Shown here: in pieces, positions 1-64,000 of the stretch
How the letters are laid out: every line of letters begins with the position of its first letter
Numbering within the stretch: the stretch's first letter is position 1
NCBI RefSeq assembly: GCF_024178165.1
Contig: NZ_JAMZIE010000001.1
Location: forward strand, 248,001 to 312,000
Length of the DNA: 64,000 bases
DNA from: Halohasta salina
GTDB taxonomy: Archaea > Halobacteriota > Halobacteria > Halobacteriales > Haloferacaceae
Direction: 5' to 3'
Position numbers and translations under genes: made by a program
The notes under the pieces: generated by a model
What the model saw: only the letters and a program-made list of their open reading frames with translations
Databases searched by the model: none
What the model was told of the DNA's origin: nothing

Positions 1-93
1 GCCATATGGCCGCAGGTAGGCCGCACACGGGAATAAAACCAGTATCCGACAATCCTGAATGTTCGGTCGGTGATCAGTCAGTAGTCACTGCCT

Positions 94-130
94 AACGGAC
101 ATGACTATACGTTCTTAGTGGCTGTCCGTT
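94..130 (+). promoter_or_regulatory. Promoter of HIT gene with flanking inverted repeat
   Basis: AACGGACA (94-101) and TGTCCGTT (123-130) are perfect 8-base inverted arms 21 bases apart. The TATA-like CTATAC (104-109) lies between them, about 27 bases before the ATG at 134, the spacing of a leaderless haloarchaeal promoter. The arms would bracket the TATA box and the transcription start, so an operator is plausible. No binding protein is known. Confidence 0.4.
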
Positions 131-133
131 CGT

Positions 134-679
134 ATGGACCAGATCTTCGCCCCGTGGCGGATCGACTGGGTCGAGCGCGACGACAAGAACGCCGACCTCG
201 ATGGCTGTCCCTTCTGCGTACTGCCGCAACGGGACGCCGACCGGTCGAACCTCGTCGTCGCCGAAAGCGACGCCGCGTTCGTCCTGCTCAACAACTATCC
301 CTACAATCCCGGCCACGCGATGGTAATCCCGCGTCGACACGTCGGCAGCTACGAGGACCTCACCGAAGCCGAACTGTTGGACCACGCCCGGCTCAAACAG
401 GTCACGCTCCGCGCGCTGGATGCGGGTCTCCATCCCGACGGGGTCAATACGGGCATGAACCTCGGCGAGGGTGCCGGTGGCTCGATCGGCGACCACATCC
501 ACACCCACATCGTCCCGCGCTGGAGGGGCGACACCAACTTCATGCCGGTGGTCGGTGAGACGAACGTCATCGTCGAGGCCGTCGACGACACCTACGAGCG
601 ACTCCACGAGGGGTTCGCCGCCCAGCCCGAAGCGGTCAGTGACGACCCCGAATCGGCCGTCGAGATCGCCTTCGAGTAA
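134..679 (+). CDS. HIT family nucleotide hydrolase/transferase
   Basis: This 181-residue protein carries the histidine triad HIHTHIVPRW at residues 121-130, with H121, H123 and H125. The family cleaves nucleotide phosphoramidates or dinucleoside polyphosphates through a histidine-AMP intermediate. A CPFC pair at residues 25-28 fits the zinc site common in branched (Fhit/GalT-like) members. YNPGHAMVIPRRHV around residues 57-70 is the usual HIT core strand. The ATG at 134 is chosen because a TATA-like element sits at about -27. The physiological substrate cannot be told from sequence. The TatD-like gene follows 42 bases later in the same direction. Confidence 0.92.
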   Translation: MDQIFAPWRIDWVERDDKNADLDGCPFCVLPQRDADRSNLVVAESDAAFVLLNNYPYNPGHAMVIPRRHVGSYEDLTEAELLDHARLKQVTLRALDAGLHPDGVNTGMNLGEGAGGSIGDHIHTHIVPRWRGDTNFMPVVGETNVIVEAVDDTYERLHEGFAAQPEAVSDDPESAVEIAFE

Positions 680-721
680 CGAGACCTGCCGACTTTTAGG
701 CGGCCACACGAATTCTCAGGC

Positions 722-1567
722 ATGGAGGAGCTACAGACGCCCGTTCTCGACAACCATCTGCATCTCGACCCCAAGCGGGGCCGCGGGATGGAGGCAGTCG
801 AGGAGTTCGCCCGCCTCGGCGGCACCCACCTGTTGATCGTCAACCAACCGTCGTGGAAACTCGGCGTCGACTCGACGGACCCGGAGGATTTCAGACCGGT
901 GTTCGAGACCACTATCGGGATCGTCGAGGAGGCAACCGACCACCTGCCGGGCCGGGCGTGGCCAATCCTCGGGGCCCATCCGGGGCTGATCAGTCGGCTC
1001 GTCGAGGATCGCGGCTGTTCGCCCGCCGAGGCCCGCGACTGCATGCAGGGCGTGCTCGATATCGCTGCCGACTACGTCCGCGAGGGGAAGGCCCTCGGCC
1101 TCAAATCGGGTCGACCACATTACGACGTAAGCGACGCGGTGTGGGACGCCTCGAACGACGTGATGAAACACGCCTTCGAGCTGGGAGCGGAGGTCGACTG
1201 TGCGGTCCAGCTCCACACCGAGGCCAGCGAGGACCTCACCGAGGTCGCCGAGTGGGCCGAAGATCGCGGGCTCCCCGCCCACCGGGTCGTCAAACACTAC
1301 GCTGGCGGGCGGCTCGCCGGCCCGACGCCGAGCGTGATGAGCAACAAAGACTGGATCGAGACCGCCGCCGAGTCGGGCGAGCCGTTCCTGATGGAGACCG
1401 ACTTCATCGACGATCCCGACCGACCCGGTGCGGTTCTGGGCCCGAAGACGGTCCCACGGCGCGTGCGGTGGCTCCACGAGCAGGGGTACGATGAGGCGAT
1501 CCGGAGGGCCCACGTCGAGATCCCCGAGCGCGTCTACGGGATCGACACCGAGTCGACGCTCTCGTGA
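722..1567 (+). CDS. TatD-related metal-dependent hydrolase
   Basis: This 281-residue protein belongs to the TatD-like branch of the amidohydrolase TIM barrels. The N-terminal DNHLHLD gives the first metal-binding pair (H12, H14). Further candidate ligands lie in the VQLHTEA and VVKHYAGG segments and in the METDFIDDP segment near residue 225. TatD proteins are metal-dependent nucleases or hydrolases; this archaeal subgroup has no assigned substrate. The last 25 codons recur as a near-identical broken copy at 2616-2690, beyond the halocyanin-like gene. That places this gene at one edge of a local rearrangement. Confidence 0.85.
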   Translation: MEELQTPVLDNHLHLDPKRGRGMEAVEEFARLGGTHLLIVNQPSWKLGVDSTDPEDFRPVFETTIGIVEEATDHLPGRAWPILGAHPGLISRLVEDRGCSPAEARDCMQGVLDIAADYVREGKALGLKSGRPHYDVSDAVWDASNDVMKHAFELGAEVDCAVQLHTEASEDLTEVAEWAEDRGLPAHRVVKHYAGGRLAGPTPSVMSNKDWIETAAESGEPFLMETDFIDDPDRPGAVLGPKTVPRRVRWLHEQGYDEAIRRAHVEIPERVYGIDTESTLS

Positions 1568-1578
1568 GTTGCTTCGGC

Positions 1579-2463
1579 TTACTGTTCGACGATGATCGCA
1601 CCGCGCATGCCGATCGATTTGTGTGGGAGACTGGCGTACCTGTAGACGCCGGGTTCGTCGAACGTGTGTTCGAAGGTCGCGTCGGCGTCGCTTGTCAGCT
1701 CTCCGGAGTCGATGTCGCGTTCCTCGAAGCTGATCGTCGCCGTGGGGCTTTCGGCGCTCCATTCCCACGTCACGGTCGTGTCGGGTGATATCCGGAGCAC
1801 TACAGGCGCGAACGCCAAGCTGCCGCCGTTGCCATCAGCACCGACAGTGATCGATGCGGTCTCGGCGTCGGTTCGGTCGGTGATTTCGCCATCGAAGTTG
1901 CTGCTGTGGACGACCCATTCGTCGACCGTCTCGTAGCCGGTCGACGGCGGCTCGTCGACCACGACGAGCCCTTTCATCCCGTCGTCCCGATCCGGCTCCG
2001 AGACGAAGGGATAGGTGCCGGGCTCCTCGAAGACGTACTCGTAACTCGTTCCGGGCTGGGCGTTCGGTCGGCCGCTGTCGAAGGTCCCATCGAGTGCTAC
2101 GACGTTGTGAACGCCGCCATGGCCGGTCCAGTTCCACCGGACGATGGTGTTGGGCGACACCTCGACGACGACTGGATCGAAGCCGAGACCGTCGTCGTAC
2201 TCGTGGCCAACGTGGATGTCGGCGCGTCCGCGAGTACCGGTTCGGATCCGGTCGCCGGTGTAACCGTTCGCGCTCTCGAGCCACTCGTCGACCGACTCTG
2301 GCGGCTCGATTTCGGTGGCTTGGGTATACTCGTCGGTCAACTCGCTGTTGTCGGCTTCCGACTCCGGACTATCGCCCGCCGCGGAGAGACAGCCAGCGAT
2401 TGAGAGAAGCCCGACAGTTGCCGCGCTCTGTAGCATCTGACGACGTCTGTGTGTGCGTGGCAT
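1579..2463 (-). CDS. Two-domain halocyanin-like lipoprotein, copper ligands degenerate
   Basis: This 294-residue exported protein begins with a twin-arginine stretch (RRRQ, residues 6-9) and a lipobox SIAGC ending at Cys25, so Tat export and lipid anchoring are expected. Two cupredoxin domains follow, at about 65-170 and 195-294. Halocyanins are blue-copper electron carriers with His, Cys, His and Met ligands. Domain 1 keeps H119 and M163 but has Ser155 where Cys is expected and Asp158 where the second His is expected. Domain 2 keeps H281 and M286 but has Ser278 for Cys and Ala242 for the first His. A type 1 copper site therefore looks lost in both, and a structural or non-redox role is possible. 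It is convergent with the TatD-like gene, 11 bases away. Confidence 0.85.
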   Translation of the reverse strand: MPRTHRRRQMLQSAATVGLLSIAGCLSAAGDSPESEADNSELTDEYTQATEIEPPESVDEWLESANGYTGDRIRTGTRGRADIHVGHEYDDGLGFDPVVVEVSPNTIVRWNWTGHGGVHNVVALDGTFDSGRPNAQPGTSYEYVFEEPGTYPFVSEPDRDDGMKGLVVVDEPPSTGYETVDEWVVHSSNFDGEITDRTDAETASITVGADGNGGSLAFAPVVLRISPDTTVTWEWSAESPTATISFEERDIDSGELTSDADATFEHTFDEPGVYRYASLPHKSIGMRGAIIVEQ

Positions 2464-2600
2464 ACCCCTAGATGTGAGTTAGTTATAAACAAGGGCTTAG
2501 GGATGACTAAAATGACTGTTCTGTAGCTAATCCAGCGAATACACAACTGAAGTGTGGCAACTATTCAGAAACAGCCGGTGAGGCACGCGAGACATGACAG

Positions 2601-2699
2601 ACGGTGGCCGCCGAGTACGACGAGGCGATCCGGACGGCCCACGTCGAGGCCCCCGAGCGCGTCTACGGGATCGACACCGAGTCGACGCTCAGTCGGTGA
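2601..2699 (+). pseudogene. Truncated duplicate of TatD-like hydrolase C-terminus
   Basis: Bases 2616-2690 match 1487-1561, the end of the TatD-like gene, at 71 of 75 positions. The frame is kept and ends at TGA 2697-2699. The encoded tail YDEAIRTAHVEAPERVYGID differs from the parent by Thr for Arg and Ala for Ile in this stretch. Weaker similarity may reach back to about 2601. No start codon or upstream coding part is visible, so this is a remnant. It lies between the promoter side of the halocyanin-like gene and the 3' end of the histidine kinase. Confidence 0.85.
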
Positions 2700-2707
2700 C
2701 CTGTCGA

Positions 2708-4774
2708 TCACTTCCCGTTCGCTTCGGGGTCTTCGCCGTCGGGCTCGTCGGCCTCCAAGAGCGTCACAGTGACGCGCGTTCCGGTGCCACGCGTTTCGAT
2801 GTTGACCTCGCCGCCGAAGAGGTCGATCGTCCAGTGGACGAGCCACAGTCCCAGCCCGGTACCGTGCTGGAGCGGCGTCTCCTCCCCAGTTTCCAGCGTC
2901 TCCTTTTCGTGGTCGGGGATCCCCGACCCGTTGTCCTCGATGGAGATCGCGATCCAAGTGTTGGTCTGCTCGACGGTCGCCGGTCGTACCGTGGCCGTGA
3001 TCTGGAGGTCTGACCGCTCGTTGTGGAGGATCGCGTTCCGGAACAGTTCCGTCAGGACCAGTTCCAGTCGCGTATCCGCCTTTACCTGCGGGCGCTGGGA
3101 ACACTCGACCGCGATCGACGCGTTCGGATTGCTGTCGGCGAACTCGTCTCGAAGCCGTTCGAGCGTCCCACAGACGTCGTAGCTCGCATCCGACGAAAGC
3201 TCCTGATCCATCAGCGACTGGAGCTTGCCAGCCTTCGCGCTCTGTCGGGCCAGCTCTTCGGCCCGGCTGTCGACCGCGTCGACAAGCGACAGGAGCGCCT
3301 CGTCGTCGAGTCGCTCTTTGAGCATGTCGATGTTGCCCTGAATGACGTTGATCCCGTTCCGGAGGTTGTGGCGTAACACCCGGTTGAGCACCGTCAACTG
3401 CTGTTCTCGCCGTCGCTGCTCGGTTACGTCCGACTCGATGCCGACGAAGTGAGTGACATCGCCGTCGTCGTCCGTGAGCGGCGAGACCTGCTGTCTGACC
3501 GTGTAGAGCTCGCCGGATTGCCGCTGATTGACGATCGTCGCTTCCCACTGCTCGCCGCCGACGATGGTCTCCCAGAAGTTCGCGTAGTAGTTCGAATCCT
3601 GCTTGCCGGATTTGAGGACGTTCGGCGAGCGGCCGAGCACCTCGGCTTCGGTGTACCCCGTCTGGTCCTCGAAGGCGGTATTGACGTACTCTATCTCCCC
3701 ATCACGATCGGTGATGAGGATGGCTTGACTCGCGTTGTCGACGGCCTTGCGGAACAGCTGGAGGTCCTGTTTCCGTTCGTAGCTCTCGGTGATGTCCTGG
3801 ACGATGAGCGTCCGCCCGACCTGATGAGGGCCGAGCTCCAGTGACCGGCTGGTGAGCAAGTAGACGCACTCCTCGCCGTTCCGGTCGGCTTCCACGATCC
3901 GGGTGTCGTCTGTGAGCTGTTCGACCGGGAGCCGACCGAACAGATCGTCGACGGTCCGGATTCCTCCGTCGAGCGCCGGGAAGAACGTCGCCGCTTGTCG
4001 GTTGTACTCGTGGATCTCGCCCTCCGAGCCGACCGAGATCACGCCCTTGTTGGTCCGCTCGAACAGCTGGTTCCGCACCGGTGTTTCGAGGCTGAGAAAC
4101 GTATCCTCGACGAGATACAGCGCCCCGAGCGCGAAGAGGGCCACGCCGATGGGTTCGTAGCTCAACTCCGGGAGCACCGCGGGATAGGCGGCACTGACCG
4201 CTTTCGGTACGATAGCCAGCCCGGTGATCCCGACGAGGCCGGTCAGTTTCCACGTCGACTGGGTCGACTGCCGGAACATCCGAACGAGGAAGTACATCCC
4301 GATCGCCGTCAGCCCGTAGGCAGACAGGAACAGCAGCCAGTAGATCGGGCCATGGTCGACGACGAGCCGGGTGTAGGGTTCGGTCGCCATCTCGGCGGTG
4401 AAATGCAGGCCGTGGATCGGGTTCGTGAGTTTGAACAGCACCACTGTGGCGTACAGCGCGACCGCGAACAGCCGGTAGGAACGCTGTCTGTGGAGTGTTC
4501 GGCCGGTGTAGGCCGACGTGAAGTAGAGCCACGCGAAGACCGTCCCGAAGCCGACGATCAGTCCCGCGGTAAACAGCGCCGTCGCGAGTGTCGTCGACTG
4601 GGTCAGCATCTGGGCAGCCTGTAGGAGGGCCCACGTGCCGACCGTCAACAGGAGCGCGCGGAGTCCGAGGCGCACGTCCCGCTGTTGGAGCCGCGAGACA
4701 CGGAAGACGCCGGCAAAACACGGGACCGCAGCAGCGAAAAATAATAATCCTATACCGACATTTGTCGCTACCAT
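2708..4774 (-). CDS. Membrane PAS sensor histidine kinase (7TM N-terminal domain)
   Basis: This 688-residue kinase has an N-terminal region of about seven hydrophobic helices (residues 1-220) of the histidine-kinase N-terminal 7TM type. A weak PAS domain follows (about 235-330), then a clear PAS/PAC unit (about 340-460; QTGYTEAEVLG and GIESDVTEQRR). The phosphoacceptor is in VLRHNLRNGIN near residue 465. The ATPase domain shows the N box RNAILHN, IEDNGSGIP and HGTGLGLWLV. It should sense a membrane or intracellular signal and phosphorylate a partner. No receiver gene is adjacent, as is common for haloarchaeal orphan kinases. The region upstream of the start is AT-rich. Confidence 0.9.
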   Translation of the reverse strand: MVATNVGIGLLFFAAAVPCFAGVFRVSRLQQRDVRLGLRALLLTVGTWALLQAAQMLTQSTTLATALFTAGLIVGFGTVFAWLYFTSAYTGRTLHRQRSYRLFAVALYATVVLFKLTNPIHGLHFTAEMATEPYTRLVVDHGPIYWLLFLSAYGLTAIGMYFLVRMFRQSTQSTWKLTGLVGITGLAIVPKAVSAAYPAVLPELSYEPIGVALFALGALYLVEDTFLSLETPVRNQLFERTNKGVISVGSEGEIHEYNRQAATFFPALDGGIRTVDDLFGRLPVEQLTDDTRIVEADRNGEECVYLLTSRSLELGPHQVGRTLIVQDITESYERKQDLQLFRKAVDNASQAILITDRDGEIEYVNTAFEDQTGYTEAEVLGRSPNVLKSGKQDSNYYANFWETIVGGEQWEATIVNQRQSGELYTVRQQVSPLTDDDGDVTHFVGIESDVTEQRRREQQLTVLNRVLRHNLRNGINVIQGNIDMLKERLDDEALLSLVDAVDSRAEELARQSAKAGKLQSLMDQELSSDASYDVCGTLERLRDEFADSNPNASIAVECSQRPQVKADTRLELVLTELFRNAILHNERSDLQITATVRPATVEQTNTWIAISIEDNGSGIPDHEKETLETGEETPLQHGTGLGLWLVHWTIDLFGGEVNIETRGTGTRVTVTLLEADEPDGEDPEANGK

Positions 4775-5031
4775 TCGAATATAGCAGGGTTGAATAAATA
4801 ATAACCTTATTAAAAATATTCATCACGTAGGGGGTAACCGAGTCGATAGACGATCTATCCGGCTACTGTATTTTATTCTGTCATATAGGTCGTCGACGAG
4901 AGCCGTGACCGGCCGTTGTTATCGGTTGGTTGTAGAATATCATGAGAAATACCACGGCTACGATCCAGCTACGGCCGTCAGGCGTCGGTGGATAAGAAAG
5001 GCATTTGAGTCCCCACCCAGAGTAATGACGT
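4775..5031. other. Divergent intergenic region, AT-rich
   Basis: These 257 bases separate the kinase and the DUF2150 gene, which point away from each other. The part next to the kinase is strongly AT-rich (TTGAATAAATAATAACCTTA near 4790) and should hold its promoter. No conserved ORF or RNA was recognised. Confidence 0.5.
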
Positions 5032-5613
5032 ATGACAGATGAGCCCGCCGAGACGTTCTACTCCGAAGATCGCTGGCAGAACTGGCTAACGCGGGTCGAA
5101 GACGAAGAGCTCGATCCCGAAAGCGAGGAGTTCGCCCGGCTCTATTTCAACCTCCAGAACGACACGACGATCGCCATCGCCAAGGTGATCTCGGCGGCCG
5201 AGGACGGCCGCGTCGACGAGGAGACCACCCTCGACAAGCTCGAATTCATCAATGAGGTCGTCATGGCCGAACCGGAGTTCGACGGCGAGGAGGAACTGCT
5301 GTTGATCGACAGCGTCCAGACCAGCCTCGTGCCCGTCTTCTATGCCGCCGAGGAGTACGTCATCGGCGGCCCCGTCGAGGAGTACCCCATCGAGGAGTGT
5401 ATCGACGCCGCCATCGAGGTTGCTGTCGAGGAGGAAGACGTCGACGCCGCCCTCGCCTACCTCGTGCAGGCGGGCACCCAGATCATCGACGGCGCGGAGT
5501 TCGACGGCAGCGAGGTCGACGAGATCGAGTCGTGGATCGTCTCCGAGTGGCTCAACGGGCTTGACAGCCTGCAGGACGCGTTTGCGGATCCGGAAGTCAT
5601 CGACGAGGAATAA
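5032..5613 (+). CDS. DUF2150 family protein
   Basis: This 193-residue, very acidic, soluble protein resembles the archaeal DUF2150 family. The N-terminal TFYSEDRWQNW, the central LYFNLQNDTTIAIAKVISA and the VQTSLVPVFYAAEEYV segment are characteristic. No catalytic motif or membrane segment is evident, and the family has no established function. It is a single gene between a divergent kinase and a convergent pilin-like gene that ends 27 bases downstream. Confidence 0.8.
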   Translation: MTDEPAETFYSEDRWQNWLTRVEDEELDPESEEFARLYFNLQNDTTIAIAKVISAAEDGRVDEETTLDKLEFINEVVMAEPEFDGEEELLLIDSVQTSLVPVFYAAEEYVIGGPVEEYPIEECIDAAIEVAVEEEDVDAALAYLVQAGTQIIDGAEFDGSEVDEIESWIVSEWLNGLDSLQDAFADPEVIDEE

Positions 5614-5640
5614 TTAAACGAGCGTTTCTCAACTGGTTTG

Positions 5641-6969
5641 CTACGCATTTGGATCTAGTAGTAACGTGGTCGACGTCCCGTCACTGAACCACAACGTAAT
5701 GGTCACGCTGCTGCCTTTCATGGCACCATTACCGTTACTGGCGTCCCTGAACCGATCGAACTCAAACAATTGTTCGTTATTTTGAGCAATCACAACATCC
5801 GTACTGAAATTGTATCTATTTGCTTGATTTGGGTTGTCGCTGTCTATTTGTATGACATCTGAAACAATTTGACCGTAGCCTACCGCAGTGAGTATATCAT
5901 CGTTACTCTTCCCACCAACCTTCTCAACTGAAGATACTGTTGTATCATTCACACCGATAGCAACAATTGTTGCATCGATATCGCCTGTATTTTCTAATCC
6001 AAATTCATACATCCCACTATTACCTGCAGACTTGACATCCGGTGTTACTTGGATTGCACCGGCTTGCCCCTCATCGCTGTCATCACTAGTATCGCCGTTT
6101 TCGTCGCTCCTACGTTGACTCGACGGCCCTACATTCTGTTTTGGTTGGTCGGCTTCCGGTTTCTCTCTAATACCGACAGTGTTGAATTTGAAATTGTTCG
6201 AACTGATACTCAGATTGCTTAGGTCAAGCCTGTGGACGCCGGTATCGTAGTAGTCTTCCGTCACGTCGACATCCGAACCGAATTGTTCGCCCCAGTATTC
6301 CGACTTGTTCAGACGAGTCGGGATCGTGATATCGATTTCGCCCTCTGGCAAATCGGACTCGGTTATTTTTTCGCTCGGATAGATCTCGATAACCGCTCGA
6401 TGTGTGCCTGTTTCCTCAAACTCGTTTTGGACGGCGGTAAGCCGGAACGAACTACTGCGGTTCGTCATCAGGTTCTGATCCTCGATGATGCGTACTGTCC
6501 CCTGATTTCTCTCGTCGACGTACAGCACCGAGTGCTCGTACCAGATCGAGCCAGCCGTTATTTCGTTGTATCGTGGTTCGTATTCGAGAAACCGTGTCGA
6601 CACGTTCTTCGAAACATCCCCGTTGTCGACGGTGATATTGTACTCGTCGGACGTTCTGAGCGTTCCGGCCGGGGCGACGGGATTGATCGTTGCCACCCGA
6701 GTCTGGTAGGTCGTTCCCAGCGTCACGCGTGTGAATTGTGAGGTATCCGCCTGTCCTGCCGTCGAGATGGAGTTTCGGAGTTGAATGAGATCGTTCTGAA
6801 CGTTCTGGTAGTGTTGAAATTCGACCTGCGCGTTTTGCTGCGGGACAATTTGGGCTTGATAGATCGTCAGGGTGAGGGCCAATATTGCAAAGATCAAAAT
6901 CAACCCAAGGACGGCTGTTACAGCGCGTCTATCGTCACCAAACGTCGTGTTTGAATTGAAACGAGACAT
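5641..6969 (-). CDS. Pilin-like surface protein (DUF7289-type), paralogue 1
   Basis: This 442-residue protein has one hydrophobic helix at about residues 15-42 (RAVTAVLGLILIFAILALTL) after a short charged segment. That layout is like archaeal type IV pilins and their minor-pilin relatives. The motif IVPQQNAQVEFQH follows the helix. The rest is beta-rich and extracellular in character, with several N-x-S/T sequons. Residues 40-265 are clearly homologous to the neighbouring gene, while the last third is not: it has a short Ser/Asp linker near 275 and a separate C-terminal domain. The 3' half (about 5640-6200) is visibly more AT-rich than its surroundings, which suggests replacement or transfer of the C-terminal domain. 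It lies 12 bases downstream of the paralogue, probably co-transcribed. Confidence 0.75.
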   Translation of the reverse strand: MSRFNSNTTFGDDRRAVTAVLGLILIFAILALTLTIYQAQIVPQQNAQVEFQHYQNVQNDLIQLRNSISTAGQADTSQFTRVTLGTTYQTRVATINPVAPAGTLRTSDEYNITVDNGDVSKNVSTRFLEYEPRYNEITAGSIWYEHSVLYVDERNQGTVRIIEDQNLMTNRSSSFRLTAVQNEFEETGTHRAVIEIYPSEKITESDLPEGEIDITIPTRLNKSEYWGEQFGSDVDVTEDYYDTGVHRLDLSNLSISSNNFKFNTVGIREKPEADQPKQNVGPSSQRRSDENGDTSDDSDEGQAGAIQVTPDVKSAGNSGMYEFGLENTGDIDATIVAIGVNDTTVSSVEKVGGKSNDDILTAVGYGQIVSDVIQIDSDNPNQANRYNFSTDVVIAQNNEQLFEFDRFRDASNGNGAMKGSSVTITLWFSDGTSTTLLLDPNA

Positions 6970-6981
6970 GTTAGTCAGACC

Positions 6982-8670
6982 TCATGGCGACCATCGGATT
7001 ACAACGACCCCGTCGCCCCCGTCGCCCGGGAGTGGACCCCCACTGGAGCCGCCACCACCGCCGCCACTACCGGTGTTCGGTCGACCGTTCCCTGCAGGGT
7101 CTCCACCCGTCACAGTCCCATCGCCCCCACCGCCCCGACCGCCCGAGCCTCCGGTCGAACTGCCGGTGCTGCCGCCGCCACCGCCGCCTGCAGCAACCCA
7201 GCCGCCGACGCCGATATCGGTCCCGAACCGATCGCCGAAGTACGTCCCGTCGCCTCCGTCACCACCGTCGTCGTTGCTGTTCGGCCGCCCTGCTTCGCCG
7301 GAACCGCCGCCGCCACCGGCACCTTGGTCGTTGCCGCTGCCTCCTTGCCCCTCGCCACCATCGGTGCCGAAGCCCCCACTGGAATTGCTTGGCTGCAGTC
7401 CGTCTCCTCCCGAAAGCGTGTCATCTTCGTCTCTCGATCCACCCCCAGAGCCGCCGGCTCGACCGGGTGAGGGATCCGGACTGTTGCCGCCGCCGCCACC
7501 GCCGCCGAGGGCGACGAGCGAACCGAACTCGGAGTTACTTCCGTTTTCTCCCGGTTGGTCACCGCTCGGAGCCGTTCCTCCAGCACCGACGACGACATCA
7601 ACCTGAGATCCTGTCACCGAGTAGCTCGGTCGATAGACGACGCCGCCCGCGCCGCCTCCGCCGCCACCAGCAGTGTTGTAGTCTTCTACGGAGCCGCCAC
7701 TCCCACCGCCAGCAACGACGAGTACTTCGACCTCGTTGACTCCCTCAGGGATGGTCCATGTATGAGCGCCTACAGTATCGAAAACACGGATGTTAGCGTC
7801 GACGCTACTGTCGGTCGAGCGTTCGACGTTCGTTGCAGGGCCTTCGGCCGGTTCGGCCTGGATTCCCACTGTGTTCACCTGTAGATCGGTAGAATTGACG
7901 CTCAAATTCAGTGCGTGGACGTCGTCTGAGTGTGCCTCGGAGTCGACGCCCTGATAGATACCGCCGGAGTCAGCCAGTGCGCCGTCCCAGTAATCACTGT
8001 CATTTAGCCGCGTTGGGACGGTAACTGTGAGATTGGATCCGTTCGCCGCCGGAAAATCACTCGCGTTCAGTTCGTCTTGCGGGTACAGTTCGAGCGTCAC
8101 ACGCCCAATATCAGATTTTTGGAACTGGTTTTGGAGCGCAGTAATCCGTACTGTTCCGTCTTTGACGATGTTTTGCTCTTCGATGACGCTCACGCCGCCG
8201 CGGTCCCGCTCGTCGAGGTAGAGCACCGAGTGCTCGAACCACGTCGACCCGATCGAGATCTCGTTGTAACCCGGCCGGTACTGGACGAATCGGGTCGAAA
8301 TATTCGTTTGTGATCCGGACGCGTTCGCGATGGTGATATTGTATGCCTTGCTGGTCTGTATCGTCCCGGCCGGGTCAGGTTGATTAATGGTCAGGAGTCG
8401 GGATCGGTAGCTCGTCCCGAGCGTGACGCTTGGGAACTGCGCAACATCGGACTGCCCGGCGGTCGACACTGCGTCCCGAAACTCGATCAGTTCGTTACGG
8501 ACGTCCTCGAAATGTTGGAACTCGGTCTGGGCGTTTTGCTGGGGGACGACCACCGCCTGATAGGTCGTCAACGCGAGGACCAGAAACCCGAAGACAAGAA
8601 TGAAGCCGACGACCTCTGAGACGCCACGCCGGTCGGTCGCCAGCTTTCCCCCGGAGCCTCGATCACGCAT
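6982..8670 (-). CDS. Pilin-like surface protein with poly-glycine C-terminal domain, paralogue 2
   Basis: This 562-residue protein is counted from the ATG at 8670, which places the charged MRDRGSGGK segment directly before the pilin-like helix (SEVVGFILVFGFLVLALTTY). The frame is open further upstream, but those residues look non-coding. Residues 20-290 match the neighbouring paralogue. From about residue 305 an aromatic/Val-rich strand (AHTWTIPEGVNEVEVLVVAG) leads into about 250 residues of long glycine runs broken by short polar turns, ending GDGGDGVVVIRWSP. That pattern resembles Gly-rich domains of phage tail adhesins and other surface adhesins, which fold as packed polyglycine II helices. 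The domain call is by pattern only. Likely exported and anchored by the N-terminal helix. Confidence 0.75.
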   Translation of the reverse strand: MRDRGSGGKLATDRRGVSEVVGFILVFGFLVLALTTYQAVVVPQQNAQTEFQHFEDVRNELIEFRDAVSTAGQSDVAQFPSVTLGTSYRSRLLTINQPDPAGTIQTSKAYNITIANASGSQTNISTRFVQYRPGYNEISIGSTWFEHSVLYLDERDRGGVSVIEEQNIVKDGTVRITALQNQFQKSDIGRVTLELYPQDELNASDFPAANGSNLTVTVPTRLNDSDYWDGALADSGGIYQGVDSEAHSDDVHALNLSVNSTDLQVNTVGIQAEPAEGPATNVERSTDSSVDANIRVFDTVGAHTWTIPEGVNEVEVLVVAGGGSGGSVEDYNTAGGGGGGAGGVVYRPSYSVTGSQVDVVVGAGGTAPSGDQPGENGSNSEFGSLVALGGGGGGGNSPDPSPGRAGGSGGGSRDEDDTLSGGDGLQPSNSSGGFGTDGGEGQGGSGNDQGAGGGGGSGEAGRPNSNDDGGDGGDGTYFGDRFGTDIGVGGWVAAGGGGGGSTGSSTGGSGGRGGGGDGTVTGGDPAGNGRPNTGSGGGGGGSSGGPLPGDGGDGVVVIRWSP

Positions 8671-9023
8671 TGTCCGGTGCTCCAATCGGTATCCGCCTGC
8701 TGGTAGTGTGATGGTTGTTCCTATCGGAGAACCGATATCGCAGTCGACGAAGCGGTCGGATCGGTGCGTCGATGGCCGCCGAACTCCTCGTATTTCTCCG
8801 GGCCTCACAATCGATCAACGCCGCCAAACGAAAACCTGCGGTCGGAATAGGCCAGTTTCGAGACGGACGACCGATTCCAGTCATCTGATACTGACCAATC
8901 GGGTTTTGTGCATATAAATACGCGGCAGAGTGATTGTTTGGCTATCACTTCCTGCCGTCGGGTTCGACAGTCGACGTATATACTATCGACACACCCATAT
9001 GCACCGTCTCGCAATCCCCTCTT
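8671..9023. other. Divergent intergenic region
   Basis: These 353 bases lie between the Gly-rich pilin-like gene and HMG-CoA synthase. A TATA-like CCATATG at 8995-9001 sits about 26 bases before the HMG-CoA synthase ATG. ORFs crossing the region have no recognisable protein character. Nothing else was identified. Confidence 0.5.
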
Positions 9024-10364
9024 ATGACTCCTGTCGGCATCGACGCCGTCGAGATCTGGACCGGTAAACTCCAGTTGAACCTCCCGGAGACGTTCGCGCC
9101 CGCCAAAGACGAAGACCCCGACAAGTACCGCAAGGGGATCGGCCTCGAACACTCCTCGTTCCCCGACCTCTACGAGGATATCGTCACGATGGGCGCCAAC
9201 GCGGCCAAGCGCCTCATGGAGCGCCGCGGGCTGACGCCCGAGGACATCGGCCGGATCGACGTCGCCACCGAGTCGGCGTTCGACAACTCCAAACCGGTGT
9301 CGACCTACATCGCGGGCTGTCTCGAACAGTACTTCGAGGCGGATTTCCGCCACGCCAACAAGGGCGAGCGCAAGTTCGCCTGCGTCGCCGGCACCCAGTC
9401 GATCGACGACGCCTACAACTGGATCCGCGCCGGCCGCAACCGCGGCCGCGCCGCCCTCGTCATCGCCACCGACACCGCCCTCTATGCCCGCGGAGATCCG
9501 GGCGAAGCCACGCAGGGCGCGGGTGCGGTCGCCATGCTGGTCGACGAGAACCCCGACCTCGTGGAGATCTCGACCGAGCAGGGGTACGGCAGCATGGACG
9601 AGACGGACTTCCTCAAACCCAACCAGCAGTTCCCCTCCGTCGACGGCAAGCGGTCGATGCAGGTGTATCTCTCGCGGATGCGGGAGGCCGTCGAGGACTT
9701 CGAATCCGTCGCGTGGGACATGCACCCCGACGATTTCGCCTACATTCCGTTCCACACGCCGTTCCCGGGGATGGTCCGGAAGGCCGCCCTGCTGGGCTAC
9801 CGGCACATGAGCCGCGACACCGAGATCGAAGACGAACTCGCAGGCGAGATCGGTCGACAGCCCCGTCGGGACGAGTACACCTCGTGGGACGGCTACGAGG
9901 AGGCGATCCGCGACTACATGGACGACCTCAAGGGAACCGACCAGTACCGCGCGTGGTACGACAAGGCCATCGAGCCCACCCTCGGCATCTCGCGGCACGT
10001 CGGCAACTGGTACACCGGCTCGGTCCACATCGCCCGCATCGCCGCCCTCAAATACGCCGCCGCAAACGACCGCGATCTCGCCGGCGAGAAGCTGCTGGTC
10101 GGCTCGTACGGCTCGGGCGCCCAGGCCGAGATCCACGCTGAGACGGTCCAGGAGGGCTGGCGCGAGGAGATCGCGGGCCTCAACGTCGACGCCCAACTCG
10201 ATGCCCGCTACGACCTGAGCTTCGAGGAGTACGAGACGGTCCACGACAGCCACAACTACGACAAGGGCAGCGTCGACGTCGAGGAGTTCACCAGCCCGGA
10301 CGACGAGTTCGTCTTCACCGGCTGGGGCCGGATGAACGAGCGGAAATACGAGTACGTCGAGTAA
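9024..10364 (+). CDS. hmgB: Hydroxymethylglutaryl-CoA synthase
   Basis: This 446-residue thiolase-superfamily enzyme condenses acetyl-CoA with acetoacetyl-CoA to HMG-CoA, the committed precursor for mevalonate and archaeal isoprenoid lipids. The nucleophile is C120 in FACVAGTQS. The general-acid Glu is in VATESAFD (E83), and the catalytic His is in the IPFHTPFPGM segment near residue 240. The ATG at 9024 is preferred over the longer open frame because MTPVGIDAVEIWTG is a typical family N-terminus and a TATA-like element lies about 26 bases upstream. The convergent COG1709 regulator ends 15 bases downstream; in methanogens (MJ1545/MJ1546) the same two genes are neighbours. Confidence 0.93.
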   Translation: MTPVGIDAVEIWTGKLQLNLPETFAPAKDEDPDKYRKGIGLEHSSFPDLYEDIVTMGANAAKRLMERRGLTPEDIGRIDVATESAFDNSKPVSTYIAGCLEQYFEADFRHANKGERKFACVAGTQSIDDAYNWIRAGRNRGRAALVIATDTALYARGDPGEATQGAGAVAMLVDENPDLVEISTEQGYGSMDETDFLKPNQQFPSVDGKRSMQVYLSRMREAVEDFESVAWDMHPDDFAYIPFHTPFPGMVRKAALLGYRHMSRDTEIEDELAGEIGRQPRRDEYTSWDGYEEAIRDYMDDLKGTDQYRAWYDKAIEPTLGISRHVGNWYTGSVHIARIAALKYAAANDRDLAGEKLLVGSYGSGAQAEIHAETVQEGWREEIAGLNVDAQLDARYDLSFEEYETVHDSHNYDKGSVDVEEFTSPDDEFVFTGWGRMNERKYEYVE

Positions 10365-10380
10365 GTCGTCGACTCGTTTT
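10358..10380 (+). terminator. Hairpin terminator after HMG-CoA synthase
   Basis: CGAGT (10358-10362) and ACTCG (10372-10376) can pair across the stop codon and are followed by TTTT (10377-10380). The element lies between two convergent genes and may stop both. Confidence 0.45.
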
Positions 10381-11087
10381 CAGGCCAGTTCCCGGAGGGC
10401 TTCGAGGGCGTCGTCGAGATCCCGCGTCGACGTCGCCAGCGAGAAGCCGTCTACCTGTGCCAGCGCGCCGGCGTGTTCCCAGAGTTCGTCGGCGTCGATC
10501 CCGTGCAAGATGACCGCGTTCGGCGTCGGCGCCACCACACGCATGGCGACCAGCGGCCCCTCGCCGCGGGTCACGTCGGTGAAGACGAGCCCGCGGTCGG
10601 TCGACTGGCCGTAGAGCCGGTAGAACTCCTCGTTCGACAGCCGGGTGATCGTCTGGATGCTGTTGATGACGGTGTGGCCGTTGACGTAGTCCCGGTTCCC
10701 GCGGACGATCTCGGTGGCATCGAGTGCCTCGTAGAGGTCCTCGATCGGCAGCGCCGTCGAGTACTCCCGGAGGTCGTAGACGATGTCGTTTTCGAACCCC
10801 GCCGACAGCACCCGGCCGTACTGCCGGATCCGGCTGCCGCCGCGGGCCTCGTCGACGTCCAGCAGCGCGGTGACGAGTCGCCGAACGATGCCGATGCCGG
10901 GCGACGAGCGGCGACCGCTCTCGTAGTCGGAGATCACCGACGAGGAGACGTCCATCCGGTCGGCGAGATCGGTCTGGGAGACCTCGAAATCGGTGCGCCA
11001 CTTCCGGAGGGTCGCGCCGGGGTCCTCGCTAAGGGTGATCTCGCCGGCGATCCGGTGGGCCAGATCCTCCCGCGTCGACGACGTCAT
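10380..11087 (-). CDS. HTH transcriptional regulator, COG1709 type
   Basis: This 235-residue protein has an XRE-like helix-turn-helix at about residues 30-85 (VSQTDLADRMDVSSSVISDYE), then a longer C-terminal domain without clear ligand motifs. That arrangement matches the archaeal COG1709 putative regulators typified by MJ1545, which sits beside HMG-CoA synthase in methanogens. By context it may control mevalonate-pathway expression, but that is inference. It converges on the HMG-CoA synthase gene. The start at 11087 gives MTSSTREDLAHRIAGEI and no better start is seen. Confidence 0.8.
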   Translation of the reverse strand: MTSSTREDLAHRIAGEITLSEDPGATLRKWRTDFEVSQTDLADRMDVSSSVISDYESGRRSSPGIGIVRRLVTALLDVDEARGGSRIRQYGRVLSAGFENDIVYDLREYSTALPIEDLYEALDATEIVRGNRDYVNGHTVINSIQTITRLSNEEFYRLYGQSTDRGLVFTDVTRGEGPLVAMRVVAPTPNAVILHGIDADELWEHAGALAQVDGFSLATSTRDLDDALEALRELA

Positions 11088-11165
11088 CGCCGCCCCACCG
11101 CGTGCTGTTTCATACCGATCGAGGGGTCGTCGCGGGCAAAAACGTACCGGACCCCGGACCGACCG

Positions 11166-11603
11166 CTACCGTTCGCGGCGGCCGGTGATCGTGTCGGGTT
11201 CGAGGCGGTAGAGTTCGAACTCGAGTTCGCTGGCCCGTCTGTCGTAGATCGTCACGAACGGGATGTTGATCTTCCGGACGCTCTCGGCGGCGTGGGAGTC
11301 GATCGCCATCTCGGTGACCTCACGGAGCGAGCCACGGACGACGACGCTCTGCCAGCCGTCGATCGCCTCGGCCATCACCACCAGCGAGGCCACCGATCCG
11401 TCGTCGACGAAGCGCCGTTTGTCGCTGTCGGGGGCGAAGCCGAACCGGACGTAGAACTCCCGCGTGCCGCTGTCGTAGCCGTAGGAGATCGGGATGGAGT
11501 ACGGCTCGTCGTCGTCGGCAAAGGAGATCACACCGACCCCGCCGGTGCCGAGCAGCGACTCGATCTCATCACCGTCGAGCTCCGTGGACCGAATTCGTGA
11601 CAT
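11166..11603 (-). CDS. Pyridoxamine 5'-phosphate oxidase family flavin-binding protein
   Basis: This 145-residue single-domain protein has the split beta-barrel fold signature of the PNPOx-like superfamily: GGVGVISFADDDEPYSIPIS near the N-terminus, then strands FYVRFGF and SVVVRGSLREV. Members bind FMN or F420 and act as oxidoreductases or flavin carriers. Haloarchaeal genomes hold many such paralogues of unknown substrate. No partner gene is adjacent. Confidence 0.85.
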   Translation of the reverse strand: MSRIRSTELDGDEIESLLGTGGVGVISFADDDEPYSIPISYGYDSGTREFYVRFGFAPDSDKRRFVDDGSVASLVVMAEAIDGWQSVVVRGSLREVTEMAIDSHAAESVRKINIPFVTIYDRRASELEFELYRLEPDTITGRRER

Positions 11604-12022
11604 ACGTGACCATATGATGGATGGCTGAATGAAACCACCGGTAGATTCCGGGTTTCCGGAACGTTGCCGTGGCTGGCGGGGGAGACGGCCGGCCGAACCG
11701 CCATGCCCTCTGTGGAACGGTCGACCGAAGCCCGTCGGTTAGCGACGGCGGGCACGCCGTCGGCCGTCACACGTCCGGTAGGGGGCGACGGACGTGGTAG
11801 CCCGCGCCGACGCGGCAGCCCCGGCGACTCCGGGGGAGTCGTCGCCGAGGCGAACGGAGTCTGGGTAGGGGAAACGGGGTGCCGGTCCGTTCTCCGGGTC
11901 GGCGCCGGGTGTCGGCCGGGGCGTGGAGGTGCAGTATGGTATCGTCGAATCGATTGTCATACTGTACTGTACAGTTATCGCGTATCGAATTAACCCCGTC
12001 TTCAAACCGATTAGAAGGGAGC
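11604..12022. other. Intergenic region with a 15-base palindrome
   Basis: These 419 bases lack a convincing gene; the ORFs that cross it have no family character. The palindrome ACTGTA-CTG-TACAGT occupies 11961-11975. It lies 48 bases beyond the end of the bat-type gene, in an AT-richer patch. Its orientation relative to any promoter is unclear. Confidence 0.45.
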
Positions 12023-15015
12023 CTACTGCGACGGCCGGTCGATGAACGCGGCCAACAGTTTCTGTTGGCCGTGCCGGAGGTGGTGGTGGACGGTCGCGGG
12101 CGTCACGCCCATGAGGTCGGCGAGTTCGTCGCCGCTGGTCTCGCGGGGCCACTCGAAGAAACCCGCGTAGTAGCCGACTTCGAGCACCTCCTGCTGGCGG
12201 TCGGTCAGCCGGTCGGCGAGCCGCGCAAACGCGTCGGCTGGCGTCGGCGTCGACGGCGTGACCGTGGTCCGGGAGGCGAGCGTCAGATCCGGGTAGATGG
12301 TTCGTGCGGCGTCCAACACCGGTCGCACCTCGGTGCCCAGCGGGATCCGGATCGCCATCTCGAAGCTGCCGTCCCGCAGCGCAGCCTCCGTAATCCGCCC
12401 GCCGTGGCTCGCGACGACCGAGTGGATCGTTTCGGCCTCGGTCGACAGTTCGAGCCGCGAGCGACTGCCATCCGCTTCGAGCAGGCGAACCGTACCGCCG
12501 CCGAGACGTTCGATGATGTCGCTGAACCGCTCGGGGGCGACCCCTCGACCGTGTAGTAGATCAGCGACCGCTCGCCCAGCGTCACGACGCGGTCAATGTC
12601 GATCGTCATCGACTCGTCGTCGGCTCCGGCGAGGAACGGCTCGGCGAGTGCGTCCGACCGGACGACCACCTCCGTGATCCGGTTGCTGATCAGTGCGCGT
12701 TTCCGTTCGATGGCGTTGATCGCGTGGCCGATGATCCGGCCGAGCCGCCCGAGCGTCTCCGCTTCGCGCGGCTCGAAGCCATCGCGGTCGGTGTAGACGA
12801 CCACGACCCCGTAGACGTGGCTCTCGTACCGGATCGGAACCACGATCCCGGGCCGGTGCCGCATCGGCGTCGACTGGCTCCACTGCCGATAGATCGGGTC
12901 GGTCGGACTCGTATGGACCTGTTGGGGGTCGCCCGTCTCGATGGCGGCAGCGATCGGACCCCCGATCGACGGTTCGTCGGGGTCGACCGGGATGGCACAC
13001 CCCGCAGGGTCGACCGGCTGCCCGTCGTCGTCACCGCCCGCGGTCGATGGGCGGATCGTCGGGCCGGTGTGATCGAGTCGACCGACCCACGCCGCGGTAT
13101 AGGCCTCGGCGGCATCGAAGCAGTCGCAGACGACCTGCTCGATCTCGGCCTGTGTCGAGGACTCGATGACGAGATGGGCGATATCCTGGACGGTTTCGTG
13201 GAGTCCATCGAGCGTTGCGAGCCGTCGCTCCTGCCGAGTCATTCGGTCGGTGATGTCTCGGACGACGCCGACCGCAGACACCGGCTCGCCGTCGTCGTCC
13301 GTGTGGAACTCGCCCTCGGCGGCGATCCACCGCTCGACGCCGTCGACACGCCGGATCCGGCATTCGAACTTCCAGTTGCCGGTCTCGAAGGCCGCCTCGA
13401 ACCCCGCTTCGACCGCTGGCCGGTCGTCGGGGTGGACGTGGTCGAGAAAGATCTCGAAACTCCAGTCGTCGACCGGCTCGTCGTAGCCGAAAACCCGGTC
13501 GTGTTCGGGCGAGCGAACGGGCGACTCCTCGGTCCGGAGATCCAGTTCCCACGTTCCGACATCCGCAGCCCGCAAGGCGAGCCGCAGGCGTTCCTCGTTC
13601 CGGCGAAGGGCCTCTCTGGTCCGTATCTGTTCGGTGAGGTCGACGGCAGTCGCGGCCAGCCCGGTGATCTCGCCAGTGTCATCGGAGATCGGCTTGACTG
13701 CGAGATCGTAGACGACCTCGCCGCGGGGAAGCTGGAGCGTGACTTCCTCGCGGACGCCCTCGCCGGTGTCGAGCACCGTCCGTTTGAGTGCTTCGACGGC
13801 CGCCGCGTCTTCGGGGCCGAGGAGTTCGTCGTCCCGTTTCCCGAGGATGTCGTCGGCCGAATACCGCTCGATCGGGTTGCCGATCCACGTGTAGCGGAGG
13901 TCGGTATCCTGTCTGAGGGCGACCACCGGCGAGTTATCGAGCGCCGTCCGGAACTGTTCGGTCTCGGTTCGCAACTCCTGTTCGAGTCGTTTACGCTCGG
14001 TGATATCGCGGAAATAGATCGACAAGCCGGTCTCGGAGGGGTAAATAGCGTTGTCGTACCAGCCGTCGAGCGGCTCGTAGTAGTCCTCGAAGAACACCGG
14101 CTCTTGGCTCTCGGCTGCCGTTTCGAGGGCGGTTCTGAACCGGTCGGTGGTTTCGATGGTCTCCCAGATAACCGCCCCCCGCGCCGACTCGTCGACGCCG
14201 AGCAGCGCCTGGGCGTGGTCGTTGATGTACTGAAACCGGAACCGGGTATCGAGGCTGTAGAAGCCGTCGGAAACCCGGTCGAGCACCTCGGAGAGCTCCG
14301 ATTCGAGGTCGTCACGCTCCCGCTGGAGTCGACGTTCGGCTGCTTTGCGGTCGCTGATATCCCGGCCCTCGGCGATCAACAGCGTCACCTCGCTGTCGGC
14401 GGTGACCGGCCGCAACGAGAAATCGATCATCACGGTGTGGCCCGCTCCCTGCACCTCGACCTCGTAGCGGACCGACTCCCCGGTGGCGGCCCGCCCGATG
14501 GCGGCTTGGAGGTGGCGCTGTGTCGCGGTCGAAATCCGCCACCAGGGGGCCTCCCAGAAGGGATTGCCGAGCACATCGCCCCGACTGCACCCGCCGAACT
14601 GGAGCGCCGAGGCGTTCGCCTCCAATAGCGTGCCATCGGGGGCAACCGCGCCGATGAACTCGAAGGTCCGGTTGAAGATCACGTTGTAGATCAAGTTCCG
14701 GTCTCCCCACACCTCGGAGCCGCCTTCGCTCGTGATAGCCCGCTGCAAACCCTCGGTCGCAGCCGACACGCCATCGCTGTCGAGACGTGACGCGGTTCCG
14801 AGGTGGTCCGCTGGCTCCCACCAGACGTGGTGCTCGCCGACGGTCCTCGTCTGCAGGATGCCCTCGTCGACGAGTTCGGCGAGGACGGTCTCGACCACCT
14901 GATCCGGCGCGTCGAAGCCATCGGCGACCTCCGCCGCCGTCACTGGCGTCCCGGACGGCGCGAGGCTCTCGACCGCCGCGAGGACGCTCGCGGTCGACGG
15001 CGCGGAGGGATACAT
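12023..15015 (-). pseudogene. Bat-type PAS/GAF regulator with HTH_10, frameshifted near its end
   Basis: Reading minus from the ATG at 15015, the order is a winged-helix segment (about residues 5-75), three to four PAS/PAC domains, a GAF domain, and the start of a bacterioopsin-activator (BAT) domain ending ERSLIYYTVEG. There the frame breaks. The continuation, GGTVRLL through the BAT domain and the HTH_10 helices (LADRLTDRQQEVLEVGYYAG, DLMGVTPATVHHHL), is in another frame at 12023-12545. One extra C in the C4 run at 12543-12546 would restore a single protein of nearly 1,000 residues. Such proteins are signal-responsive DNA-binding activators. As written, the product loses its DNA-binding end. 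The cause may be a real mutation or a homopolymer sequencing error. The ATG at 15015 is preferred because CTTTTAA lies about 26 bases upstream. Confidence 0.85.
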
Positions 15016-15037
15016 ACCGCCGAGCAGTGTCGGCCAA

Positions 15038-15044
15038 TTAAAAG
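15038..15044 (-). promoter_or_regulatory. TATA box of bat-type regulator
   Basis: CTTTTAA on the minus strand is centred about 26 bases before the ATG at 15015, the spacing of a leaderless haloarchaeal transcript. It decides the start at 15015 over the upstream in-frame Met at 15060. Confidence 0.5.
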
Positions 15045-15224
15045 GTTTCTGACGATACAATCACGAAGACAGCGGTTAAGCCACTGATATATGCCACATT
15101 ATGTGACTACTTAGCCCATCTATTTACGACACGGGGTGGGCGTGGCCGGGGCCGCAGTGCTCGCGTCGGTGGGGTGGTTGACGGCTTCGCAACCCCTAAG
15201 CACCGGACCACCCATATTCCGGTA

Positions 15225-16712
15225 ATGGTCGACTGGACCGAAACGTACCGCCCGCAGAGCCTCTCGGAGCTCCGGGGCAACAACAAGGCCCGCGACGCCC
15301 TCCGCGAGTGGGCCGAGACGTGGGACGACCACCGCGAGGCGGTCGTCCTGCATGGCTCGCCCGGCGTCGGCAAAACCTCCGCCGCCCACGCCTTGGCCAA
15401 CGATATGGGGTGGGAGACGGTCGAACTCAACGCCTCCGACCAGCGGACCGCCGACGTGATCGAGCGGTTCGCCGGCCGAGCGGCGATGAACGCCACCCTC
15501 TCGGGGTCCGCCGCCGGCGGCGGCGCAGTCGGCGGCGATACGGCCAGTCGACAACTCGTCGTCCTCGACGAGGCCGACAACATCCACGGCAACTACGACC
15601 GCGGCGGCAAGGCCGCGATCACGGAGTTGGTAAAGAACTCCGGCCAACCCATCGTCCTGATCGCAAACGAGTTCTACGAGATGTCTCGCGGCTTGCGGAA
15701 CGCCTGTCAGGACATCGAGTTCCGCGACGTCGGCGCGCGCTCGATCGTTCCCGCCTTGCGGGATATCTGTCGACACGAGGACATCGAGTACGAACAGGAC
15801 GCCCTCGACGCCATCGCCGAGACCAACAGCGGCGACCTCCGTGGGGCGGTCAAGGACCTGCAGGCGGCCGCCGAGGGCCGCGATGCGATCACCGAGGCCG
15901 ACGTCGTCACGGGCGAGCGAGATACGTCGATGGGGATCTTCCCCTTCCTAGACGCCGTATTAAAAGAGGAGTCGGCCCAAGAGGCCCTGCAGGCGTCCTA
16001 CAGCGTCGACGAGACGCCCGACGACCTCACCAAGTGGATCGAGGACAACATGCTGGACGTCTACGACGCCGAGGAGGCGGCCGTCGCCTACGATTTCCTC
16101 GCCAACGCCGACCAGTGGCTGGGCCGGGTGCGGGCCACCCAAAACTACAGCTACTGGCGGTACGCTGGCGACAACACCGCCGCCGGCGTGGCCGCCGCAC
16201 GCGAGGGGACCAAGGGCGGTTGGACCCGCTACGGTCGACCGCAGTTCTGGCCGAGTTCGGACAAGACCGCCGACGCGGTCTGCCAGCGGATCGCCGAACG
16301 GAGCGGGACGAGCATCGCCATCGCTCGGCGGGCGATCCTCCCGTTCCTCTCGGCGATGACCCACCACTGCAAGCCGCGGGAGCTCACCGTGCGGATGGCG
16401 GCGGCTTACGATCTCGACGAGTCCCACGTCGCGTTTATTACCGGGAGCGGGGAGTCGACCAACAAGGTCGCCTCGATCGTCGAGGATGCCCAAACAAAGC
16501 GTGCGGATGCGATCGAGGCCCATTCCGGCGGCGCGTTCGCCGGGTCGACCGGCGCGGACGGCGCGGACTCGACAGCCCCGGCCGCCGACGCGCCCGGCGA
16601 GGCCACCGCCCCGGCCGACGAGAGTGATGCCGCATCCGACTCCCCCGACGAGGTCGACGACGACGCTGACGAGGTCGACGACGATCAGGCCGGGCTCTCG
16701 GACTTCGTATAA
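15225..16712 (+). CDS. rfcL: Replication factor C large subunit
   Basis: This 495-residue AAA+ ATPase is the large clamp-loader subunit that helps load PCNA onto primed DNA. Walker A GSPGVGKT is at residues 44-51 and Walker B VVLDEAD at about 112-118. The N-terminal YRPQSLSELRGNNKA is typical of RfcL. A C-terminal acidic, low-complexity tail (about 425-485) ends in QAGLSDFV, a PCNA-interacting (PIP-box-like) peptide. The ATG at 15225 fits the conserved MVDWTETYRP start; the longer open frame upstream lacks family similarity. No intein is present. A hairpin terminator overlaps the stop codon. Confidence 0.95.
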   Translation: MVDWTETYRPQSLSELRGNNKARDALREWAETWDDHREAVVLHGSPGVGKTSAAHALANDMGWETVELNASDQRTADVIERFAGRAAMNATLSGSAAGGGAVGGDTASRQLVVLDEADNIHGNYDRGGKAAITELVKNSGQPIVLIANEFYEMSRGLRNACQDIEFRDVGARSIVPALRDICRHEDIEYEQDALDAIAETNSGDLRGAVKDLQAAAEGRDAITEADVVTGERDTSMGIFPFLDAVLKEESAQEALQASYSVDETPDDLTKWIEDNMLDVYDAEEAAVAYDFLANADQWLGRVRATQNYSYWRYAGDNTAAGVAAAREGTKGGWTRYGRPQFWPSSDKTADAVCQRIAERSGTSIAIARRAILPFLSAMTHHCKPRELTVRMAAAYDLDESHVAFITGSGESTNKVASIVEDAQTKRADAIEAHSGGAFAGSTGADGADSTAPAADAPGEATAPADESDAASDSPDEVDDDADEVDDDQAGLSDFV

Positions 16713-16731
16713 GTAGTCGCCGACTACTTTT
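16712..16731 (+). terminator. Hairpin terminator overlapping rfcL stop
   Basis: AGTAGTCG (16712-16719) and CGACTACT (16721-16728) are inverted arms followed by TTTT, starting at the last base of the TAA stop. The same design recurs at 31571-31590 and 57007-57026. Confidence 0.6.
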
Positions 16732-16781
16732 CCGTCGTGGAGCGACGACGTCGAACAAAAGGCACAGTTACGAGCCGTGAG

Positions 16782-19763
16782 CTACGAGTCGTCGGAGCCG
16801 ACGATAGGTAGCCGGATCGTGACCGTGCTGCCGGGTTCGCGTTCGTGGTAGGTGAGTTCGCCGCCGTAGGCCTCGGTGACCCACCGGACCAGCCAGAGGC
16901 CGAGGCCGCTGCCGTGTTCGAGCTGTGAGATCTCGGTGTCGCCGGTGACGACCGCCCACTCGGCCGGCGGGATGCCCGGGCCGTTGTCGCTGATCGTGAT
17001 CGTCGCGGTGTCGGCGTCGGCCGCGACCGCAACCGACACCGCGGGCGTCTCCCGGTGGTTGTGTTCGACCGCGTTGTCGACCAGTTCGGTGATCGCCGTT
17101 TCGAGCGGCGGTCCGGCCGCGACGGTGACCGACGCGAGTTCGTCGGTCGAGACGTCGGCCGCCTCGTAGGTCGTCGCGCAGGCCGCGATGGTGCCGTCGA
17201 CGAGTTCGTCGAGTTCGACCGGCCGGCGGTCGAGTTCGCGGTGGCCGACGACCGACTCGATGGTGTTGGCGGTCTCGCTGAGCTCGGCCAGCTGGGTAGC
17301 GTTCGACCGGATGCGGTCGGCGAACTGCCGGTGGCGCTCGTCGTCGAGTTCGCTCATCAGCAGCTCGGCGAACCCCTCGATGACGTTGAGATCGTTCCGG
17401 AGGTTGTGGCGGAGCAGCCGGTGGAGCACCTGCAGCTGGATCTCCCGCTGTTTGAGCGCGGTGATGTCGGTGTAGATCTCGAAGCCGCCGGGGGCGTCCC
17501 CGAGGTCGTAGCTCACACTCCGGTAGAGGAAGTACTTCGTCCCCTCGGTGGTCGTGAGCTTCAGCTCCCACTCGCCCTCCGAGCGGAGCCCGTCGGCCGA
17601 CTGGGGGATCCCGCTTTCGACGACCCGGTCGTCGTCGAGGGCGATCGGCGCGGCTTCGGCTGCCGCATCGTCGCCCCCGTCGCCGAACAGCGACCGGAAG
17701 GCGCTGTTGACACCCTCGACGGTCGCTCCGTCGTCCTCAAGGCGGATCTCGTCTACGGGATCGGTGAGGTTCTCGAACAGATAGGTAAACCGCTCGCGCT
17801 CGGCGGCGGCGGCCTCCTTGGCCGAGACGAGATCCGAGATGTCGTGGATCGTCACCACCGCCTCGGGCCGCCCCTCGATGTGGGGCAGCGTCGAGGCCTC
17901 GACGCTGACGGGGACCGCCTCGTCGCCGACCAGCAGCGAGTCGGTAAAGCTGACGTCGCTGGCCGTTCGGTCGAAGAGATCGGCCAGCGGGCCGTCGTCG
18001 AGATCCGCGCCGGTGTCGGCGAGGAACGCCGCCAGCCCCCGTTCGGCGATCGTCGACCGGTCGGCATCGAGCCGGCGGGCCAGCGGATCGGTCAGCAGCT
18101 TGATCCGGCCCGCCGAGTCGACCACACACATCATCTCCTGGACGGATTCGAGGATCATCTCGTAGCGCCGGAGCGTCTGGCGGCGCTGGGTCCGGTTGAG
18201 CGCCTCCTCGGCGTTTGCAGTCAGCAATTGGACCAGCTGGCGGTCGGACTCCGAGAAGCCGCCGCCCTCGGCCCCGACGGTCAGGACGCCGTACTCCCCG
18301 AGGGGCACACAGAGCAGCGCCTCGGCGTCCCGGTAGGCCGAGCCGGCCGCCTCGGCCGGATCGTAGACCTCGGCCGCTCCCGACTCGAAGACCGAGCCGA
18401 TCGGCCCCTCGCCGGCGACGGCCGTCTGGATGGTCTCGACCTCGCTGTCGACGACCTCGGTCGCCGCCTCCGGCCGGAGTTCCCCGGCGTCCTCGTCGAA
18501 CAGGTGGACGATCGACCGGTCGTATCCGAGCACGTTGGAGACCGCCTCGACGACGAGTTCGGCGACCTCGCCGGTGGTTTCGGCGACCATCAGCGCCCGG
18601 GTCACCGTCAGCAGTCCGCTGAGGGTTCGCTCCCGTTCCTGTTGGTCACTGATGTCTCGGAGCGTCCCGACGCTGCCGCGGAACTGGTCGTCGAACGGCA
18701 GCAGGGCGATGTGGTCGGTGCAGGGAACCGTCCGGCCGTCGGCGGTCTCGATATCGAGATCCAGCGAGAGTTCGGCCTCGGCGGTCGAATCCTCGCGCAC
18801 CCGGCGGATCTCCTCCCGGAGCGCCCGCTCGGCGCGAGCGACCGTCCGGTCGCTTTTGAACACACTGACGTGCGAGCCGAGGAGTTCCGACCGGCTGTAG
18901 CCAGTGAGATCCGCCAGCCCCCGGTTGACGTACGTAAACCGGCCGGCGGGATCCAGCGCGTAGACGCCGTCGGAGACGGTTTCGAGGATCCCCTCGTAGC
19001 GCTCGACGTCGTCGACTATCGCCGGAGTCGGCTCACCGTCGGCTGTCGCGTCGGTCGGCGACGGGGACGTCCAGACGACGGCGACCCGGTCGGGTGGGGC
19101 CCCCGTGGCGGCCCCGCCGGCGGGGGTGGCAACGAGGCGGCCGCCGTCGACGTTCTCGACGACGGGCTCGTCGGGATCGGCATCCAGCCGATCGATCGCA
19201 CCGGCGATCGACTCCTCGGCGGGCGTCGACGGGAGGGCCCACAGTGGTGAGGGATCGTCGCCCGGCGTGGGTGCGGGAACGTCGCCGGCAGTCCGTCGGA
19301 CTCGGCCGTCGGGGTCGACGATAGCCGCGGCAAGCCCCGGTGGCTCGGGTGGTGTGTCGGCGGCGTCGATCGCCGCGCGGATCCGCTCGCCGAACACGGT
19401 GGCATCGTCGTGCTCGCGTCGAACGTGAACGGCAGCACAGCCGCGGTCGCGGGCGACTGTCAGTAAATCGGGCGATTCGACGTAGGCCACGCGGGGGAGG
19501 GCGAGACGCTCTGCGAGGACCGCTCCGAGTGAATCGGTCGACGGGGGTGGTTCGGTGCCGTAGTGGCAGACGAGACAGTCGGGGGTCGGCTCCGTGAGGG
19601 AAGCCACGAGGTCGACCGGATCGGAGGCGATCCGGACGGTCGTCCGTGACAGCGTCGCATCGAGCCGGGAGCCGAGTTCGGTTTGCGGGGTGTCCGACAT
19701 CTCGTAGACCACGATCTGCATCCGTGGCTGGGACCGGTCGGCGGCGGTATCCCGGCTGCTCAT
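16782..19763 (-). CDS. Multi-domain PAS/GAF sensor histidine kinase
   Basis: This 993-residue soluble kinase begins with a receiver-like segment (about 15-135) without an obvious phosphoacceptor Asp context, so it may be degenerate. A spacer follows, then a PAS domain (about 255-375; DLTGYSRSELLGSHVS), a GAF domain (about 385-530), and two more PAS-like units (about 540-650 and 660-770). The histidine phosphoacceptor is in LLRHNLRNDLNVIEG near residue 790. The ATPase domain shows ITELVDNAVEHNHRE, ISDNGPGIPP and HGSGLGLWLVRW. No membrane helices are seen, so a cytoplasmic signal is likely. No response regulator is adjacent. The N-terminal 20 residues are uncertain; MQIVVYEMSDTP could be an alternative start. 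Confidence 0.88.
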   Translation of the reverse strand: MSSRDTAADRSQPRMQIVVYEMSDTPQTELGSRLDATLSRTTVRIASDPVDLVASLTEPTPDCLVCHYGTEPPPSTDSLGAVLAERLALPRVAYVESPDLLTVARDRGCAAVHVRREHDDATVFGERIRAAIDAADTPPEPPGLAAAIVDPDGRVRRTAGDVPAPTPGDDPSPLWALPSTPAEESIAGAIDRLDADPDEPVVENVDGGRLVATPAGGAATGAPPDRVAVVWTSPSPTDATADGEPTPAIVDDVERYEGILETVSDGVYALDPAGRFTYVNRGLADLTGYSRSELLGSHVSVFKSDRTVARAERALREEIRRVREDSTAEAELSLDLDIETADGRTVPCTDHIALLPFDDQFRGSVGTLRDISDQQERERTLSGLLTVTRALMVAETTGEVAELVVEAVSNVLGYDRSIVHLFDEDAGELRPEAATEVVDSEVETIQTAVAGEGPIGSVFESGAAEVYDPAEAAGSAYRDAEALLCVPLGEYGVLTVGAEGGGFSESDRQLVQLLTANAEEALNRTQRRQTLRRYEMILESVQEMMCVVDSAGRIKLLTDPLARRLDADRSTIAERGLAAFLADTGADLDDGPLADLFDRTASDVSFTDSLLVGDEAVPVSVEASTLPHIEGRPEAVVTIHDISDLVSAKEAAAAERERFTYLFENLTDPVDEIRLEDDGATVEGVNSAFRSLFGDGGDDAAAEAAPIALDDDRVVESGIPQSADGLRSEGEWELKLTTTEGTKYFLYRSVSYDLGDAPGGFEIYTDITALKQREIQLQVLHRLLRHNLRNDLNVIEGFAELLMSELDDERHRQFADRIRSNATQLAELSETANTIESVVGHRELDRRPVELDELVDGTIAACATTYEAADVSTDELASVTVAAGPPLETAITELVDNAVEHNHRETPAVSVAVAADADTATITISDNGPGIPPAEWAVVTGDTEISQLEHGSGLGLWLVRWVTEAYGGELTYHEREPGSTVTIRLPIVGSDDS

Positions 19764-19977
19764 ATGCTCTGCCCATCGGTTCCCACCTTCAGCAATTAAA
19801 CCTCTGTCTCAAATTATCAGTTATTGTACTCACGGGACACGGCTTCGTCCGTCGAACCGCCTTTGGGGTGGATCTGGCGTCGACGACAGAACTGTCAACA
19901 GAACAATTGTTGCGGCGATGCATCCGACACGATGGCGTCTCCGGGGGTGTTTTGATCGGGCGGGCGAACGCCTAGCT

Positions 19978-20436
19978 ATGCGCACGATCTGTCTGGTCGG
20001 GCCGAGCGACAGCGGCAAAACCACGCTCCTGACGGCGCTGATCGGCGAACTCCGTGACTACGGCCGCGTGGCGACGGTCAAATCGATCCACCACGACGTC
20101 GAGATCGACACCCCCGGCAAGGACACCTATCGGCACCGCGAGGCGGGCGCGGACACCGTCGTTGGCTTGACACCCTCGTTATCGTTTCAGGTGACCCCCG
20201 GTGGGAAGGACGCGGCGGCCAGCGAGACGGCACTGCTGGAAGCGACGGTCGACTCCCTGCGTGCGGAGGGGTACGACTTCGTCCTCGTCGAGGGATTCCA
20301 CGATTCGGCGTATCCGAAGATCGCCGTCGGCGAACGCGCGGACACCGAACCGCCGGTCGTCGCCAGCGGGACGGTCGACTCGCTGGACCCCGCGGCGTTG
20401 GCCGCGAACATCGCCGACGGCACGCTGGTCGACTGA
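19978..20436 (+). CDS. mobB: Molybdopterin-guanine dinucleotide biosynthesis protein MobB
   Basis: This 152-residue P-loop protein has Walker A GPSDSGKTT at about residues 8-16, followed by LLTALIGELRDYGRVATVKS and IHHDVEIDTPGKDT, characteristic of MobB. MobB assists attachment of GMP to molybdopterin in making the bis-MGD cofactor. The ATG at 19978 is chosen over the open frame from 19918 because it gives the family N-terminus and has a TATA-like GTTTTGAT about 28 bases upstream. It is convergent with a TenA gene with no spacer: TGA and the reverse TCA abut at 20434-20439. Confidence 0.88.
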   Translation: MRTICLVGPSDSGKTTLLTALIGELRDYGRVATVKSIHHDVEIDTPGKDTYRHREAGADTVVGLTPSLSFQVTPGGKDAAASETALLEATVDSLRAEGYDFVLVEGFHDSAYPKIAVGERADTEPPVVASGTVDSLDPAALAANIADGTLVD

Positions 20437-21159
20437 TCAGGTGTCGTAGGCCGCCTCGAAGAAGTCGGCCTCCAGTCGGACGGTGCGCTCGAAGTGTCGG
20501 GCGACGCGGGCCTGCTGGTCGGCGGGGAGCGTCGGCCCGACGGCGTCCAACTGCTCGCGGAGCCAGCCGACGAAGGCGATAAATCCCGGATTCGCGTGGA
20601 GGTCGATCCACTCGGCGAGGTAGAACGCGTCGGGTCGGTCGTCGGCTTCGGCGGTCGCCCACGTCAGGTACACCCACTCGGCGGGGACGAGCACGGCGAG
20701 CGTCTCGGCGTAGCCACCACGGTTGGTCGCCGCTTCGATCAGGTCGACCATCGCCTCGGTTGTCGCGGTCAGGTCGGGATCGGTTCGGTCCGGTTCGGGG
20801 ACGTCGAGTGCCTCGAAGGCACGCTCGAAGTAGTCGTTCTCGTCGTCGGTGACGACATCGAGGAACTCGATCAGTCGCCGCTTGGCCGCCATCGAGGGGG
20901 CCTCGCCGACCGCGTGGCCGAAGGCACCGACTAACGTGTCGACGAAGGCGTAATCCTGCGTTAGGTAGCGCCTAACGACGGCGTCGTCAAGCGTGCCCGC
21001 GCCGAGTCCGCGGGTGAACCGGTGGGTCGTGGCCTCGGTCCACGCGGGCTCCGATCGCTCGCGGAGCCAGTCGGTGAACCGCGGGTCGTCGGTCGCTGCG
21101 GCGTACGCGTCGTAGCTGTCGGGCGCCGCGGCCGCCGGGTCGCTGCTCATAGCCCCCAT
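20437..21159 (-). CDS. TenA family protein lacking the active-site cysteine
   Basis: This 240-residue helical protein belongs to the TenA/THI-4 family, which hydrolyses aminopyrimidine products of thiamine breakdown for salvage. The conserved motif reads LVPAEWVYLTW, with Ala where TenA_C proteins carry the catalytic Cys. The residues LTQDYAFVDT and ERTVRLEADFFEAAY match other conserved blocks. It therefore resembles the Cys-less TenA group (often called TenA_E). It overlaps the end of the second TenA gene by 13 bases, so the two are co-transcribed. An alternative start is the Met at 21150. Confidence 0.82.
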   Translation of the reverse strand: MGAMSSDPAAAAPDSYDAYAAATDDPRFTDWLRERSEPAWTEATTHRFTRGLGAGTLDDAVVRRYLTQDYAFVDTLVGAFGHAVGEAPSMAAKRRLIEFLDVVTDDENDYFERAFEALDVPEPDRTDPDLTATTEAMVDLIEAATNRGGYAETLAVLVPAEWVYLTWATAEADDRPDAFYLAEWIDLHANPGFIAFVGWLREQLDAVGPTLPADQQARVARHFERTVRLEADFFEAAYDT

Positions 21160-21821
21160 CCCTCCTCAGTGTAGGCCATCTCCCAGAACCGGTATTCGAG
21201 CTTCGCGCTGGTGAGAAACACCGCCTCCATCGCCTCCTGCTGGCCGGGAGAGGCGTCCCAGCAGTCGTCGACGAACCCCCGGCACCAGTCGACCTCCGCG
21301 CGGAACTCGTCGCTCGTGTAGAGCTCGATAAACGGCGTATACCGGTGTTCTTCGTCGGCCAACTCGGCCATGTGGTCGGCGACGTCGAGATACCCCTGCA
21401 TACAGGGGTAGAGGGCGGCGGCGATCTCCGCGAGACTTCCCTCGTAGGCCGTCCGCAGCAGGAAGTTCGTGTAGGCGACACAGGTCGGGGCCTTCTCGGT
21501 GGCCTCGAGCTCGCCTCGCGAGATCCCGTAGTCGGCCGCGAACGACCGGTGGAGGTCCATCTCAGTGTCCAGTACGCTGTGGGCGACACCCAACAGGTCG
21601 GTCATCGTCTCCTCGTCGCGGGCTTTGGTGCCCGCAACGGCGAACAGTCGAGCGTAGTCCTGCAGATACCGGTAGTCCTGTCTGACCCAGTGTTCGAACG
21701 CCGCTTCGTCGAGCGTCCCCGCGGCGAGTTCGGTCACGAACGGGTGGGATTTCTGTGCCGCCCAGATTGCTGCGCCCACATCTAGGAGCCGCTGGCTCCC
21801 GGACATCTGTGTATCGGACAT
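21147..21821 (-). CDS. tenA: TenA family aminopyrimidine aminohydrolase (Cys type)
   Basis: This 224-residue TenA protein keeps the catalytic Cys in AALYPCMQGYLDVA and the C-terminal Glu block TSAKLEYRFWEMAY. The family converts aminopyrimidine to hydroxymethylpyrimidine for thiamine salvage. The ATG at 21821 is preferred over the longer open frame because it follows an AT-rich promoter with ATATAA about 27 bases upstream. It is the first gene of a pair with the Cys-less paralogue. Whether both act on the same substrate, or form a mixed oligomer, is unknown. Confidence 0.85.
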   Translation of the reverse strand: MSDTQMSGSQRLLDVGAAIWAAQKSHPFVTELAAGTLDEAAFEHWVRQDYRYLQDYARLFAVAGTKARDEETMTDLLGVAHSVLDTEMDLHRSFAADYGISRGELEATEKAPTCVAYTNFLLRTAYEGSLAEIAAALYPCMQGYLDVADHMAELADEEHRYTPFIELYTSDEFRAEVDWCRGFVDDCWDASPGQQEAMEAVFLTSAKLEYRFWEMAYTEEGWGL

Positions 21822-21844
21822 ACCTTTCCTATCGGCCACGCCGG

Positions 21845-21865
21845 TTATATTAGTTGCTGATATAA
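21845..21865 (-). promoter_or_regulatory. TATA element with inverted repeat upstream of tenA
   Basis: TTATAT (21845-21850) and ATATAA (21860-21865) are inverted arms with a 9-base spacer. The arm nearer the gene doubles as the TATA box at about -27. An archaeal thiamine regulator (ThiR) is known in haloarchaea, but whether this is its site cannot be judged here. Confidence 0.4.
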
Positions 21866-21934
21866 TATAGTTATATCGGGGCGTAGCTATCGTGGCTGGT
21901 CGGAGGTGGCAACTGCAGAAACCGGGGTCGGTGA

Positions 21935-22483
21935 CTACTCGACGTCGGGTTGTTCGTCGGCGGTGTCGGCCGTCGACTCCGATCCGGTCGTCACTCGGCT
22001 GGCGATCGGATCTGTGACCGTCTCGAGGAGTCCCAGTTCCCGGTTGCGGTAGCTCGTGACCGTTTTGTGAGCCAGCGGGTAGGCGATGGCCGTCGCCACG
22101 ACCGCGAGAATCAGGTTCCCGACCCAGAGCCGGACCAGGACGTCCCAACCGACATCCAGCGAGACGGCACTGCGGACGCTTTCGATCCCCTCGACGGGGC
22201 CGAGCAGGAACGTCCCGAGGCTGATACTGGTGCCGTAGACACCCCATTTGACCGCCGGGTTCAACACCAGCACCGAGGCGAACAGGGCGACCTTGCTGAT
22301 CCGTGCGAACAGGTACGACAGCACGACGAAGACGAGCAGTCCGGTGCCCAGCGTCGGTAGCATGGTAATGAACACGCCGAGGGCGAAGCTGCCGGCGATT
22401 TCTTGGGACGTGTAGTCCCCTGCGAACGCCTCCAAGAGCTCCTCCTGGACCCGTTCGAGATACCGGTTCAGCCGGGCACGCAT
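21935..22483 (-). CDS. DUF2062 membrane protein
   Basis: This 182-residue protein has three to four hydrophobic helices between residues 28 and 145 and an amphipathic N-terminus (LERVQEELLEAFAGDYTSQEIAGSFALG) typical of DUF2062. The tail is polar and acidic. The family is found in many bacteria and archaea, sometimes fused to glycosyltransferases, with no proven function. It lies downstream of, and reads away from, the trehalose genes, and is probably a single transcription unit. Confidence 0.8.
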   Translation of the reverse strand: MRARLNRYLERVQEELLEAFAGDYTSQEIAGSFALGVFITMLPTLGTGLLVFVVLSYLFARISKVALFASVLVLNPAVKWGVYGTSISLGTFLLGPVEGIESVRSAVSLDVGWDVLVRLWVGNLILAVVATAIAYPLAHKTVTSYRNRELGLLETVTDPIASRVTTGSESTADTADEQPDVE

Positions 22484-22909
22484 GCGACTGTATAGATGCG
22501 GCTTAGGGTCAAATAGGTACGGATTGCCGACAGGCGTGTGTACGTATCCGGTATGTATCTACTGCGTAGTCGGCCGCAGGCTGGCCAACAGCGACATTCC
22601 GACAGGCGCCGTTGTCGCCTCTGAGGCTGTCTCGCGCTCACGCGACTGCATCAGTGTCTCGTCGCCCAGTCGCCGGAGTTCGTGGCTGGCCGACCGCGAG
22701 ACGTCTGGACCCTGCAATGAGTATCCGACACCCTCCACCTGACGCGGCTGTCTGCGCCGCTGCCCCGGCTCGGGTCTCTCGGCCACCAGCGGACGCACCA
22801 TCCGCCACAACGGCACTGTGTATCGACACGCGCAGGACCGACCGCCGGCTCCGGTGGGGACCCGCCCCTGGAACCCCCGGCGGCGTTCGTCTCCCCTCCG
22901 AGGTCACCC
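22484..22909. other. Divergent intergenic region without a confident gene
   Basis: These 426 bases separate the DUF2062 gene and otsA. Small ORFs occur on both strands (for example 22559-22816 minus) but show no family character and overlap each other heavily. The left part next to 22483 should contain the DUF2062 promoter and the right part that of otsA. A degraded gene cannot be excluded. Confidence 0.4.
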
Positions 22910-24484
22910 ATGTCTGAATCAGGAGACCCGTCGCTCGACGACGTGCTGTCGGTGCTCGAAGCTTGGCACTTGGTCGTCGTCTCGAACCGCCAGCCGTACC
23001 GCCACACCTTCGACGAGGACGACGAGATCGCCGTCGACCGCCCCGCCGGCGGGCTGACAGCCGGCCTCGATCCGGTCGTCCAAAAGACCGACGGCACCTG
23101 GGTCGCTTGGGGTGATGGCGACGCCGACAGGGAGACCACCGACGACAACGATGCGGTTCGGGTCCCCCCCGAGGATCCGGCCTACACGCTCAAACGCGTC
23201 TGGCTCTCGGAGTCGGACGTCGCCGACTACTACTACGGGTTCAGCAACCGGGTGCTGTGGCCGCTGTGTCACAGCCTCGTAGACCGGGTCACCTTCGAGG
23301 ACCGCCACTGGGAGCGGTACCGCGAGGTCAATCAGAAATTCGCCGACAGCGTCGTCGAGACGGTCGCCTCGGACACCGACGACTCGGTCGACGACACCCC
23401 GAGCGATCACGACACCCCCACCGACTACGATACCGTCGTCTGGTTTCAGGACTACCACTTCGGCCTCGCCCCGCAGTTCGTCCGCGAATCCATCGGCGAC
23501 GAAGCCTTGCTGAGCCAGTTTTGGCACATCCCGTGGCCCGAACGCGAGGTGTTTCGGGACTGCCCCCACGGGGCCGAACTGCTTCGGGGCCTCCTCGCGA
23601 ACGACTTGCTGGGATTCCACGTTCCGGCGTACTGTGCGAACTTCCTCGACTGCGTGTCGACGATGCTCCCCGAGGCGGCGGTCGACTGGGAGGCGTGGAC
23701 CGTCTCGCTGGCCGACACCGATCACAGATCACGCGTGCGAGCGTTCCCGATGGGCGTCGACACCGAAGGGATCGCCGAGTACGCCGCGGCCCCCGACGAG
23801 GGATTCTGGGAGCAGTTCCGCGCCGACTACGGGATCCTCGACGACCAGCAGGTCGCGGTCGGCATCGATCGGCTCGACTACACCAAGGGCATCCCCGAGC
23901 GACTGGCCGCTATCGAGCGACTGCTTGAGGCCCACCCCAACTGGCTGGGGGAGTTCACCTACGTCCAGAAGGCGACCCCGAGCCGCACCGAGATTCCAGA
24001 ATACCGCGAACTCGGCCGGCAGGTCGACCGCGCCGTCGAGCGGATCAACGACCGGTTCGGGACCGACGACTGGCAGCCGATCATCGAAATCGACGACTAC
24101 CTCTCGGAGGAAGCTCTCTACGGCCTGTGTCGACACAGCGACCTCGCCATCGTGAGTTCGCTGGCCGACGGCATGAACCTCGTCGCTATGGAGTACGTCT
24201 CCGCCCAGATCGACCGGAACGGCGTGTTGCTCCTCAGCGAACGGGCCGGGGCCGACGAACTGCTGGGCGATGCGGCGGTCTCGATCGATCCGACCGACAC
24301 CGAGACCTTTGCGTCCCGACTTGATCTTGCCCTCTCGATGCCAGACGCCGAGCGCCGCCGCCGGATGACCGCCCTCCGGTCGACCGTCGAAACGACGAAC
24401 ATCCAGTCGTGGATGGCCGACGTCTTCGCGTCGACGCTCACACTCGACCACCCACCGACAGAGACCGATGTCAGAACACGATAA
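22910..24484 (+). CDS. otsA: Trehalose-6-phosphate synthase
   Basis: This 524-residue GT20 glycosyltransferase joins a nucleotide-activated glucose with glucose-6-phosphate to give trehalose-6-phosphate. The N-terminal VVVSNRQPY and PAGGLTAGLDP fit the glucose-6-phosphate site. Further family motifs are VWFQDYHFGLAP, HIPWPEREVF, DRLDYTKGIPERL and the nucleotide-sugar site SSLADGMNLVAMEY near residue 415. It overlaps otsB by 17 bases, so translational coupling is likely. Trehalose is a compatible solute and protectant in some haloarchaea. Confidence 0.95.
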   Translation: MSESGDPSLDDVLSVLEAWHLVVVSNRQPYRHTFDEDDEIAVDRPAGGLTAGLDPVVQKTDGTWVAWGDGDADRETTDDNDAVRVPPEDPAYTLKRVWLSESDVADYYYGFSNRVLWPLCHSLVDRVTFEDRHWERYREVNQKFADSVVETVASDTDDSVDDTPSDHDTPTDYDTVVWFQDYHFGLAPQFVRESIGDEALLSQFWHIPWPEREVFRDCPHGAELLRGLLANDLLGFHVPAYCANFLDCVSTMLPEAAVDWEAWTVSLADTDHRSRVRAFPMGVDTEGIAEYAAAPDEGFWEQFRADYGILDDQQVAVGIDRLDYTKGIPERLAAIERLLEAHPNWLGEFTYVQKATPSRTEIPEYRELGRQVDRAVERINDRFGTDDWQPIIEIDDYLSEEALYGLCRHSDLAIVSSLADGMNLVAMEYVSAQIDRNGVLLLSERAGADELLGDAAVSIDPTDTETFASRLDLALSMPDAERRRRMTALRSTVETTNIQSWMADVFASTLTLDHPPTETDVRTR

Positions 24485-25325
24485 CCCCTCACAGACCGCC
24501 GACACGACCGACACGCGTCCCGACACACCGCTGGTTTGGGACCATCTTCGGACCGTCCGCCGACAACTCCGTGTAGCCGATGGCCTGCTGTTCGGCACCG
24601 ATTTCGACGGCACGCTCTCGCCGATCGAGGAAGACCCCGAGGCCCCCGAGCCGACCGCCGAAAACCTGCGGTCGCTGCGGACGTTGCGTGACCATCCACA
24701 GGTCCGGCCCGCCGTCATCAGCGGCCGTGGGCTGGCGGACTTGCGGGAGCGCGTCGGCATCGAAGGCGTCGACTACGTCGGCAACCACGGACTGGAACTC
24801 GGCATCGACGGCCGGCGGGAGACCCATCCCGACGCCGCCGTAGCCGAACCGAAAATCGAGGAGATCTGCAACGAACTCGGCCGCCGGCTGGCGGACATCG
24901 AGGGGACGGTCGTCGAGAACAAGGGCGTGACCGCGACGATCCACTACCGGATGGTCGACCGCGAGGAAGTCGAGACGGTCCGGGAGCACGTCTTCGACGC
25001 CGTCGCCGAACGTGGCGACGACGAGGTCGAGATCCACGACGGCAAGGAGAGCCTCGAACTCCGCCCCGCGGCCGACTGGGACAAGGGGAGTGCCATCGCC
25101 CAACTCCAGGAACACGTCGACGGCTGGCAGCCGCTGTATATCGGCGACGACACGACCGACGAGGCCGCCTTCGAGGCGATCACGCCCAACGGGATCACCG
25201 TCCACGTCGGAGACCGCGAGACGGTCGCCGACTACCGGGTGCGGTCGCCGGCGGAGGCGGAGGTGTTCGTCCGGTGGCTGGTTACCGACGGGCTGACACT
25301 GCTCGAACGCGAGCCGGCGGCGTAG
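24468..25325 (+). CDS. otsB: Trehalose-6-phosphate phosphatase
   Basis: This 285-residue HAD-family phosphatase removes phosphate from trehalose-6-phosphate. HAD motif I is FGTDFDGTLSPI (nucleophile Asp near residue 46). Motif II lies in VISGRG, and the C-terminal motif is IGDDTTDEAAF. The specific loop YVGNHGLELG is typical of OtsB. The start overlaps the end of otsA. The first 35 residues are polar and poorly conserved in character. Confidence 0.94.
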   Translation: MSEHDNPSQTADTTDTRPDTPLVWDHLRTVRRQLRVADGLLFGTDFDGTLSPIEEDPEAPEPTAENLRSLRTLRDHPQVRPAVISGRGLADLRERVGIEGVDYVGNHGLELGIDGRRETHPDAAVAEPKIEEICNELGRRLADIEGTVVENKGVTATIHYRMVDREEVETVREHVFDAVAERGDDEVEIHDGKESLELRPAADWDKGSAIAQLQEHVDGWQPLYIGDDTTDEAAFEAITPNGITVHVGDRETVADYRVRSPAEAEVFVRWLVTDGLTLLEREPAA

Positions 25326-25377
25326 CGAACGCCCGCCCCGGAACCCTTTTGCGAGCGCCACGTCAAAACTGGTGTAT

Positions 25378-25806
25378 ATGGGAATGGGCTCGGACATGTA
25401 TCGCCAGCAGATCCTCGATCACTACAAGAGCCCCCGCAACTACGGGGAACTCGAGGATCCGGACTTCTCTCACACCGGGGAGAACCCCTCCTGTGGCGAC
25501 ACGATCCAAATGGACGTGCGGCTCGAAGACGACGGCGAAACCATCGAGTACGTCAGCTTCACCGGCGACGGCTGTGCGATCTCACAGGCCTCCGCCAGCA
25601 TGCTCTCGGAGCGACTGGTCGGGATGTCACTCGACGAACTCGAGGCGTTGGAGACCGACGACATCGTCGACATGCTCGGGGTCACCATCTCGCCGATGCG
25701 GATCCCCTGTGCCGTGTTGGGCAATCAGGTCGCCAAGGACGGCGCGAAGATTCACACGGGTGACCTCGACCCCGAGGAGTACGGCGAGACGATCACCGAG
25801 GAGTAG
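25378..25806 (+). CDS. sufU: SufU-type iron-sulfur cluster scaffold
   Basis: This 142-residue NifU_N-like protein has three conserved cysteines, in NPSCGD, GDGCAIS and MRIPCAVLG, matching the SufU/IscU core that assembles or transfers sulfur for Fe-S clusters. The N-terminal MYRQQILDHYKSPRNYG is also typical. The ATG at 25378 is chosen; GTG 25372 and ATG 25384 or 25396 are alternatives. No other suf gene is adjacent. It follows otsB by 52 bases but is probably transcribed on its own. Confidence 0.9.
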   Translation: MGMGSDMYRQQILDHYKSPRNYGELEDPDFSHTGENPSCGDTIQMDVRLEDDGETIEYVSFTGDGCAISQASASMLSERLVGMSLDELEALETDDIVDMLGVTISPMRIPCAVLGNQVAKDGAKIHTGDLDPEEYGETITEE

Positions 25807-25879
25807 CGACCGGCTCGTTATCGGATTCAGCGTCGACTCATAACAGTGATACGGCTGTCCCGCCGAGGCGCGACCACAC

Positions 25880-26563
25880 GTGAGTTCGCTGCTCGTAACG
25901 ACGGTCGCCGGCGCGGTGTTCGGGGTCTCGCTGGCCGCGCCACCGGGTCCGATGAACGCGATCATCGCCGAGGAGAGCGTCCTCCGCGGGTGGACGGCTG
26001 GCGTTCGCGCCGGCCTCGGGGCACTGCTCGCCGACGCGATCTTCTTCGTCCTGACGCTCGTCGGCGTCACCGCGGTCGTCCAGCGGTATGACCTGCTGTC
26101 GGGGCTGCTGTATCTGCTCGGTGGGGGCCTCATGCTCTTTTTCGCCGTCGACGCCGCCTCGAACGCCCGTGCCGAGGCCGGGTTCGTCGACGGCGAGACG
26201 ACCGTCGGAGCCACGGGCTTCCAGAAGGCGTTCGTCCTCGCAATCACCAACCCCTACCAGATCGTCTTCTGGCTCACCGTCGGTGTCGGCCTCGCTCGCC
26301 CCGGCACGCTCGCGCTGGCCGACCACGTCCCCGCGCCGGTCGCGACAGTGGTGGGGGATCTGGTCGTCGAGACGGGGAGTCCGACGCTGGTCGGCGGCTT
26401 CTTCGGCGGGATCGTGCTGTGGGTCACCGCCTTCCCGGCCGCCCTCGTCGCCGGCGGCCGGCGGGTCGACGGCTTCGCACCCGCTATCGCCGCCGGAAGC
26501 GCCGCGGTCCTCGCGGGGTTCGGCCTACTGTTCTGCTGGCTTGGGGCGACTGCGCTGCTCTGA
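25880..26563 (+). CDS. LysE family exporter
   Basis: This 227-residue membrane protein has about six hydrophobic helices. The early motif FGVSLAAPPGPMNAIIAEES matches the LysE/RhtB amino-acid exporter signature. The asymmetric halves are joined by a short loop near residue 95. Substrate is unknown; relatives export basic or neutral amino acids, or other small molecules. Translation probably starts at GTG 25880, since no closer ATG is available. Confidence 0.85.
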   Translation: MSSLLVTTVAGAVFGVSLAAPPGPMNAIIAEESVLRGWTAGVRAGLGALLADAIFFVLTLVGVTAVVQRYDLLSGLLYLLGGGLMLFFAVDAASNARAEAGFVDGETTVGATGFQKAFVLAITNPYQIVFWLTVGVGLARPGTLALADHVPAPVATVVGDLVVETGSPTLVGGFFGGIVLWVTAFPAALVAGGRRVDGFAPAIAAGSAAVLAGFGLLFCWLGATALL

Positions 26564-26897
26564 GCGGTCAGCCGACGTGAGCGGGCCACGGGCACACTGC
26601 TGCAAGAATTGCCCCGGTCTCGGAGGGCCCTCCCCGCGATCACCGGCGGCTTCCTGTCTCTACAGTCGGGCTGAACGCGATTTCACCGGCGCTGTGGTCG
26701 GTCGAGCGTCGACCGAGATAGCCGCAACCGTTCGGGGTTTCTGTGACCGGCCGCTGGCACGTCCAACCGGCCAACAGCGGGTCGACCGGCCCCGAGCCCG
26801 CGATTCGGCCGGCTCGCCCCGCGCGAGCGCGTCGCAGACGCCCGTCACCGTTGCACCGGCCGTCCCGTTTTAGCCCTCGTGGGACGCTTGTGGTGGT
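26564..26897. other. Intergenic region, nothing recognised
   Basis: These 334 bases follow the LysE-type gene. The ORFs present are overlapping shadows without protein character. GTTTTA near 26867-26872 could be the TATA box for the small ORF at 26898. Confidence 0.4.
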
Positions 26898-27044
26898 ATG
26901 ACCGTCGACACCGACGCCGAACGCCGACCCGAGCCCGTCGAGACACCACCGCAGCCGACCCGTCCGAGCGGCACCGAGCCCGACGAATGGCGGTTCGGTG
27001 CCTACCCCCGACTCGTCGAGGACACCGACGGCTGTCCCCGCTGA
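26898..27044 (+). CDS. Small hypothetical protein, 48 residues
   Basis: MTVDTDAERRPEPVETPPQP begins a 48-residue proline-rich, acidic peptide ending EWRFGAYPRLVEDTDGCPR. The support is a TATA-like GTTTTA about 28 bases upstream, the haloarchaeal amino-acid composition, and a tail that looks less random than nearby ORFs. No family is recognised. It could be non-coding. Confidence 0.35.
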   Translation: MTVDTDAERRPEPVETPPQPTRPSGTEPDEWRFGAYPRLVEDTDGCPR

Positions 27045-27190
27045 GTGGCCGGCACCCCCAATACGACTTCTTACCGCCACCGTCGACCGCTCGCTACGGT
27101 CCTCGATCGGCCACTACCGACCGCTCGGCGTTTCCCGCCCGCGATTGCCTCTCACTGCCGGCCGTAGTTGTGTGGGTATCAAACAACGGA

Positions 27191-27281
27191 TAATCTACAA
27201 ACTAATTGTAGACTGATTCTAGGATCGGTTCCTCGAAAGGGTTTCCCATAGTCTTGTAATCTACACACATTTTTATATTCG
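27191..27281 (+). promoter_or_regulatory. Promoter and dyad upstream of SQR operon
   Basis: TCTACAA (27194-27200) and TTGTAGA (27206-27212) are perfect 7-base inverted arms with a 5-base spacer. The left-arm string TAATCTACA (27191-27199) occurs again at 27257-27265, next to a TATA box TTTTATATTC (27271-27280). Transcription should start near 27301. The arrangement looks like an operator with one full and one half site. The regulator is unknown. Confidence 0.45.
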
Positions 27282-27308
27282 ATATCCTTCCCAGTTCCTA
27301 CACGGTTG

Positions 27309-27359
27309 ATGATGATAGCCAATTCAGACTGGACGCTCGGAGCGCGGAGGGATCGATGA
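27309..27359 (+). CDS. Leader peptide ORF 1 (16 residues)
   Basis: MMIANSDWTLGARRDR is the first ORF after the likely transcription start near 27301. Its TGA overlaps the ATG of leader ORF 2 as ATGA (27356-27359). Whether it is translated is not known. The position just behind a strong TATA box and the overlap chain are the only support. Confidence 0.3.
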   Translation: MMIANSDWTLGARRDR

Positions 27360-27484
27360 GTCGATCACCGAACGGAACGACCGGGAGCCGGCGACCGGCA
27401 GTCGACGGGCCCACGGCCGTCCCGACGCCGGCGAGCGACGCCCCACCGGTCCGGCGGCTGCCGCCGCGGAGGGTCGGCGTATGA
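27356..27484 (+). CDS. Leader ORF 2 (42 residues)
   Basis: This Pro/Arg-rich ORF starts in the ATGA shared with leader ORF 1 and ends in the ATGA (27481-27484) shared with the SQR-like gene. Third positions are mostly G or C, as in real genes here, but composition alone would give that. It could be a translated coupling ORF or chance. No family is recognised. Confidence 0.3.
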   Translation: MSRSPNGTTGSRRPAVDGPTAVPTPASDAPPVRRLPPRRVGV

Positions 27485-28626
27485 CTACCGAGATCGTGAT
27501 CGTCGGCGGCGGCGTCGGCGGGACGGTAACGGCCAACCGGTTGCAGAAGGAGCTCCACCGGGAGGTATCGAGCGGCGACGTCCGGATCCGGCTGGTCTCC
27601 GAGACGCCGTACCACGTCTACAAGCCGACGTTCTTCTACGTCCCGTGGGGGGAGGCCGAACCCGAGGACGCCAGCCGGCCGCTGGCCGATCTGGTCGACC
27701 GGCGGATCGATCTGGTCTACGATCGGGTCACCCACATCGACACGAGCGGGAAGTCCCTCGACCTCGCCGAGAACGGCTCGATCCCCTACGACTACCTCGT
27801 CGTCGCAACCGGCGCGGCCCCGGATATCGAGGGGACCCCGGGGTTCGGCGCGGACGGCAACGGCCATCACATCTACGACGCCGAGGCGGCGATGGAACTC
27901 CGCCGGGAGCTGTCGGCGTTCGACAGCGGGCGGCTCGTCTTCTCGGTCGTCGAGATGCCCCACGTCTGTCCGGCCGTCCCGATCGAGTTCACGATGCTGG
28001 CCGACGCCCGCTTCCGACAGCTCGGGACGCGCGACGACATCGACATCACCTACACCTACCCGATCTCCCAACTCCACAGCGTCGACGCCGCCGCCGAGTG
28101 GGTCGAACCGCGGTTCGACGACCGGGGAATCGAGACCTACACGGAGTTCGCGTTCGATACCGTGGATTCCGACGCCGAGGTGATCCACGCCGCCGACGGC
28201 ACCGAACTGGAGTACGACCTGCTGGTCGGGGTCCCGGGATTCGAGCCGAGCCCGCTCATCGCGGAGTCGGGGCTCGGGGAGTCGTGGATGGAGGTCGACA
28301 AACACACCCTCGAATCCGACCACGCCGACGGCGTCTTCGGCGTCGGCGACGTGACGAACATCCCGACGAGCAAGGCGGGCAGTGTCGCCCACTACGCCGC
28401 CGGGACGGTCGTCGACCGGGTAGCCGCGCTGGCCCGTGGCCACGAACCCCGGACGACCTTCGACGGCGATGCGATCTGTTTCCTGGAAGCTGGCACCGAC
28501 TCCGGCTCACATATGAGCTTCACCTACGACAGCGAGCCGGTGATCCGCAACGAGACCGAGTTCGTCCACTGGGCGAAACTCGCGTACAACGAGACCTACT
28601 GGCTGACTGCGCGGGGACTCGCGTGA
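27481..28626 (+). CDS. Sulfide:quinone oxidoreductase-like FAD protein
   Basis: This 381-residue flavoprotein has the N-terminal dinucleotide motif IVIVGGGVGGTVTA, a middle VATGAAP, and the FAD-closing motif GVFGVGDVTNIPTSKAG. Cys in EMPHVCPAVPIEF (about residue 162) and Cys in DAICFLEAG (about 332) fall where SQR-type enzymes carry redox cysteines. SQR oxidises sulfide at the membrane and passes electrons to quinone. NADH dehydrogenase-II relatives share the fold but usually lack these cysteines. The C-terminus is amphipathic (VHWAKLAYNETYW). It is followed 4 bases later by a DUF1641 gene, a common SQR companion. Confidence 0.85.
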   Translation: MTTEIVIVGGGVGGTVTANRLQKELHREVSSGDVRIRLVSETPYHVYKPTFFYVPWGEAEPEDASRPLADLVDRRIDLVYDRVTHIDTSGKSLDLAENGSIPYDYLVVATGAAPDIEGTPGFGADGNGHHIYDAEAAMELRRELSAFDSGRLVFSVVEMPHVCPAVPIEFTMLADARFRQLGTRDDIDITYTYPISQLHSVDAAAEWVEPRFDDRGIETYTEFAFDTVDSDAEVIHAADGTELEYDLLVGVPGFEPSPLIAESGLGESWMEVDKHTLESDHADGVFGVGDVTNIPTSKAGSVAHYAAGTVVDRVAALARGHEPRTTFDGDAICFLEAGTDSGSHMSFTYDSEPVIRNETEFVHWAKLAYNETYWLTARGLA

Positions 28627-28630
28627 TACT

Positions 28631-29080
28631 ATGAGTGGAGAACAACTCGATCCGAACGCCGAATCGGTACAGAACGCCCTCGACACGCTGGTCGAACTCG
28701 AAGAGACCGGCACGCTCGACGACCTCGCGGCGGCGGCGAACGTCGTCTCGCTGGCGGCCGAAGCCGTCGACGAGGACATGGTCCGGTCGACGACCCGGGC
28801 GCTCGTCCACGCGGGCGAACTGTTCGACAGCGCCGCCGGCGAACCCGAGGCTATCCGGAACCTCGAACTGCTCACCGCCGCGCTCAGCGATACCGCCGCC
28901 GATCCGGCCGACCCCCCGGACGGGGTGGGGCCGATCGGCGCAGCCCGGAAGCTGAACGATCCGCAGGTCAAACGCGGGATGGGCTTCCTGCTCACGCTGT
29001 TGGCCGAACTCGGCGAGCAACTCGACACCCGCGCCCGCCGCTACGACTTCGAGACCGGCGTCGACGAGGATCGGATCTGA
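28631..29080 (+). CDS. DUF1641 family protein
   Basis: This 149-residue acidic, helical protein matches DUF1641: an N-terminal helical half (ALDTLVELEETGTLDDLAAAANVVSLAAEAV) and the C-terminal motif PIGAARKLNDPQVKRGMGFLLTLLAELG. Such proteins often sit beside SQR-like or formate dehydrogenase genes and may help assembly or electron transfer; the function is unproven. It lies 4 bases after the SQR-like gene, in the same operon. Confidence 0.85.
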   Translation: MSGEQLDPNAESVQNALDTLVELEETGTLDDLAAAANVVSLAAEAVDEDMVRSTTRALVHAGELFDSAAGEPEAIRNLELLTAALSDTAADPADPPDGVGPIGAARKLNDPQVKRGMGFLLTLLAELGEQLDTRARRYDFETGVDEDRI

Positions 29081-29095
29081 CCGCCCACCGGGGGC

Positions 29096-30082
29096 CTACA
29101 GCCGGTCGGCCAGATCCTCGGCGAAGTAGGTCAAAATGAGGTCCGCACCGGCCCGTTTAATACTCAACAGCGATTCGTAGGCCGTCGCTTCGAGATCCAG
29201 CCACCCCTTCTCGGCGGCGGCATGCAGCATCGCGTACTCCCCGGAGACGTTGTATGCGGCCACCGGCTGGTCGACCTCCCGGCGGACCTCGCTGACGACA
29301 TCGAGGTAGGGGAGAGCGGGTTTGACCATCAGTACGTCCGCACCCTCCTCGACGTCCAGTCGGACCTCTCGCAACGCCTCGCGGCTGTTGGCGGGGTCCA
29401 TCTGGTAGTGTCTGCGGTCGCCGAAGGCGGGTGCGCCGTCGGCGGCATCCCGGAACGGCCCGTAAAACGAGGACTCGTATTTGGCGGCGTAGCTCATGAT
29501 CGGGACGTGCTCGAACCCCGCCTCGTCGAGGGCCGCCCGGATCGCCCCGACCATTCCGTCGGTCATACTGGATGGTGCGACCATGTCCGCGCCGGCCTCG
29601 GCCTGCGAGACGGCCGTCTTCGCCAGCAACTCGAGGGTGTCGTCGTTTTCGACCGTCAGCGTCGGGTCGTCGTGGGCGTGGGGCTCGACGACGCCACAGT
29701 GGCCGTGGTCGGTGTACTCACAGAGACAGACGTCGCCGATGACGTAGGCGTCGGTGTTGGCGGTGATCTCCCGGATCCCGCGCTGGACGACGCCGTCGTC
29801 GGCGTAGGCCTCGCTGCCGACCTCGTCTTTCGCGTCGGGGACGCCGAAGACGATGACCGCCTTGACGCCCGTCTCGCGGATCTCTTCGACCCGGGCGGCC
29901 GCCTCGTCGACGGGGACGCGTTCGTGGCCGGGCATCGACTCGATCGGCACGCGCTCGTCGGTCGTTTCGTCGACGAAGACGGGCGCGATGAGGTCGCGGG
30001 CGTCGAGTGTCGTCTCCCGGACGAGCGGCCGGATGCCGTCGGTCCGGAGCCGCCGCGGGCGGTCGCTGGGCTCGAATGACAT
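29096..30082 (-). CDS. hemB: Delta-aminolevulinic acid dehydratase (porphobilinogen synthase)
   Basis: This 328-residue TIM-barrel enzyme joins two 5-aminolevulinate molecules to porphobilinogen in heme and cobalamin synthesis. The two active-site lysines lie in [17 protein letters not shown] and [12 protein letters not shown]. The zinc-site cysteines lie in [14 protein letters not shown] near residue 120. The ATG at 30082 ([13 protein letters not shown]) is preferred; an open frame extends to 30109. It converges on the DUF1641 gene 15 bases away. Confidence 0.95.
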
Positions 30083-30141
30083 ATCTCGACATGGGAACGC
30101 CGGCGGCAAAGGGATATCGCTCTACGGCGGGCTGAGGGCCG

Positions 30142-30306
30142 TCAGTCGGTGCGGGTAACGTCGAGCTGGTCTTCGAGCGAGGCGAGCTCCTCGGAGTCGT
30201 TGATGACTTCGAGCCGCTCGCGGAAGTGGTCGGTACAGAGGCCGACTTTCACACCACCCTTTTCGGCCGCGAACGCGGCCTCCTCCTCGCAGTAGTGACA
30301 GCGCAT
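30142..30306 (-). CDS. Small zinc-ribbon-like protein (DUF6757-type)
   Basis: This 54-residue protein begins MRCHYCEEEAAFAAEKGGVK and continues VGLCTDHFRERLE. The CHYC pair and the later Cys and His (LCTDH) could bind one zinc. It resembles the haloarchaeal DUF6757 family, whose function is unknown. It lies 25 bases downstream of the PHP gene and is probably co-transcribed with it. Confidence 0.75.
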   Translation of the reverse strand: MRCHYCEEEAAFAAEKGGVKVGLCTDHFRERLEVINDSEELASLEDQLDVTRTD

Positions 30307-30331
30307 ACCCGACGGTGGGGCTCCAGACGGT

Positions 30332-31129
30332 TTAACCCACCGCTCGCGCCAGACGACGCCGAAACCGGTCGAACGCCGCCCCCGAGATTCCCGCCCGTCC
30401 CAGCCGCTCGTCGTGGGCGTCGCTCCCGCCGGTCACGAGCAGATCGTGACGCTCCCGAACCTCGTCGAGCCGGTCGGTGTCGACCGGCCGGTCGTACGGA
30501 TACGGTCCTTCGATCGCATCGAGGTCGGCCGCCAGTTCGAGGGCCGCCTCCGGGTCGGGGTACCGGAACGGGTGGGCGAGGCTCACGACCGCACACGACG
30601 CCGACAGCAGCTCGATACCGCGGTCGACCGGCGTCACCGATCGGGGCACGTAACAGGGGCCGTCGTCGCCGATCAGCTCGGCGAACGCCCGGTCGACGTC
30701 GTAGGGGGCGTCGCTGTCGGCGATCGCCCGCGCGATGTGGGGCCGGCCGATGCCGCTGTGAGGCTCGATCCCGAGGTCGACGTCGAGCCGCGACTCGACG
30801 CGGTCGATAATCCCCCGGCCGCGCTCGCGGCGGTCCGCCTGGAGTCGGTCGAGTTCGGCGGCCAACTCGGGGGTGGGGTCGACGCCGTAGCCCAGCAGGT
30901 CGACGCGCCCGTCGCCGGTGTCGACCCGGAGTTCGATCCCCCGAACGACCGTGAGCCCGTCGTGGTCGGTCACGGGGGCCGACAGCGCCGGGTGGACGAT
31001 GTCGTGGTCGGTCACCGCGACCCAGTCGACGCCGGCCCGACGGGCGGCCGCTGGCAGCGTCGCCATCGTGAGCACGCCGTCGGAGGCTGTCGTATGCAGG
31101 TGGAGATCCGCAACCGGAGCCGTGCCCAT
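30332..31129 (-). CDS. PHP domain phosphoesterase
   Basis: This 265-residue protein has the PHP metal-binding motifs DLHLHTTASDG near the N-terminus, VTDHD near residue 40, RGIELRV near 65, SLAHPFRYP near 185 and TGGSDAHDERLG near 235. Members of this group (YciV/RNase AM-like) hydrolyse nucleotide or oligonucleotide phosphoesters. The substrate here is not known. The ATG at 31129 (MGTAPVADLHLH) is chosen over a TTG 15 bases upstream. Confidence 0.88.
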   Translation of the reverse strand: MGTAPVADLHLHTTASDGVLTMATLPAAARRAGVDWVAVTDHDIVHPALSAPVTDHDGLTVVRGIELRVDTGDGRVDLLGYGVDPTPELAAELDRLQADRRERGRGIIDRVESRLDVDLGIEPHSGIGRPHIARAIADSDAPYDVDRAFAELIGDDGPCYVPRSVTPVDRGIELLSASCAVVSLAHPFRYPDPEAALELAADLDAIEGPYPYDRPVDTDRLDEVRERHDLLVTGGSDAHDERLGRAGISGAAFDRFRRRLARAVG

Positions 31130-31286
31130 ACCAGCGGTAGGCAACCACTACTCAAACCGATGTCGGACGACCGTCGCTGGATAGGTGAAGCGATCTCTGA
31201 CAATCCTTAATGAATATTAGGTGTAGGGTCGACCTCCCAATAGTTCATGGACAATCATTAAGTTAGTGTGGCACCCACAACTGGGT

Positions 31287-31571
31287 ATGCGATTGACCAG
31301 AACCGAACACGCGTTCGTCGACCACAACTATCCAGCGACAACCGCGGAACTCGTCGCGGACTACGGTGACAGCGAGATCACCCTCCCGAACGGGACCGAG
31401 ACGGTCGGCGAGATCCTCGGTCGACTGGGCGACGACACCTACGAGAACTCCGAGGCCGTTAGTCAGGCGCTGCTGACGGGCGTCAGCCACAAGGCGATCG
31501 GCCGGCGGTTCTACAGCGACCGCGACCAGTATTCGCCCGGCGAACACGGCCCCGAGCAGGTCTCGTTTTAA
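31287..31571 (+). CDS. DUF5789 family protein
   Basis: This 94-residue protein (MRLTRTEHAFVDHNYPATTAEL) resembles the haloarchaeal DUF5789 family, with a VADYGD segment and an NGTETVGEILGRLGDDTY core. No function is known. The ATG at 31287 has a TATA-like ATTAAG about 28 bases upstream. GACAATCCTTAA (31199-31210) and GACAATCATTAA (31250-31261) form an imperfect direct repeat around the promoter. It is convergent with the DUF5784 gene. Confidence 0.8.
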   Translation: MRLTRTEHAFVDHNYPATTAELVADYGDSEITLPNGTETVGEILGRLGDDTYENSEAVSQALLTGVSHKAIGRRFYSDRDQYSPGEHGPEQVSF

Positions 31572-31590
31572 GTAGCCGCCGACTACTTTT
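31571..31590 (+). terminator. Hairpin terminator after DUF5789 gene
   Basis: AGTAG (31571-31575) and CTACT (31583-31587) pair around CCGCCGA and are followed by TTTT. The hairpin starts at the last base of the TAA stop and touches the end of the convergent DUF5784 gene, so it may serve both directions. Confidence 0.55.
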
Positions 31591-32638
31591 ATACGAAGGT
31601 GATCGCGTCGTCCAGCGACAGCGGCAGCCGACCCTTCCGATAGCCTTCGACCGAGCCGTCGGGGCGGGCCCGGAAGACGACCGCCGGCCGGTGGCGGACG
31701 TCCGGCTGTTCGTCGGCGACTGCCGCCCACTCGTCGTCGGGGAACGACGAGCAGTCGACCAGCAGGACGACGCCGCCGGCGTGGGCGTCGAGTTGGCCGT
31801 CGGTTTTGGTTTTGACTGTATCACGGACCGCCGACAGCGGCGAGTCCGCGGCCCGCCGGCCGGTCGGCAGCGGCCGGGTCACCTCGACGAGCACCCCTTG
31901 CCCGCCATCGGTGTCGGGTGGATCCGCCCGGAAGTCGATCGAGTGACCCGTGGTCACCTCGATCTCGGGGGTGATCTCGTAGCCGGCGTCGACGAGGACC
32001 TTCGCGACGTTGAACTCGCCCATCGCGGCGGTCATCCGGGTCAGATCCATGTAGTCGGAGGTACCGAGCTTGCCGGCCATCTCCTCCTGATAGGGGTCGA
32101 GTGCGCCGGTGTGGAGCACCGACTCGTAGTAGTCGAGGGCCGCCTCCCGGGAGGTGTCGGGGAAGCCGGCGGCGTGGTCTCGGAAGAACTCCCGGGTCGT
32201 CTCCCGGCCGTCCTTCGAGAGGAAGACCGGCAGGAAGAACCAAGAGAGATGCGGGTAGTCCGCAAGCCACGGCGACTCCATGTGGAGTTGGGCCAGCAGT
32301 TCGCGTTCGGCCCACCGCCGGACGGGGTACGGAACCTCCGCAAAGCCGTACTTATCGGTTTTCCAGAGCGAACTCGGGGTTTCGGTGTTCCCGAGCCAGT
32401 AGCCGGCCGGCCCGCCGTCCGTACCGTCGGGACCCTCGTCGCCGTCGGTCCAGCAGAACAGTGCGATATCGCCGTTGTCCATCTCGAAGCGCCGGGCGTC
32501 GTACCCCGACGGCGACTGGTACCACGGCCCACGCATCTCGGCACCGAGGTTCGAATCCAGCGGCTGGAAAATCGCCGACCGAACGCGGTCGAGCGACCAG
32601 CCCTCCGGGGCGTATCTGAACCGAAGCGGTCGTGCCAC
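31589..32638 (-). CDS. DUF5784 family protein
   Basis: This 349-residue protein matches the haloarchaeal DUF5784 family, with PLRFRYAPEGWSLDRVRS at the start and EMRGPWYQSPSGYDARRFE near residue 40. A C-terminal segment (TGHSIDFRA, then GVLVEVTRPLP) vaguely recalls a PD-(D/E)xK nuclease core, but the usual Lys is absent, so this is weak. Function is unknown. The likely start is GTG 32638 (VARPLRFRY); the open frame extends to 32710. Confidence 0.75.
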   Translation of the reverse strand: MARPLRFRYAPEGWSLDRVRSAIFQPLDSNLGAEMRGPWYQSPSGYDARRFEMDNGDIALFCWTDGDEGPDGTDGGPAGYWLGNTETPSSLWKTDKYGFAEVPYPVRRWAERELLAQLHMESPWLADYPHLSWFFLPVFLSKDGRETTREFFRDHAAGFPDTSREAALDYYESVLHTGALDPYQEEMAGKLGTSDYMDLTRMTAAMGEFNVAKVLVDAGYEITPEIEVTTGHSIDFRADPPDTDGGQGVLVEVTRPLPTGRRAADSPLSAVRDTVKTKTDGQLDAHAGGVVLLVDCSSFPDDEWAAVADEQPDVRHRPAVVFRARPDGSVEGYRKGRLPLSLDDAITFV

Positions 32639-32760
32639 GTCTGTGCAGAGACAACGGGGGTAGTTACATATTCGGATTACACCGGTCGCTCGCCCGCCGC
32701 CGAGATCCACCTGAACGACCGTTAGGTATAAATTGACACCGCTCCAAGGTATGGTATACC

Positions 32761-32934
32761 ATGTCTATGGGGGCATACGACGAGGACGAACACGAGCGGC
32801 GCGAAGCGAAGGCGTCGACGGTCGACGCCGATTTCGATCAGGAACGCAAGGAGTTCCGCGGCTCGGTGACCGACGACACGGGCGCGTCGGCCGACGAGCT
32901 GCTGGACCAGTTCGAGAAACTCAACAGTGAGTAG
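32761..32934 (+). CDS. DUF5786 family small protein
   Basis: This 57-residue, highly charged protein begins MSMGAYDEDEHERREAKAST and ends ELLDQFEKLNSE. It matches the haloarchaeal DUF5786 family of unknown function. The ATG at 32761 lies in GGTATACCATG, with an AT-rich TATA-like patch (TAGGTATAAATTG) about 35 bases upstream. It stands alone between divergent DUF5784 and the tRNA. Confidence 0.8.
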   Translation: MSMGAYDEDEHERREAKASTVDADFDQERKEFRGSVTDDTGASADELLDQFEKLNSE

Positions 32935-33016
32935 CCGACCACGCGGCAGCACGGCCTGTGGTATCGATTGCTGTTTTCCGATCGAAGATAGCTAAGCGGC
33001 CGGTATAGATCCGAGA

Positions 33017-33038
33017 ACACACACACACACACACACAC
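33017..33038 (+). repeat. (AC)11 dinucleotide tract
   Basis: Eleven uninterrupted AC units lie between the DUF5786 gene and tRNA-Pro. Such a long perfect dinucleotide run is rare in prokaryotic genomes. Alternating purine-pyrimidine DNA can adopt Z form in high salt. Length may vary by slippage. Confidence 0.9.
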
Positions 33039-33086
33039 CGCGTGGTGCGTAGCGTCACGCTCGGCGTTTTGAGAATGCGGGAAAAG

Positions 33087-33159
33087 TGGGCCGGCGCAGA
33101 TTCGAACTGCGGTTACGGCCACCCGAAGGCCGAAGGATACCAAGCTACCCCACCGGCCC
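33087..33159 (-). tRNA. tRNA-Pro (anticodon CGG)
   Basis: The minus strand folds as a full tRNA of 73 bases. The acceptor stem GGGCCGG pairs with CCGGCCC, with discriminator A. The anticodon stem CGGCC/GGCCG encloses TTCGGGT, giving CGG (plus-strand 33123-33125). The T arm is CGCAG-TTCGAAT-CTGCG. No intron and no encoded CCA are seen. A TTTT run follows the 3' end and may terminate transcription. Confidence 0.95.
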
Positions 33160-33214
33160 GCAGTCGACCGGACGCCCCCACCGATTTTAACGGTTGTGTT
33201 CTCGCTGCCCCACG

Positions 33215-33811
33215 TCAGTACGTCTCGTAGCCTGCGGTGTCGAGCCAGTTGTGGACCACCGTCATCGTCTGGTCGGCGTGGAGCACCTCGGGGCCGACGC
33301 TGAGCCGCCGGTCGGCCGTCTCGGCCAGCAGTTCCGCTTCCGCGGCGGTGAAATCGTGGTGATCCGACAGCACGAAGATCGGATTCTCGGGGGGCGCGGC
33401 GTCGACCAGCGGCTCGCCGTCCTCGTGGCATTCGAGGACCGTCCCCTCACGGGCGACGGCTTCGAGTGTCGACTCGAAGCCCATCCGGTAGAGTTCGACG
33501 CCCGGCGAGACGTCGGCGGGCTGGTGGCCGATGGCGTCCTGTCGGGCCTCCAGTGCGCCCCGGATCCGCGAGGCGACCGCCCGCTCGTTGGGATACAGTC
33601 GCTTGGCGGTCGACCCGTCGAACCGGACCGTGTACTCGTCGTCGAGGACGAGATGGACGCGGACGTCCTCGCGGATGCCATGCGAGCGGAACAGCCCGGC
33701 GTTGACACACCGACACAGGACGTCGAGCCGGCCCGCGCCGCCGGCGAGATCCGACAACGAGAAGTCGGGGGTGGTCGGGGCGTCGTGGCCGAGCACGATG
33801 AACTGACGCAT
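33215..33811 (-). CDS. trmY: tRNA (pseudouridine(54)-N1)-methyltransferase
   Basis: This 198-residue SPOUT-fold methyltransferase makes N1-methylpseudouridine at position 54 of archaeal tRNA. Typical features are the N-terminal [19 protein letters not shown], the central VHLVLDD and the C-terminal SAM-binding loop [10 protein letters not shown] with [12 protein letters not shown]. Its substrate pseudouridine is made by Pus10, encoded at 47079-48359 in the same window. The gene ends 55 bases from tRNA-Pro. Confidence 0.93.
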
Positions 33812-33862
33812 ACCCCCGACTCGCGCCGGGGTAGGTTAGTCGCTGGTGGTTTCGCTCGGCGC

Positions 33863-34120
33863 TCACGCGGCCGTCGGCAGGTAGGTGTTGCCCTCGCGGG
33901 CAACCAGATCCATACCGACCAGCGTGTTGAGGATCGGCAGCAGCGAGATCGTCTTCATTTCGAGGGATTGATTCAGCTCGTCGACCGTCGACTCCCCGGT
34001 GACCTGCAGGTAGAGATAGACGAGTTTCGTTCCATCCGACGTAAGCTCGGCGGGGACCGTGACCGATGTCGGATCGGTAGGACCGTACGACTCCGTGGTG
34101 GGTGATTCTGTATCGGACAT
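33863..34120 (-). CDS. Small winged-helix (MarR/TrmB-like) DNA-binding protein
   Basis: This 85-residue protein has a polar N-terminal tail, then a winged-helix core: ELTSDGTKLVYLYLQVTGES, STVDELNQSLEMKTISLLPILNTLVGMDLV, and a short wing AREGNTYLPTAA. It is likely a transcription regulator. The start at 34120 (MSDTESPTTES) is chosen as the only start that gives a compact protein. Its position upstream of the PHA locus is suggestive but may be chance. Confidence 0.7.
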   Translation of the reverse strand: MSDTESPTTESYGPTDPTSVTVPAELTSDGTKLVYLYLQVTGESTVDELNQSLEMKTISLLPILNTLVGMDLVAREGNTYLPTAA

Positions 34121-34329
34121 GCGTAGGTGGGTTGACGCCGACGAGCCGAGCGGGGGTATCCTGTCGCTCTCGGTGTCGGGGACCACGCCCACAACCGGTC
34201 TCGTCGGACGCTTCGTCTCGGTGGTCCACCCGCTGGGTAATAGCTGTTGTGTGGGGTACAGTTGGATGTCTTCCGGACCGATTAAACACCTAAAACGGCT
34301 TGCAGTCGACTGTTTTCGATTCGTATCTA

Positions 34330-34806
34330 TCAGCCTGCGTATTCGAGCGGTCGGTCGGCGTCGAGTCTGTCGAGCCCGTCGGTGATCGTTCGGGTCGTCT
34401 CGCCGTCGACGTGGGGGTAGACCGCACACAGCTCGTCGTCCTCGTAGACGGCCAGACAGAGACACGGCAGCGACAGCACCCGGTAGGTTTCGTTGGTGAT
34501 CTCGCAGTCGACCGATTCCACGTTGAACGCCGATTTCAGCGCTACCGACTCCCTGACGGCCCACTGTTGAAACGTGGTGAAGTGGTCGAACACCCGCCGG
34601 TAGTAGGTCGTCCCTTCGAGCGGCCCCGCGATCCGGATCGCCTTCGTCCACACGTTGATATCGAAGTCGTCGATGCGGCCTTCGGCTTCGAGATCGTCGA
34701 GTCGATCCAACACCGTCTGTTTCTGTTGCTCACAGCCGAGTTCCGGGTCCGCCCGCACGAAGAGCGTGACCCGTCGGTGTGGTTTCTCGTCCCCGTTGAT
34801 CATCAT
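34330..34806 (-). CDS. Haloarchaeal protein of unknown function (HTH-domain type)
   Basis: This 158-residue protein begins MMINGDEKPHRRVTLFVRAD and contains KQTVLDRLDDLEAEGRIDDF and YRVLSLPCLCLAVYEDDELC. Similar proteins are common in haloarchaea, often labelled HTH domain protein, with no known role. The ATG at 34806 is supported by TATATA at about 28 bases upstream; the open frame extends to 34842. Confidence 0.65.
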   Translation of the reverse strand: MMINGDEKPHRRVTLFVRADPELGCEQQKQTVLDRLDDLEAEGRIDDFDINVWTKAIRIAGPLEGTTYYRRVFDHFTTFQQWAVRESVALKSAFNVESVDCEITNETYRVLSLPCLCLAVYEDDELCAVYPHVDGETTRTITDGLDRLDADRPLEYAG

Positions 34807-34908
34807 GGGGGCGGTACGCTTAGCACCGGTATATAATGCCACACCCGTCTCAGCGCCGACGTTCAGTACGCTAAGGGCGTTTCCTCAGGAAGAAAAGACG
34901 GTCCGTTC

Positions 34909-35535
34909 CTACTCGACGGGTTCGGGCACCGGATCGATCAGTACGACTGCCTCGCCTTTGATCAGTTGCTTGTCGGATTCGTTACGGACGTTCGTCGACA
35001 GGATGTATTTGTCGTCTTCGAGGTCGTCGACGACCTCGACGGTCGCGGTCAGTCGGTCGCCGATGTAGGCCGGAGCGAGGAACGTCATATCCTGTGAGAG
35101 ATAGATCGTCAGACCGGGGAGCCGCGCGAGGGCGGCGCTGATCAGCCCCGAGACGAGGGTTCCGTGGGCGATCCGGTCGCCGAACCGGCTCTCCTCGGCG
35201 AACTCGCTTTCGAGGTGGAGCCGGTTGGTGTCTCCCGAAACCTCGGCGAAGGCGGCCACGTCCTCGTCCGTAAGCGTTTTCGTAAACGTGATCCGGTCAC
35301 CGACCGTCAGCTCGTCTTCCGCGTCGGCCTCACGGGTGAGTTCCCACTCGGGACGGGCGTAGGCGACCGACGGCCCGCCGCTGGTTCGGTCGGTGTCGCT
35401 AAAGCCGTAGGCCGCCAGCGCTGCGCGGTTGACCTCGACGGCACTCCGGACCAGATGGCCGGTCGCCCGAACCCACGCATCGGCCATGTTGTACGGTACT
35501 GCCTCGATCCCTGCAGTTGATTCTTCACCATTCAT
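34909..35535 (-). CDS. MaoC-like (R)-enoyl-CoA hydratase, PHA-associated
   Basis: This 208-residue hot-dog-fold protein has the hydratase 2 motif SGDTNRLHLESEFAEESRFGDRIAHG near residues 100-125, with Asp and His placed as in PhaJ-type hydratases. These convert trans-2-enoyl-CoA to (R)-3-hydroxyacyl-CoA, the monomer for PHA synthase. The gene is divergent from phaR, as reported for maoC next to phaRPEC in Haloferax mediterranei. The N-terminal 60 residues are an additional, helical extension. Confidence 0.85.
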   Translation of the reverse strand: MNGEESTAGIEAVPYNMADAWVRATGHLVRSAVEVNRAALAAYGFSDTDRTSGGPSVAYARPEWELTREADAEDELTVGDRITFTKTLTDEDVAAFAEVSGDTNRLHLESEFAEESRFGDRIAHGTLVSGLISAALARLPGLTIYLSQDMTFLAPAYIGDRLTATVEVVDDLEDDKYILSTNVRNESDKQLIKGEAVVLIDPVPEPVE

Positions 35536-35648
35536 AATTGATGATATTCGGAACTCAGTGGGTACCGTTCTTATCCGTTTCGGTCACCACCCTCCTGTCG
35601 ACGGTCGCCATCAACATCAGTCGACCTGTTGTACGGTGTTCCGTCATT

Positions 35649-35673
35649 TACCATTTGTTGCCATCAGATGGTA
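35649..35673. promoter_or_regulatory. Inverted repeat in maoC-phaR intergenic region
   Basis: TACCATTTG (35649-35657) and CAGATGGTA (35665-35673) pair at 8 of 9 positions with a 7-base spacer. The site lies about 57 bases before the phaR ATG. PhaR represses its own phaRP promoter in Haloferax mediterranei, so this could be an operator, but the binding site is not established here. Confidence 0.35.
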
Positions 35674-35729
35674 CGAGTTGGTATTTGGCGACAAGGATTA
35701 AGTAGGAGTCGGCCGAAGTTGTAGTCGAG

Positions 35730-36056
35730 ATGACGAACAGTCCGGACGAGATGGCGTGGTCGCCGATGCAGTTTGCGACACAACTGCAGGAGGCGAGCCA
35801 AGAGATGACCACCCAGCAAATGCAGGCGTTCACCGAACTCCTGTCGGGGCGACGAGACAGCAGTCAGTCGACGCTCGATCCGGCGGGGTTGACCTCGCTC
35901 GGAACCGAGATGGCGATGTTCAAAACGCGTGTGCAGAGCGGTGGTCGTATCAGTATCCCCGACACCGAACGCGAAGTGCTGGGTATCGACGAGGGAGATA
36001 TCGTCCAGACGTTCGTCATTCCAGTACCGCAGTCCTCCAGCGGTTCCGATCAGTAA
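35730..36056 (+). CDS. phaR: AbrB-type regulator of PHA locus
   Basis: This 108-residue protein has an N-terminal amphipathic region rich in Gln and Met (about 1-60) and a C-terminal AbrB/SpoVT-like swapped-hairpin domain: FKTRVQSGGRISIPDTEREVLGIDEGDIVQ. In haloarchaea PhaR binds DNA to control phaRP and may bind granules. It is the first gene of phaR-phaP-phaE-phaC. A short spacer (19 bases) precedes phaP. Confidence 0.85.
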   Translation: MTNSPDEMAWSPMQFATQLQEASQEMTTQQMQAFTELLSGRRDSSQSTLDPAGLTSLGTEMAMFKTRVQSGGRISIPDTEREVLGIDEGDIVQTFVIPVPQSSSGSDQ

Positions 36057-36075
36057 CACGATCTCAGTGATTCCA

Positions 36076-36648
36076 ATGAGTAATACCAACCAGTCCCCGC
36101 GTATGAACCCGATGGCATCGATGATCGCAATGCAGCGGCAGTCGATCAAACAGGGCCAGCAGATGCTCTCCCAGAGCATGAACGCCCAGCGGCAGCTGCC
36201 CCGCATGTGGAAGGACGCGATCGAGTCCCAGCGGTCTGTCCAGAAGACGGGCCTCGAAGCCAGCCGCAGCCTCGCCAAAGGGATGGTAGAGATGATGGAA
36301 GCGAGCGTCCCCAGCGACCAGCCGATGGTCGGCGAGGACGAACACGACGCCAGCGAGCGTCAGCACGAGGCCTTCGAGAGCCTCCATCAGGCGGTCGACG
36401 ACCAGTTCGAGGCCGTAGACGAGATCAGCGACCAGACGTGGGAGTCGATCGAGGGGCAGCTCGAGGAGAACGCCGACAATTACGCCGAGTTCGTCGACCA
36501 GTCGACCTCGATGACCGAGGAGTCGGTCAACGCCGTCGTCGAGTCGCTCGAAGACATGGAGTCGGAGGTCGGCGAAGGCGTCGGCTACGGCGGCGACATC
36601 GGGACGACCCGAATGGACGTCGACATCGACGACGAAGAGACGGCCTAA
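36076..36648 (+). CDS. phaP: PHA granule-associated phasin
   Basis: This 190-residue protein is alpha-helical, amphipathic and rich in Gln, Met and acidic residues, without membrane helices. That fits haloarchaeal PhaP, the major PHA granule coat protein. Helices run through about residues 12-165 (SIKQGQQMLSQSMNAQRQLP, then HEAFESLHQAVDDQFEAVDE). It lies 19 bases after phaR and 20 bases before phaE. Confidence 0.85.
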   Translation: MSNTNQSPRMNPMASMIAMQRQSIKQGQQMLSQSMNAQRQLPRMWKDAIESQRSVQKTGLEASRSLAKGMVEMMEASVPSDQPMVGEDEHDASERQHEAFESLHQAVDDQFEAVDEISDQTWESIEGQLEENADNYAEFVDQSTSMTEESVNAVVESLEDMESEVGEGVGYGGDIGTTRMDVDIDDEETA

Positions 36649-36668
36649 ACAGCCAGCAGAGCCCTCCG

Positions 36669-37229
36669 ATGTCCGATACTAATCAGTCGACAGCAGCCGG
36701 TGAACAGTGGAGCGAGTACGCCGAGGAGATGAACCGCTCGTTCGTCGAGGCCTTCGAGCAGAACATGCGGATGCAGTCGGAGTTTCTCGACTCGTGGCGC
36801 GAGTCGCTCGCCGACAGCGGTCTCGACGAGACGACCGTCGACGGGATGCAGGGGGTCAGCCGGGCCTACGAGGTCTGGATGGAGGCCGCCGACGCCCAGT
36901 ACGAACTGGTCGACGAGTCGCTCCGCGGCGAGGACGTCGTGCTGGAGTCGTTCCGTGACGTCTGGCTCAACGCGGCCAACGACGCATTCAAAGAGGTGAT
37001 GGGAACCGGCGCGTTCGCCGCGGCGACGGGCCAGACGGTCGGCGATATGCTCGAAGCGAGCGAACAGCTCGACGAGCTCAATCGGGAGACGCTCCACTCG
37101 TTCGGCTTCGCCACCGACGACGACATCGCGGAGGTCGGCGAGCGGCTGGTCGAACTCGAACGCCGACAGCAGGCCGTCGAACGGAAACTCGATCAGGTGC
37201 TCGAACGCCTCGACCACGACGACTCATGA
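36669..37229 (+). CDS. phaE: PHA synthase subunit PhaE
   Basis: This 186-residue helical protein has the PhaE pattern: an N-terminal [21 protein letters not shown], a central [20 protein letters not shown] and a C-terminal coiled coil [20 protein letters not shown]. PhaE pairs with PhaC to form the active class III synthase. Its stop overlaps the phaC start by 4 bases (ATGA), so translation is coupled. Confidence 0.9.
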
Positions 37230-38839
37230 ACCCCTTTACCGCCACCGTCGACGCCCAGCAGCGCGGCTTCGATGCCGCCGCGGAGTACTTCGAGAAGGTC
37301 CCAAAGCTTGCCGAACAGGTCGACCGCGTCGCCGACATCGAGGTCGGACTGACGCCCAACGAGGTCGTCTACGAGGAGAACAAGCTCGAACTGCTCCACT
37401 ACACTCCCGAGATGGCGGGCATCGAGCCCGAGACCCGACAGGACGTCCCGATCCTCATCGTCTACGCGCTTATCAACAAACCCTACATCCTCGACCTCCA
37501 GCCCGACCGCAGCGTGATCCGTCGACTTCTGGAGGGCGGCTTCGACGTCTACCTCATCGACTGGGGCGAACCCTCCCGGCTGGATGCGAGCCTCACCATC
37601 GAGGACTACGTGCGGCGGTACACCGACAACTGCGTCGACGTCGTCGCCGAGCGCTCCGATCAGGAGTCGATCAACCTCTTGGGCTACTGCATGGGCGGGA
37701 CGATGAGCGTCATGTACGCCGCCTTGTTCCCCGAGAAGGTCAGGAATTTGGGACTGATGGCCGCCGGGCTCTGTTTCGACGACACCGGTGGCGTCCTCGA
37801 ACTCTGGGGCGACGAGGCGTATTACGACGCCGAACAGGTCGCCGACACCTTCGGCAACATCCCGGCGGACTTCCTCGATATCGGCTTCGCGCTGATGGAC
37901 CCGGTCTCGAACTACGTGAGCAAGTACCTCCGGCTCTACGAGAACGTCGAGGACGACGAGTTCGTCGAGAACTTCGCTCGGATGGAGCGGTGGCTCGACG
38001 AGGGGATCGACGTCGCGGGCGAGACCTACACGGAGTTCATCGAGGACATCTACCAGGACAACAAACTCGCGCGCAATGAGTACTACCTCGGCGACGACCA
38101 CGTCGACCTCGGTAACATCGACCTGCCGATCGTGCAGGTGATCGGCCACTACGACCACCTGATTCCCCCGGAGTCGAGTACGGGATTCAACGAGCTGGTG
38201 CCCGGCAACGTGACCACTTTCGAGGCACGGTCGGGCCACATCGGGCTATCGGTCTCCTCGACATCCCACGACGAACTGTGGCCGAACGTCGCCGCGTGGT
38301 TCGCCGAGCGGTCCCAGCCGGAAGCCGACAGCGACGAACCCGAGGACGAAGCCGAAGCCGACGAGACGACGACGGCCAGCGAGGCCGACGCCCGCGAGAT
38401 CGACGACAGCGACGTCGACACCGAGGCAGCGTATGGCGACGAAGACCTCGACAGCGAGTACGGCGACGAGGAGGTCGATGGCGAGTACGGCGATGAAGAC
38501 CTCGACAGCGAGTACGGCGACGAGGAGGTCGCCGAGAGCGACGACGCCGAAGACGTCGAGCGTGACGAGGATCACGAGGCCGAAAGCGACGTGACCGACA
38601 CGGAGTCACCCGCGGAACCCGACGACGAGCACCGAGAGCCGACGTTTACCAAGGAGACCGAGCCGCTGGAGTCGGTGTACGGAATCGGTCCCCACTACGC
38701 CGAACAGCTCCGCGAGGCGGGCGTCGAGAGCATCGACGCTCTCGTCGACGCTGACGCCGAACGGCTGGCCGACGACGTCGGTGTCTCGGTCGACCGCGCA
38801 GCCGAGTGGATCGAAAACGCCGGGAACCACGGTTCCTGA
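37226..38839 (+). CDS. phaC: Class III PHA synthase PhaC with acidic repeats and HhH tail
   Basis: This 537-residue enzyme polymerises 3-hydroxyacyl-CoA into polyester at the granule surface. The alpha/beta-hydrolase core (about 40-365) has the nucleophile C155 in [11 protein letters not shown]310 in GHYDHLIPP and H338 in [10 protein letters not shown] linker of about 110 residues follows, almost wholly Asp/Glu, with four 9-residue repeats of type YGDEDLDSE at 403-438. Residues 479-533 form a helix-hairpin-helix domain ([20 protein letters not shown]). Haloarchaeal PhaC proteins have extended C-termini, but an HhH domain is unexpected. The DNA repeat of 54 bases spans 38431-38537. Confidence 0.92.
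38431..38537 (+). repeat. 54-base tandem repeat in phaC
   Basis: Two copies (38431-38484 and 38485-38537) encode [18 protein letters not shown] and [18 protein letters not shown]. Each splits into two 9-residue units. The repeat is in frame, so copy number can change without breaking the gene. Confidence 0.9.
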
Positions 38840-38929
38840 GTGGGCGCGTAGTTGGGTCCGGTCTGTCACGATCTGTTTCTGCTCGAATTGACCGTACTGG
38901 CTACTGTAACAAGACTTAATGGCGGATTC

Positions 38930-38965
38930 GACACACCAGTAGACAAGCGGTCGACACGGTGTGTC
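38930..38965. promoter_or_regulatory. Inverted repeat upstream of phaB-like gene
   Basis: GACACACC (38930-38937) and GGTGTGTC (38958-38965) are perfect arms 20 bases apart, just downstream of a TATA-like CTTAAT (38915-38920). The site lies about 110 bases before the phaB-like ATG. It could be an operator or a leader hairpin. Confidence 0.35.
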
Positions 38966-39073
38966 CCCACTACTCCCTCCACCGATCGCCCCCAGTTCGA
39001 CAGCCACCGAGCCGACAGCTCGTCGAGACAGGGGCGTTTCTCACACCCAGTGTAACCGCTCGATCCCCGCAAT

Positions 39074-39817
39074 ATGAACCTAGACTCTCAGACGTGTGTT
39101 GTGACCGGCTCGTCACGCGGTATCGGCAGAGGAATCGCAACCGAACTCGGCAGCCACGGCGCGAACGTCGTCGTCAACTACCGCTCGTCGGAAGGCGAGG
39201 CCTACGATGTCGTCGACGCCATCGAGGCCGACGGCGGCACTGCCATCGCCGTTCAGGCCGACGTCACCGACGGCGAGGCGGTCGACGCGATGGCCGACCG
39301 GGTTCGGAACGCCTTCGGGCCCGCCGACGTCCTGATCAACAACGCCGGCATCACGGTCGACAAGCGGTTCGACGAGATGACCCGCGAGGACTGGGATGCG
39401 GTGATGGAGGTCAACCTCGGCGGCGTCTACAACTGCACCGACGCCTTCTACGACGACCTCCGGGCGGCCGACCACGGCCGGCTGATCAACATCTCCAGCG
39501 TCGTCGGCCAGCAGGGCAACTACGGACAGGCCAACTACGCGGCGGCCAAAAGCGGCCTGTTCGGCTTCACGCGAACGATCGCCCTCGAACTCGCCTCGAC
39601 GGGGACGACCGCCAACTGCGTCTCGCCGGGGTTCGTCGAGACCGATATGCTCGCCGACGTCCCCGAGCGCGTCCGCGAGAAGATCCGTAACCGGATCCCG
39701 CTGGACCGGTTCGCCGAGGTCGAGGACATCACCGGCATCGTCCGGTTCCTCGCCGGCCCCGACGCCGACTACATGACCGGCCAGATCCTCGGAGTCAACG
39801 GCGGCATGGAGTGGTAG
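39074..39817 (+). CDS. phaB: Short-chain dehydrogenase, acetoacetyl-CoA reductase-like
   Basis: This 247-residue SDR enzyme has the cofactor motif TGSSRGIGRG, NNAG in VLINNAGITVDKRF, and the catalytic Ser-Tyr-Lys in ISSVVGQQGNYGQANYAAAKSG. FabG/PhaB members reduce acetoacetyl-CoA (or ACP) to (R)-3-hydroxybutyryl-CoA. Placement directly after phaC supports a PHA role over fatty-acid synthesis, since archaea lack the latter. It has its own promoter region of 234 bases. The substrate assignment is inference from context. Confidence 0.88.
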   Translation: MNLDSQTCVVTGSSRGIGRGIATELGSHGANVVVNYRSSEGEAYDVVDAIEADGGTAIAVQADVTDGEAVDAMADRVRNAFGPADVLINNAGITVDKRFDEMTREDWDAVMEVNLGGVYNCTDAFYDDLRAADHGRLINISSVVGQQGNYGQANYAAAKSGLFGFTRTIALELASTGTTANCVSPGFVETDMLADVPERVREKIRNRIPLDRFAEVEDITGIVRFLAGPDADYMTGQILGVNGGMEW

Positions 39818-39928
39818 CCCCCGCGCCCCCGGCTTCGGCCCGACCGGTCGACCGTCGGTCAGTCCGACCGATCGGACAGATGTCGACTCGGTAGGTTCTT
39901 ATAAGCGGACGGCCTTCCATGAGAAGGA

Positions 39929-40165
39929 ATGTCTAGTGGGACCTCGGACGGCGATCTCACGCTCACGCCGGCCGATAGACGTATTTTAGCATACCTCGCG
40001 GTCTCGGGTGCGGACTACCCAGCACTGATCGCCTCGAACACCGGGCTCCACGTCCCGCTGGTCGAACGCCGCTGTCTCGTTCTCGAAGCCGCCGGCCTGC
40101 TCGAACCGGTCAGCGGCGAGGTCATCTACCGCCTCACCGCGTACGGCCGCTCGGTCGCCCGGTAG
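39929..40165 (+). CDS. Small winged-helix protein
   Basis: This 78-residue protein has a single winged-helix domain: PADRRILAYLAVSGADYPALIA, then LHVPLVERRCLVLEAAGLLE and a wing VSGEVIYRLTAYGRSVA. Similar PhiH1-repressor-like proteins are common in haloarchaea. The target is unknown. It is convergent with the ABC permease gene. Confidence 0.7.
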   Translation: MSSGTSDGDLTLTPADRRILAYLAVSGADYPALIASNTGLHVPLVERRCLVLEAAGLLEPVSGEVIYRLTAYGRSVAR

Positions 40166-40195
40166 CCGCCGGTCGAGACGGCACGGGCCCCCGTT

Positions 40196-41005
40196 TCAAT
40201 CGGTCAGCCCGTAGCCCCGCTTGAACAGCGCGATGTCGAGCCCCACCACGACGGCGGCCCCGCCAGACAACACCGCCAGCGAGGTCAGGGGGTCGACCTC
40301 CGCGACACCCAGAAAGCCGTAGCGGACGCCGTTGACCATGTACACCATCGGGTTCAACAAGGAAATGTCCCGGAGCAGCGGCGGCAGATCACCCAGCGAG
40401 TAGAAGACGGCTCCGAAAAACACCAGCGGCCGCAACAGGAACTGGTTCATCATCGTCAGGTCGTCGAAGTCCTCGGCGACCAGTCCGCCGACGATGCCGA
40501 GGCTCGCAAACAGCAGCGTGATCACGAGCATGAACGCGACGAGGAACAGCGGCTGGGCGACCGGGACCGACTGGTAGAGCCCGCCGATGATCACCACCCC
40601 GAGCACGGAGATGAGCGTCCCGACCAGCACGCCGCGCAACGCCGACGACAGCAGGTAGGCCCAGACCATCCCCGCATACGACAGCGGCGAGGTCAGCGTC
40701 TCGTCGATGTACTCGTTCCACCGGCCGTGGAAGATCGAAAACGAGGCGTTCTCGAAGGCGTTGGAGACCGCCCCCAGCACCACGAGGCCGGGCAGGATAA
40801 ACAGGATGTAGGGGACGCCGATGATCTCGCCGACGCGGTCGCCGAGGACGACGCCGAACACCGAGAAGTACAGCACGTTGGTGATAAACGGCGGGACGAA
40901 GGTGTTTCGCGGTCGACGCACATACCGGAGGATCTCCCGTTTCACGAGGGTATAAAACCCGGTCGGGACGCCGGCCGACGCGGCCATGCGGTCGACGACG
41001 CTCAT
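40196..41005 (-). CDS. ABC-2 type transporter permease
   Basis: This 269-residue protein has about six membrane helices and the ABC-2 pattern of drug or polysaccharide exporters: PRNTFVPPFITNVLYFSVFGVVLG at the start, SFSIFHGRWNEYIDETLTSPLS in the middle and NPMVYMVNGVRYGFLG near the end. It overlaps the ATPase gene by 4 bases and forms the membrane half of the exporter. Confidence 0.88.
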   Translation of the reverse strand: MSVVDRMAASAGVPTGFYTLVKREILRYVRRPRNTFVPPFITNVLYFSVFGVVLGDRVGEIIGVPYILFILPGLVVLGAVSNAFENASFSIFHGRWNEYIDETLTSPLSYAGMVWAYLLSSALRGVLVGTLISVLGVVIIGGLYQSVPVAQPLFLVAFMLVITLLFASLGIVGGLVAEDFDDLTMMNQFLLRPLVFFGAVFYSLGDLPPLLRDISLLNPMVYMVNGVRYGFLGVAEVDPLTSLAVLSGGAAVVVGLDIALFKRGYGLTD

Positions 41006-42039
41006 CGGTCGACCGCCTCGCTCCGGCCGCCATCGGGAGCCACTGGCTGTTCTTCCGCCGGTTCGTCCTCGTCGACCGCGTCGCTCGCCCGCTCGTCGGG
41101 CGTCGCGTCGCGTTCGGCCGTGCGGGTCATCTCGACGAAGATCTCTTCGAGGGAGGTCCGAGCGATCTCCAGATCCACGATCTCCAGTCCGGCCCGGTCG
41201 AGTTCGCGGACCAGTTCCGGCGCGACCAGTCCACCCTCGCGGGCGGTGACTTCGAGTTTGTGACCGTTGAGGTCGACCGACTCCACGCGGTCGTCGCCGG
41301 CCAGTAGCGCCGGCACTTCAGTCGGGGTCGACCTGAGTTCGACGACGATCCGGTCGGCCCCACGGCCTTTGAGTTCCTCGGGGGTAGCGACCGCTCGCAC
41401 CGACCCCGAATCAAGGATGGCGACCTCGTCACAGAGGCGTTCGGCCTCCTCGATGTAGTGGGTCGTCAGCAGGATTGTCGTCCCCTGCTCGTTGAGTTCG
41501 GTGACCAGATCCCACAGGTCTCGCCGGAGCTGGACGTCGACGCCGGCGCTCGGCTCGTCGAGGATCAGCAGGTCGGGATCGGTGATCAGTGCCCGCGCCA
41601 GCAGAAAGCGCCGTTTCATCCCGCCGGAGAGCCAGTCGAAGCGCGTATCCCGCTTGTCGTAGATGCCCACCTGTTTGAGCACCTCGTCGGCCCGCTGGCG
41701 GGCCTCGTGGGCCGGAATCCCGTGATAGCCAGCCTTGTGTTCGAGCACCTCTCGGATCGGGAAAAAGCGGTCGACGTTGAACTCCTGTGGCGCGAGGCCG
41801 ATGGCGTTGCGAGCCTCCTGATAGTCCGCTTCGACGTCGTGGCCGAAGACGCGGGCGGTCCCGCCGGATTTCCGGACGAGCCCGACGAGAATGTTGATGA
41901 AGGTCGTCTTGCCCGCCCCGTTGGGGCCGAGCAGGCCGAAGAAGCTCCCTTCGGGGACGGTCAGCGAGACGCCATCGAGGGCCGTTACGTCCTCGTACTC
42001 CTTTTTCAACTCCCGGATTTCGAGGGCCGGCCCGCTCAT
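41002..42039 (-). CDS. ABC transporter ATP-binding protein (drug/multidrug export type)
   Basis: This 345-residue ATPase has Walker A GPNGAGKTT near residue 38, the signature LSGGMKRR near 138, Walker B LLILDEPSAGVD near 160, and a switch His in LLTTHYIEEAERL. A C-terminal extension of about 110 residues includes the DrrA-like accessory region, then an acidic tail. The ATG at 42039 is chosen, overlapping the ArsR stop by 4 bases. Order arsR-ATPase-permease suggests inducible efflux. Confidence 0.9.
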   Translation of the reverse strand: MSGPALEIRELKKEYEDVTALDGVSLTVPEGSFFGLLGPNGAGKTTFINILVGLVRKSGGTARVFGHDVEADYQEARNAIGLAPQEFNVDRFFPIREVLEHKAGYHGIPAHEARQRADEVLKQVGIYDKRDTRFDWLSGGMKRRFLLARALITDPDLLILDEPSAGVDVQLRRDLWDLVTELNEQGTTILLTTHYIEEAERLCDEVAILDSGSVRAVATPEELKGRGADRIVVELRSTPTEVPALLAGDDRVESVDLNGHKLEVTAREGGLVAPELVRELDRAGLEIVDLEIARTSLEEIFVEMTRTAERDATPDERASDAVDEDEPAEEQPVAPDGGRSEAVDR

Positions 42040-42431
42040 TCGTCGACCTCCGTCCGATCGGCGAGGCCGGCCGCGCGGTCGACGAGTTCGAACACGCCGT
42101 CGTCGGCCACGCCGTAGTAGCTCCACTTGCCCTCCTTCCGGGTAGTGACGAGTCCGACATCGGTCAGGTGGCGAAGCTGCGAGGCGACCGTCGACTGCGG
42201 CGCGTCGACGGCGGTCTGCAGCTCACAGACACAACACTCGCCGTCCCGAAGCGCCCACAACAGGCGGAGCCGTAGGGGATTCGAGAGCGTCCCACAGAGA
42301 CGGCTCACTCGGTCGGCGACCGCAGGATTGCCCGCCCGCTCGCGGAGGGTCGCCGCCTCCGCCTCGGGGTCGTCGTAGAGTCGCGACAGGGAGTCTGGCA
42401 GCTCACCCGTCGACGCGGTCGAATCAGTCAT
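42036..42431 (-). CDS. ArsR-family transcriptional regulator
   Basis: This 131-residue protein has the ArsR/SmtB winged helix: LCGTLSNPLRLRLLWALRDG, then CCVCELQTAVDAPQSTVASQLRHL (recognition helices) and the wing GLVTTRKEGKWSYYG. The GECCVCEL segment sits where ArsR/CadC-type sensors have the CxC metal or arsenite site, so thiol-binding metal sensing is plausible. It heads a three-gene efflux operon. A perfect dyad covers its start codon. Confidence 0.85.
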   Translation of the reverse strand: MTDSTASTGELPDSLSRLYDDPEAEAATLRERAGNPAVADRVSRLCGTLSNPLRLRLLWALRDGECCVCELQTAVDAPQSTVASQLRHLTDVGLVTTRKEGKWSYYGVADDGVFELVDRAAGLADRTEVDE

Positions 42432-42451
42432 ATCGTAGTCGTTCGATATGA
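42428..42451. promoter_or_regulatory. Perfect dyad over arsR-type start codon (operator)
   Basis: TCATATCG (42428-42435) and CGATATGA (42444-42451) are exact inverted arms with an 8-base spacer. On the minus strand the TATA-like TATTTA (42463-42468) is just upstream, so the dyad would cover the transcription start and the ATG at 42431. This fits autorepression by the ArsR-type product. Confidence 0.65.
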
Positions 42452-42657
42452 GTCTGCCACCTAAATACTGCGTGATCGGGCTCCTGCGTGGCTGTGTCTC
42501 ACAGTCTCGATCGGCGGTCGGGGGCTACGCTACGTGACGGTCGACGCGCTCGCGGAGTACGCGACAACGGTCCCGTTCAGGCCGACCGTGGTGACTCTCA
42601 ACTCGACGTGAACAATCCATAACCCGGTCGAAGCCCGTGTATTCCCCACGCTTCCCA

Positions 42658-43494
42658 ATGGTCTCCGCAATCGATTCGGCCCTCCGGTCGACCGGCCGCC
42701 GAGTCATCGCCACCGCCCCGCGGCTCGAAGGCCCGCTTTCGGCCGCCCGCACGGCCTACGTCCGAGCGATTCTCGACGCCGTCGCGTGGCGGCACCGCCG
42801 CCAGCACGCCGCGCCGATCGACCCCTACGAACTACTGTGGGTCGACCCCGACGACATCGAGTACGTCGCCGCGGAGTTCGAGGGCCCGAAGTTCCAGCGA
42901 CTCGGCCGGGTAGTCGGCGGCGACTGGGACGTGCCGGACATCCGGTTTGCCGAGACCGACATCTTTCAGGGGTTCAAAAGCCACTTCGACGGCGGCGTGC
43001 CGTGGGCCGAAACGGCCTTTTTCGAGCGCGTGGCCGCCGGGATCGAACTCGGCCGGACGCCGTGGGGCTGTGACTCGCGAGTGGCCCTCGAAGAGCGCTG
43101 TCGACGGCTCGACGCGCTCTACGACCGGATCGACCGCGAGGGGTATCTGAGCCAGCCCGAACTGCTCGACCACGACGGTGACGATCCGATGGGGGCCGGG
43201 CGGACCGATCGGCTCGGCCGGCTGATCAAAGACGAGATTTCGGTCGACATCGGCCGCAACGGCGAGCTGTTGTTCGCCGACGGCCGCAACCGGCTGTCGA
43301 TCGCCACACTGCTGGGCGTCGACCGGGTTCCGGCCTTGGTGCTCGTTCGCCACGATCGCTGGCAGCGGCTCCGTGATCGGGTCGCGACGACCGGGCGCAA
43401 ACCGACTGGACTGGCCGACCATCCGGATCTCCGGCGGCTCTGCGGAAGTGACACCGAGTGGGACCGGCCCCGATCGATCGAGCCGTGGCTGTAG
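42658..43494 (+). CDS. ParB-like-domain protein of unknown function
   Basis: This 278-residue protein has a C-terminal segment DEISVDIGRNGELLFADGRNRLSIATLLGVDRVPALVLVRH that recalls a ParB-like nuclease or sulfiredoxin-like fold (GRNR in the place of the usual GxHR). The N-terminal half is family-specific, including YELLWVDPDDIEYV and FQGFKSHFDGGVPWAETAFF. Related haloarchaeal proteins occur in surface-glycan gene groups. The ATG at 42658 is chosen over GTG 42637. It is convergent with the DUF354 gene, 6 bases apart. Confidence 0.65.
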   Translation: MVSAIDSALRSTGRRVIATAPRLEGPLSAARTAYVRAILDAVAWRHRRQHAAPIDPYELLWVDPDDIEYVAAEFEGPKFQRLGRVVGGDWDVPDIRFAETDIFQGFKSHFDGGVPWAETAFFERVAAGIELGRTPWGCDSRVALEERCRRLDALYDRIDREGYLSQPELLDHDGDDPMGAGRTDRLGRLIKDEISVDIGRNGELLFADGRNRLSIATLLGVDRVPALVLVRHDRWQRLRDRVATTGRKPTGLADHPDLRRLCGSDTEWDRPRSIEPWL

Positions 43495-43500
43495 CCGCCG

Positions 43501-44523
43501 TCAGGTCGGCTCGATCCCGGTTTCGTCGACCGGTGGTGTGGCCGCTGTCGCCTGCCGAGAGTCGTCGGTCGACCCCAGTACTGCCTCCAGTAGCTCCGTG
43601 GTCGGATCCCCGATCGCCTCCCGAAACCGCGTGAGCCGCCGTTCCCAGATTGCCTCGCGGTCGGTGTCGGCCGCCAGCACCTCGACGGTCGACCGTGCCT
43701 CGCCGTCCCCGACGGCGAGGCGAACGAGGTCCCGTGCGGCGAGTTCGTCGACCGGATCGGGAACGGGATCGCCCTCCGCGAGGTGTGCGTAGACGGTTGG
43801 AGCCCCACAGAGCGCGCTGCCGACCGCGACCCGCGCCGAATCGGTGACCACCAGCGACGCACCGCAGGCGAGATCTGGCGTCTCCCGCGGTGGCACCGTG
43901 ATCCGGCTGGCGGCCAGTGCCGGATGTGGGTCGTCGACGTTGTCGACGTACACTCGCCCGACCGTCGCGAGCGTCTCGACCAGCCGTTGTTTCGTTCGCC
44001 GACTGAGTCCCTCCTGTGGGGTGTTGTACGGGCTGGCTTTGGCCGTGAACCGGGCAATCGTGTACGCCTCCGGTTCGTCGACGCTGTGGTGCTCCCGAAC
44101 CGCCTCGTCGGGCGACGACCAGTCGGCGTGGTATCGAGCGGCCGCCCCGTAGAGTTCGGCCGAGATGGCCTCTCCGTCTGCGGTGGTCGGTTCGTTCCAC
44201 GTGACCAGCCGTGCGCCGGTGAGCCGGCGTGCGGCCCGCACTGCTGGCGTCGACTGGCTGACGATCACGCTCGGATCGAACGCCCGGGTGTATCGACCCA
44301 GCCGAACCGTTCCGAACAGTCGTTGGGCAGTCGAACCCAGCGGCGATGGCGGGGACGTCGTGAGCACGGTATGCTCGAACGCGGCCGCTTCGAGTCGCGC
44401 GCTCACGGCGTCGTCGTGGCGAACACAGATCCCGACTCGATGGCCGTCGCTCACCAGCGCGGTGATCGCGTGCACCGAGCGGTCGACCTGCGACGGGTGG
44501 TCGATACGGAACTGAACGCGCAC
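43501..44523 (-). CDS. DUF354 family protein (GT-B-like)
   Basis: This 340-residue protein matches DUF354, related to UDP-GlcNAc 2-epimerase and GT-B glycosyltransferases. Typical blocks are QFRIDHPSQVD at the start, PSVIVSQSTPAVRAARRLTG near residue 80, EPEAYTIARFTAKASPYNTP near 150 and LACGASLVVTDSARVAVGSA near 230. It may act in cell-surface glycan synthesis. The likely start is GTG 44523 (VRVQFRID); a longer frame reaches 44664. Confidence 0.75.
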   Translation of the reverse strand: MRVQFRIDHPSQVDRSVHAITALVSDGHRVGICVRHDDAVSARLEAAAFEHTVLTTSPPSPLGSTAQRLFGTVRLGRYTRAFDPSVIVSQSTPAVRAARRLTGARLVTWNEPTTADGEAISAELYGAAARYHADWSSPDEAVREHHSVDEPEAYTIARFTAKASPYNTPQEGLSRRTKQRLVETLATVGRVYVDNVDDPHPALAASRITVPPRETPDLACGASLVVTDSARVAVGSALCGAPTVYAHLAEGDPVPDPVDELAARDLVRLAVGDGEARSTVEVLAADTDREAIWERRLTRFREAIGDPTTELLEAVLGSTDDSRQATAATPPVDETGIEPT

Positions 44524-44846
44524 GGTCAGGACCCCGAGTCGGTCTCGACGATCGGGCTCGGTCGCGCGGCGGTCGACTGCCGGCACGACCGGATGGTCGA
44601 TGTCAATGGCGGTTGTCCGATAACGATTGCCGCAGCCCACGGAAAGCATGTAGTTAGTATTCACCTACGCCGACAGTTCCGCACCGCTCGGCGGATCCCG
44701 TCGGCGCGGTCTACTGCTTCGACCGGTTGCGCCGTCGGTGGTAATCGCCTTACTCGACCGCCTGCCGGTGAACTAGTAGCGAGCGGACCGTTGCAGCGAG
44801 CAACCGAGTTCGGTATTTAGATCGCTGGCTCGTCACACCATTGGCG
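44524..44846. other. Divergent intergenic region
   Basis: These 323 bases lie between the DUF354 and deacetylase genes. The TATA-like TATTTA (44813-44818) serves the deacetylase at about -30. No other gene was recognised, though the DUF354 gene might start farther into it. Confidence 0.45.
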
Positions 44847-45776
44847 ATGGGAACAGTCTGTATCTCGGTCGACGCCGAACTCGGCTGGGGGTTTTTCGAC
44901 ACTGCAGAGCCACCGATGGGGCGTCTCAACCGAGCCGTGTGGGGGTGGAACCAGCTCCGTGAGCTGTGTGATCGCTACGGGATCCCGACTACGTGGGCGG
45001 TCGTCGGCCACCTCTGTCTCGACGACTGCGACGGGGTCCACCGCGAGCATCCGCTCGGGGCCGAGCGGTTCGAGCGGGAGCGAACCGAGTGGTCGACCCG
45101 GCAGTCCCTCCGGTTCGGCCCGTCGCTGGTCGACGACGTGTTGTCGGCCGACGTCGACCACGAACTCGCCAGCCACTCGTTTTCCCACCCCGACTTTACC
45201 GTCGAGTCGACCACCGACGCCGTCGTCCGGGCGGAGCTCTCCCAGTTCGAGGCGGTAACCGACGACTACGGGGTCGACGCCACGTCGTTCGTCTTTCCGC
45301 GAAACCACATCGCCCACCGCGAGCTGCTGGTCGACCGGGGGTACCGCTGCTACCGGGATCTCTCGCCGACCCGGCAGCTGGAGCCGCTGGCGCGACGCCA
45401 ACTGGAGAAACTCCGGCAGACGACGATCGGCTCGCCGCCGCTGGTGCGGCCGCGTATCGACGACCACGGGCTAGTCGCCATCCCCGCCTCGCTGTACCTG
45501 TTCGGCTTCGAGGGATGTGGCCGCAACGTCGCCGAACTGGTCGGCACCGATCCCATCGTTCGGCAGGCGATCGGCGGCATCGAGCGGGTCGCAGCTACCG
45601 ATCGGCTGTTCCACATGTGGCTCCATCCGAACAACGTCACGACGCTGGCGGACGTCGACCGACTCGAAGCGATCTGGCAGCATCTCGCCGCCGCACGCGA
45701 GGCCGGTCGAGTCGACGTGATGACGATGGGCGAGATCGCCCGCGACGAACTCGCCGCCGAACCACAGTACGCCTAA
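44847..45776 (+). CDS. Polysaccharide deacetylase family protein
   Basis: This 309-residue NodB-fold protein has the first catalytic motif ISVDAELGWG (Asp near residue 9) and the metal-binding motif HSFSHPDF (HxxxH). NodB-type enzymes remove N- or O-acetyl groups from glycans. WAVVGHL and HMWLHPNN fit later family motifs. No signal peptide is present, so it probably acts on cytoplasmic lipid-linked sugars. The ATG at 44847 is chosen because of the TATA element at about -30. Confidence 0.85.
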   Translation: MGTVCISVDAELGWGFFDTAEPPMGRLNRAVWGWNQLRELCDRYGIPTTWAVVGHLCLDDCDGVHREHPLGAERFERERTEWSTRQSLRFGPSLVDDVLSADVDHELASHSFSHPDFTVESTTDAVVRAELSQFEAVTDDYGVDATSFVFPRNHIAHRELLVDRGYRCYRDLSPTRQLEPLARRQLEKLRQTTIGSPPLVRPRIDDHGLVAIPASLYLFGFEGCGRNVAELVGTDPIVRQAIGGIERVAATDRLFHMWLHPNNVTTLADVDRLEAIWQHLAAAREAGRVDVMTMGEIARDELAAEPQYA

Positions 45777-45800
45777 GCGTACGCCCTCCGAAACAGCCGG

Positions 45801-46937
45801 CTACGCCGTGTTGTGTTCGGCGAGCGCCAACTGCCAGCTCGTCGGGTCCTGCAGGTCGTGGCCGTCGACGAGCCACCGATCGTCCTCGCGGCCGTCGATC
45901 AGCTTCGTAATCAGGAGCGTCGTCGTGGTCGCCAGCGACAGCGGGAACCGGTCGTCGGGAGCAAAACCGAAGGCGGCCAGCAGTTCTGCCGGAATCGCAC
46001 CTGGGCGGGCCGACACGAGGTCGACGAACCCGGCATCCGACAGGATCCGACGAAGCAGCGCCGCCAGCGCCGACCGCCGGTATCGGCCGCCGACCAGCGG
46101 CACGACATCGGTCAACTGCATCCGTGTCCGTCCGTTCGCGGTCTTGGTGCCGGTGACGATGCCCGCGACGGGCTCCCCGCCGCGGTGGGCCGTGTAGGCA
46201 CGGTAGGTCCAGCGTGGGTTGTCGAACCGCCACTCGTAGAACGCCCTGCTTCTGACGGCGTGAATCCGGTTCGGCACCGCCGTCTCGTAGAGCTCCTCGA
46301 AGGTCTCGCTCGGCACCCGGTCGTGGCAGCGTACGCCGATGTCGTCGCCGCCAGTCGGTGCGGTCAGTCGCTGGCGGGCCGTGTTGTACAGCCGGAGGAT
46401 CGGTCGACCGGCCCCCGCCAGTCGGGCCAGCCGGTCGTCGTCGACCAGCGACTCGGGACGGTGGATGCGGTGAGAGAGCGCAAACGGACCGACCACTGCA
46501 CAGCCGAGCTTGAGGTAGCCCGGCCGGGAGTACTGGTTCGGGACGCTGAACTGCACGACGGGCTCCTCGCGGGAGCCGTAGTGGTCGTAGGCCCGCTCGG
46601 TCATCCGGGTGAACAACCCCCTGCGTCGGTGGTCGGGGTGAACCATCGTATCACAGGTCTGGACGCCGAGTAGTCGTCGGCTACCGGTTTCGAGCCGAAA
46701 GCAGAGGAAGGGGCGTGCGCCGACGAGTTCGCCGTCGGCTTCCGCGACGAAGATCGGTATCTCGTCGACCGCGGGCGGCTCGACGAACCGCCACGCGAAC
46801 CAGTCGTCGGTCGCCGGACGGCCGAACACCGATTCGTAGAGCGAATCGAAGGCCGCCCGGTCGTCCGGCCTGTAGCGGCGAATCCGATACGCCTCGCGCC
46901 CGGTAGTCCGTGCTTCTCGGCTGTCGACCGATGCCAT
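45801..46937 (-). CDS. GNAT family N-acyltransferase
   Basis: This 378-residue protein has an N-terminal GNAT domain: YRIRRYRPDDRAAFDSLYES, GARPFLCFRLE and the acetyl-CoA loop VHPDHRRRGLFTRM near residue 100. A second, less typical half (about 190-378) contains RAFYEWRFDNPRWTYRAY and may also be GNAT-like. Such proteins occur in haloarchaeal glycan clusters. It converges with the deacetylase gene 24 bases away. Confidence 0.8.
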   Translation of the reverse strand: MASVDSREARTTGREAYRIRRYRPDDRAAFDSLYESVFGRPATDDWFAWRFVEPPAVDEIPIFVAEADGELVGARPFLCFRLETGSRRLLGVQTCDTMVHPDHRRRGLFTRMTERAYDHYGSREEPVVQFSVPNQYSRPGYLKLGCAVVGPFALSHRIHRPESLVDDDRLARLAGAGRPILRLYNTARQRLTAPTGGDDIGVRCHDRVPSETFEELYETAVPNRIHAVRSRAFYEWRFDNPRWTYRAYTAHRGGEPVAGIVTGTKTANGRTRMQLTDVVPLVGGRYRRSALAALLRRILSDAGFVDLVSARPGAIPAELLAAFGFAPDDRFPLSLATTTTLLITKLIDGREDDRWLVDGHDLQDPTSWQLALAEHNTA

Positions 46938-47078
46938 ACGCCAACGGCAGCCACCGTCCGGTTTGTTATGTTGCCGTTAGTCTCGTAATCGTGGAGACGG
47001 TGGGTAACCGGAGACAGTCGCCGCCGGACGGAATAAAAGGGCAAGACAGTTATCGCCGCCGTGGATTGATACGGGACA

Positions 47079-48359
47079 ATGAGTGTTCTCGCCGAGGCCC
47101 GGGCGGTCGTCGAGGCCGGTCCGGTCTGTGACAGCTGTGTCGGCCGCGTGTTCGCCGACCGGAGTTTCGGCCTCTCGAACGCCGACCGCGGCCGGAGCCT
47201 CCGGATCGCGGTCGCCCTCGACGACGACGAGCCCTACGAATCGGTCGACCCCGATGAGTGCTGGGTCTGTGAGGGCGAGTGCGGCCGGTTCGACGAGTGG
47301 GCCGACCGCGCGGTCGACGCCATCGGCGATCCCGAATTCGGGACCTATCAGGTCGGCACCAAAACCCCGCCGCTGATCGAGGAGAACGACGAACTGCTCC
47401 GGATGGACGCCGGGCTCGACGCCGACCGTGGCGAACTGTTCAAATCGAACTTCAACCGCGAGGTCGGCAAACGCATCGGCCAGCAGACCGGGACCGAAGT
47501 CGACTTCGGCCGCCCGGACGTCCAGATCACCCTCGACATCACGGCCGACCGCGTCGAAACCAAACTCAACTCGGCGTTCGTCTACGGGCGCTACCGCAAG
47601 CTGGAACGCGACATCCCCCAGACCGAGTGGCCCTGCCGGGAGTGTCACGGCAGCGGCCGCAAGGGGAGTCGACCCTGCGACCACTGCGACGGCGAGGGGT
47701 ATCTCTATCCCGAGAGCGTCGAGCAACTGACTGCGCCGGTCGTCATGGACGTGATGGACGGCACCGAGGCGACCTTCCACGGCGCGGGCCGGGAGGACGT
47801 CGACGCCCTGATGCTTGGAACCGGTCGGCCGTTCGTCATCGAGATCGAAGAACCCTATCGACGGACGGTCGACACCGAGCGGTTGGAGGGCGATATCAAC
47901 GCCTTCGCCGAGGGGAAAGTCGAGGTCGAAGGGCTCCGGCTGGCCGACTACGAGATGGTCGAACGCGTCAAGGAACTCGACGCCTCGAAGACCTACCGCG
48001 CGGCCGTCGCGTTCGACGCCGCGGTGACGAGCGAGGAGCTACAGGCGGCCATCGCGGAACTCGACGGCGCAACGATCGAACAGTACACGCCAGAGCGTGT
48101 CGACCACCGTCGGGCCGGGCTTACCCGCACCCGCGAAGTGCTCGGCGCCAGCGGCGAACTCGACGATCCCAACCACGCAACCGTCGAGATCCACGGCGAG
48201 GGCGGCCTCTACATCAAGGAACTCGTCTCTGGCGACGAGGGCCGCACCGAGCCGAGTCTTGCCGGACTGCTCGGCGTCGACGCGACCGTCACCGATCTCG
48301 ACGTGACGGCCGTCGAGGGCGTCGACGAACCGTTCGAGCGCGAGGCGTACTTCCTCTAA
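47079..48359 (+). CDS. pus10: tRNA pseudouridine(54/55) synthase Pus10
   Basis: This 426-residue enzyme converts U54 (and U55) of archaeal tRNA to pseudouridine. The N-terminal part has zinc-binding pairs CDSC and CWVCEGEC; further cysteines occur at CREC and CDHC near residues 186-206, an additional pair. The catalytic Asp is expected in GAGREDVDALMLGTGRPFV. GGLYIKELVSGD near the end is the usual C-terminal motif. Its product is the substrate of TrmY (33215-33811). RNase HII follows 22 bases later. Confidence 0.93.
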   Translation: MSVLAEARAVVEAGPVCDSCVGRVFADRSFGLSNADRGRSLRIAVALDDDEPYESVDPDECWVCEGECGRFDEWADRAVDAIGDPEFGTYQVGTKTPPLIEENDELLRMDAGLDADRGELFKSNFNREVGKRIGQQTGTEVDFGRPDVQITLDITADRVETKLNSAFVYGRYRKLERDIPQTEWPCRECHGSGRKGSRPCDHCDGEGYLYPESVEQLTAPVVMDVMDGTEATFHGAGREDVDALMLGTGRPFVIEIEEPYRRTVDTERLEGDINAFAEGKVEVEGLRLADYEMVERVKELDASKTYRAAVAFDAAVTSEELQAAIAELDGATIEQYTPERVDHRRAGLTRTREVLGASGELDDPNHATVEIHGEGGLYIKELVSGDEGRTEPSLAGLLGVDATVTDLDVTAVEGVDEPFEREAYFL

Positions 48360-48381
48360 GTAGCCGGTGATTACCAACACG

Positions 48382-49047
48382 ATGACCACGTTTCGGATCG
48401 GCGTCGACGAGGCGGGCAAAGGCCCGGTGTTGGGACCGATGACTGCCGCGGCGGTCCGCGCAGCGGCGGCCGATCTACCGACCGCGGTCGCGGACTCGAA
48501 GCGACTTTCGCCTGCCAAACGGGAATCGCTGGCGGCGACGCTACGGGACAGCGAGGCCGTCGACATCGGCCTCGGCGTCGTCACGGTCGACGAGATCGAC
48601 GATCCGGAGACGGATATGAACGGCCTGACCGTCGACGCACAGGTCCGGGCGATCGCGGCCGTCGCCGAACCGGGCGACGAGGCCATCGTCGACGCCGGCG
48701 ACGTCTCCGAATCGCGGTTCGGTCGGCGGGTCCGTGAGGGCGTCGCCAGCGAGGGCGTCGAGATCGCAGTCACCGCCGAACACGGGGCCGACGACAGCCA
48801 CCCGCTGGCTGCGGCCGCAAGCATCGTGGCCAAAGTCGAGCGGGACCGTCGGATGGCCGCAGTAGGATCCGACTACCCCGACTGTGGACCGGTAGGAAGT
48901 GGCTACCCGAGCGACCGAACGACGAGGGAGTTCCTCGCGGCCTACGTCGACCGCCACGGCGACCTCCCGGCGTGTGCCCGCCGGTCGTGGTCGACCTGCG
49001 AGGACGTGCTGGCAGCGGCCGAACAGACGTCCCTCGGGGAGTTCTGA
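48382..49047 (+). CDS. rnhB: Ribonuclease HII
   Basis: This 221-residue enzyme cleaves RNA in RNA-DNA hybrids. The first motif GVDEAGKGPVLGPM carries catalytic Asp and Glu; VADSKRLS is the second block. The third is EAIVDAGD, and AAASIVAKVERD is the fourth. The ATG at 48382 (MTTFRIGVDEAG) is chosen; GTG 48367 is possible. It follows pus10 closely and is probably co-transcribed. Confidence 0.94.
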   Translation: MTTFRIGVDEAGKGPVLGPMTAAAVRAAAADLPTAVADSKRLSPAKRESLAATLRDSEAVDIGLGVVTVDEIDDPETDMNGLTVDAQVRAIAAVAEPGDEAIVDAGDVSESRFGRRVREGVASEGVEIAVTAEHGADDSHPLAAAASIVAKVERDRRMAAVGSDYPDCGPVGSGYPSDRTTREFLAAYVDRHGDLPACARRSWSTCEDVLAAAEQTSLGEF

Positions 49048-49053
49048 GGGCTG

Positions 49054-49323
49054 CTATCGCGGTTCGTCTCCGTCGGCCGACTCGGTGTCGGGTTTCGGCA
49101 GTCGACGGATCGTGACGAGGCCGACCAGCAGGGCCACTGCCCCCAGCAGCACGAATGCGGTACCGGAGCCGGCCGTCCCGCCGCCGGCCGCCACGAGCAG
49201 GGCCAACACGCCGGTCGCAACAGCACACACCCCGAACACCGCCTTTGAGAGCGCCGACACCACCGGGCCGACCGCTCGGCGAACGCTGCCGGCGGCCTCG
49301 TCCGCGCGTGAGTCGGTTGCCAT
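49054..49323 (-). CDS. Small two-helix membrane protein
   Basis: This 89-residue protein has two hydrophobic helices, about residues 29-48 (FGVCAVATGVLALLVAAGGG) and 53-70, and a charged acidic tail. No family is recognised. It converges with rnhB, 6 bases apart. Confidence 0.6.
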   Translation of the reverse strand: MATDSRADEAAGSVRRAVGPVVSALSKAVFGVCAVATGVLALLVAAGGGTAGSGTAFVLLGAVALLVGLVTIRRLPKPDTESADGDEPR

Positions 49324-49414
49324 CTACCCACCGTATACACACCGAATACAAAACCTGTCGGTTTCGTCAGACGCATGTTAGACGTTTATCTTGTCTCGGC
49401 ACGTAGTGTAGGGT

Positions 49415-49627
49415 ATGCGTGATACCGACACCGGCGTCCTCGAATCGACGTACAGAACGGTTACTCCCGGCTACGGTAGTCGCGACGACACTGGGATGGA
49501 TCTTCTCGGCTGGGTGCTGTTTCTCGGCGTCTTCACACTGCTGTTCCCGTTGATTCCGCTGGCGCTGGCGATCGTCGGCCTCGGCAAGCTCGCAGCGGCC
49601 CTCGGCGGCCGGCAGGAGTCGACTTAG
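49415..49627 (+). CDS. Small membrane protein (possibly DUF7535)
   Basis: This 70-residue protein has a polar start with RTVTPGYGSRDD and one long hydrophobic helix or hairpin (about 29-57, LGWVLFLGVFTLLFPLIPLA). It resembles small haloarchaeal DUF7535-type proteins, though that is from memory only. It overlaps the end of the convergent ala-type gene by 4 bases. Confidence 0.6.
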   Translation: MRDTDTGVLESTYRTVTPGYGSRDDTGMDLLGWVLFLGVFTLLFPLIPLALAIVGLGKLAAALGGRQEST

Positions 49628-50631
49628 TCGGCCAACCCGAGCAGGTCGAACGGCGTGCCGTTGCCCTGCTCGGTCGACCGCGTGTAGACGACGTGGGCGG
49701 CGGCGACGTCCTGAATCGCCAGTCCGGTGGAGTCGAAGACGGTGATGCGGTCGGCGGCGGTTCGGCCTTCCGCGTTGCCGACGACGATCTCGCCGATCGA
49801 GGCGTGGATGTCGGCGTCGGTGATCGTCCCCTCGCTGTAGGGGACGTTGATCTCCCCGGAGTGGGTCGTCTGTTCGTGGTCGTCGATCACGAGTGTGGCC
49901 GCCCGGAGGATTTCGGGATCGAGTTCCTGTTTCCCCGCGGCGTCGGCACCGATCGCGTTGATGTGGGTGTGGTCGCCGACCGCCTCGCGGTCGACGATCG
50001 GCGACTCGACCGGCGTGACAGTCGACAGCACGTCACACGCAGCGGCCTCGGCGATCGAGCCGGCCCGGATCTCGAAGCGATCGGCGAAGGCTTCGACGAA
50101 GGCGGCCGCGCGCTCGGCGTCGGCGTCGGCGACGACGACCTCCTCGATCGGCCGCACGGCAGCGATGGCCTCGAGTTGGGTGTACGACTGGACGCCCGCG
50201 CCGACGATGCCCAACGAGGAGGCCCCTTCGATTGCGAGGTGGTCGGTAGCGACCGCGGCGGCCGCGCCGGTCCGGAGCATCGTCAGCTCGCGGCCGTCCA
50301 TGATCGCCAGCGGGACGCCCGTCTCCGGATCCGAGTAGATCATCGTCCCGAGCACCGTTGGCAGGTCGTGGTCGGCCCGGTTGTCGGGATGGACGTTCAC
50401 CCATTTGACGCCGGCTGCGTCCCACCCCTCACCGTCGTCGTCGCGGACGCGGAGATAGGCCGGCATCGACCGGAAGTCGCCGTTGTACTGCGGGAGGTCG
50501 ACGTAGGATTTCGCCGGCATCCGGGTGTCGCCCCGCTGGTCGGCTTCGAAGGCGGCCTCGACGGCCGCGATCAGTCGGTCGGTCGGCGCGTTCGCCCGGA
50601 CGTCGTCGCTATCGAGTAGTAGCGTCTGCAT
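49624..50631 (-). CDS. Alanine dehydrogenase / ornithine cyclodeaminase family protein
   Basis: This 335-residue NAD(P)-dependent enzyme of the mu-crystallin family has MPAKSYVDLP and GVKWVNVHPDN substrate-site blocks. The Rossmann motif is LGIVGAGVQSYTQLEAI near residue 140, and HINAIGADAAGKQEL is a further conserved block. Archaeal members include an alanine dehydrogenase (AF1665). Ornithine cyclodeaminase activity cannot be excluded. It is a single gene. Confidence 0.88.
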   Translation of the reverse strand: MQTLLLDSDDVRANAPTDRLIAAVEAAFEADQRGDTRMPAKSYVDLPQYNGDFRSMPAYLRVRDDDGEGWDAAGVKWVNVHPDNRADHDLPTVLGTMIYSDPETGVPLAIMDGRELTMLRTGAAAAVATDHLAIEGASSLGIVGAGVQSYTQLEAIAAVRPIEEVVVADADAERAAAFVEAFADRFEIRAGSIAEAAACDVLSTVTPVESPIVDREAVGDHTHINAIGADAAGKQELDPEILRAATLVIDDHEQTTHSGEINVPYSEGTITDADIHASIGEIVVGNAEGRTAADRITVFDSTGLAIQDVAAAHVVYTRSTEQGNGTPFDLLGLAD

Positions 50632-50754
50632 GCCGACCGCTTGGCGGCCGCGATATTAACCGGTTGGGAAGGCTTCGCCGTCGGCGAAAAAACGAGTCGA
50701 TTGTCGCGCGGTACGGGGACGGGGTGTGGCTGTGGCCCGCGTTTACATCGGCGT

Positions 50755-50803
50755 CACCGAGCGAAGCTCGGTGGCATGTGGGAAAGTCAGTGACCTGACT
50801 TTC
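50755..50803 (-). terminator. Two hairpins downstream of thermosome gene
   Basis: AAAGTCAG (50783-50790) pairs with CTGACTTT (50795-50802) and overlaps the thermosome stop codon (TCA at 50802-50804). CACCGAGC (50755-50762) pairs with GCTCGGTG (50766-50773) a little farther on. There is no T tract after either, so they may stabilise the mRNA end or help termination. Confidence 0.5.
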
Positions 50804-52478
50804 ACATAGCGCCGCCCATGCCACCCATACCGCCCATGCCACCCATGCCGCCGGCACCGCCGGGACCGCCCTCGTCGTCGCCTTTGTCGGTCGACAGATC
50901 GCCCGCGGCGATGATGTCGTCGATCTTCAGCACGAGGTTCGCGGCCTCGGTGGCCGAGGACAGCGCCTGCTCTTTGGCGTGGGCCGGCTCGACGATACCC
51001 GCATCGTAGGTATCCTCGACGTTGCCGGTGAAGGCGTTCAGGCCGGCGTGGGTGTCGCCACCCTCGTGTTCCGCACGGAGGTCGACCAGCAGGTCGATCG
51101 AGTCGAGGCCGGCGTTCTCCGCGAGGACACGCGGAACGAGCTCCAGGGAGTCAGCGAAGGCCTCGACGGCCAGCTGCTCGCGGCCCGACACCGAGTCCGC
51201 GTAATCGCGGAGCCGGGAGGCGAGTTCGACCTCGGGGGCACCGCCGCCTGCGAGCACACGACCGTCGGAGACGGTCGCCGAAACGACGTCGATGGCGTCG
51301 TTGATCCCACGTTCGAGCTCGTCGACGACGTGGTCGGTCGAGCCGCGGAGCAGGAGCGTGACGCCGTGGACCTCGTCGCCGGTGCCCTCGACGTAGAACA
51401 GCTCGTCCTCGTCGTCGCGCTCGACCGAGCCCTCGCCGAGGTCGTCGGCAGTCAGGGAGTCGATGTCGGAGACGACCGAGCCGCCGAGGACGTTCTTGAG
51501 GAACTTGATGTCGGACTTCTTGGTCCGGCGAACGGCGAGGATGCCCTCCTTGGCGAGGTAGTGTTGGGCGAGGTCGTCGATCCCCTTCTGACAGAAGACC
51601 ACGTCAGCACCGCTGTCGACGATCTTTTCGACCTTCTGTTTCAGCTGTTTTTCCTCCTGATCGAGGAAGTTCTGGAGCTGATCGGGCGTCTCGATGGAGA
51701 CCTGGGTGTCGACGTCGGCCTCCTCGATCTCGATGGCCTCGTTGAGCAGCAGCGTGTCGGCGTCGCCGATCGACGACGGCATGTCGTCGTGGACCGCGTC
51801 CTTGTTGATAACCGCGCCGACCAGTAGGTCGGACTCGCCGGCCGAGCGGCCGGTCTGGGTCTCGATCTTGACGTTTTCGAGGTCGACGACGTGGCTGCCG
51901 TCGTCGGCTTCGACGGTGACCTGCTGGACCGCGTCGACGACGAGCTGGGCCAGTACGTCCTTTTCGAGCTCCGCGCCCTTGCCGGTCATCGAGGTCTCGG
52001 CGACCTTCTTGAGACGCTCCTCGTCGTCGGGGTCGACCGGCTCGGCGATGTTGTCGACTTCCTCGCGGGCCTTCTCGCTGGCGAGGTGGAACCCTTTGAT
52101 GATCGCCGTCGGGTGGATCTCCTGTTCCAGCAGGTCCTCGGCGTTCTTCAGGAGCTCGCCCGCGATGGCGACGGCGGTCGTCGTCCCGTCGCCGGCCTCG
52201 TCCTCCTGTGTCTCGGCGACCTCGACGATCATCTCGGCGGTCGGGTTGTCGATGTCCATCTCGGTGAGGATCGTCACCCCGTCGTTGGTGATGGTGACGT
52301 CGCCCATCGAGTTGACGAGCATCTTGTCCATCCCCTTCGGCCCGAGTGTCGAGCGTACGGCCTCGGCGACCGAGCGGGCCGCAGAGATGTTGTACTGCTG
52401 GGCGTCCTTGTCCTGGACGCGCTGAGAGTCCTCTCCGAGAATGATCATCGGCTGTCCCTGCTGCATTCGCTGGCTCAT
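50802..52478 (-). CDS. thsA: Thermosome subunit (group II chaperonin)
   Basis: This 558-residue ATP-driven chaperonin subunit folds proteins in a double-ring cage. Typical blocks are [20 protein letters not shown] (nucleotide binding), [32 protein letters not shown] and [13 protein letters not shown]. The C-terminus ends in GGM repeats. The start [10 protein letters not shown] is usual. Haloarchaea hold two or three such paralogues; which one this is (thsA or thsB) is uncertain. A strong TATA box lies upstream. Confidence 0.95.
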
Positions 52479-52505
52479 AGTACACCGACTGATTGTTTGT
52501 GATTC

Positions 52506-52516
52506 TATATAAAAGC
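52506..52516 (-). promoter_or_regulatory. TATA box of thermosome gene
   Basis: CTTTTATATAG on the minus strand lies about 30 bases before the ATG at 52478, leaving a leader of only a few bases. Confidence 0.6.
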
Positions 52517-52654
52517 TGTGGTTGCGCGACGGCAGCCCGTCGCCCTCGATCCCCCGTCGACAGTCTCAAACTGGGGGAGGGCTGTACGATCTATGCAATT
52601 CATGTGGCCCGCTAACATACGTCTGATCCGTGATTCACCGCGTCTTGGTCGGTC

Positions 52655-52794
52655 GTTTATATATCGAGCACAGGTCGGTCGTCGACGGCGGCTGGAGCGT
52701 TGCCACTGGATGCCATCGGTCGACGGCGACCGGAGCATTGCCACTGGATGTCATCGGTCGACGGCGACCGGAGCGTGTCCACTGGCTCCGGTCA
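52655..52794 (+). repeat. Three 38-base tandem repeats with stem-loops behind a TATA-like box
   Basis: Three units of exactly 38 bases lie at 52681-52718, 52719-52756 and 52757-52794. A perfect hairpin CGGTCG-ACGG-CGACCG occurs at 52717-52732 and again at 52755-52770; the same region at the start of unit 1 is a degraded version. GTTTATATAT (52656-52665) lies about 26 bases upstream of the first unit and could drive a plus-strand RNA. The array sits between the thermosome promoter and the end of a small minus-strand gene. It could be an untranslated RNA or a protein-binding array. Confidence 0.7.
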
Positions 52795-52801
52795 AGCTCC
52801 G

Positions 52802-52819
52802 AAAAAGAGCGCGACGCTC
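52802..52819 (-). terminator. Intrinsic terminator of small 56-residue gene
   Basis: On the minus strand GAGCG-TCG-CGCTC (52807-52819) forms a hairpin followed by TTTTT. It begins within the TGA stop of the gene (52818-52820). Confidence 0.6.
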
Positions 52820-52988
52820 AGCTTTCGAGTTCGTTGGGGTCGGTCAGGAACTCGCTGTCGACGCCCTCGGGCTCCGGCGGCTCGGCAGGTTCGTCGAGGA
52901 GCTCCCGTTCGCGGCTGTTGAGCTCCGATTCCAACTGTGCGCGCTTGTTCCGGCCCTTTCGTTCGCGGCCCGCTTTGGTGTCAGGCAT
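52818..52988 (-). CDS. Small charged haloarchaeal protein, 56 residues
   Basis: MPDTKAGRERKGRNKRAQLE starts a 56-residue protein with a strongly basic N-terminus and an acidic C-terminus (EPPEPEGVDSEFLTDPNELE). It looks like a conserved haloarchaeal small protein, but I cannot name the family. The terminator hairpin at its stop supports that it is transcribed. Nucleic-acid binding is possible from the basic stretch. Confidence 0.6.
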   Translation of the reverse strand: MPDTKAGRERKGRNKRAQLESELNSRERELLDEPAEPPEPEGVDSEFLTDPNELES

Positions 52989-53088
52989 AGTTATGCTAAC
53001 ACCACCCATGGTAATGAACCTTCCCCCGGAAGAGGAAACTCGTGGTCGACCGATCGGCTTCGCTCGGCGGTGTTGTTCGTCGTAAAAA

Positions 53089-53169
53089 CGCCAGGACAGG
53101 GATTTGAACCCCGGATCCCAAAGGGAACACGCTTTCCAGGCGTGCGCCTTACCACTCGGCCATCCTGGC
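53089..53169 (-). tRNA. tRNA-Ser (anticodon GGA)
   Basis: The 81-base minus strand has acceptor stem GCCAGGA/TCCTGGC, discriminator G (usual for Ser) and a long variable arm. The anticodon stem CACGC/GCGTG surrounds CTGGAAA, giving GGA (plus-strand 53135-53137). The T arm includes GGGGTTCAAATCCC. No CCA is encoded. TTTTT follows the 3' end. Confidence 0.95.
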
Positions 53170-53198
53170 TTGCATACGCTCATAGCCTGCTGGCGATT

Positions 53199-53405
53199 TT
53201 AAGTCCTTCCCTTCGCGGCCAGCCACGGCTCGGCCAGATACGACACCGTCCCGACGGTGCCGCCGATCGTGAGTCCGATCACGACCATCCCGAGATAGCC
53301 CGTCGGCAGCGGGCCGCCGACGATACGGTACCCCTGTGCGAGCACGAGGAACGTCAGCGCACCGATCGCCCCCCACAGCAGGCTCGATTTGGTTCGCCGT
53401 CTCAC
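53199..53405 (-). CDS. Small two-helix membrane protein
   Basis: This 68-residue protein has two hydrophobic helices (about 9-25, LLWGAIGALTFLVLAQG, and 36-57, GYLGMVVIGLTIGGTVGTVSY). No family is recognised. It overlaps the end of ridA by 4 bases (ATGA), so it is probably co-transcribed. Confidence 0.65.
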   Translation of the reverse strand: MRRRTKSSLLWGAIGALTFLVLAQGYRIVGGPLPTGYLGMVVIGLTIGGTVGTVSYLAEPWLAAKGRT

Positions 53406-53782
53406 GAGAACGTCGCCACGGCCTCGATCTCAACGTCGACGCCCTTCGGCAGCGACCCCACCTCGACCGCGCTCCGGGCCGGCGGCTCGGCGTCGAAATA
53501 CGTGCTGTAGGTGTCGTTCATCGCCTCGAAATCCTCGATGTCGGCCAGATAGACGGTCGTCTTCAACACGTCGCCGGCACCGAGTCCCTCCGATTCCAGA
53601 ATCGCAACCACGTTATCCAGCGCCTGTTTCGTCTGCTCGGCGACCGAGCGGTCGGCGAGCAACTCGCCGTCAGGCGTCAGTGGGATCTGCCCCGCCGTAT
53701 ACAGCGTCGACCCGTCGGTCGTCGCCTGACTGTACGCCCCCACAGCCGCCGGTGCCGCATCCGTGCTGATCGTCCGCTTCAT
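53402..53782 (-). CDS. ridA: RidA family enamine/imine deaminase
   Basis: This 126-residue protein removes reactive 2-aminoacrylate or similar enamines released by PLP enzymes. Typical blocks are AVGAYSQATTDGSTLYTAGQIPL at the start and AEPPARSAVEVGSLPKGVDVEIEAVA at the end, which holds the catalytic Arg. The start at 53782 gives the usual length; 53788 is possible. The threonine ammonia-lyase that makes such intermediates is 310 bases away. Confidence 0.92.
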   Translation of the reverse strand: MKRTISTDAAPAAVGAYSQATTDGSTLYTAGQIPLTPDGELLADRSVAEQTKQALDNVVAILESEGLGAGDVLKTTVYLADIEDFEAMNDTYSTYFDAEPPARSAVEVGSLPKGVDVEIEAVATFS

Positions 53783-53890
53783 ACCCATGGGTGGGCCACC
53801 CACGGCATAAGTCCCCGTTGATCGGTCCGAGTGTCGACCACTCCGCGTGGCTGAAAAACCGTTATTCGAGTCGCCACCACATGATCAATC

Positions 53891-54052
53891 ATGGCAATCA
53901 CGACCGACAGCGACTCAAGCTCGGTGTGCCGACAGTGTGGCTACACGGCAGCCTCGGGAAGCGACGCGTGGAACCGGATCAGCGCACCACCCTTCGGCCG
54001 GATCACCCAGTGTCCGGAGTGTGGGAGTACGGACGTGACCAACCGGCAGTAG
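53891..54052 (+). CDS. Small CxxC zinc-finger protein, 53 residues
   Basis: MAITTDSDSSSVCRQCGYTA is followed by ITQCPECGSTDVTNRQ. The CRQC and CPEC pairs can bind one zinc ion. Haloarchaeal genomes hold many such small CPxCG-type zinc-finger proteins, some linked to regulation or adaptation; this one is unstudied. The ATG at 53891 is the natural start. A hairpin overlaps its stop codon. Confidence 0.75.
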   Translation: MAITTDSDSSSVCRQCGYTAASGSDAWNRISAPPFGRITQCPECGSTDVTNRQ

Positions 54053-54065
54053 GCACCGCCTACTG
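54047..54065 (+). terminator. Hairpin overlapping zinc-finger gene stop
   Basis: CAGTAGGC (54047-54054) and GCCTACTG (54058-54065) are perfect arms around ACC. The stop TAG (54050-54052) is within the left arm. It lies between convergent genes and is not followed by a T tract, so termination is only probable. Confidence 0.5.
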
Positions 54066-54091
54066 TATGACGACCTCCCGATAGTCACCGT

Positions 54092-55303
54092 CTACTTTAT
54101 GACGTCGACCTCGTAGCCGGCAGACTCCAACTCGTCTAGCAGGTCGGCGGCGTGCTGTGGGCCGTGGGTCTCCAACTCGATCTCGACTTCGGTGTCGCTC
54201 ATCCCGATCTCTCGGGAGGCCCGCTCGTGGTGGATCGCGTAGATGTTGGCCCCGTGGGCGGCGATGATCCCGATCAAGCCCTGTAGTGCGCCGGGTTGGT
54301 CCTTGAGGACGGTCGTGATCTTCAGATACCGGCCCATCTGGATCATCCCCCGCAGGATCACCGTCGTCAACACGTTCATGTCGATGTTCCCCCCGCAGAG
54401 TGCCGGGACGATCACCTCCCCGTCCGCGTAGTCGAACCGCGCTTCCAACACCGCCGCCAGCGCGACCGCGCCCGCACCCTCGACGAGCGTCTTGCTCCGC
54501 TCTAAGAGGAGAGTCACCGCGAGGGCGATCTCCTCGTCGGAGACCGTGACCACCTCGTCGACCCGCTCTTCGATCACTTCGAAGGTCTGCTCGCCGACCG
54601 ACCGGGTGGCGATCCCGTCGGCGACGGTGTCGACGCGCTCTCGGGTACGGATCTCGCCGGCTTCGAGCGACGCGGGCACACTGGCGGCCCCCTCGGCCTG
54701 GACGCCGATGATCCGGACGTCGGGCCGCTGGCATCTGATCGCCGTAGCGATTCCGGCGATCAGCCCGCCGCCGCCGATGGGGACGACGACGGTCTCGACG
54801 TCGGGCTGTTGGTCGAGGATTTCGAGGCCGATCGTTCCCTGGCCGGCCATCACTGCCTCGTCGTCGAAGGCATGGACGTAGGTCCGACCCTCCTCGTGTT
54901 CGATCTCGTGGGCTCGCGTCTGGGCCTCACTGTAGTCGACGCCGTCGAGGACGACCTCGCCACCGTACCAGCGGGTCGCCTTCACCTTCGAGATCGGTGC
55001 GTGTTCCGGCATCACGATCTTCGAGTCGACGCCCGCTCGCGTGGCCGCGAGCGCGACCCCTTGCGCGTGGTTGCCGGCGCTGGCGGTGACGACGCCGGCG
55101 TCCCGTTCGGCGTCCGACAGTGTGGCGATCCGGTTTGTCGCCCCGCGGATCTTGAACGCGCCGGTGCGCTGCATGTTCTCCAGTTTCAGAAAGACCTCGG
55201 CCCCGGTCCGCTCCGAGAAGGTATGGGAGTATTCTAGGGGCGTCCGCCGGGCGACGGCCGACACCCGGTCGGCGGCCGCTTCGATCGCCGAGAGCGAAAG
55301 CAT
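54092..55303 (-). CDS. ilvA: Threonine ammonia-lyase
   Basis: This 403-residue PLP enzyme converts threonine to 2-oxobutanoate, the first step to isoleucine, or serves in catabolism. The Schiff-base Lys lies in NMQRTGAFKIRGATNRI near residue 50, and the phosphate loop is VVPIGGGGLIAG near 180. A C-terminal ACT-like domain (about 325-403) suggests allosteric control. The start at 55303 (MLSLSAIEAAADRV) is preferred over a longer frame from 55498 that lacks family character. Confidence 0.93.
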   Translation of the reverse strand: MLSLSAIEAAADRVSAVARRTPLEYSHTFSERTGAEVFLKLENMQRTGAFKIRGATNRIATLSDAERDAGVVTASAGNHAQGVALAATRAGVDSKIVMPEHAPISKVKATRWYGGEVVLDGVDYSEAQTRAHEIEHEEGRTYVHAFDDEAVMAGQGTIGLEILDQQPDVETVVVPIGGGGLIAGIATAIRCQRPDVRIIGVQAEGAASVPASLEAGEIRTRERVDTVADGIATRSVGEQTFEVIEERVDEVVTVSDEEIALAVTLLLERSKTLVEGAGAVALAAVLEARFDYADGEVIVPALCGGNIDMNVLTTVILRGMIQMGRYLKITTVLKDQPGALQGLIGIIAAHGANIYAIHHERASREIGMSDTEVEIELETHGPQHAADLLDELESAGYEVDVIK

Positions 55304-55682
55304 ACTCCTTCTCGCCGTGGCGGCCGCTAAGGGATTTCGGTGGGTGTCGAGGGGGAATTGGGGAATGCACGCGTGTGACGTGCAACTGGCATAACGGATG
55401 CTGTATACATAAACGTACGCCACGCGGAGTGAAAGTAAAAAACGCATGACTGCGCCGCCCTCAACGCCGGCGTCAGACGGTCGAATGCCGGTCGTCATCG
55501 CCGCCGTCCGCCGGGACTGGGGGATCGATGCAGTCGGCTAGGCGTCGGCGATAGCCGACCAGTAGGAGGTTACTACCCCGCTACCGTCGACCGTCCATCG
55601 GCCGGTAGGCGGTGACTACTGGTCGGTGGACGCCGGTCCGGTAGATGGGTTTTTGTTCATCCGGGCGAGAGACTCCCTACGA
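55304..55682. other. Intergenic region between ilvA and an exported protein gene
   Basis: These 379 bases separate divergent genes. A 31-codon ORF (55446-55541, starting MTAPPSTPASDG) follows an AT-rich TATACATAAACGT (55405-55417), but there is too little to call it a gene. The rest holds no recognised feature. Confidence 0.4.
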
Positions 55683-57011
55683 ATGAAACGGCTCCCGCTC
55701 GTGGTGGTTGCCCTGTTGGTGGCGGCCGTGCTGGTTGTCGGCGTGGCCGCCCCAGTGACAGACACCGCCGGCGTTGCGGCGGCCGACGGCAGCCCGACGG
55801 ACTCCGTGACGACCGATAGCCAGCCGGTCGGCACCCAGTCGGCCACCGCCGACCGGCGGTCGACGTACACCGCCCAACTCGACGGCGATGCTGCGGCCGC
55901 TCCGGGGATGACGAACGTGTTGTGGATCCCCGCCGAGACGATCGACCGCAGCGGCGTCGACCGGCAGCACGCCGATCTGGGGCCTGCAGCGGGGTTCGAT
56001 ACCGACACGACGACCAACCGGCTCGTCACGCGGACGATCGAACGCGAACTCGAGGCCCTCGACGGTCGCGAACGTGAGATCCGCCTCGAGGAGGAACTCG
56101 CCGCCGTCGAAGCCGACGTCGACCGGCTCGAAACCAGAGAACGGGCCGCGACCCGCGAGTTCGGCACCGGAGAGACGACCGCCCGCCAGTACGTCACCGA
56201 ACTGGCGACGATCCACCTGACGGCCGACCGGCTCAGGGATCGCGCCGAGATGCTCGAATCGCAGGCTACCGCCCTCGATTCGAACCCGATCTCGACCGAC
56301 CGGTTCCGGGCGATCGAGTACGACCTCCGGATGCTCGAAGGGCCGGTCCGCGCCCACGCGGCCGACATCCTCCGCGGGGCAACGCCGCCCGACCGGGTGT
56401 TGGTCGAGACCGGTGGCGGGGCGATCACCCTCGCGGCAGTCGACGACGACCAGTACCTCCGGGAGGTCCAGCGTCGTGGCCTCCGCGGGGAGACGGCCGG
56501 TGAGGTATCGGCCGACCGGGCGATCGAGATCATCCAGACCGAGTATCCGATCCTCTGGGACCGCGGGACGAGTTGGAGCTCCGATGGGCCCGGATCCGTC
56601 GTGATGGTCGGCGTCGAGTTCAGCGGCGGCGAACTCCGGAGCTTCATCGACGGCCCGACCGAACAGCGGTTTATCGAACACCAGCGGCTCCCGCTGTCGA
56701 TGGTCACTACCGGCGAGACGACGACGAAACAGCAGGACGGACTCAACGTGACTGCCGATCAGACCTACGCTGGCGGCCCGCTTCGGCTCACCGTCACCGA
56801 CGCCGACACTGGCGAGCCGGTCAATGCGACGGTAACCGTCGGCCAGAACGGCGGTGAAAGCCAGCAGGTCGGCACCACCGACGAGGCAGGGACGCTCTGG
56901 CTCCTCAGCCCCCGCGGCCCGTTTACGATCACTGTCCTCGGCGGTGACACCGACGCGGCGTTCGTCGACGTCACTTCACCACCGCCCGAGGCGGTCGCGT
57001 CCGGCGAGTAG
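55683..57011 (+). CDS. Exported coiled-coil protein (possibly DUF7096)
   Basis: This 442-residue protein has an N-terminal signal-like helix (KRLPLVVVALLVAAVLVVGVAA) and a low-complexity Ser/Thr linker. A helical, charged segment (about 115-200) with many Glu, Arg and Leu looks like a coiled coil. The C-terminal domain (about 345-435) is beta-rich, with LTVTDADTGEPVNATVTV resembling an Ig-like or CARDB-like fold. It resembles haloarchaeal DUF7096 proteins, though I hold that loosely. It is followed closely by a pilin-like gene. Confidence 0.65.
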   Translation: MKRLPLVVVALLVAAVLVVGVAAPVTDTAGVAAADGSPTDSVTTDSQPVGTQSATADRRSTYTAQLDGDAAAAPGMTNVLWIPAETIDRSGVDRQHADLGPAAGFDTDTTTNRLVTRTIERELEALDGREREIRLEEELAAVEADVDRLETRERAATREFGTGETTARQYVTELATIHLTADRLRDRAEMLESQATALDSNPISTDRFRAIEYDLRMLEGPVRAHAADILRGATPPDRVLVETGGGAITLAAVDDDQYLREVQRRGLRGETAGEVSADRAIEIIQTEYPILWDRGTSWSSDGPGSVVMVGVEFSGGELRSFIDGPTEQRFIEHQRLPLSMVTTGETTTKQQDGLNVTADQTYAGGPLRLTVTDADTGEPVNATVTVGQNGGESQQVGTTDEAGTLWLLSPRGPFTITVLGGDTDAAFVDVTSPPPEAVASGE

Positions 57012-57026
57012 TCGACGACTACTTTT
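57007..57026 (+). terminator. Hairpin terminator after exported protein gene
   Basis: AGTAGTCG (57007-57014) and CGACTACT (57016-57023) are inverted arms followed by TTTT, overlapping the TAG stop (57009-57011). Part of the same sequence (ACTTTTGTA) sits about 28 bases before the next gene's start at 57053 and may also act as its TATA element. Confidence 0.55.
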
Positions 57027-57052
57027 GTACCATGCCGGGAGCAGCCGGCCGT

Positions 57053-57550
57053 ATGTGGCCCCCGGTTCCGTTCCGCGAGTCCCCGCATCGACACCCAACA
57101 CGTGGCAGCGCGCCGCTCGTCGGCAGCCTGCTGGTCGTCGGGCTGGCCGTCGTCGTCGCGACCGTCGCGGCGACCGCGCTCGTCGGCGTCGACACCGCCC
57201 CCGAACCCGCGCCGACAGCGGCGGTCGAACTGTCGGTCGACGGCGACACGCTGCGGTTTACTCACGAGAGCGGCGACACGCTTGACGTCCGAACGCTGTC
57301 GGTTCGGATCCTCGTAGACGGCGAACCACTGGCCCACCAGCCGCCGGTCCCGTTTTTCTCGTCGACCGGGTTCGAACCCGGCCCGACCGGGCCGTTCAAC
57401 TCCGCGAGCGATCCCGAGTGGTCGGCCGGCGAAACCGCGAGCCTGACTGTCGCGAGCACCAACAGCCCGACGATCGAGTCGGGATCGATCGTCTCGGTGC
57501 GACTGACGACCGACGCTGGACGGGTTATCCGGCTCGAAACGGAGGCGTAG
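57053..57550 (+). CDS. Type IV pilin-like protein
   Basis: This 165-residue protein has a short N-terminal segment with RGSAPLVGSLLVVGLAVVVA, as in archaeal type IV pilins after the prepilin cleavage site. It is followed by a beta-rich domain (ELSVDGDTLRFTHESGDTLD, then VDGEPLAHQPPVPFFSSTGF and GPFNSASDPEWSAGETASL), a pattern frequent in haloarchaeal pilins. ATG 57053 is chosen because a TATA-like element sits about 28 bases upstream; ATG 57032 is possible. Convergent with the methyltransferase gene with no spacer. Confidence 0.75.
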   Translation: MWPPVPFRESPHRHPTRGSAPLVGSLLVVGLAVVVATVAATALVGVDTAPEPAPTAAVELSVDGDTLRFTHESGDTLDVRTLSVRILVDGEPLAHQPPVPFFSSTGFEPGPTGPFNSASDPEWSAGETASLTVASTNSPTIESGSIVSVRLTTDAGRVIRLETEA

Positions 57551-58174
57551 CTACTCTTCAGGGACGGCTGCGACCGTCGTAATCGCCTTCGGACTCCCTT
57601 GGCTGGCCTGCTGGATGTGGTGTTCGAACTCGTCGTACCCCGCCTCGGTGAACATCCGGTCGGCCTCGCTCTCGTCGTAAAACAGCATGATGGCGTCGGC
57701 GAGCTTCTGCATCAGCACCGAGTTGGGGTAGTCGGGACCGACCACCAGTACCCGCCCGCCGGGTTTGGTGACACGTCTGAACTCTTCGAGAGCGTCGACC
57801 GGGTTCGGCCAGTACTCGATAGAGCCCGACGACCACAGATGGTCGAAGCTGTTGTCGGCGAACGGGAGCCGTTCGGCGTCGCCACGGTGGAATTTGACAT
57901 TACTGTGTTTGCCGAACTTGGCGAAGGCCTTCTCCATCTGGTGGATCGACTGGTCGAGACAGTAGACCTCGTCGGTGTACTCCAGGAGGCCTTCGGTGGC
58001 AAACCCGGTGCCGCTGCCCACGTCGAGGACGCGGTCGCCCTCCCCCACTGCGAGCCACGACAGTGCCTCGTCCCGCATCTCGTCGTTCCAGATGAACGGG
58101 TTGATCGTGTCGTACACCTGCGAGAGATATTTGTAGAACAGGCGGGCCCGGGCCTTGTTCTCGAGGAATCCCAT
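57551..58174 (-). CDS. Class I SAM-dependent methyltransferase (UbiE/MPBQ-like)
   Basis: This 207-residue protein has the SAM motif I VLDVGSGTGFAT near residue 48, then VYCLDQSIHQ (motif II region) and GGRVLVVGPDYP. The N-terminal FYKYLSQVYDTINPF resembles quinone-ring methyltransferases of the UbiE/MPBQ type. A menaquinone-related role is possible but not shown. The start at 58174 (MGFLENKARARLF) is chosen over a longer frame. It is divergent from the ATP synthase operon. Confidence 0.8.
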   Translation of the reverse strand: MGFLENKARARLFYKYLSQVYDTINPFIWNDEMRDEALSWLAVGEGDRVLDVGSGTGFATEGLLEYTDEVYCLDQSIHQMEKAFAKFGKHSNVKFHRGDAERLPFADNSFDHLWSSGSIEYWPNPVDALEEFRRVTKPGGRVLVVGPDYPNSVLMQKLADAIMLFYDESEADRMFTEAGYDEFEHHIQQASQGSPKAITTVAAVPEE

Positions 58175-58304
58175 TGTCGACCACACGTACGGGCGGCCGG
58201 ACAATAACGGTGCGGTTTTCTGATCGGTCCGGCGCTCGTTGGTCGCCGGTCGGTTCCGCAAACACCTTATAGGCAGATACAGCACACACGAACGATTAGT
58301 GAGT

Positions 58305-58637
58305 ATGCCGAGACCAGACGTTCTCAAAGAGATCAAGGAGGCCGAAACGCGGGCCGACGAGATCATCGCGGAAGCCGAGTCCGACCGCGAGGAGCGGATC
58401 GCCGAGGCCAGAGCCGAGGCCGACGAGATCCGCGAAACCGCCCGGGAGGAAGCCGAGGAGCGAGCCACCGAACGCCTTGCGGAGGCCGAGAAAGACATCG
58501 AGGCCCGCCGTGAGGACCTCCTCGAAGAGGGACGTGAGACCCGACGGGCGCTCGTCGACGACGCCAGCGACCGGATCGACGACGCCGTCGACCTCGCCTT
58601 AGAACGATTCGAGGAGGCCGTCGATGCTCAGACCTGA
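58305..58637 (+). CDS. atpH: A-type ATP synthase subunit H
   Basis: This 110-residue protein is a continuous charged helix (MPRPDVLKEIKEAETRADEI, then heptads rich in Glu, Ala and Arg), as in the peripheral stalk subunit H, which pairs with subunit E as a right-handed coiled coil. It is the first gene of the operon. A TATA-like CTTATAGG sits about 38 bases upstream, so a short leader is likely. It overlaps atpI by 14 bases. Confidence 0.9.
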   Translation: MPRPDVLKEIKEAETRADEIIAEAESDREERIAEARAEADEIRETAREEAEERATERLAEAEKDIEARREDLLEEGRETRRALVDDASDRIDDAVDLALERFEEAVDAQT

Positions 58638-60810
58638 GCGGATGAGCAAGGTCTCGGTGGCCGGCTCCAAGCGCGTCTTGGAGTCGACCATCGAGGCGAC
58701 CCACGAGATGGGGCTGCTCCATCTCTCGGAGTACGACGAGTCGTGGCCGGAGTTCGACCTCGGCCGCTCGTTGGAGGGGGCCGAGGAGGTAAACGAGAAG
58801 CTCGTGACCGTCCGCTCGCTGGAAAACATGCTCGGCGTCGCCGCCGAGGATGTCGACGAGCGGATCGTCATCGACGAGACGGCCCTCGACGACGAGCTCG
58901 AATCGCTCAGAGCACAGGTCAACGAGCTCGACGACCGCCGCGGCGAACTCCGCGCGCGACGCCGCGAGCTCGACGAGGAGATCGCCGCCGTCGAACCGCT
59001 CGTCGACCTCGGGATCGACATCGACCTGTTGGGTGGCTACGATTCGCTCGTCGTCAGCGTCGGCGAGGGCGACCGCACGGCCGTCGAAGCGGCCCTCGAG
59101 AACAGCGATGCGGTCGACGTCTTCGAGGTCATGTCGTCGGGCCGCACCCACGCGGTGTTCGCCAAGCCGGCGGCCGACGCCACTGGTGACGTGCTCGCCG
59201 ACGCGTTGGTCGGCATCGAGTTCGCCACGCTGTCGGTCCCCGACGCCGAAGGGAGTCCCGAGGCCTACATCGAGGAACTCCGGGCCGAGAAGGCCAGCGT
59301 CGACTCCGATCTCGAAGCCATCGAGTCCGATCTCGACGAGCTCAGAGCCGAACAGGCGGGTTTCCTGCTGTCGGCCGAGGAGCATCTCTCGATCGAGGCC
59401 CAAAAGAAGGAGGCACCGCTGTCGTTTGCGACGACCGACAACGCCTTCGTCGCCGAGGGCTGGATCCCGACCGATCGCTTCGAGGCGTTCGAATCCTCGC
59501 TGACTGCGGCGGTCGACGGGCCGCTCGACATCGACGAGATCAAACGCGCCCAGTTCAAGTCCAACGGCGACCACCACGTTGAGGACGCCGACCAGTCGCC
59601 GGCCGGCGGCGATTCCCCAGCGGTCGAGGAACCGGCTGCCGCGGATGGCAGCGGCGAACCCGAGGAGGCCCGGGCCGACGGCGGTGTCGTTACCGTCGAC
59701 GACCAGCCACCGGTGGTTCAGGACAACCCCCGCGGATCGGGGGTCTTCGAGGTGCTTGTCGGTGCGGTCGCCAAACCGAAGTACTCCGAGTTCGACCCGA
59801 CGTTTCTCGTGTTCCTGACGTTCCCGCTCATGTTCGGCTTCATGATCGGCGACGTCGGCTTCGGGCTGCTGTATATGGCGATCGGCTACTACCTTTACAG
59901 CAACTACGACGGTGGTCTCAGCGACATCGGCGGCGTCGCGGTCTGGGCCGGCGGCTTTACGGCCTTCTTCGGGATCCTCTACGACGAGGTCTTCGGGCTC
60001 CACCCGCTGTCGGAGCCGATGGCAACGTACCTCGGCCTGCCGGTCCTGCATAAGGGGCTGAAGCCGGAGTACGCCGAGTGGGCACTCGCGTGGTTCGTCG
60101 TGAGCGTGCTGATCGGGGTCGTCCACCTCAACATCGGCTACATCCTCTCGTTCGTCGAGGACTTCGAGATTCACGGCTTCAAGGAGGCGCTGCTGGAGAG
60201 CGGCTCGTGGATCCTGATGCTCAACGGCTTCTGGCTGTTCGTCTTCAGTGATCTGTTCGCCGGCGCCAAACCCGAGTTCCTGTTTACGGCGTTCAGCGGT
60301 GCGCCGTTCCCCTTCGGCTTCGAGGGCTTTTCGCTCCTCGTCGGGCAGGTCGGGCTGGCGGTCACCGGCGTCGGGCTCGTGTTGCTCGCGCTCGGCTCGT
60401 GGATCGAGGCCGTCGAGTTCCTCAACATCCTGGTGAACGTGCTGTCCTACACGCGTATCGCCGCGGTGCTGCTCGCGAAGGCCGGCACCGCCTTCGCGGT
60501 CAACCTGATCGTCTTCGGGGCCTACAACGAGGGTGGCAACTACCACTTCATCTTCCTCAGTGACCACATCCCCGAGGGCGCCGAGATCATGTTCGGCGGG
60601 CTCATGCCCGGCGGCACCCTCGGCTTCATCGCCGGCCTACTGGTGTTGTTGGTCGGCCACTCGGCGGTGTTGGCCCTCGGAATCACGAGTGCCGGCCTCC
60701 AGGCGGTCCGACTGGAGTACGTCGAGTTCTTCGGCAAGTTCTACGAGGGCGGCGGCCGGGCCTACCTCCCGTTCGGCTACGACCGCAGCTACACGACGAC
60801 CGACGAGTAG
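58624..60810 (+). CDS. atpI: A-type ATP synthase subunit I
   Basis: This 728-residue subunit (a-subunit equivalent) has a cytoplasmic half (about 1-360) with long helices that anchor the peripheral stalk, and a membrane half with about seven to eight helices (about 390-710) forming the ion half-channels. The key Arg is expected in the NVLSYTRIAAVLLA segment near residue 617. An acidic, low-complexity insertion of about 40 residues lies at 318-360. Start 58624 overlaps atpH; Met 58642 is an alternative. Confidence 0.93.
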   Translation: MLRPERMSKVSVAGSKRVLESTIEATHEMGLLHLSEYDESWPEFDLGRSLEGAEEVNEKLVTVRSLENMLGVAAEDVDERIVIDETALDDELESLRAQVNELDDRRGELRARRRELDEEIAAVEPLVDLGIDIDLLGGYDSLVVSVGEGDRTAVEAALENSDAVDVFEVMSSGRTHAVFAKPAADATGDVLADALVGIEFATLSVPDAEGSPEAYIEELRAEKASVDSDLEAIESDLDELRAEQAGFLLSAEEHLSIEAQKKEAPLSFATTDNAFVAEGWIPTDRFEAFESSLTAAVDGPLDIDEIKRAQFKSNGDHHVEDADQSPAGGDSPAVEEPAAADGSGEPEEARADGGVVTVDDQPPVVQDNPRGSGVFEVLVGAVAKPKYSEFDPTFLVFLTFPLMFGFMIGDVGFGLLYMAIGYYLYSNYDGGLSDIGGVAVWAGGFTAFFGILYDEVFGLHPLSEPMATYLGLPVLHKGLKPEYAEWALAWFVVSVLIGVVHLNIGYILSFVEDFEIHGFKEALLESGSWILMLNGFWLFVFSDLFAGAKPEFLFTAFSGAPFPFGFEGFSLLVGQVGLAVTGVGLVLLALGSWIEAVEFLNILVNVLSYTRIAAVLLAKAGTAFAVNLIVFGAYNEGGNYHFIFLSDHIPEGAEIMFGGLMPGGTLGFIAGLLVLLVGHSAVLALGITSAGLQAVRLEYVEFFGKFYEGGGRAYLPFGYDRSYTTTDE

Positions 60811-61014
60811 TCGGTCCGACCGCCCGTTTCGGTCGACACAGCCTTTTGTATTGCCGCTTGAGCCACGGCTGTGAGGCCTTCGCACGAATCGGCCGTTATC
60901 GGCCGTATAGAGTGTTCCGCCCAGGTGTTTTGGGAAGCTTTATGATGGGCCTGAAGGCAAATAGAAACTGTTCGGCTACAAGCCAACGCAACCATAGCGG
61001 ACGAGACACAAAAT
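60811..61014. other. Spacer between atpI and atpK
   Basis: These 204 bases are the only sizeable gap in the operon. AGCTTTATGATG near 60936-60947 is TATA-like and could add an internal promoter for the highly needed c-ring subunit. Hairpin-like CGGTCCGACCG (60812-60822) follows the atpI stop. No ORF stands out. Confidence 0.4.
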
Positions 61015-61281
61015 ATGAGTTTGGAACTTGCATCAGAGGTTGGTAATGTTGTACTACAAGCTGGAGAAGCAGGCGGCCCGGCACTCAGCGAACTGGGTGC
61101 GGCGGCGATCGCCGTCGGCCTTGCGGCGTTCGGTGCAGGCTACTCCCAGCGAGCGATCGGCGCGGCCGCCGTCGGTGCGATGGCCGAAAACGAGGACCTC
61201 TTCGCGCGAGGCCTGATCCTGACAGTACTGCCCGAGACACTCGTTATTCTCGCGCTGCTGGTCGTCATCCTCCTGCTGTAA
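61015..61281 (+). CDS. atpK: A-type ATP synthase subunit K (c-ring proteolipid)
   Basis: This 88-residue protein has two hydrophobic helices (about 27-55 and 65-88). The ion-binding carboxylate is E74 in LTVLPETLVILALL. Multiple copies form the rotating c ring. The length is normal for the two-helix form. It lies 21 bases before atpE. Confidence 0.93.
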   Translation: MSLELASEVGNVVLQAGEAGGPALSELGAAAIAVGLAAFGAGYSQRAIGAAAVGAMAENEDLFARGLILTVLPETLVILALLVVILLL

Positions 61282-61302
61282 GCGACGCGCTCCTTTCAAC
61301 CA

Positions 61303-61884
61303 ATGAGTTTGGAACAAGTCAGAGACGACATTGAAAAAGAGGCCCGCGCGCGTGCGGATGAGATCCGCGCCGAGGCCGAGGAACGTGCCGAGGAGATCGT
61401 CTCGGCCGCCGAGGCCGACGCCGAGGAGATCAAGGCCGCCCGTAGCGACGAGGTCGACGCCGAGATCGACCGGAAGCGCGACCAGGCGCTATCGAGTGCG
61501 AAACTCGAGGCCAAACAGCAGCGGCTCGAAGCCCGCCGGGACGTCCTCGAAGAGGTATACGAGGAGATCGAGGCGGCGCTGGTCGACCTCGACGACGAGA
61601 CCCGCGAGGAGCTGACCGGCAGCCTCATCGAGGCCGCGGCCGTCGAGTTCGACGACGACGATAGCGTCGTCGTCCACGGCCGGGCCGACGACGAGGAGCT
61701 GCTCGAGGAGCTGCTCGCGTCGTACGACGGCTTTTCGGTCGGCGAGCCGGTCGACTGCCTCGGCGGCGTCATCGTCGAAAGCGAGACCTCCCGCGTTCGG
61801 GTGAACAACACCTTCGACTCGGTGCTTGAGTCGGTGTGGGACGACCAGTTGAAGGACATCTCGGCGCTCCTCTTCGAACAATGA
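61303..61884 (+). CDS. atpE: A-type ATP synthase subunit E
   Basis: This 193-residue peripheral-stalk subunit has a long N-terminal charged helix (about 1-95) and a globular C-terminal domain (about 100-193) containing GGVIVESETSRVRVNNTFDS, typical of the family. It overlaps the next gene by 4 bases. Confidence 0.94.
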   Translation: MSLEQVRDDIEKEARARADEIRAEAEERAEEIVSAAEADAEEIKAARSDEVDAEIDRKRDQALSSAKLEAKQQRLEARRDVLEEVYEEIEAALVDLDDETREELTGSLIEAAAVEFDDDDSVVVHGRADDEELLEELLASYDGFSVGEPVDCLGGVIVESETSRVRVNNTFDSVLESVWDDQLKDISALLFEQ

Positions 61885-62927
61885 GTACGACCGGGAGCTC
61901 GAATCCGGAGTACGTCAACGCCCGGGTCCGTGCCCGGCGTGCGGCGCTGTTCAGCGACGACGAGTACCGTAAGCTCGTCCGGATGACCCCCTCGGAGATC
62001 GCCCGCTACATGGAGGAATCCGAGTACGAACGCGAGATCAACGAACTCGGGAGCCGACACAGCGGCGTCGACCTCATCGAGTACTCGCTGAACCGGAACC
62101 TCGCCAAACACTTCAACGACCTGTTGGGCTTCTCGGAGGGCCGGATGTACGACCTGATCGCCCGGTATCTCCGGAAGTTCGACGCCTGGAACGTGAAGAC
62201 AATCATGCGAGGCGTCTACTCGGGGGCCGACCGCGAGTCGATCGAGACCGACCTGATTCGGGCCGGCGAGTTCGACGAGTCGTTCCTCGACCGGCTATTG
62301 GAGGCCTCGACTATCGAGGACGTGATCACGAGCCTCGACGGCACCATCTTCGGTGACCCGCTGGAGGCGGCCCTCGAAGACTTCGAGGAGACCGACGTGC
62401 TGGTCCCGCTGGAGAACGCGGTCGACCGCACCTTCTACGAGGAGCTGTTGGCCGACCTCCCGTCGAGCGAGGCGATCGATCTCTACCGGGAGTTCCTCGA
62501 AGCCGAGATCGACTTCCGGAACGCCCGCAACGCCCTGCGGCTGGCCCGCAGCGGTGCGGACATCGATCCCGCGGAGTACTTCATCGAAGGCGGGCGGCTG
62601 TTCAACGCTCGGGAACTGGAGGGGCTGGTCCAGAGCCCCGACCAGCTGGTCTCGACGATCCGCGACAGCAGCTACGGCCGTGAGCTCTCGGGACCGCTGG
62701 ACGAACTGGAGGACGCCGACAGCCTCATCGCCTTCGAGCGCGCTCTCGAATCGGTGTTGCTGAAATACTCCCGGCGGCTGGGCAACGTGTATCCGCTGTC
62801 GATCTGCCCGGTCGTCGCCTACATCCTGATGAAGGAACGCGAGGTCGAAAACATCCGTGCGATCGCTCGCGGCCGTGAGGCCGGACTGAGCGAGGCCGAG
62901 ATCGAAGGGGAGCTGGTGATCCTATGA
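61881..62927 (+). CDS. atpC: A-type ATP synthase subunit C
   Basis: This 348-residue subunit (d-subunit equivalent) links the central shaft to the c ring. It is almost all helical, with the family features YVNARVRARRAALFSDDEYR and the C-terminal YPLSICPVVAYILMKEREVE. ATG 61881 overlaps the atpE stop as ATGA. It overlaps atpF by 4 bases. Confidence 0.93.
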   Translation: MSTTGSSNPEYVNARVRARRAALFSDDEYRKLVRMTPSEIARYMEESEYEREINELGSRHSGVDLIEYSLNRNLAKHFNDLLGFSEGRMYDLIARYLRKFDAWNVKTIMRGVYSGADRESIETDLIRAGEFDESFLDRLLEASTIEDVITSLDGTIFGDPLEAALEDFEETDVLVPLENAVDRTFYEELLADLPSSEAIDLYREFLEAEIDFRNARNALRLARSGADIDPAEYFIEGGRLFNARELEGLVQSPDQLVSTIRDSSYGRELSGPLDELEDADSLIAFERALESVLLKYSRRLGNVYPLSICPVVAYILMKEREVENIRAIARGREAGLSEAEIEGELVIL

Positions 62928-63250
62928 GCCAGGAAATCGCAGTCATCGGGAGTCCGGAGTTCACCACCGGCTTTCGGCTCGCAGGCGTCCGCGTCTGTGA
63001 GAACGTCCCCGACGACCGGAAGGACGAACAGCTCGACGACGCCGTCGAGGACGTCCTCGCCGACGACGACGTGGGTATTATTGTCATGCACGACGATGAT
63101 ATGCCACACCTCTCGCGAGGGACACGGAAGGCCGTCGAGACCAGCGTCGAACCGACGCTGGTGACCCTCGGGGGCGGAGCCGGCAGCGGTGGACTACGCG
63201 GACAGATCAAACGCGCCATCGGTATCGATCTGATGGAGGACGAAGACTAA
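62924..63250 (+). CDS. atpF: A-type ATP synthase subunit F
   Basis: This 108-residue protein sits on the central shaft. The N-terminal [18 protein letters not shown] and IGIDL near the end are family features; [14 protein letters not shown] is the middle strand-loop. It starts in the ATGA overlap with atpC and ends 2 bases before atpA. Confidence 0.93.
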
Positions 63251-63252
63251 CT

Positions 63253-64000
63253 ATGAGTCAAGCAACGCAACAGGACGCCACAACCGGCGTCATCGAAAGC
63301 GTCAGTGGGCCGGTCGTCACCGCCCGCGATCTCGACGCCCGAATGAACGACGTCGTCTACGTCGGTTCGGAAGGGCTGATGGGTGAGGTCATCGAGATCG
63401 AGGGCAACATCACGACGATTCAGGTCTACGAGGAGACCTCGGGCGTTGGCCCGGGCGAACCCGTCGAAAACACGGGCGAGCCACTGTCGGTCGACCTCGG
63501 CCCCGGTATGCTGGATGCCATCTACGACGGCACCCAGCGCCCACTCGACGTCCTAGAGGACAAGATGGATAGTGCCTTTCTCGACCGCGGTGTCGATGCT
63601 CCCGGCATCGACCTCGACAAGGAGTGGGGCTTCGAGCCCACCGTCGAGGTCGGTGACGAGGTCAGTGCCGGCGACGTCGTCGGTACGGTCGAAGAAACAG
63701 TAACGATCGAACACAAGGTCATGGTGCCGCCGGACTACGAGGGCGGCGAAGTCACCGCCATCGAGTCCGGCGAGTTCACCGTCGACGAGACGGTCGTCGA
63801 ACTCGACTCCGGCGAGGAAGTGACCATGCACCAGGAGTGGCCGGTCCGACAACCCCGGCCGGCGGTCGAGAAGAAGACGCCGACGAAGCCGCTGGTGTCG
63901 GGCCAGCGCGTCCTCGACGGCCTGTTCCCGATCGCCAAGGGTGGGACCGCAGCGATCCCCGGTCCGTTCGGATCCGGGAAGACGGTCACCCAACACCAGC
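63253..64000 (+). CDS. atpA: A-type ATP synthase subunit A (partial, runs off the window)
   Basis: The first 249 residues of the catalytic subunit are visible. The N-terminal beta barrel ([16 protein letters not shown]), the A-subunit-specific bulge domain (about 110-190) and the P-loop GPFGSGKT at 237-244 are present. The last codon is cut by the window edge, so the 3' part lies outside. No intein is seen in the visible part; the P-loop, a common intein site in relatives, is uninterrupted up to the edge. Confidence 0.95.

Follow-up and report, generated by a model that had tools for sequence, protein, structure and literature searches.

Tandem pilin-like surface proteins of Halohasta salina with replaceable C-terminal heads, one of them resembling a phage tail glycine-rich domain

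Two tandem genes of the haloarchaeon Halohasta salina encode pilin-like surface proteins that share an N-terminal module and carry unrelated C-terminal modules, one of which resembles the glycine-rich domains of phage tails. The genes occupy a conserved slot between DUF2150 and HMG-CoA synthase genes, where even closely related species differ by replacement of the C-terminus. We consider it probable that PibD processes the two products, here P1 and P2, and that they are modular minor pilins or pilin-anchored adhesins whose tips can be exchanged; the slot looks like a place where the cell exchanges what it sticks to. This reading provides a testable function for an unnamed and nearly universal surface-protein family of these haloarchaea. 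It carries the modular-pilin concept over to archaea, on the direct evidence that heads are replaced at one fixed slot, and it connects a surface protein of the host with a domain of halovirus tail type. It also bears on the means by which haloarchaea modulate their adhesion, their choice of mating partner and their sensitivity to viruses. In the open-licence literature we found no paper naming DUF7289, the domain family that the shared module resembles, and no description of the archaeal family, its slot or its virus-type tip.

Both genes are intact open reading frames on the minus strand of the window (the whole stretch of 64,000 nucleotides analysed). P1 (442 aa) lies at 5641..6969 and P2 (562 aa, with a Gly_rich_2 C-terminus) at 6982..8670, in the same direction and 12 bp apart. 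BLASTP aligns residues 1-291 of P1 with residues 1-293 of P2 (46% identity, E 2e-87) and returns nothing significant past this shared N-terminal part, in agreement with the initial annotation, which had described the C-termini as unrelated. That annotation had also proposed a pilin-type helix and a common domain of about 230 residues: the sharing holds, but the length is about 275 residues, the common part extending over about 270-290 residues at 46-48% identity. The shared N-module, consisting of the helix and a stalk domain, covers residues 1-274 of P2 (7849..8670, minus strand; 46-48% identical to P1) and, from the alignment to P2 and the family motif, residues 1-271 of P1 (6157..6969, minus strand), where the prepilin-type site reads RAVT. 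Sequence comparison finds the C-terminal module of P1 (residues 272-442; 5644..6156, minus strand) unrelated to that of P2. The latter is a Gly_rich_2 domain at about residues 299-561 (6988..7776, minus strand), assigned by profile, shuffles and predicted fold; glycine accounts for 38% of residues 299-560, as expected from the glycine-dominated region first noticed there. Both proteins are acidic (pI 4.2-4.3), contain no cysteine and have 8-11 N-glycosylation sequons each, features that fit secreted haloarchaeal pilin-like proteins. A long proline-rich ORF on the opposite strand was discarded as an antisense shadow. Silent head cassettes at the locus were also rejected, the gaps between P1 and P2 (12 bp) and to DUF2150 (27 bp) being too small.

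The pair is flanked on one side by DUF2150 (PF09920; 5032..5613, plus strand), identified by a profile match and found as the same flank in relatives. On the other side lies 8934..10364 (plus strand), whose product we take, from its known family, to be HMG-CoA synthase, and which in relatives starts at about 9024. The HMG-CoA synthase next to the pilin-like gene is 74-90% identical in relatives. In Halohasta, an N-module gene is present between these two flanks in one or two copies. We then sampled 20 further genomes from weaker N-module matches, at one locus each: HMG-CoA synthase stands on one side in 18 of them and DUF2150 on the other in 17. The same gene order is found at two loci outside the query family, in one Haloarculaceae and one Halobacteriales genome. 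In many haloarchaeal genera, the pilin-like gene remains between DUF2150 and HMG-CoA synthase while its C-terminus changes. HMG-CoA synthase was not seen in the stretch read at loci L041-L044, L052-L054, L057, L232 and L233, and DUF2150 gave no match at the HMG-CoA-synthase-linked loci L045-L051. Two separate lineages have, adjacent to the slot, a protein with a PilA-like pilin N-terminus (L037:5695-6354 and L051:9170-10714), the second having a long extracellular part. The first member of a tandem pair in Halohasta litorea (L035:4001-4822) is a headless N-module of 273 aa that overlaps the following gene by 4 bp.

Slot proteins range from about 360 (364) to about 1000 aa across relatives, and their heads include Laminin_G_3 (lectin-like), PA14, PKD, Big_1/invasin D3 (Ig-type), CARDB and bactofilin-like domains. 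The initial annotation had suggested that distal domains are swapped on a shared stalk, and comparison of the locus in close relatives supports this, revealing a conserved stalk and changed heads. The clearest case is a pair of loci, L049 and L050, whose N-modules are 89% identical and whose C-termini are 27% identical, no more than shuffled sequences give (median 26%, 95th percentile 31%). At the DNA level, identity in this pair is 69-99% over the N-module, drops to about 43% across the head, and recovers to 87-100% in the gene that follows; flanking DNA of such close species is 92-100% identical. A second pair, L046 and L047, behaves similarly (86% and 32%), and the nearest relative of P2 (L038) combines an N-module 75% identical with a different and shorter head. 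Some similar heads are found on distant carriers: the P1 C-terminal module is 31% identical to the tip of L050, from another genus, and the head of L041 resembles that of L049. Other pairs keep the same head (L045 and L051, 69%). The glycine-rich region is absent from the related intact proteins of three other Halohasta genomes, an absence that the initial annotation had named as evidence against its reading; however, another intact C-terminus (in one copy, none) stands in its place, which is what domain swapping predicts. Homologous recombination in the conserved stalk and flank would probably exchange the heads, with surface binding differing between close relatives as a result. Relative to HMG-CoA synthase, the N-module has a reduced third-position GC in almost all genomes compared, and the head most often an even lower one, as might be expected of often-exchanged genes. 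In the window, P1 and P2 (5641-8670) have a third-position GC of 0.42-0.70, against 0.87-0.92 in three other genes.

At the N-terminus of both P1 and P2, a short leader is followed by a prepilin-type site (R-A/G-V-S/T) and then a hydrophobic helix, and hydropathy analysis detects no second hydrophobic segment after residue 50 in either protein. In P2, this N-terminus (8557..8670, minus strand) comprises a leader of residues 1-16 ending in TDRRG, and the predicted cut precedes VSEVVGFILVFGFLVLALTTYQ (residues 17-38). The RGVS site of P2 is of the same type as RAVS and DAVS, which are listed for PibD-processed Haloferax PilA pilins (PMC4371748), and the R-A/G motif is kept in all N-module family members examined. 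Sequence, hydropathy and the motif across relatives agree in giving both proteins the elements of a class III signal peptide: leader, R/K-G/A site and hydrophobic helix. This prepilin-type signal peptide would be cut by PibD. It is from this signal peptide that the N-terminal module is putatively assigned as a pilin. Archaeal PilA-type pilins (Pilin_N, PF07790) share the leader, the R-A/G-V-S site and the hydrophobic helix, whereas neither P1 nor P2 matches Pilin_N in a Pfam profile search, and their extracellular part is much larger; some relatives match weakly. The stalk appears to belong to a haloarchaeal, DUF7289-like family. The P2 N-module scores 23.0 bits against DUF7289 (PF23960), below the Pfam cut-off of 27, P1 matches no Pfam family, and one relative (L214) passes the cut-off with 27.5 bits over 229 of 238 positions. 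The AlphaFold2 model of the N-module, from a six-sequence alignment, is poor (pLDDT 43), and its support for a pilin fold of the stalk goes no further than a long helix predicted at residues 15-72. The module is present in 163 of the 171 genomes of the taxonomic family and was not found in the viral contigs searched; in the relatives compared, it is 28-75% identical to that of P2. The H. salina genome contains a third, diverged paralogue (L056:6602-7807, contig C24), which adjoins a Pilin_N match.

P1 and P2 might instead be membrane-tethered surface proteins, with the helix as an anchor, cut or uncut, a stalk spanning the S-layer and a variable head. This alternative overlaps our preferred explanation, from which it differs in whether a filament is involved, and we judge it a serious contender, somewhat short of an even chance. 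It draws on the large and variable size of the proteins (relatives run from 364 to about 1000 aa), those near 900-1000 aa being large for a filament subunit, on DUF7289 having no known function, and on the occurrence of archaeal class III signal peptides on non-pilus proteins such as the bindosome (PMC4371748). Nor are pilus assembly genes seen beside the locus; Haloferax, too, does not co-regulate its adhesion pilin genes with those for assembly (PMC4371748). The tethered arrangement sits less well with the prepilin-type site being kept in all members examined, and with the presence of PilA-like genes next to the slot at L037 and L051, which represent two lineages. In favour of modular pilins, relatives score against Pilin_N and DUF7289, and the genome carries a PibD-type peptidase, T2SSE ATPases and nine Pilin_N matches elsewhere. 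In the modular pilins or pilin-anchored adhesins that we propose, the hydrophobic helix would sit in the membrane or pack into a type IV filament, in the latter case with the protein probably serving as a minor subunit or a rare one at the tip; the conserved stalk, of about 200 residues, would span the S-layer, and the C-terminal module would act as a binding head. A Pilin_N match of 40 bits at 57110-57313 of the window (plus strand) is probably another pilin gene.

Modular pilins are known from bacteria, where adhesive domains are grafted onto a pilin (PMC8179133; review in PMC10191384), and by analogy the design of P1 and P2 would work in the same way. The Streptococcus sanguinis PilB and PilC pilins (Raynaud et al. 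2021, PMC8179133) similarly join a prepilin-type N-terminus to a grafted C-terminal module, and the modules listed for bacterial modular pilins include Laminin_G_3 (PF13385) and PA14, both of which also occur in the haloarchaeal family (PMC8179133). An additional C-terminal domain that is not specific to pilus biology can be clearly recognized by profile in P2 (Gly_rich_2) and in relatives (lectin-like, PA14, PKD). Unlike PilB and PilC, the P1/P2 family is archaeal, uses a different carrier (~270 residues), occupies one conserved slot and shows frequent head replacement. The published description covers the modular design in bacteria and leaves archaea unmentioned (PMC8179133), and the filament membership of P1 and P2 is putative.

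The head of P2 is related by homology to phage tail domains. Residues 299-560 match Gly_rich_2 (PF21722) with 76.5 bits (E 3.9e-21, positions 2-225 of 226), against a curated cut-off of 24.3 bits, and PHROG matches are to tail fibre and unknown-protein families, the best being phrog_2295 (7e-54). With such a glycine content, the region could be a low-complexity expansion devoid of folded structure, a reading that we regard as highly improbable. A profile built without P2 scores the real domain at 130 bits, whereas the maximum is -22 over 1000 full shuffles and 42.5 over 1000 glycine-fixed shuffles; the real sequence stands so far above its shuffles that the homology is specific, and a match due to composition alone was ruled out. 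Non-glycine positions are moreover conserved across viruses and archaea. The AlphaFold2 model of the head, computed with 55 viral relatives, is confident (pLDDT 89, pTM 0.89), as opposed to disorder. Foldseek matches it in the PDB to the Bxb1 tail tip (E 5e-8) and the Pam3 fibre (E 5e-6), followed with weak scores by ALK/LTK glycine-rich domains, and also to 252 viral models at E up to 0.001. These predictions give the P2 head the fold of phage tail tip and fibre glycine-rich domains, and with the profile match they bear out the likeness to phage tail adhesins that had been proposed from the glycine pattern. Compared with the Bxb1 tail tip (9d93) and the Pam3 fibre (7ypx), the P2 head is the same domain by profile and matches in predicted fold, but theirs is on the virion and that of P2 on a cellular pilin-like stalk. 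Against the solved tail structures, TM-scores reach modest values (0.44-0.50), and the loops are therefore not arranged identically. A TNF-like base with glycine-rich loops has been described for Pam3 gp24, together with a hypervariable tip for which receptor binding is proposed (PMC9608196). The P2 head, if an adhesin, would likewise combine a beta-sandwich base with packed glycine-rich loops, whose variable tips would bind a ligand on a surface in the manner suggested for the tips of phage tail fibres.

Gly_rich_2 occurs in 3 of 171 family genomes, on a P1/P2-type carrier only in H. salina P2, and in 6 of 392 class genomes, where it is found in P2, in secreted proteins and in proteins that look like proviral tails, an assignment resting on their repeats. 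A tblastn search with the P2 glycine-rich domain produced no match in phages or viral contigs, an outcome probably due to the masking of low-complexity sequence by BLAST; searching with a degenerate DNA pattern of the C-terminal motif was successful. In a tree of about 160 Gly_rich_2 domains, P2 pairs with HrrHF2_520 (AAL55001.2) of Halorubrum virus HF2 (support 0.76), joined next by a contig resembling a marine myovirus (0.93) and a methanogen-type sequence (0.96). HrrHF2_520 is the best-matching Gly_rich_2 domain, at about 48% identity; its virus has a haloarchaeal host, and an FGTxxGxxGW motif is common to it and P2 and present in 0 of 157 other domains. We grade the pairing as likely, not proven, since glycine dominates these sequences. 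Sharing of a halovirus-type head with a host protein is the least expected part of these results.

A defensive role, in which the P2 head would be a halovirus tail module acquired by the cell and used against viruses, for example by blocking or mimicking receptor binding, as opposed to general adhesion, would account for the closeness to HF2 in the tree and for the exclusive motif. We nevertheless think it quite unlikely: the relationship to HF2 is not recent, no other viral genes are seen at the locus, the other heads of the slot are ordinary adhesin domains, and methanogen-type archaea carry the same domain, in one case on a pilin. This last protein (L066:1501-3714, G470), from a genome of the same phylum, combines Pilin_N, four TIG domains and a C-terminal Gly_rich_2; it is an independent archaeal pilin ending in this domain, with a carrier and spacer that differ from those of P2. 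A more speculative and rather doubtful generalization of the modular-pilin reading extends it to the whole haloarchaeal class: next to HMG-CoA synthase there would be an 'adhesin slot' where a single pilin-like carrier takes up exchangeable heads, some of them traded with haloviruses, virus and host sharing a pool of receptor-binding domains.

HrrHF2_520 differs from P2 in being a stand-alone gene, which adjoins the baseplate genes of HF2. A glycine-rich host-range adhesin has been described in hafunaviruses (PMC8651126). The idea that HrrHF2_520 is this adhesin was dropped: the relatives checked do not have it there, and a second glycine-rich protein of HF2, of another type and near VP1, counts against it. 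In HF1-like haloviruses (L210:5314-7232 and L211-L213), the gene product next to PAAR (baseplate assembly protein V) has a constant N-terminus and a changed distal part, while in HF2 the protein beside PAAR is shorter and a separate Gly_rich_2 gene adjoins it.
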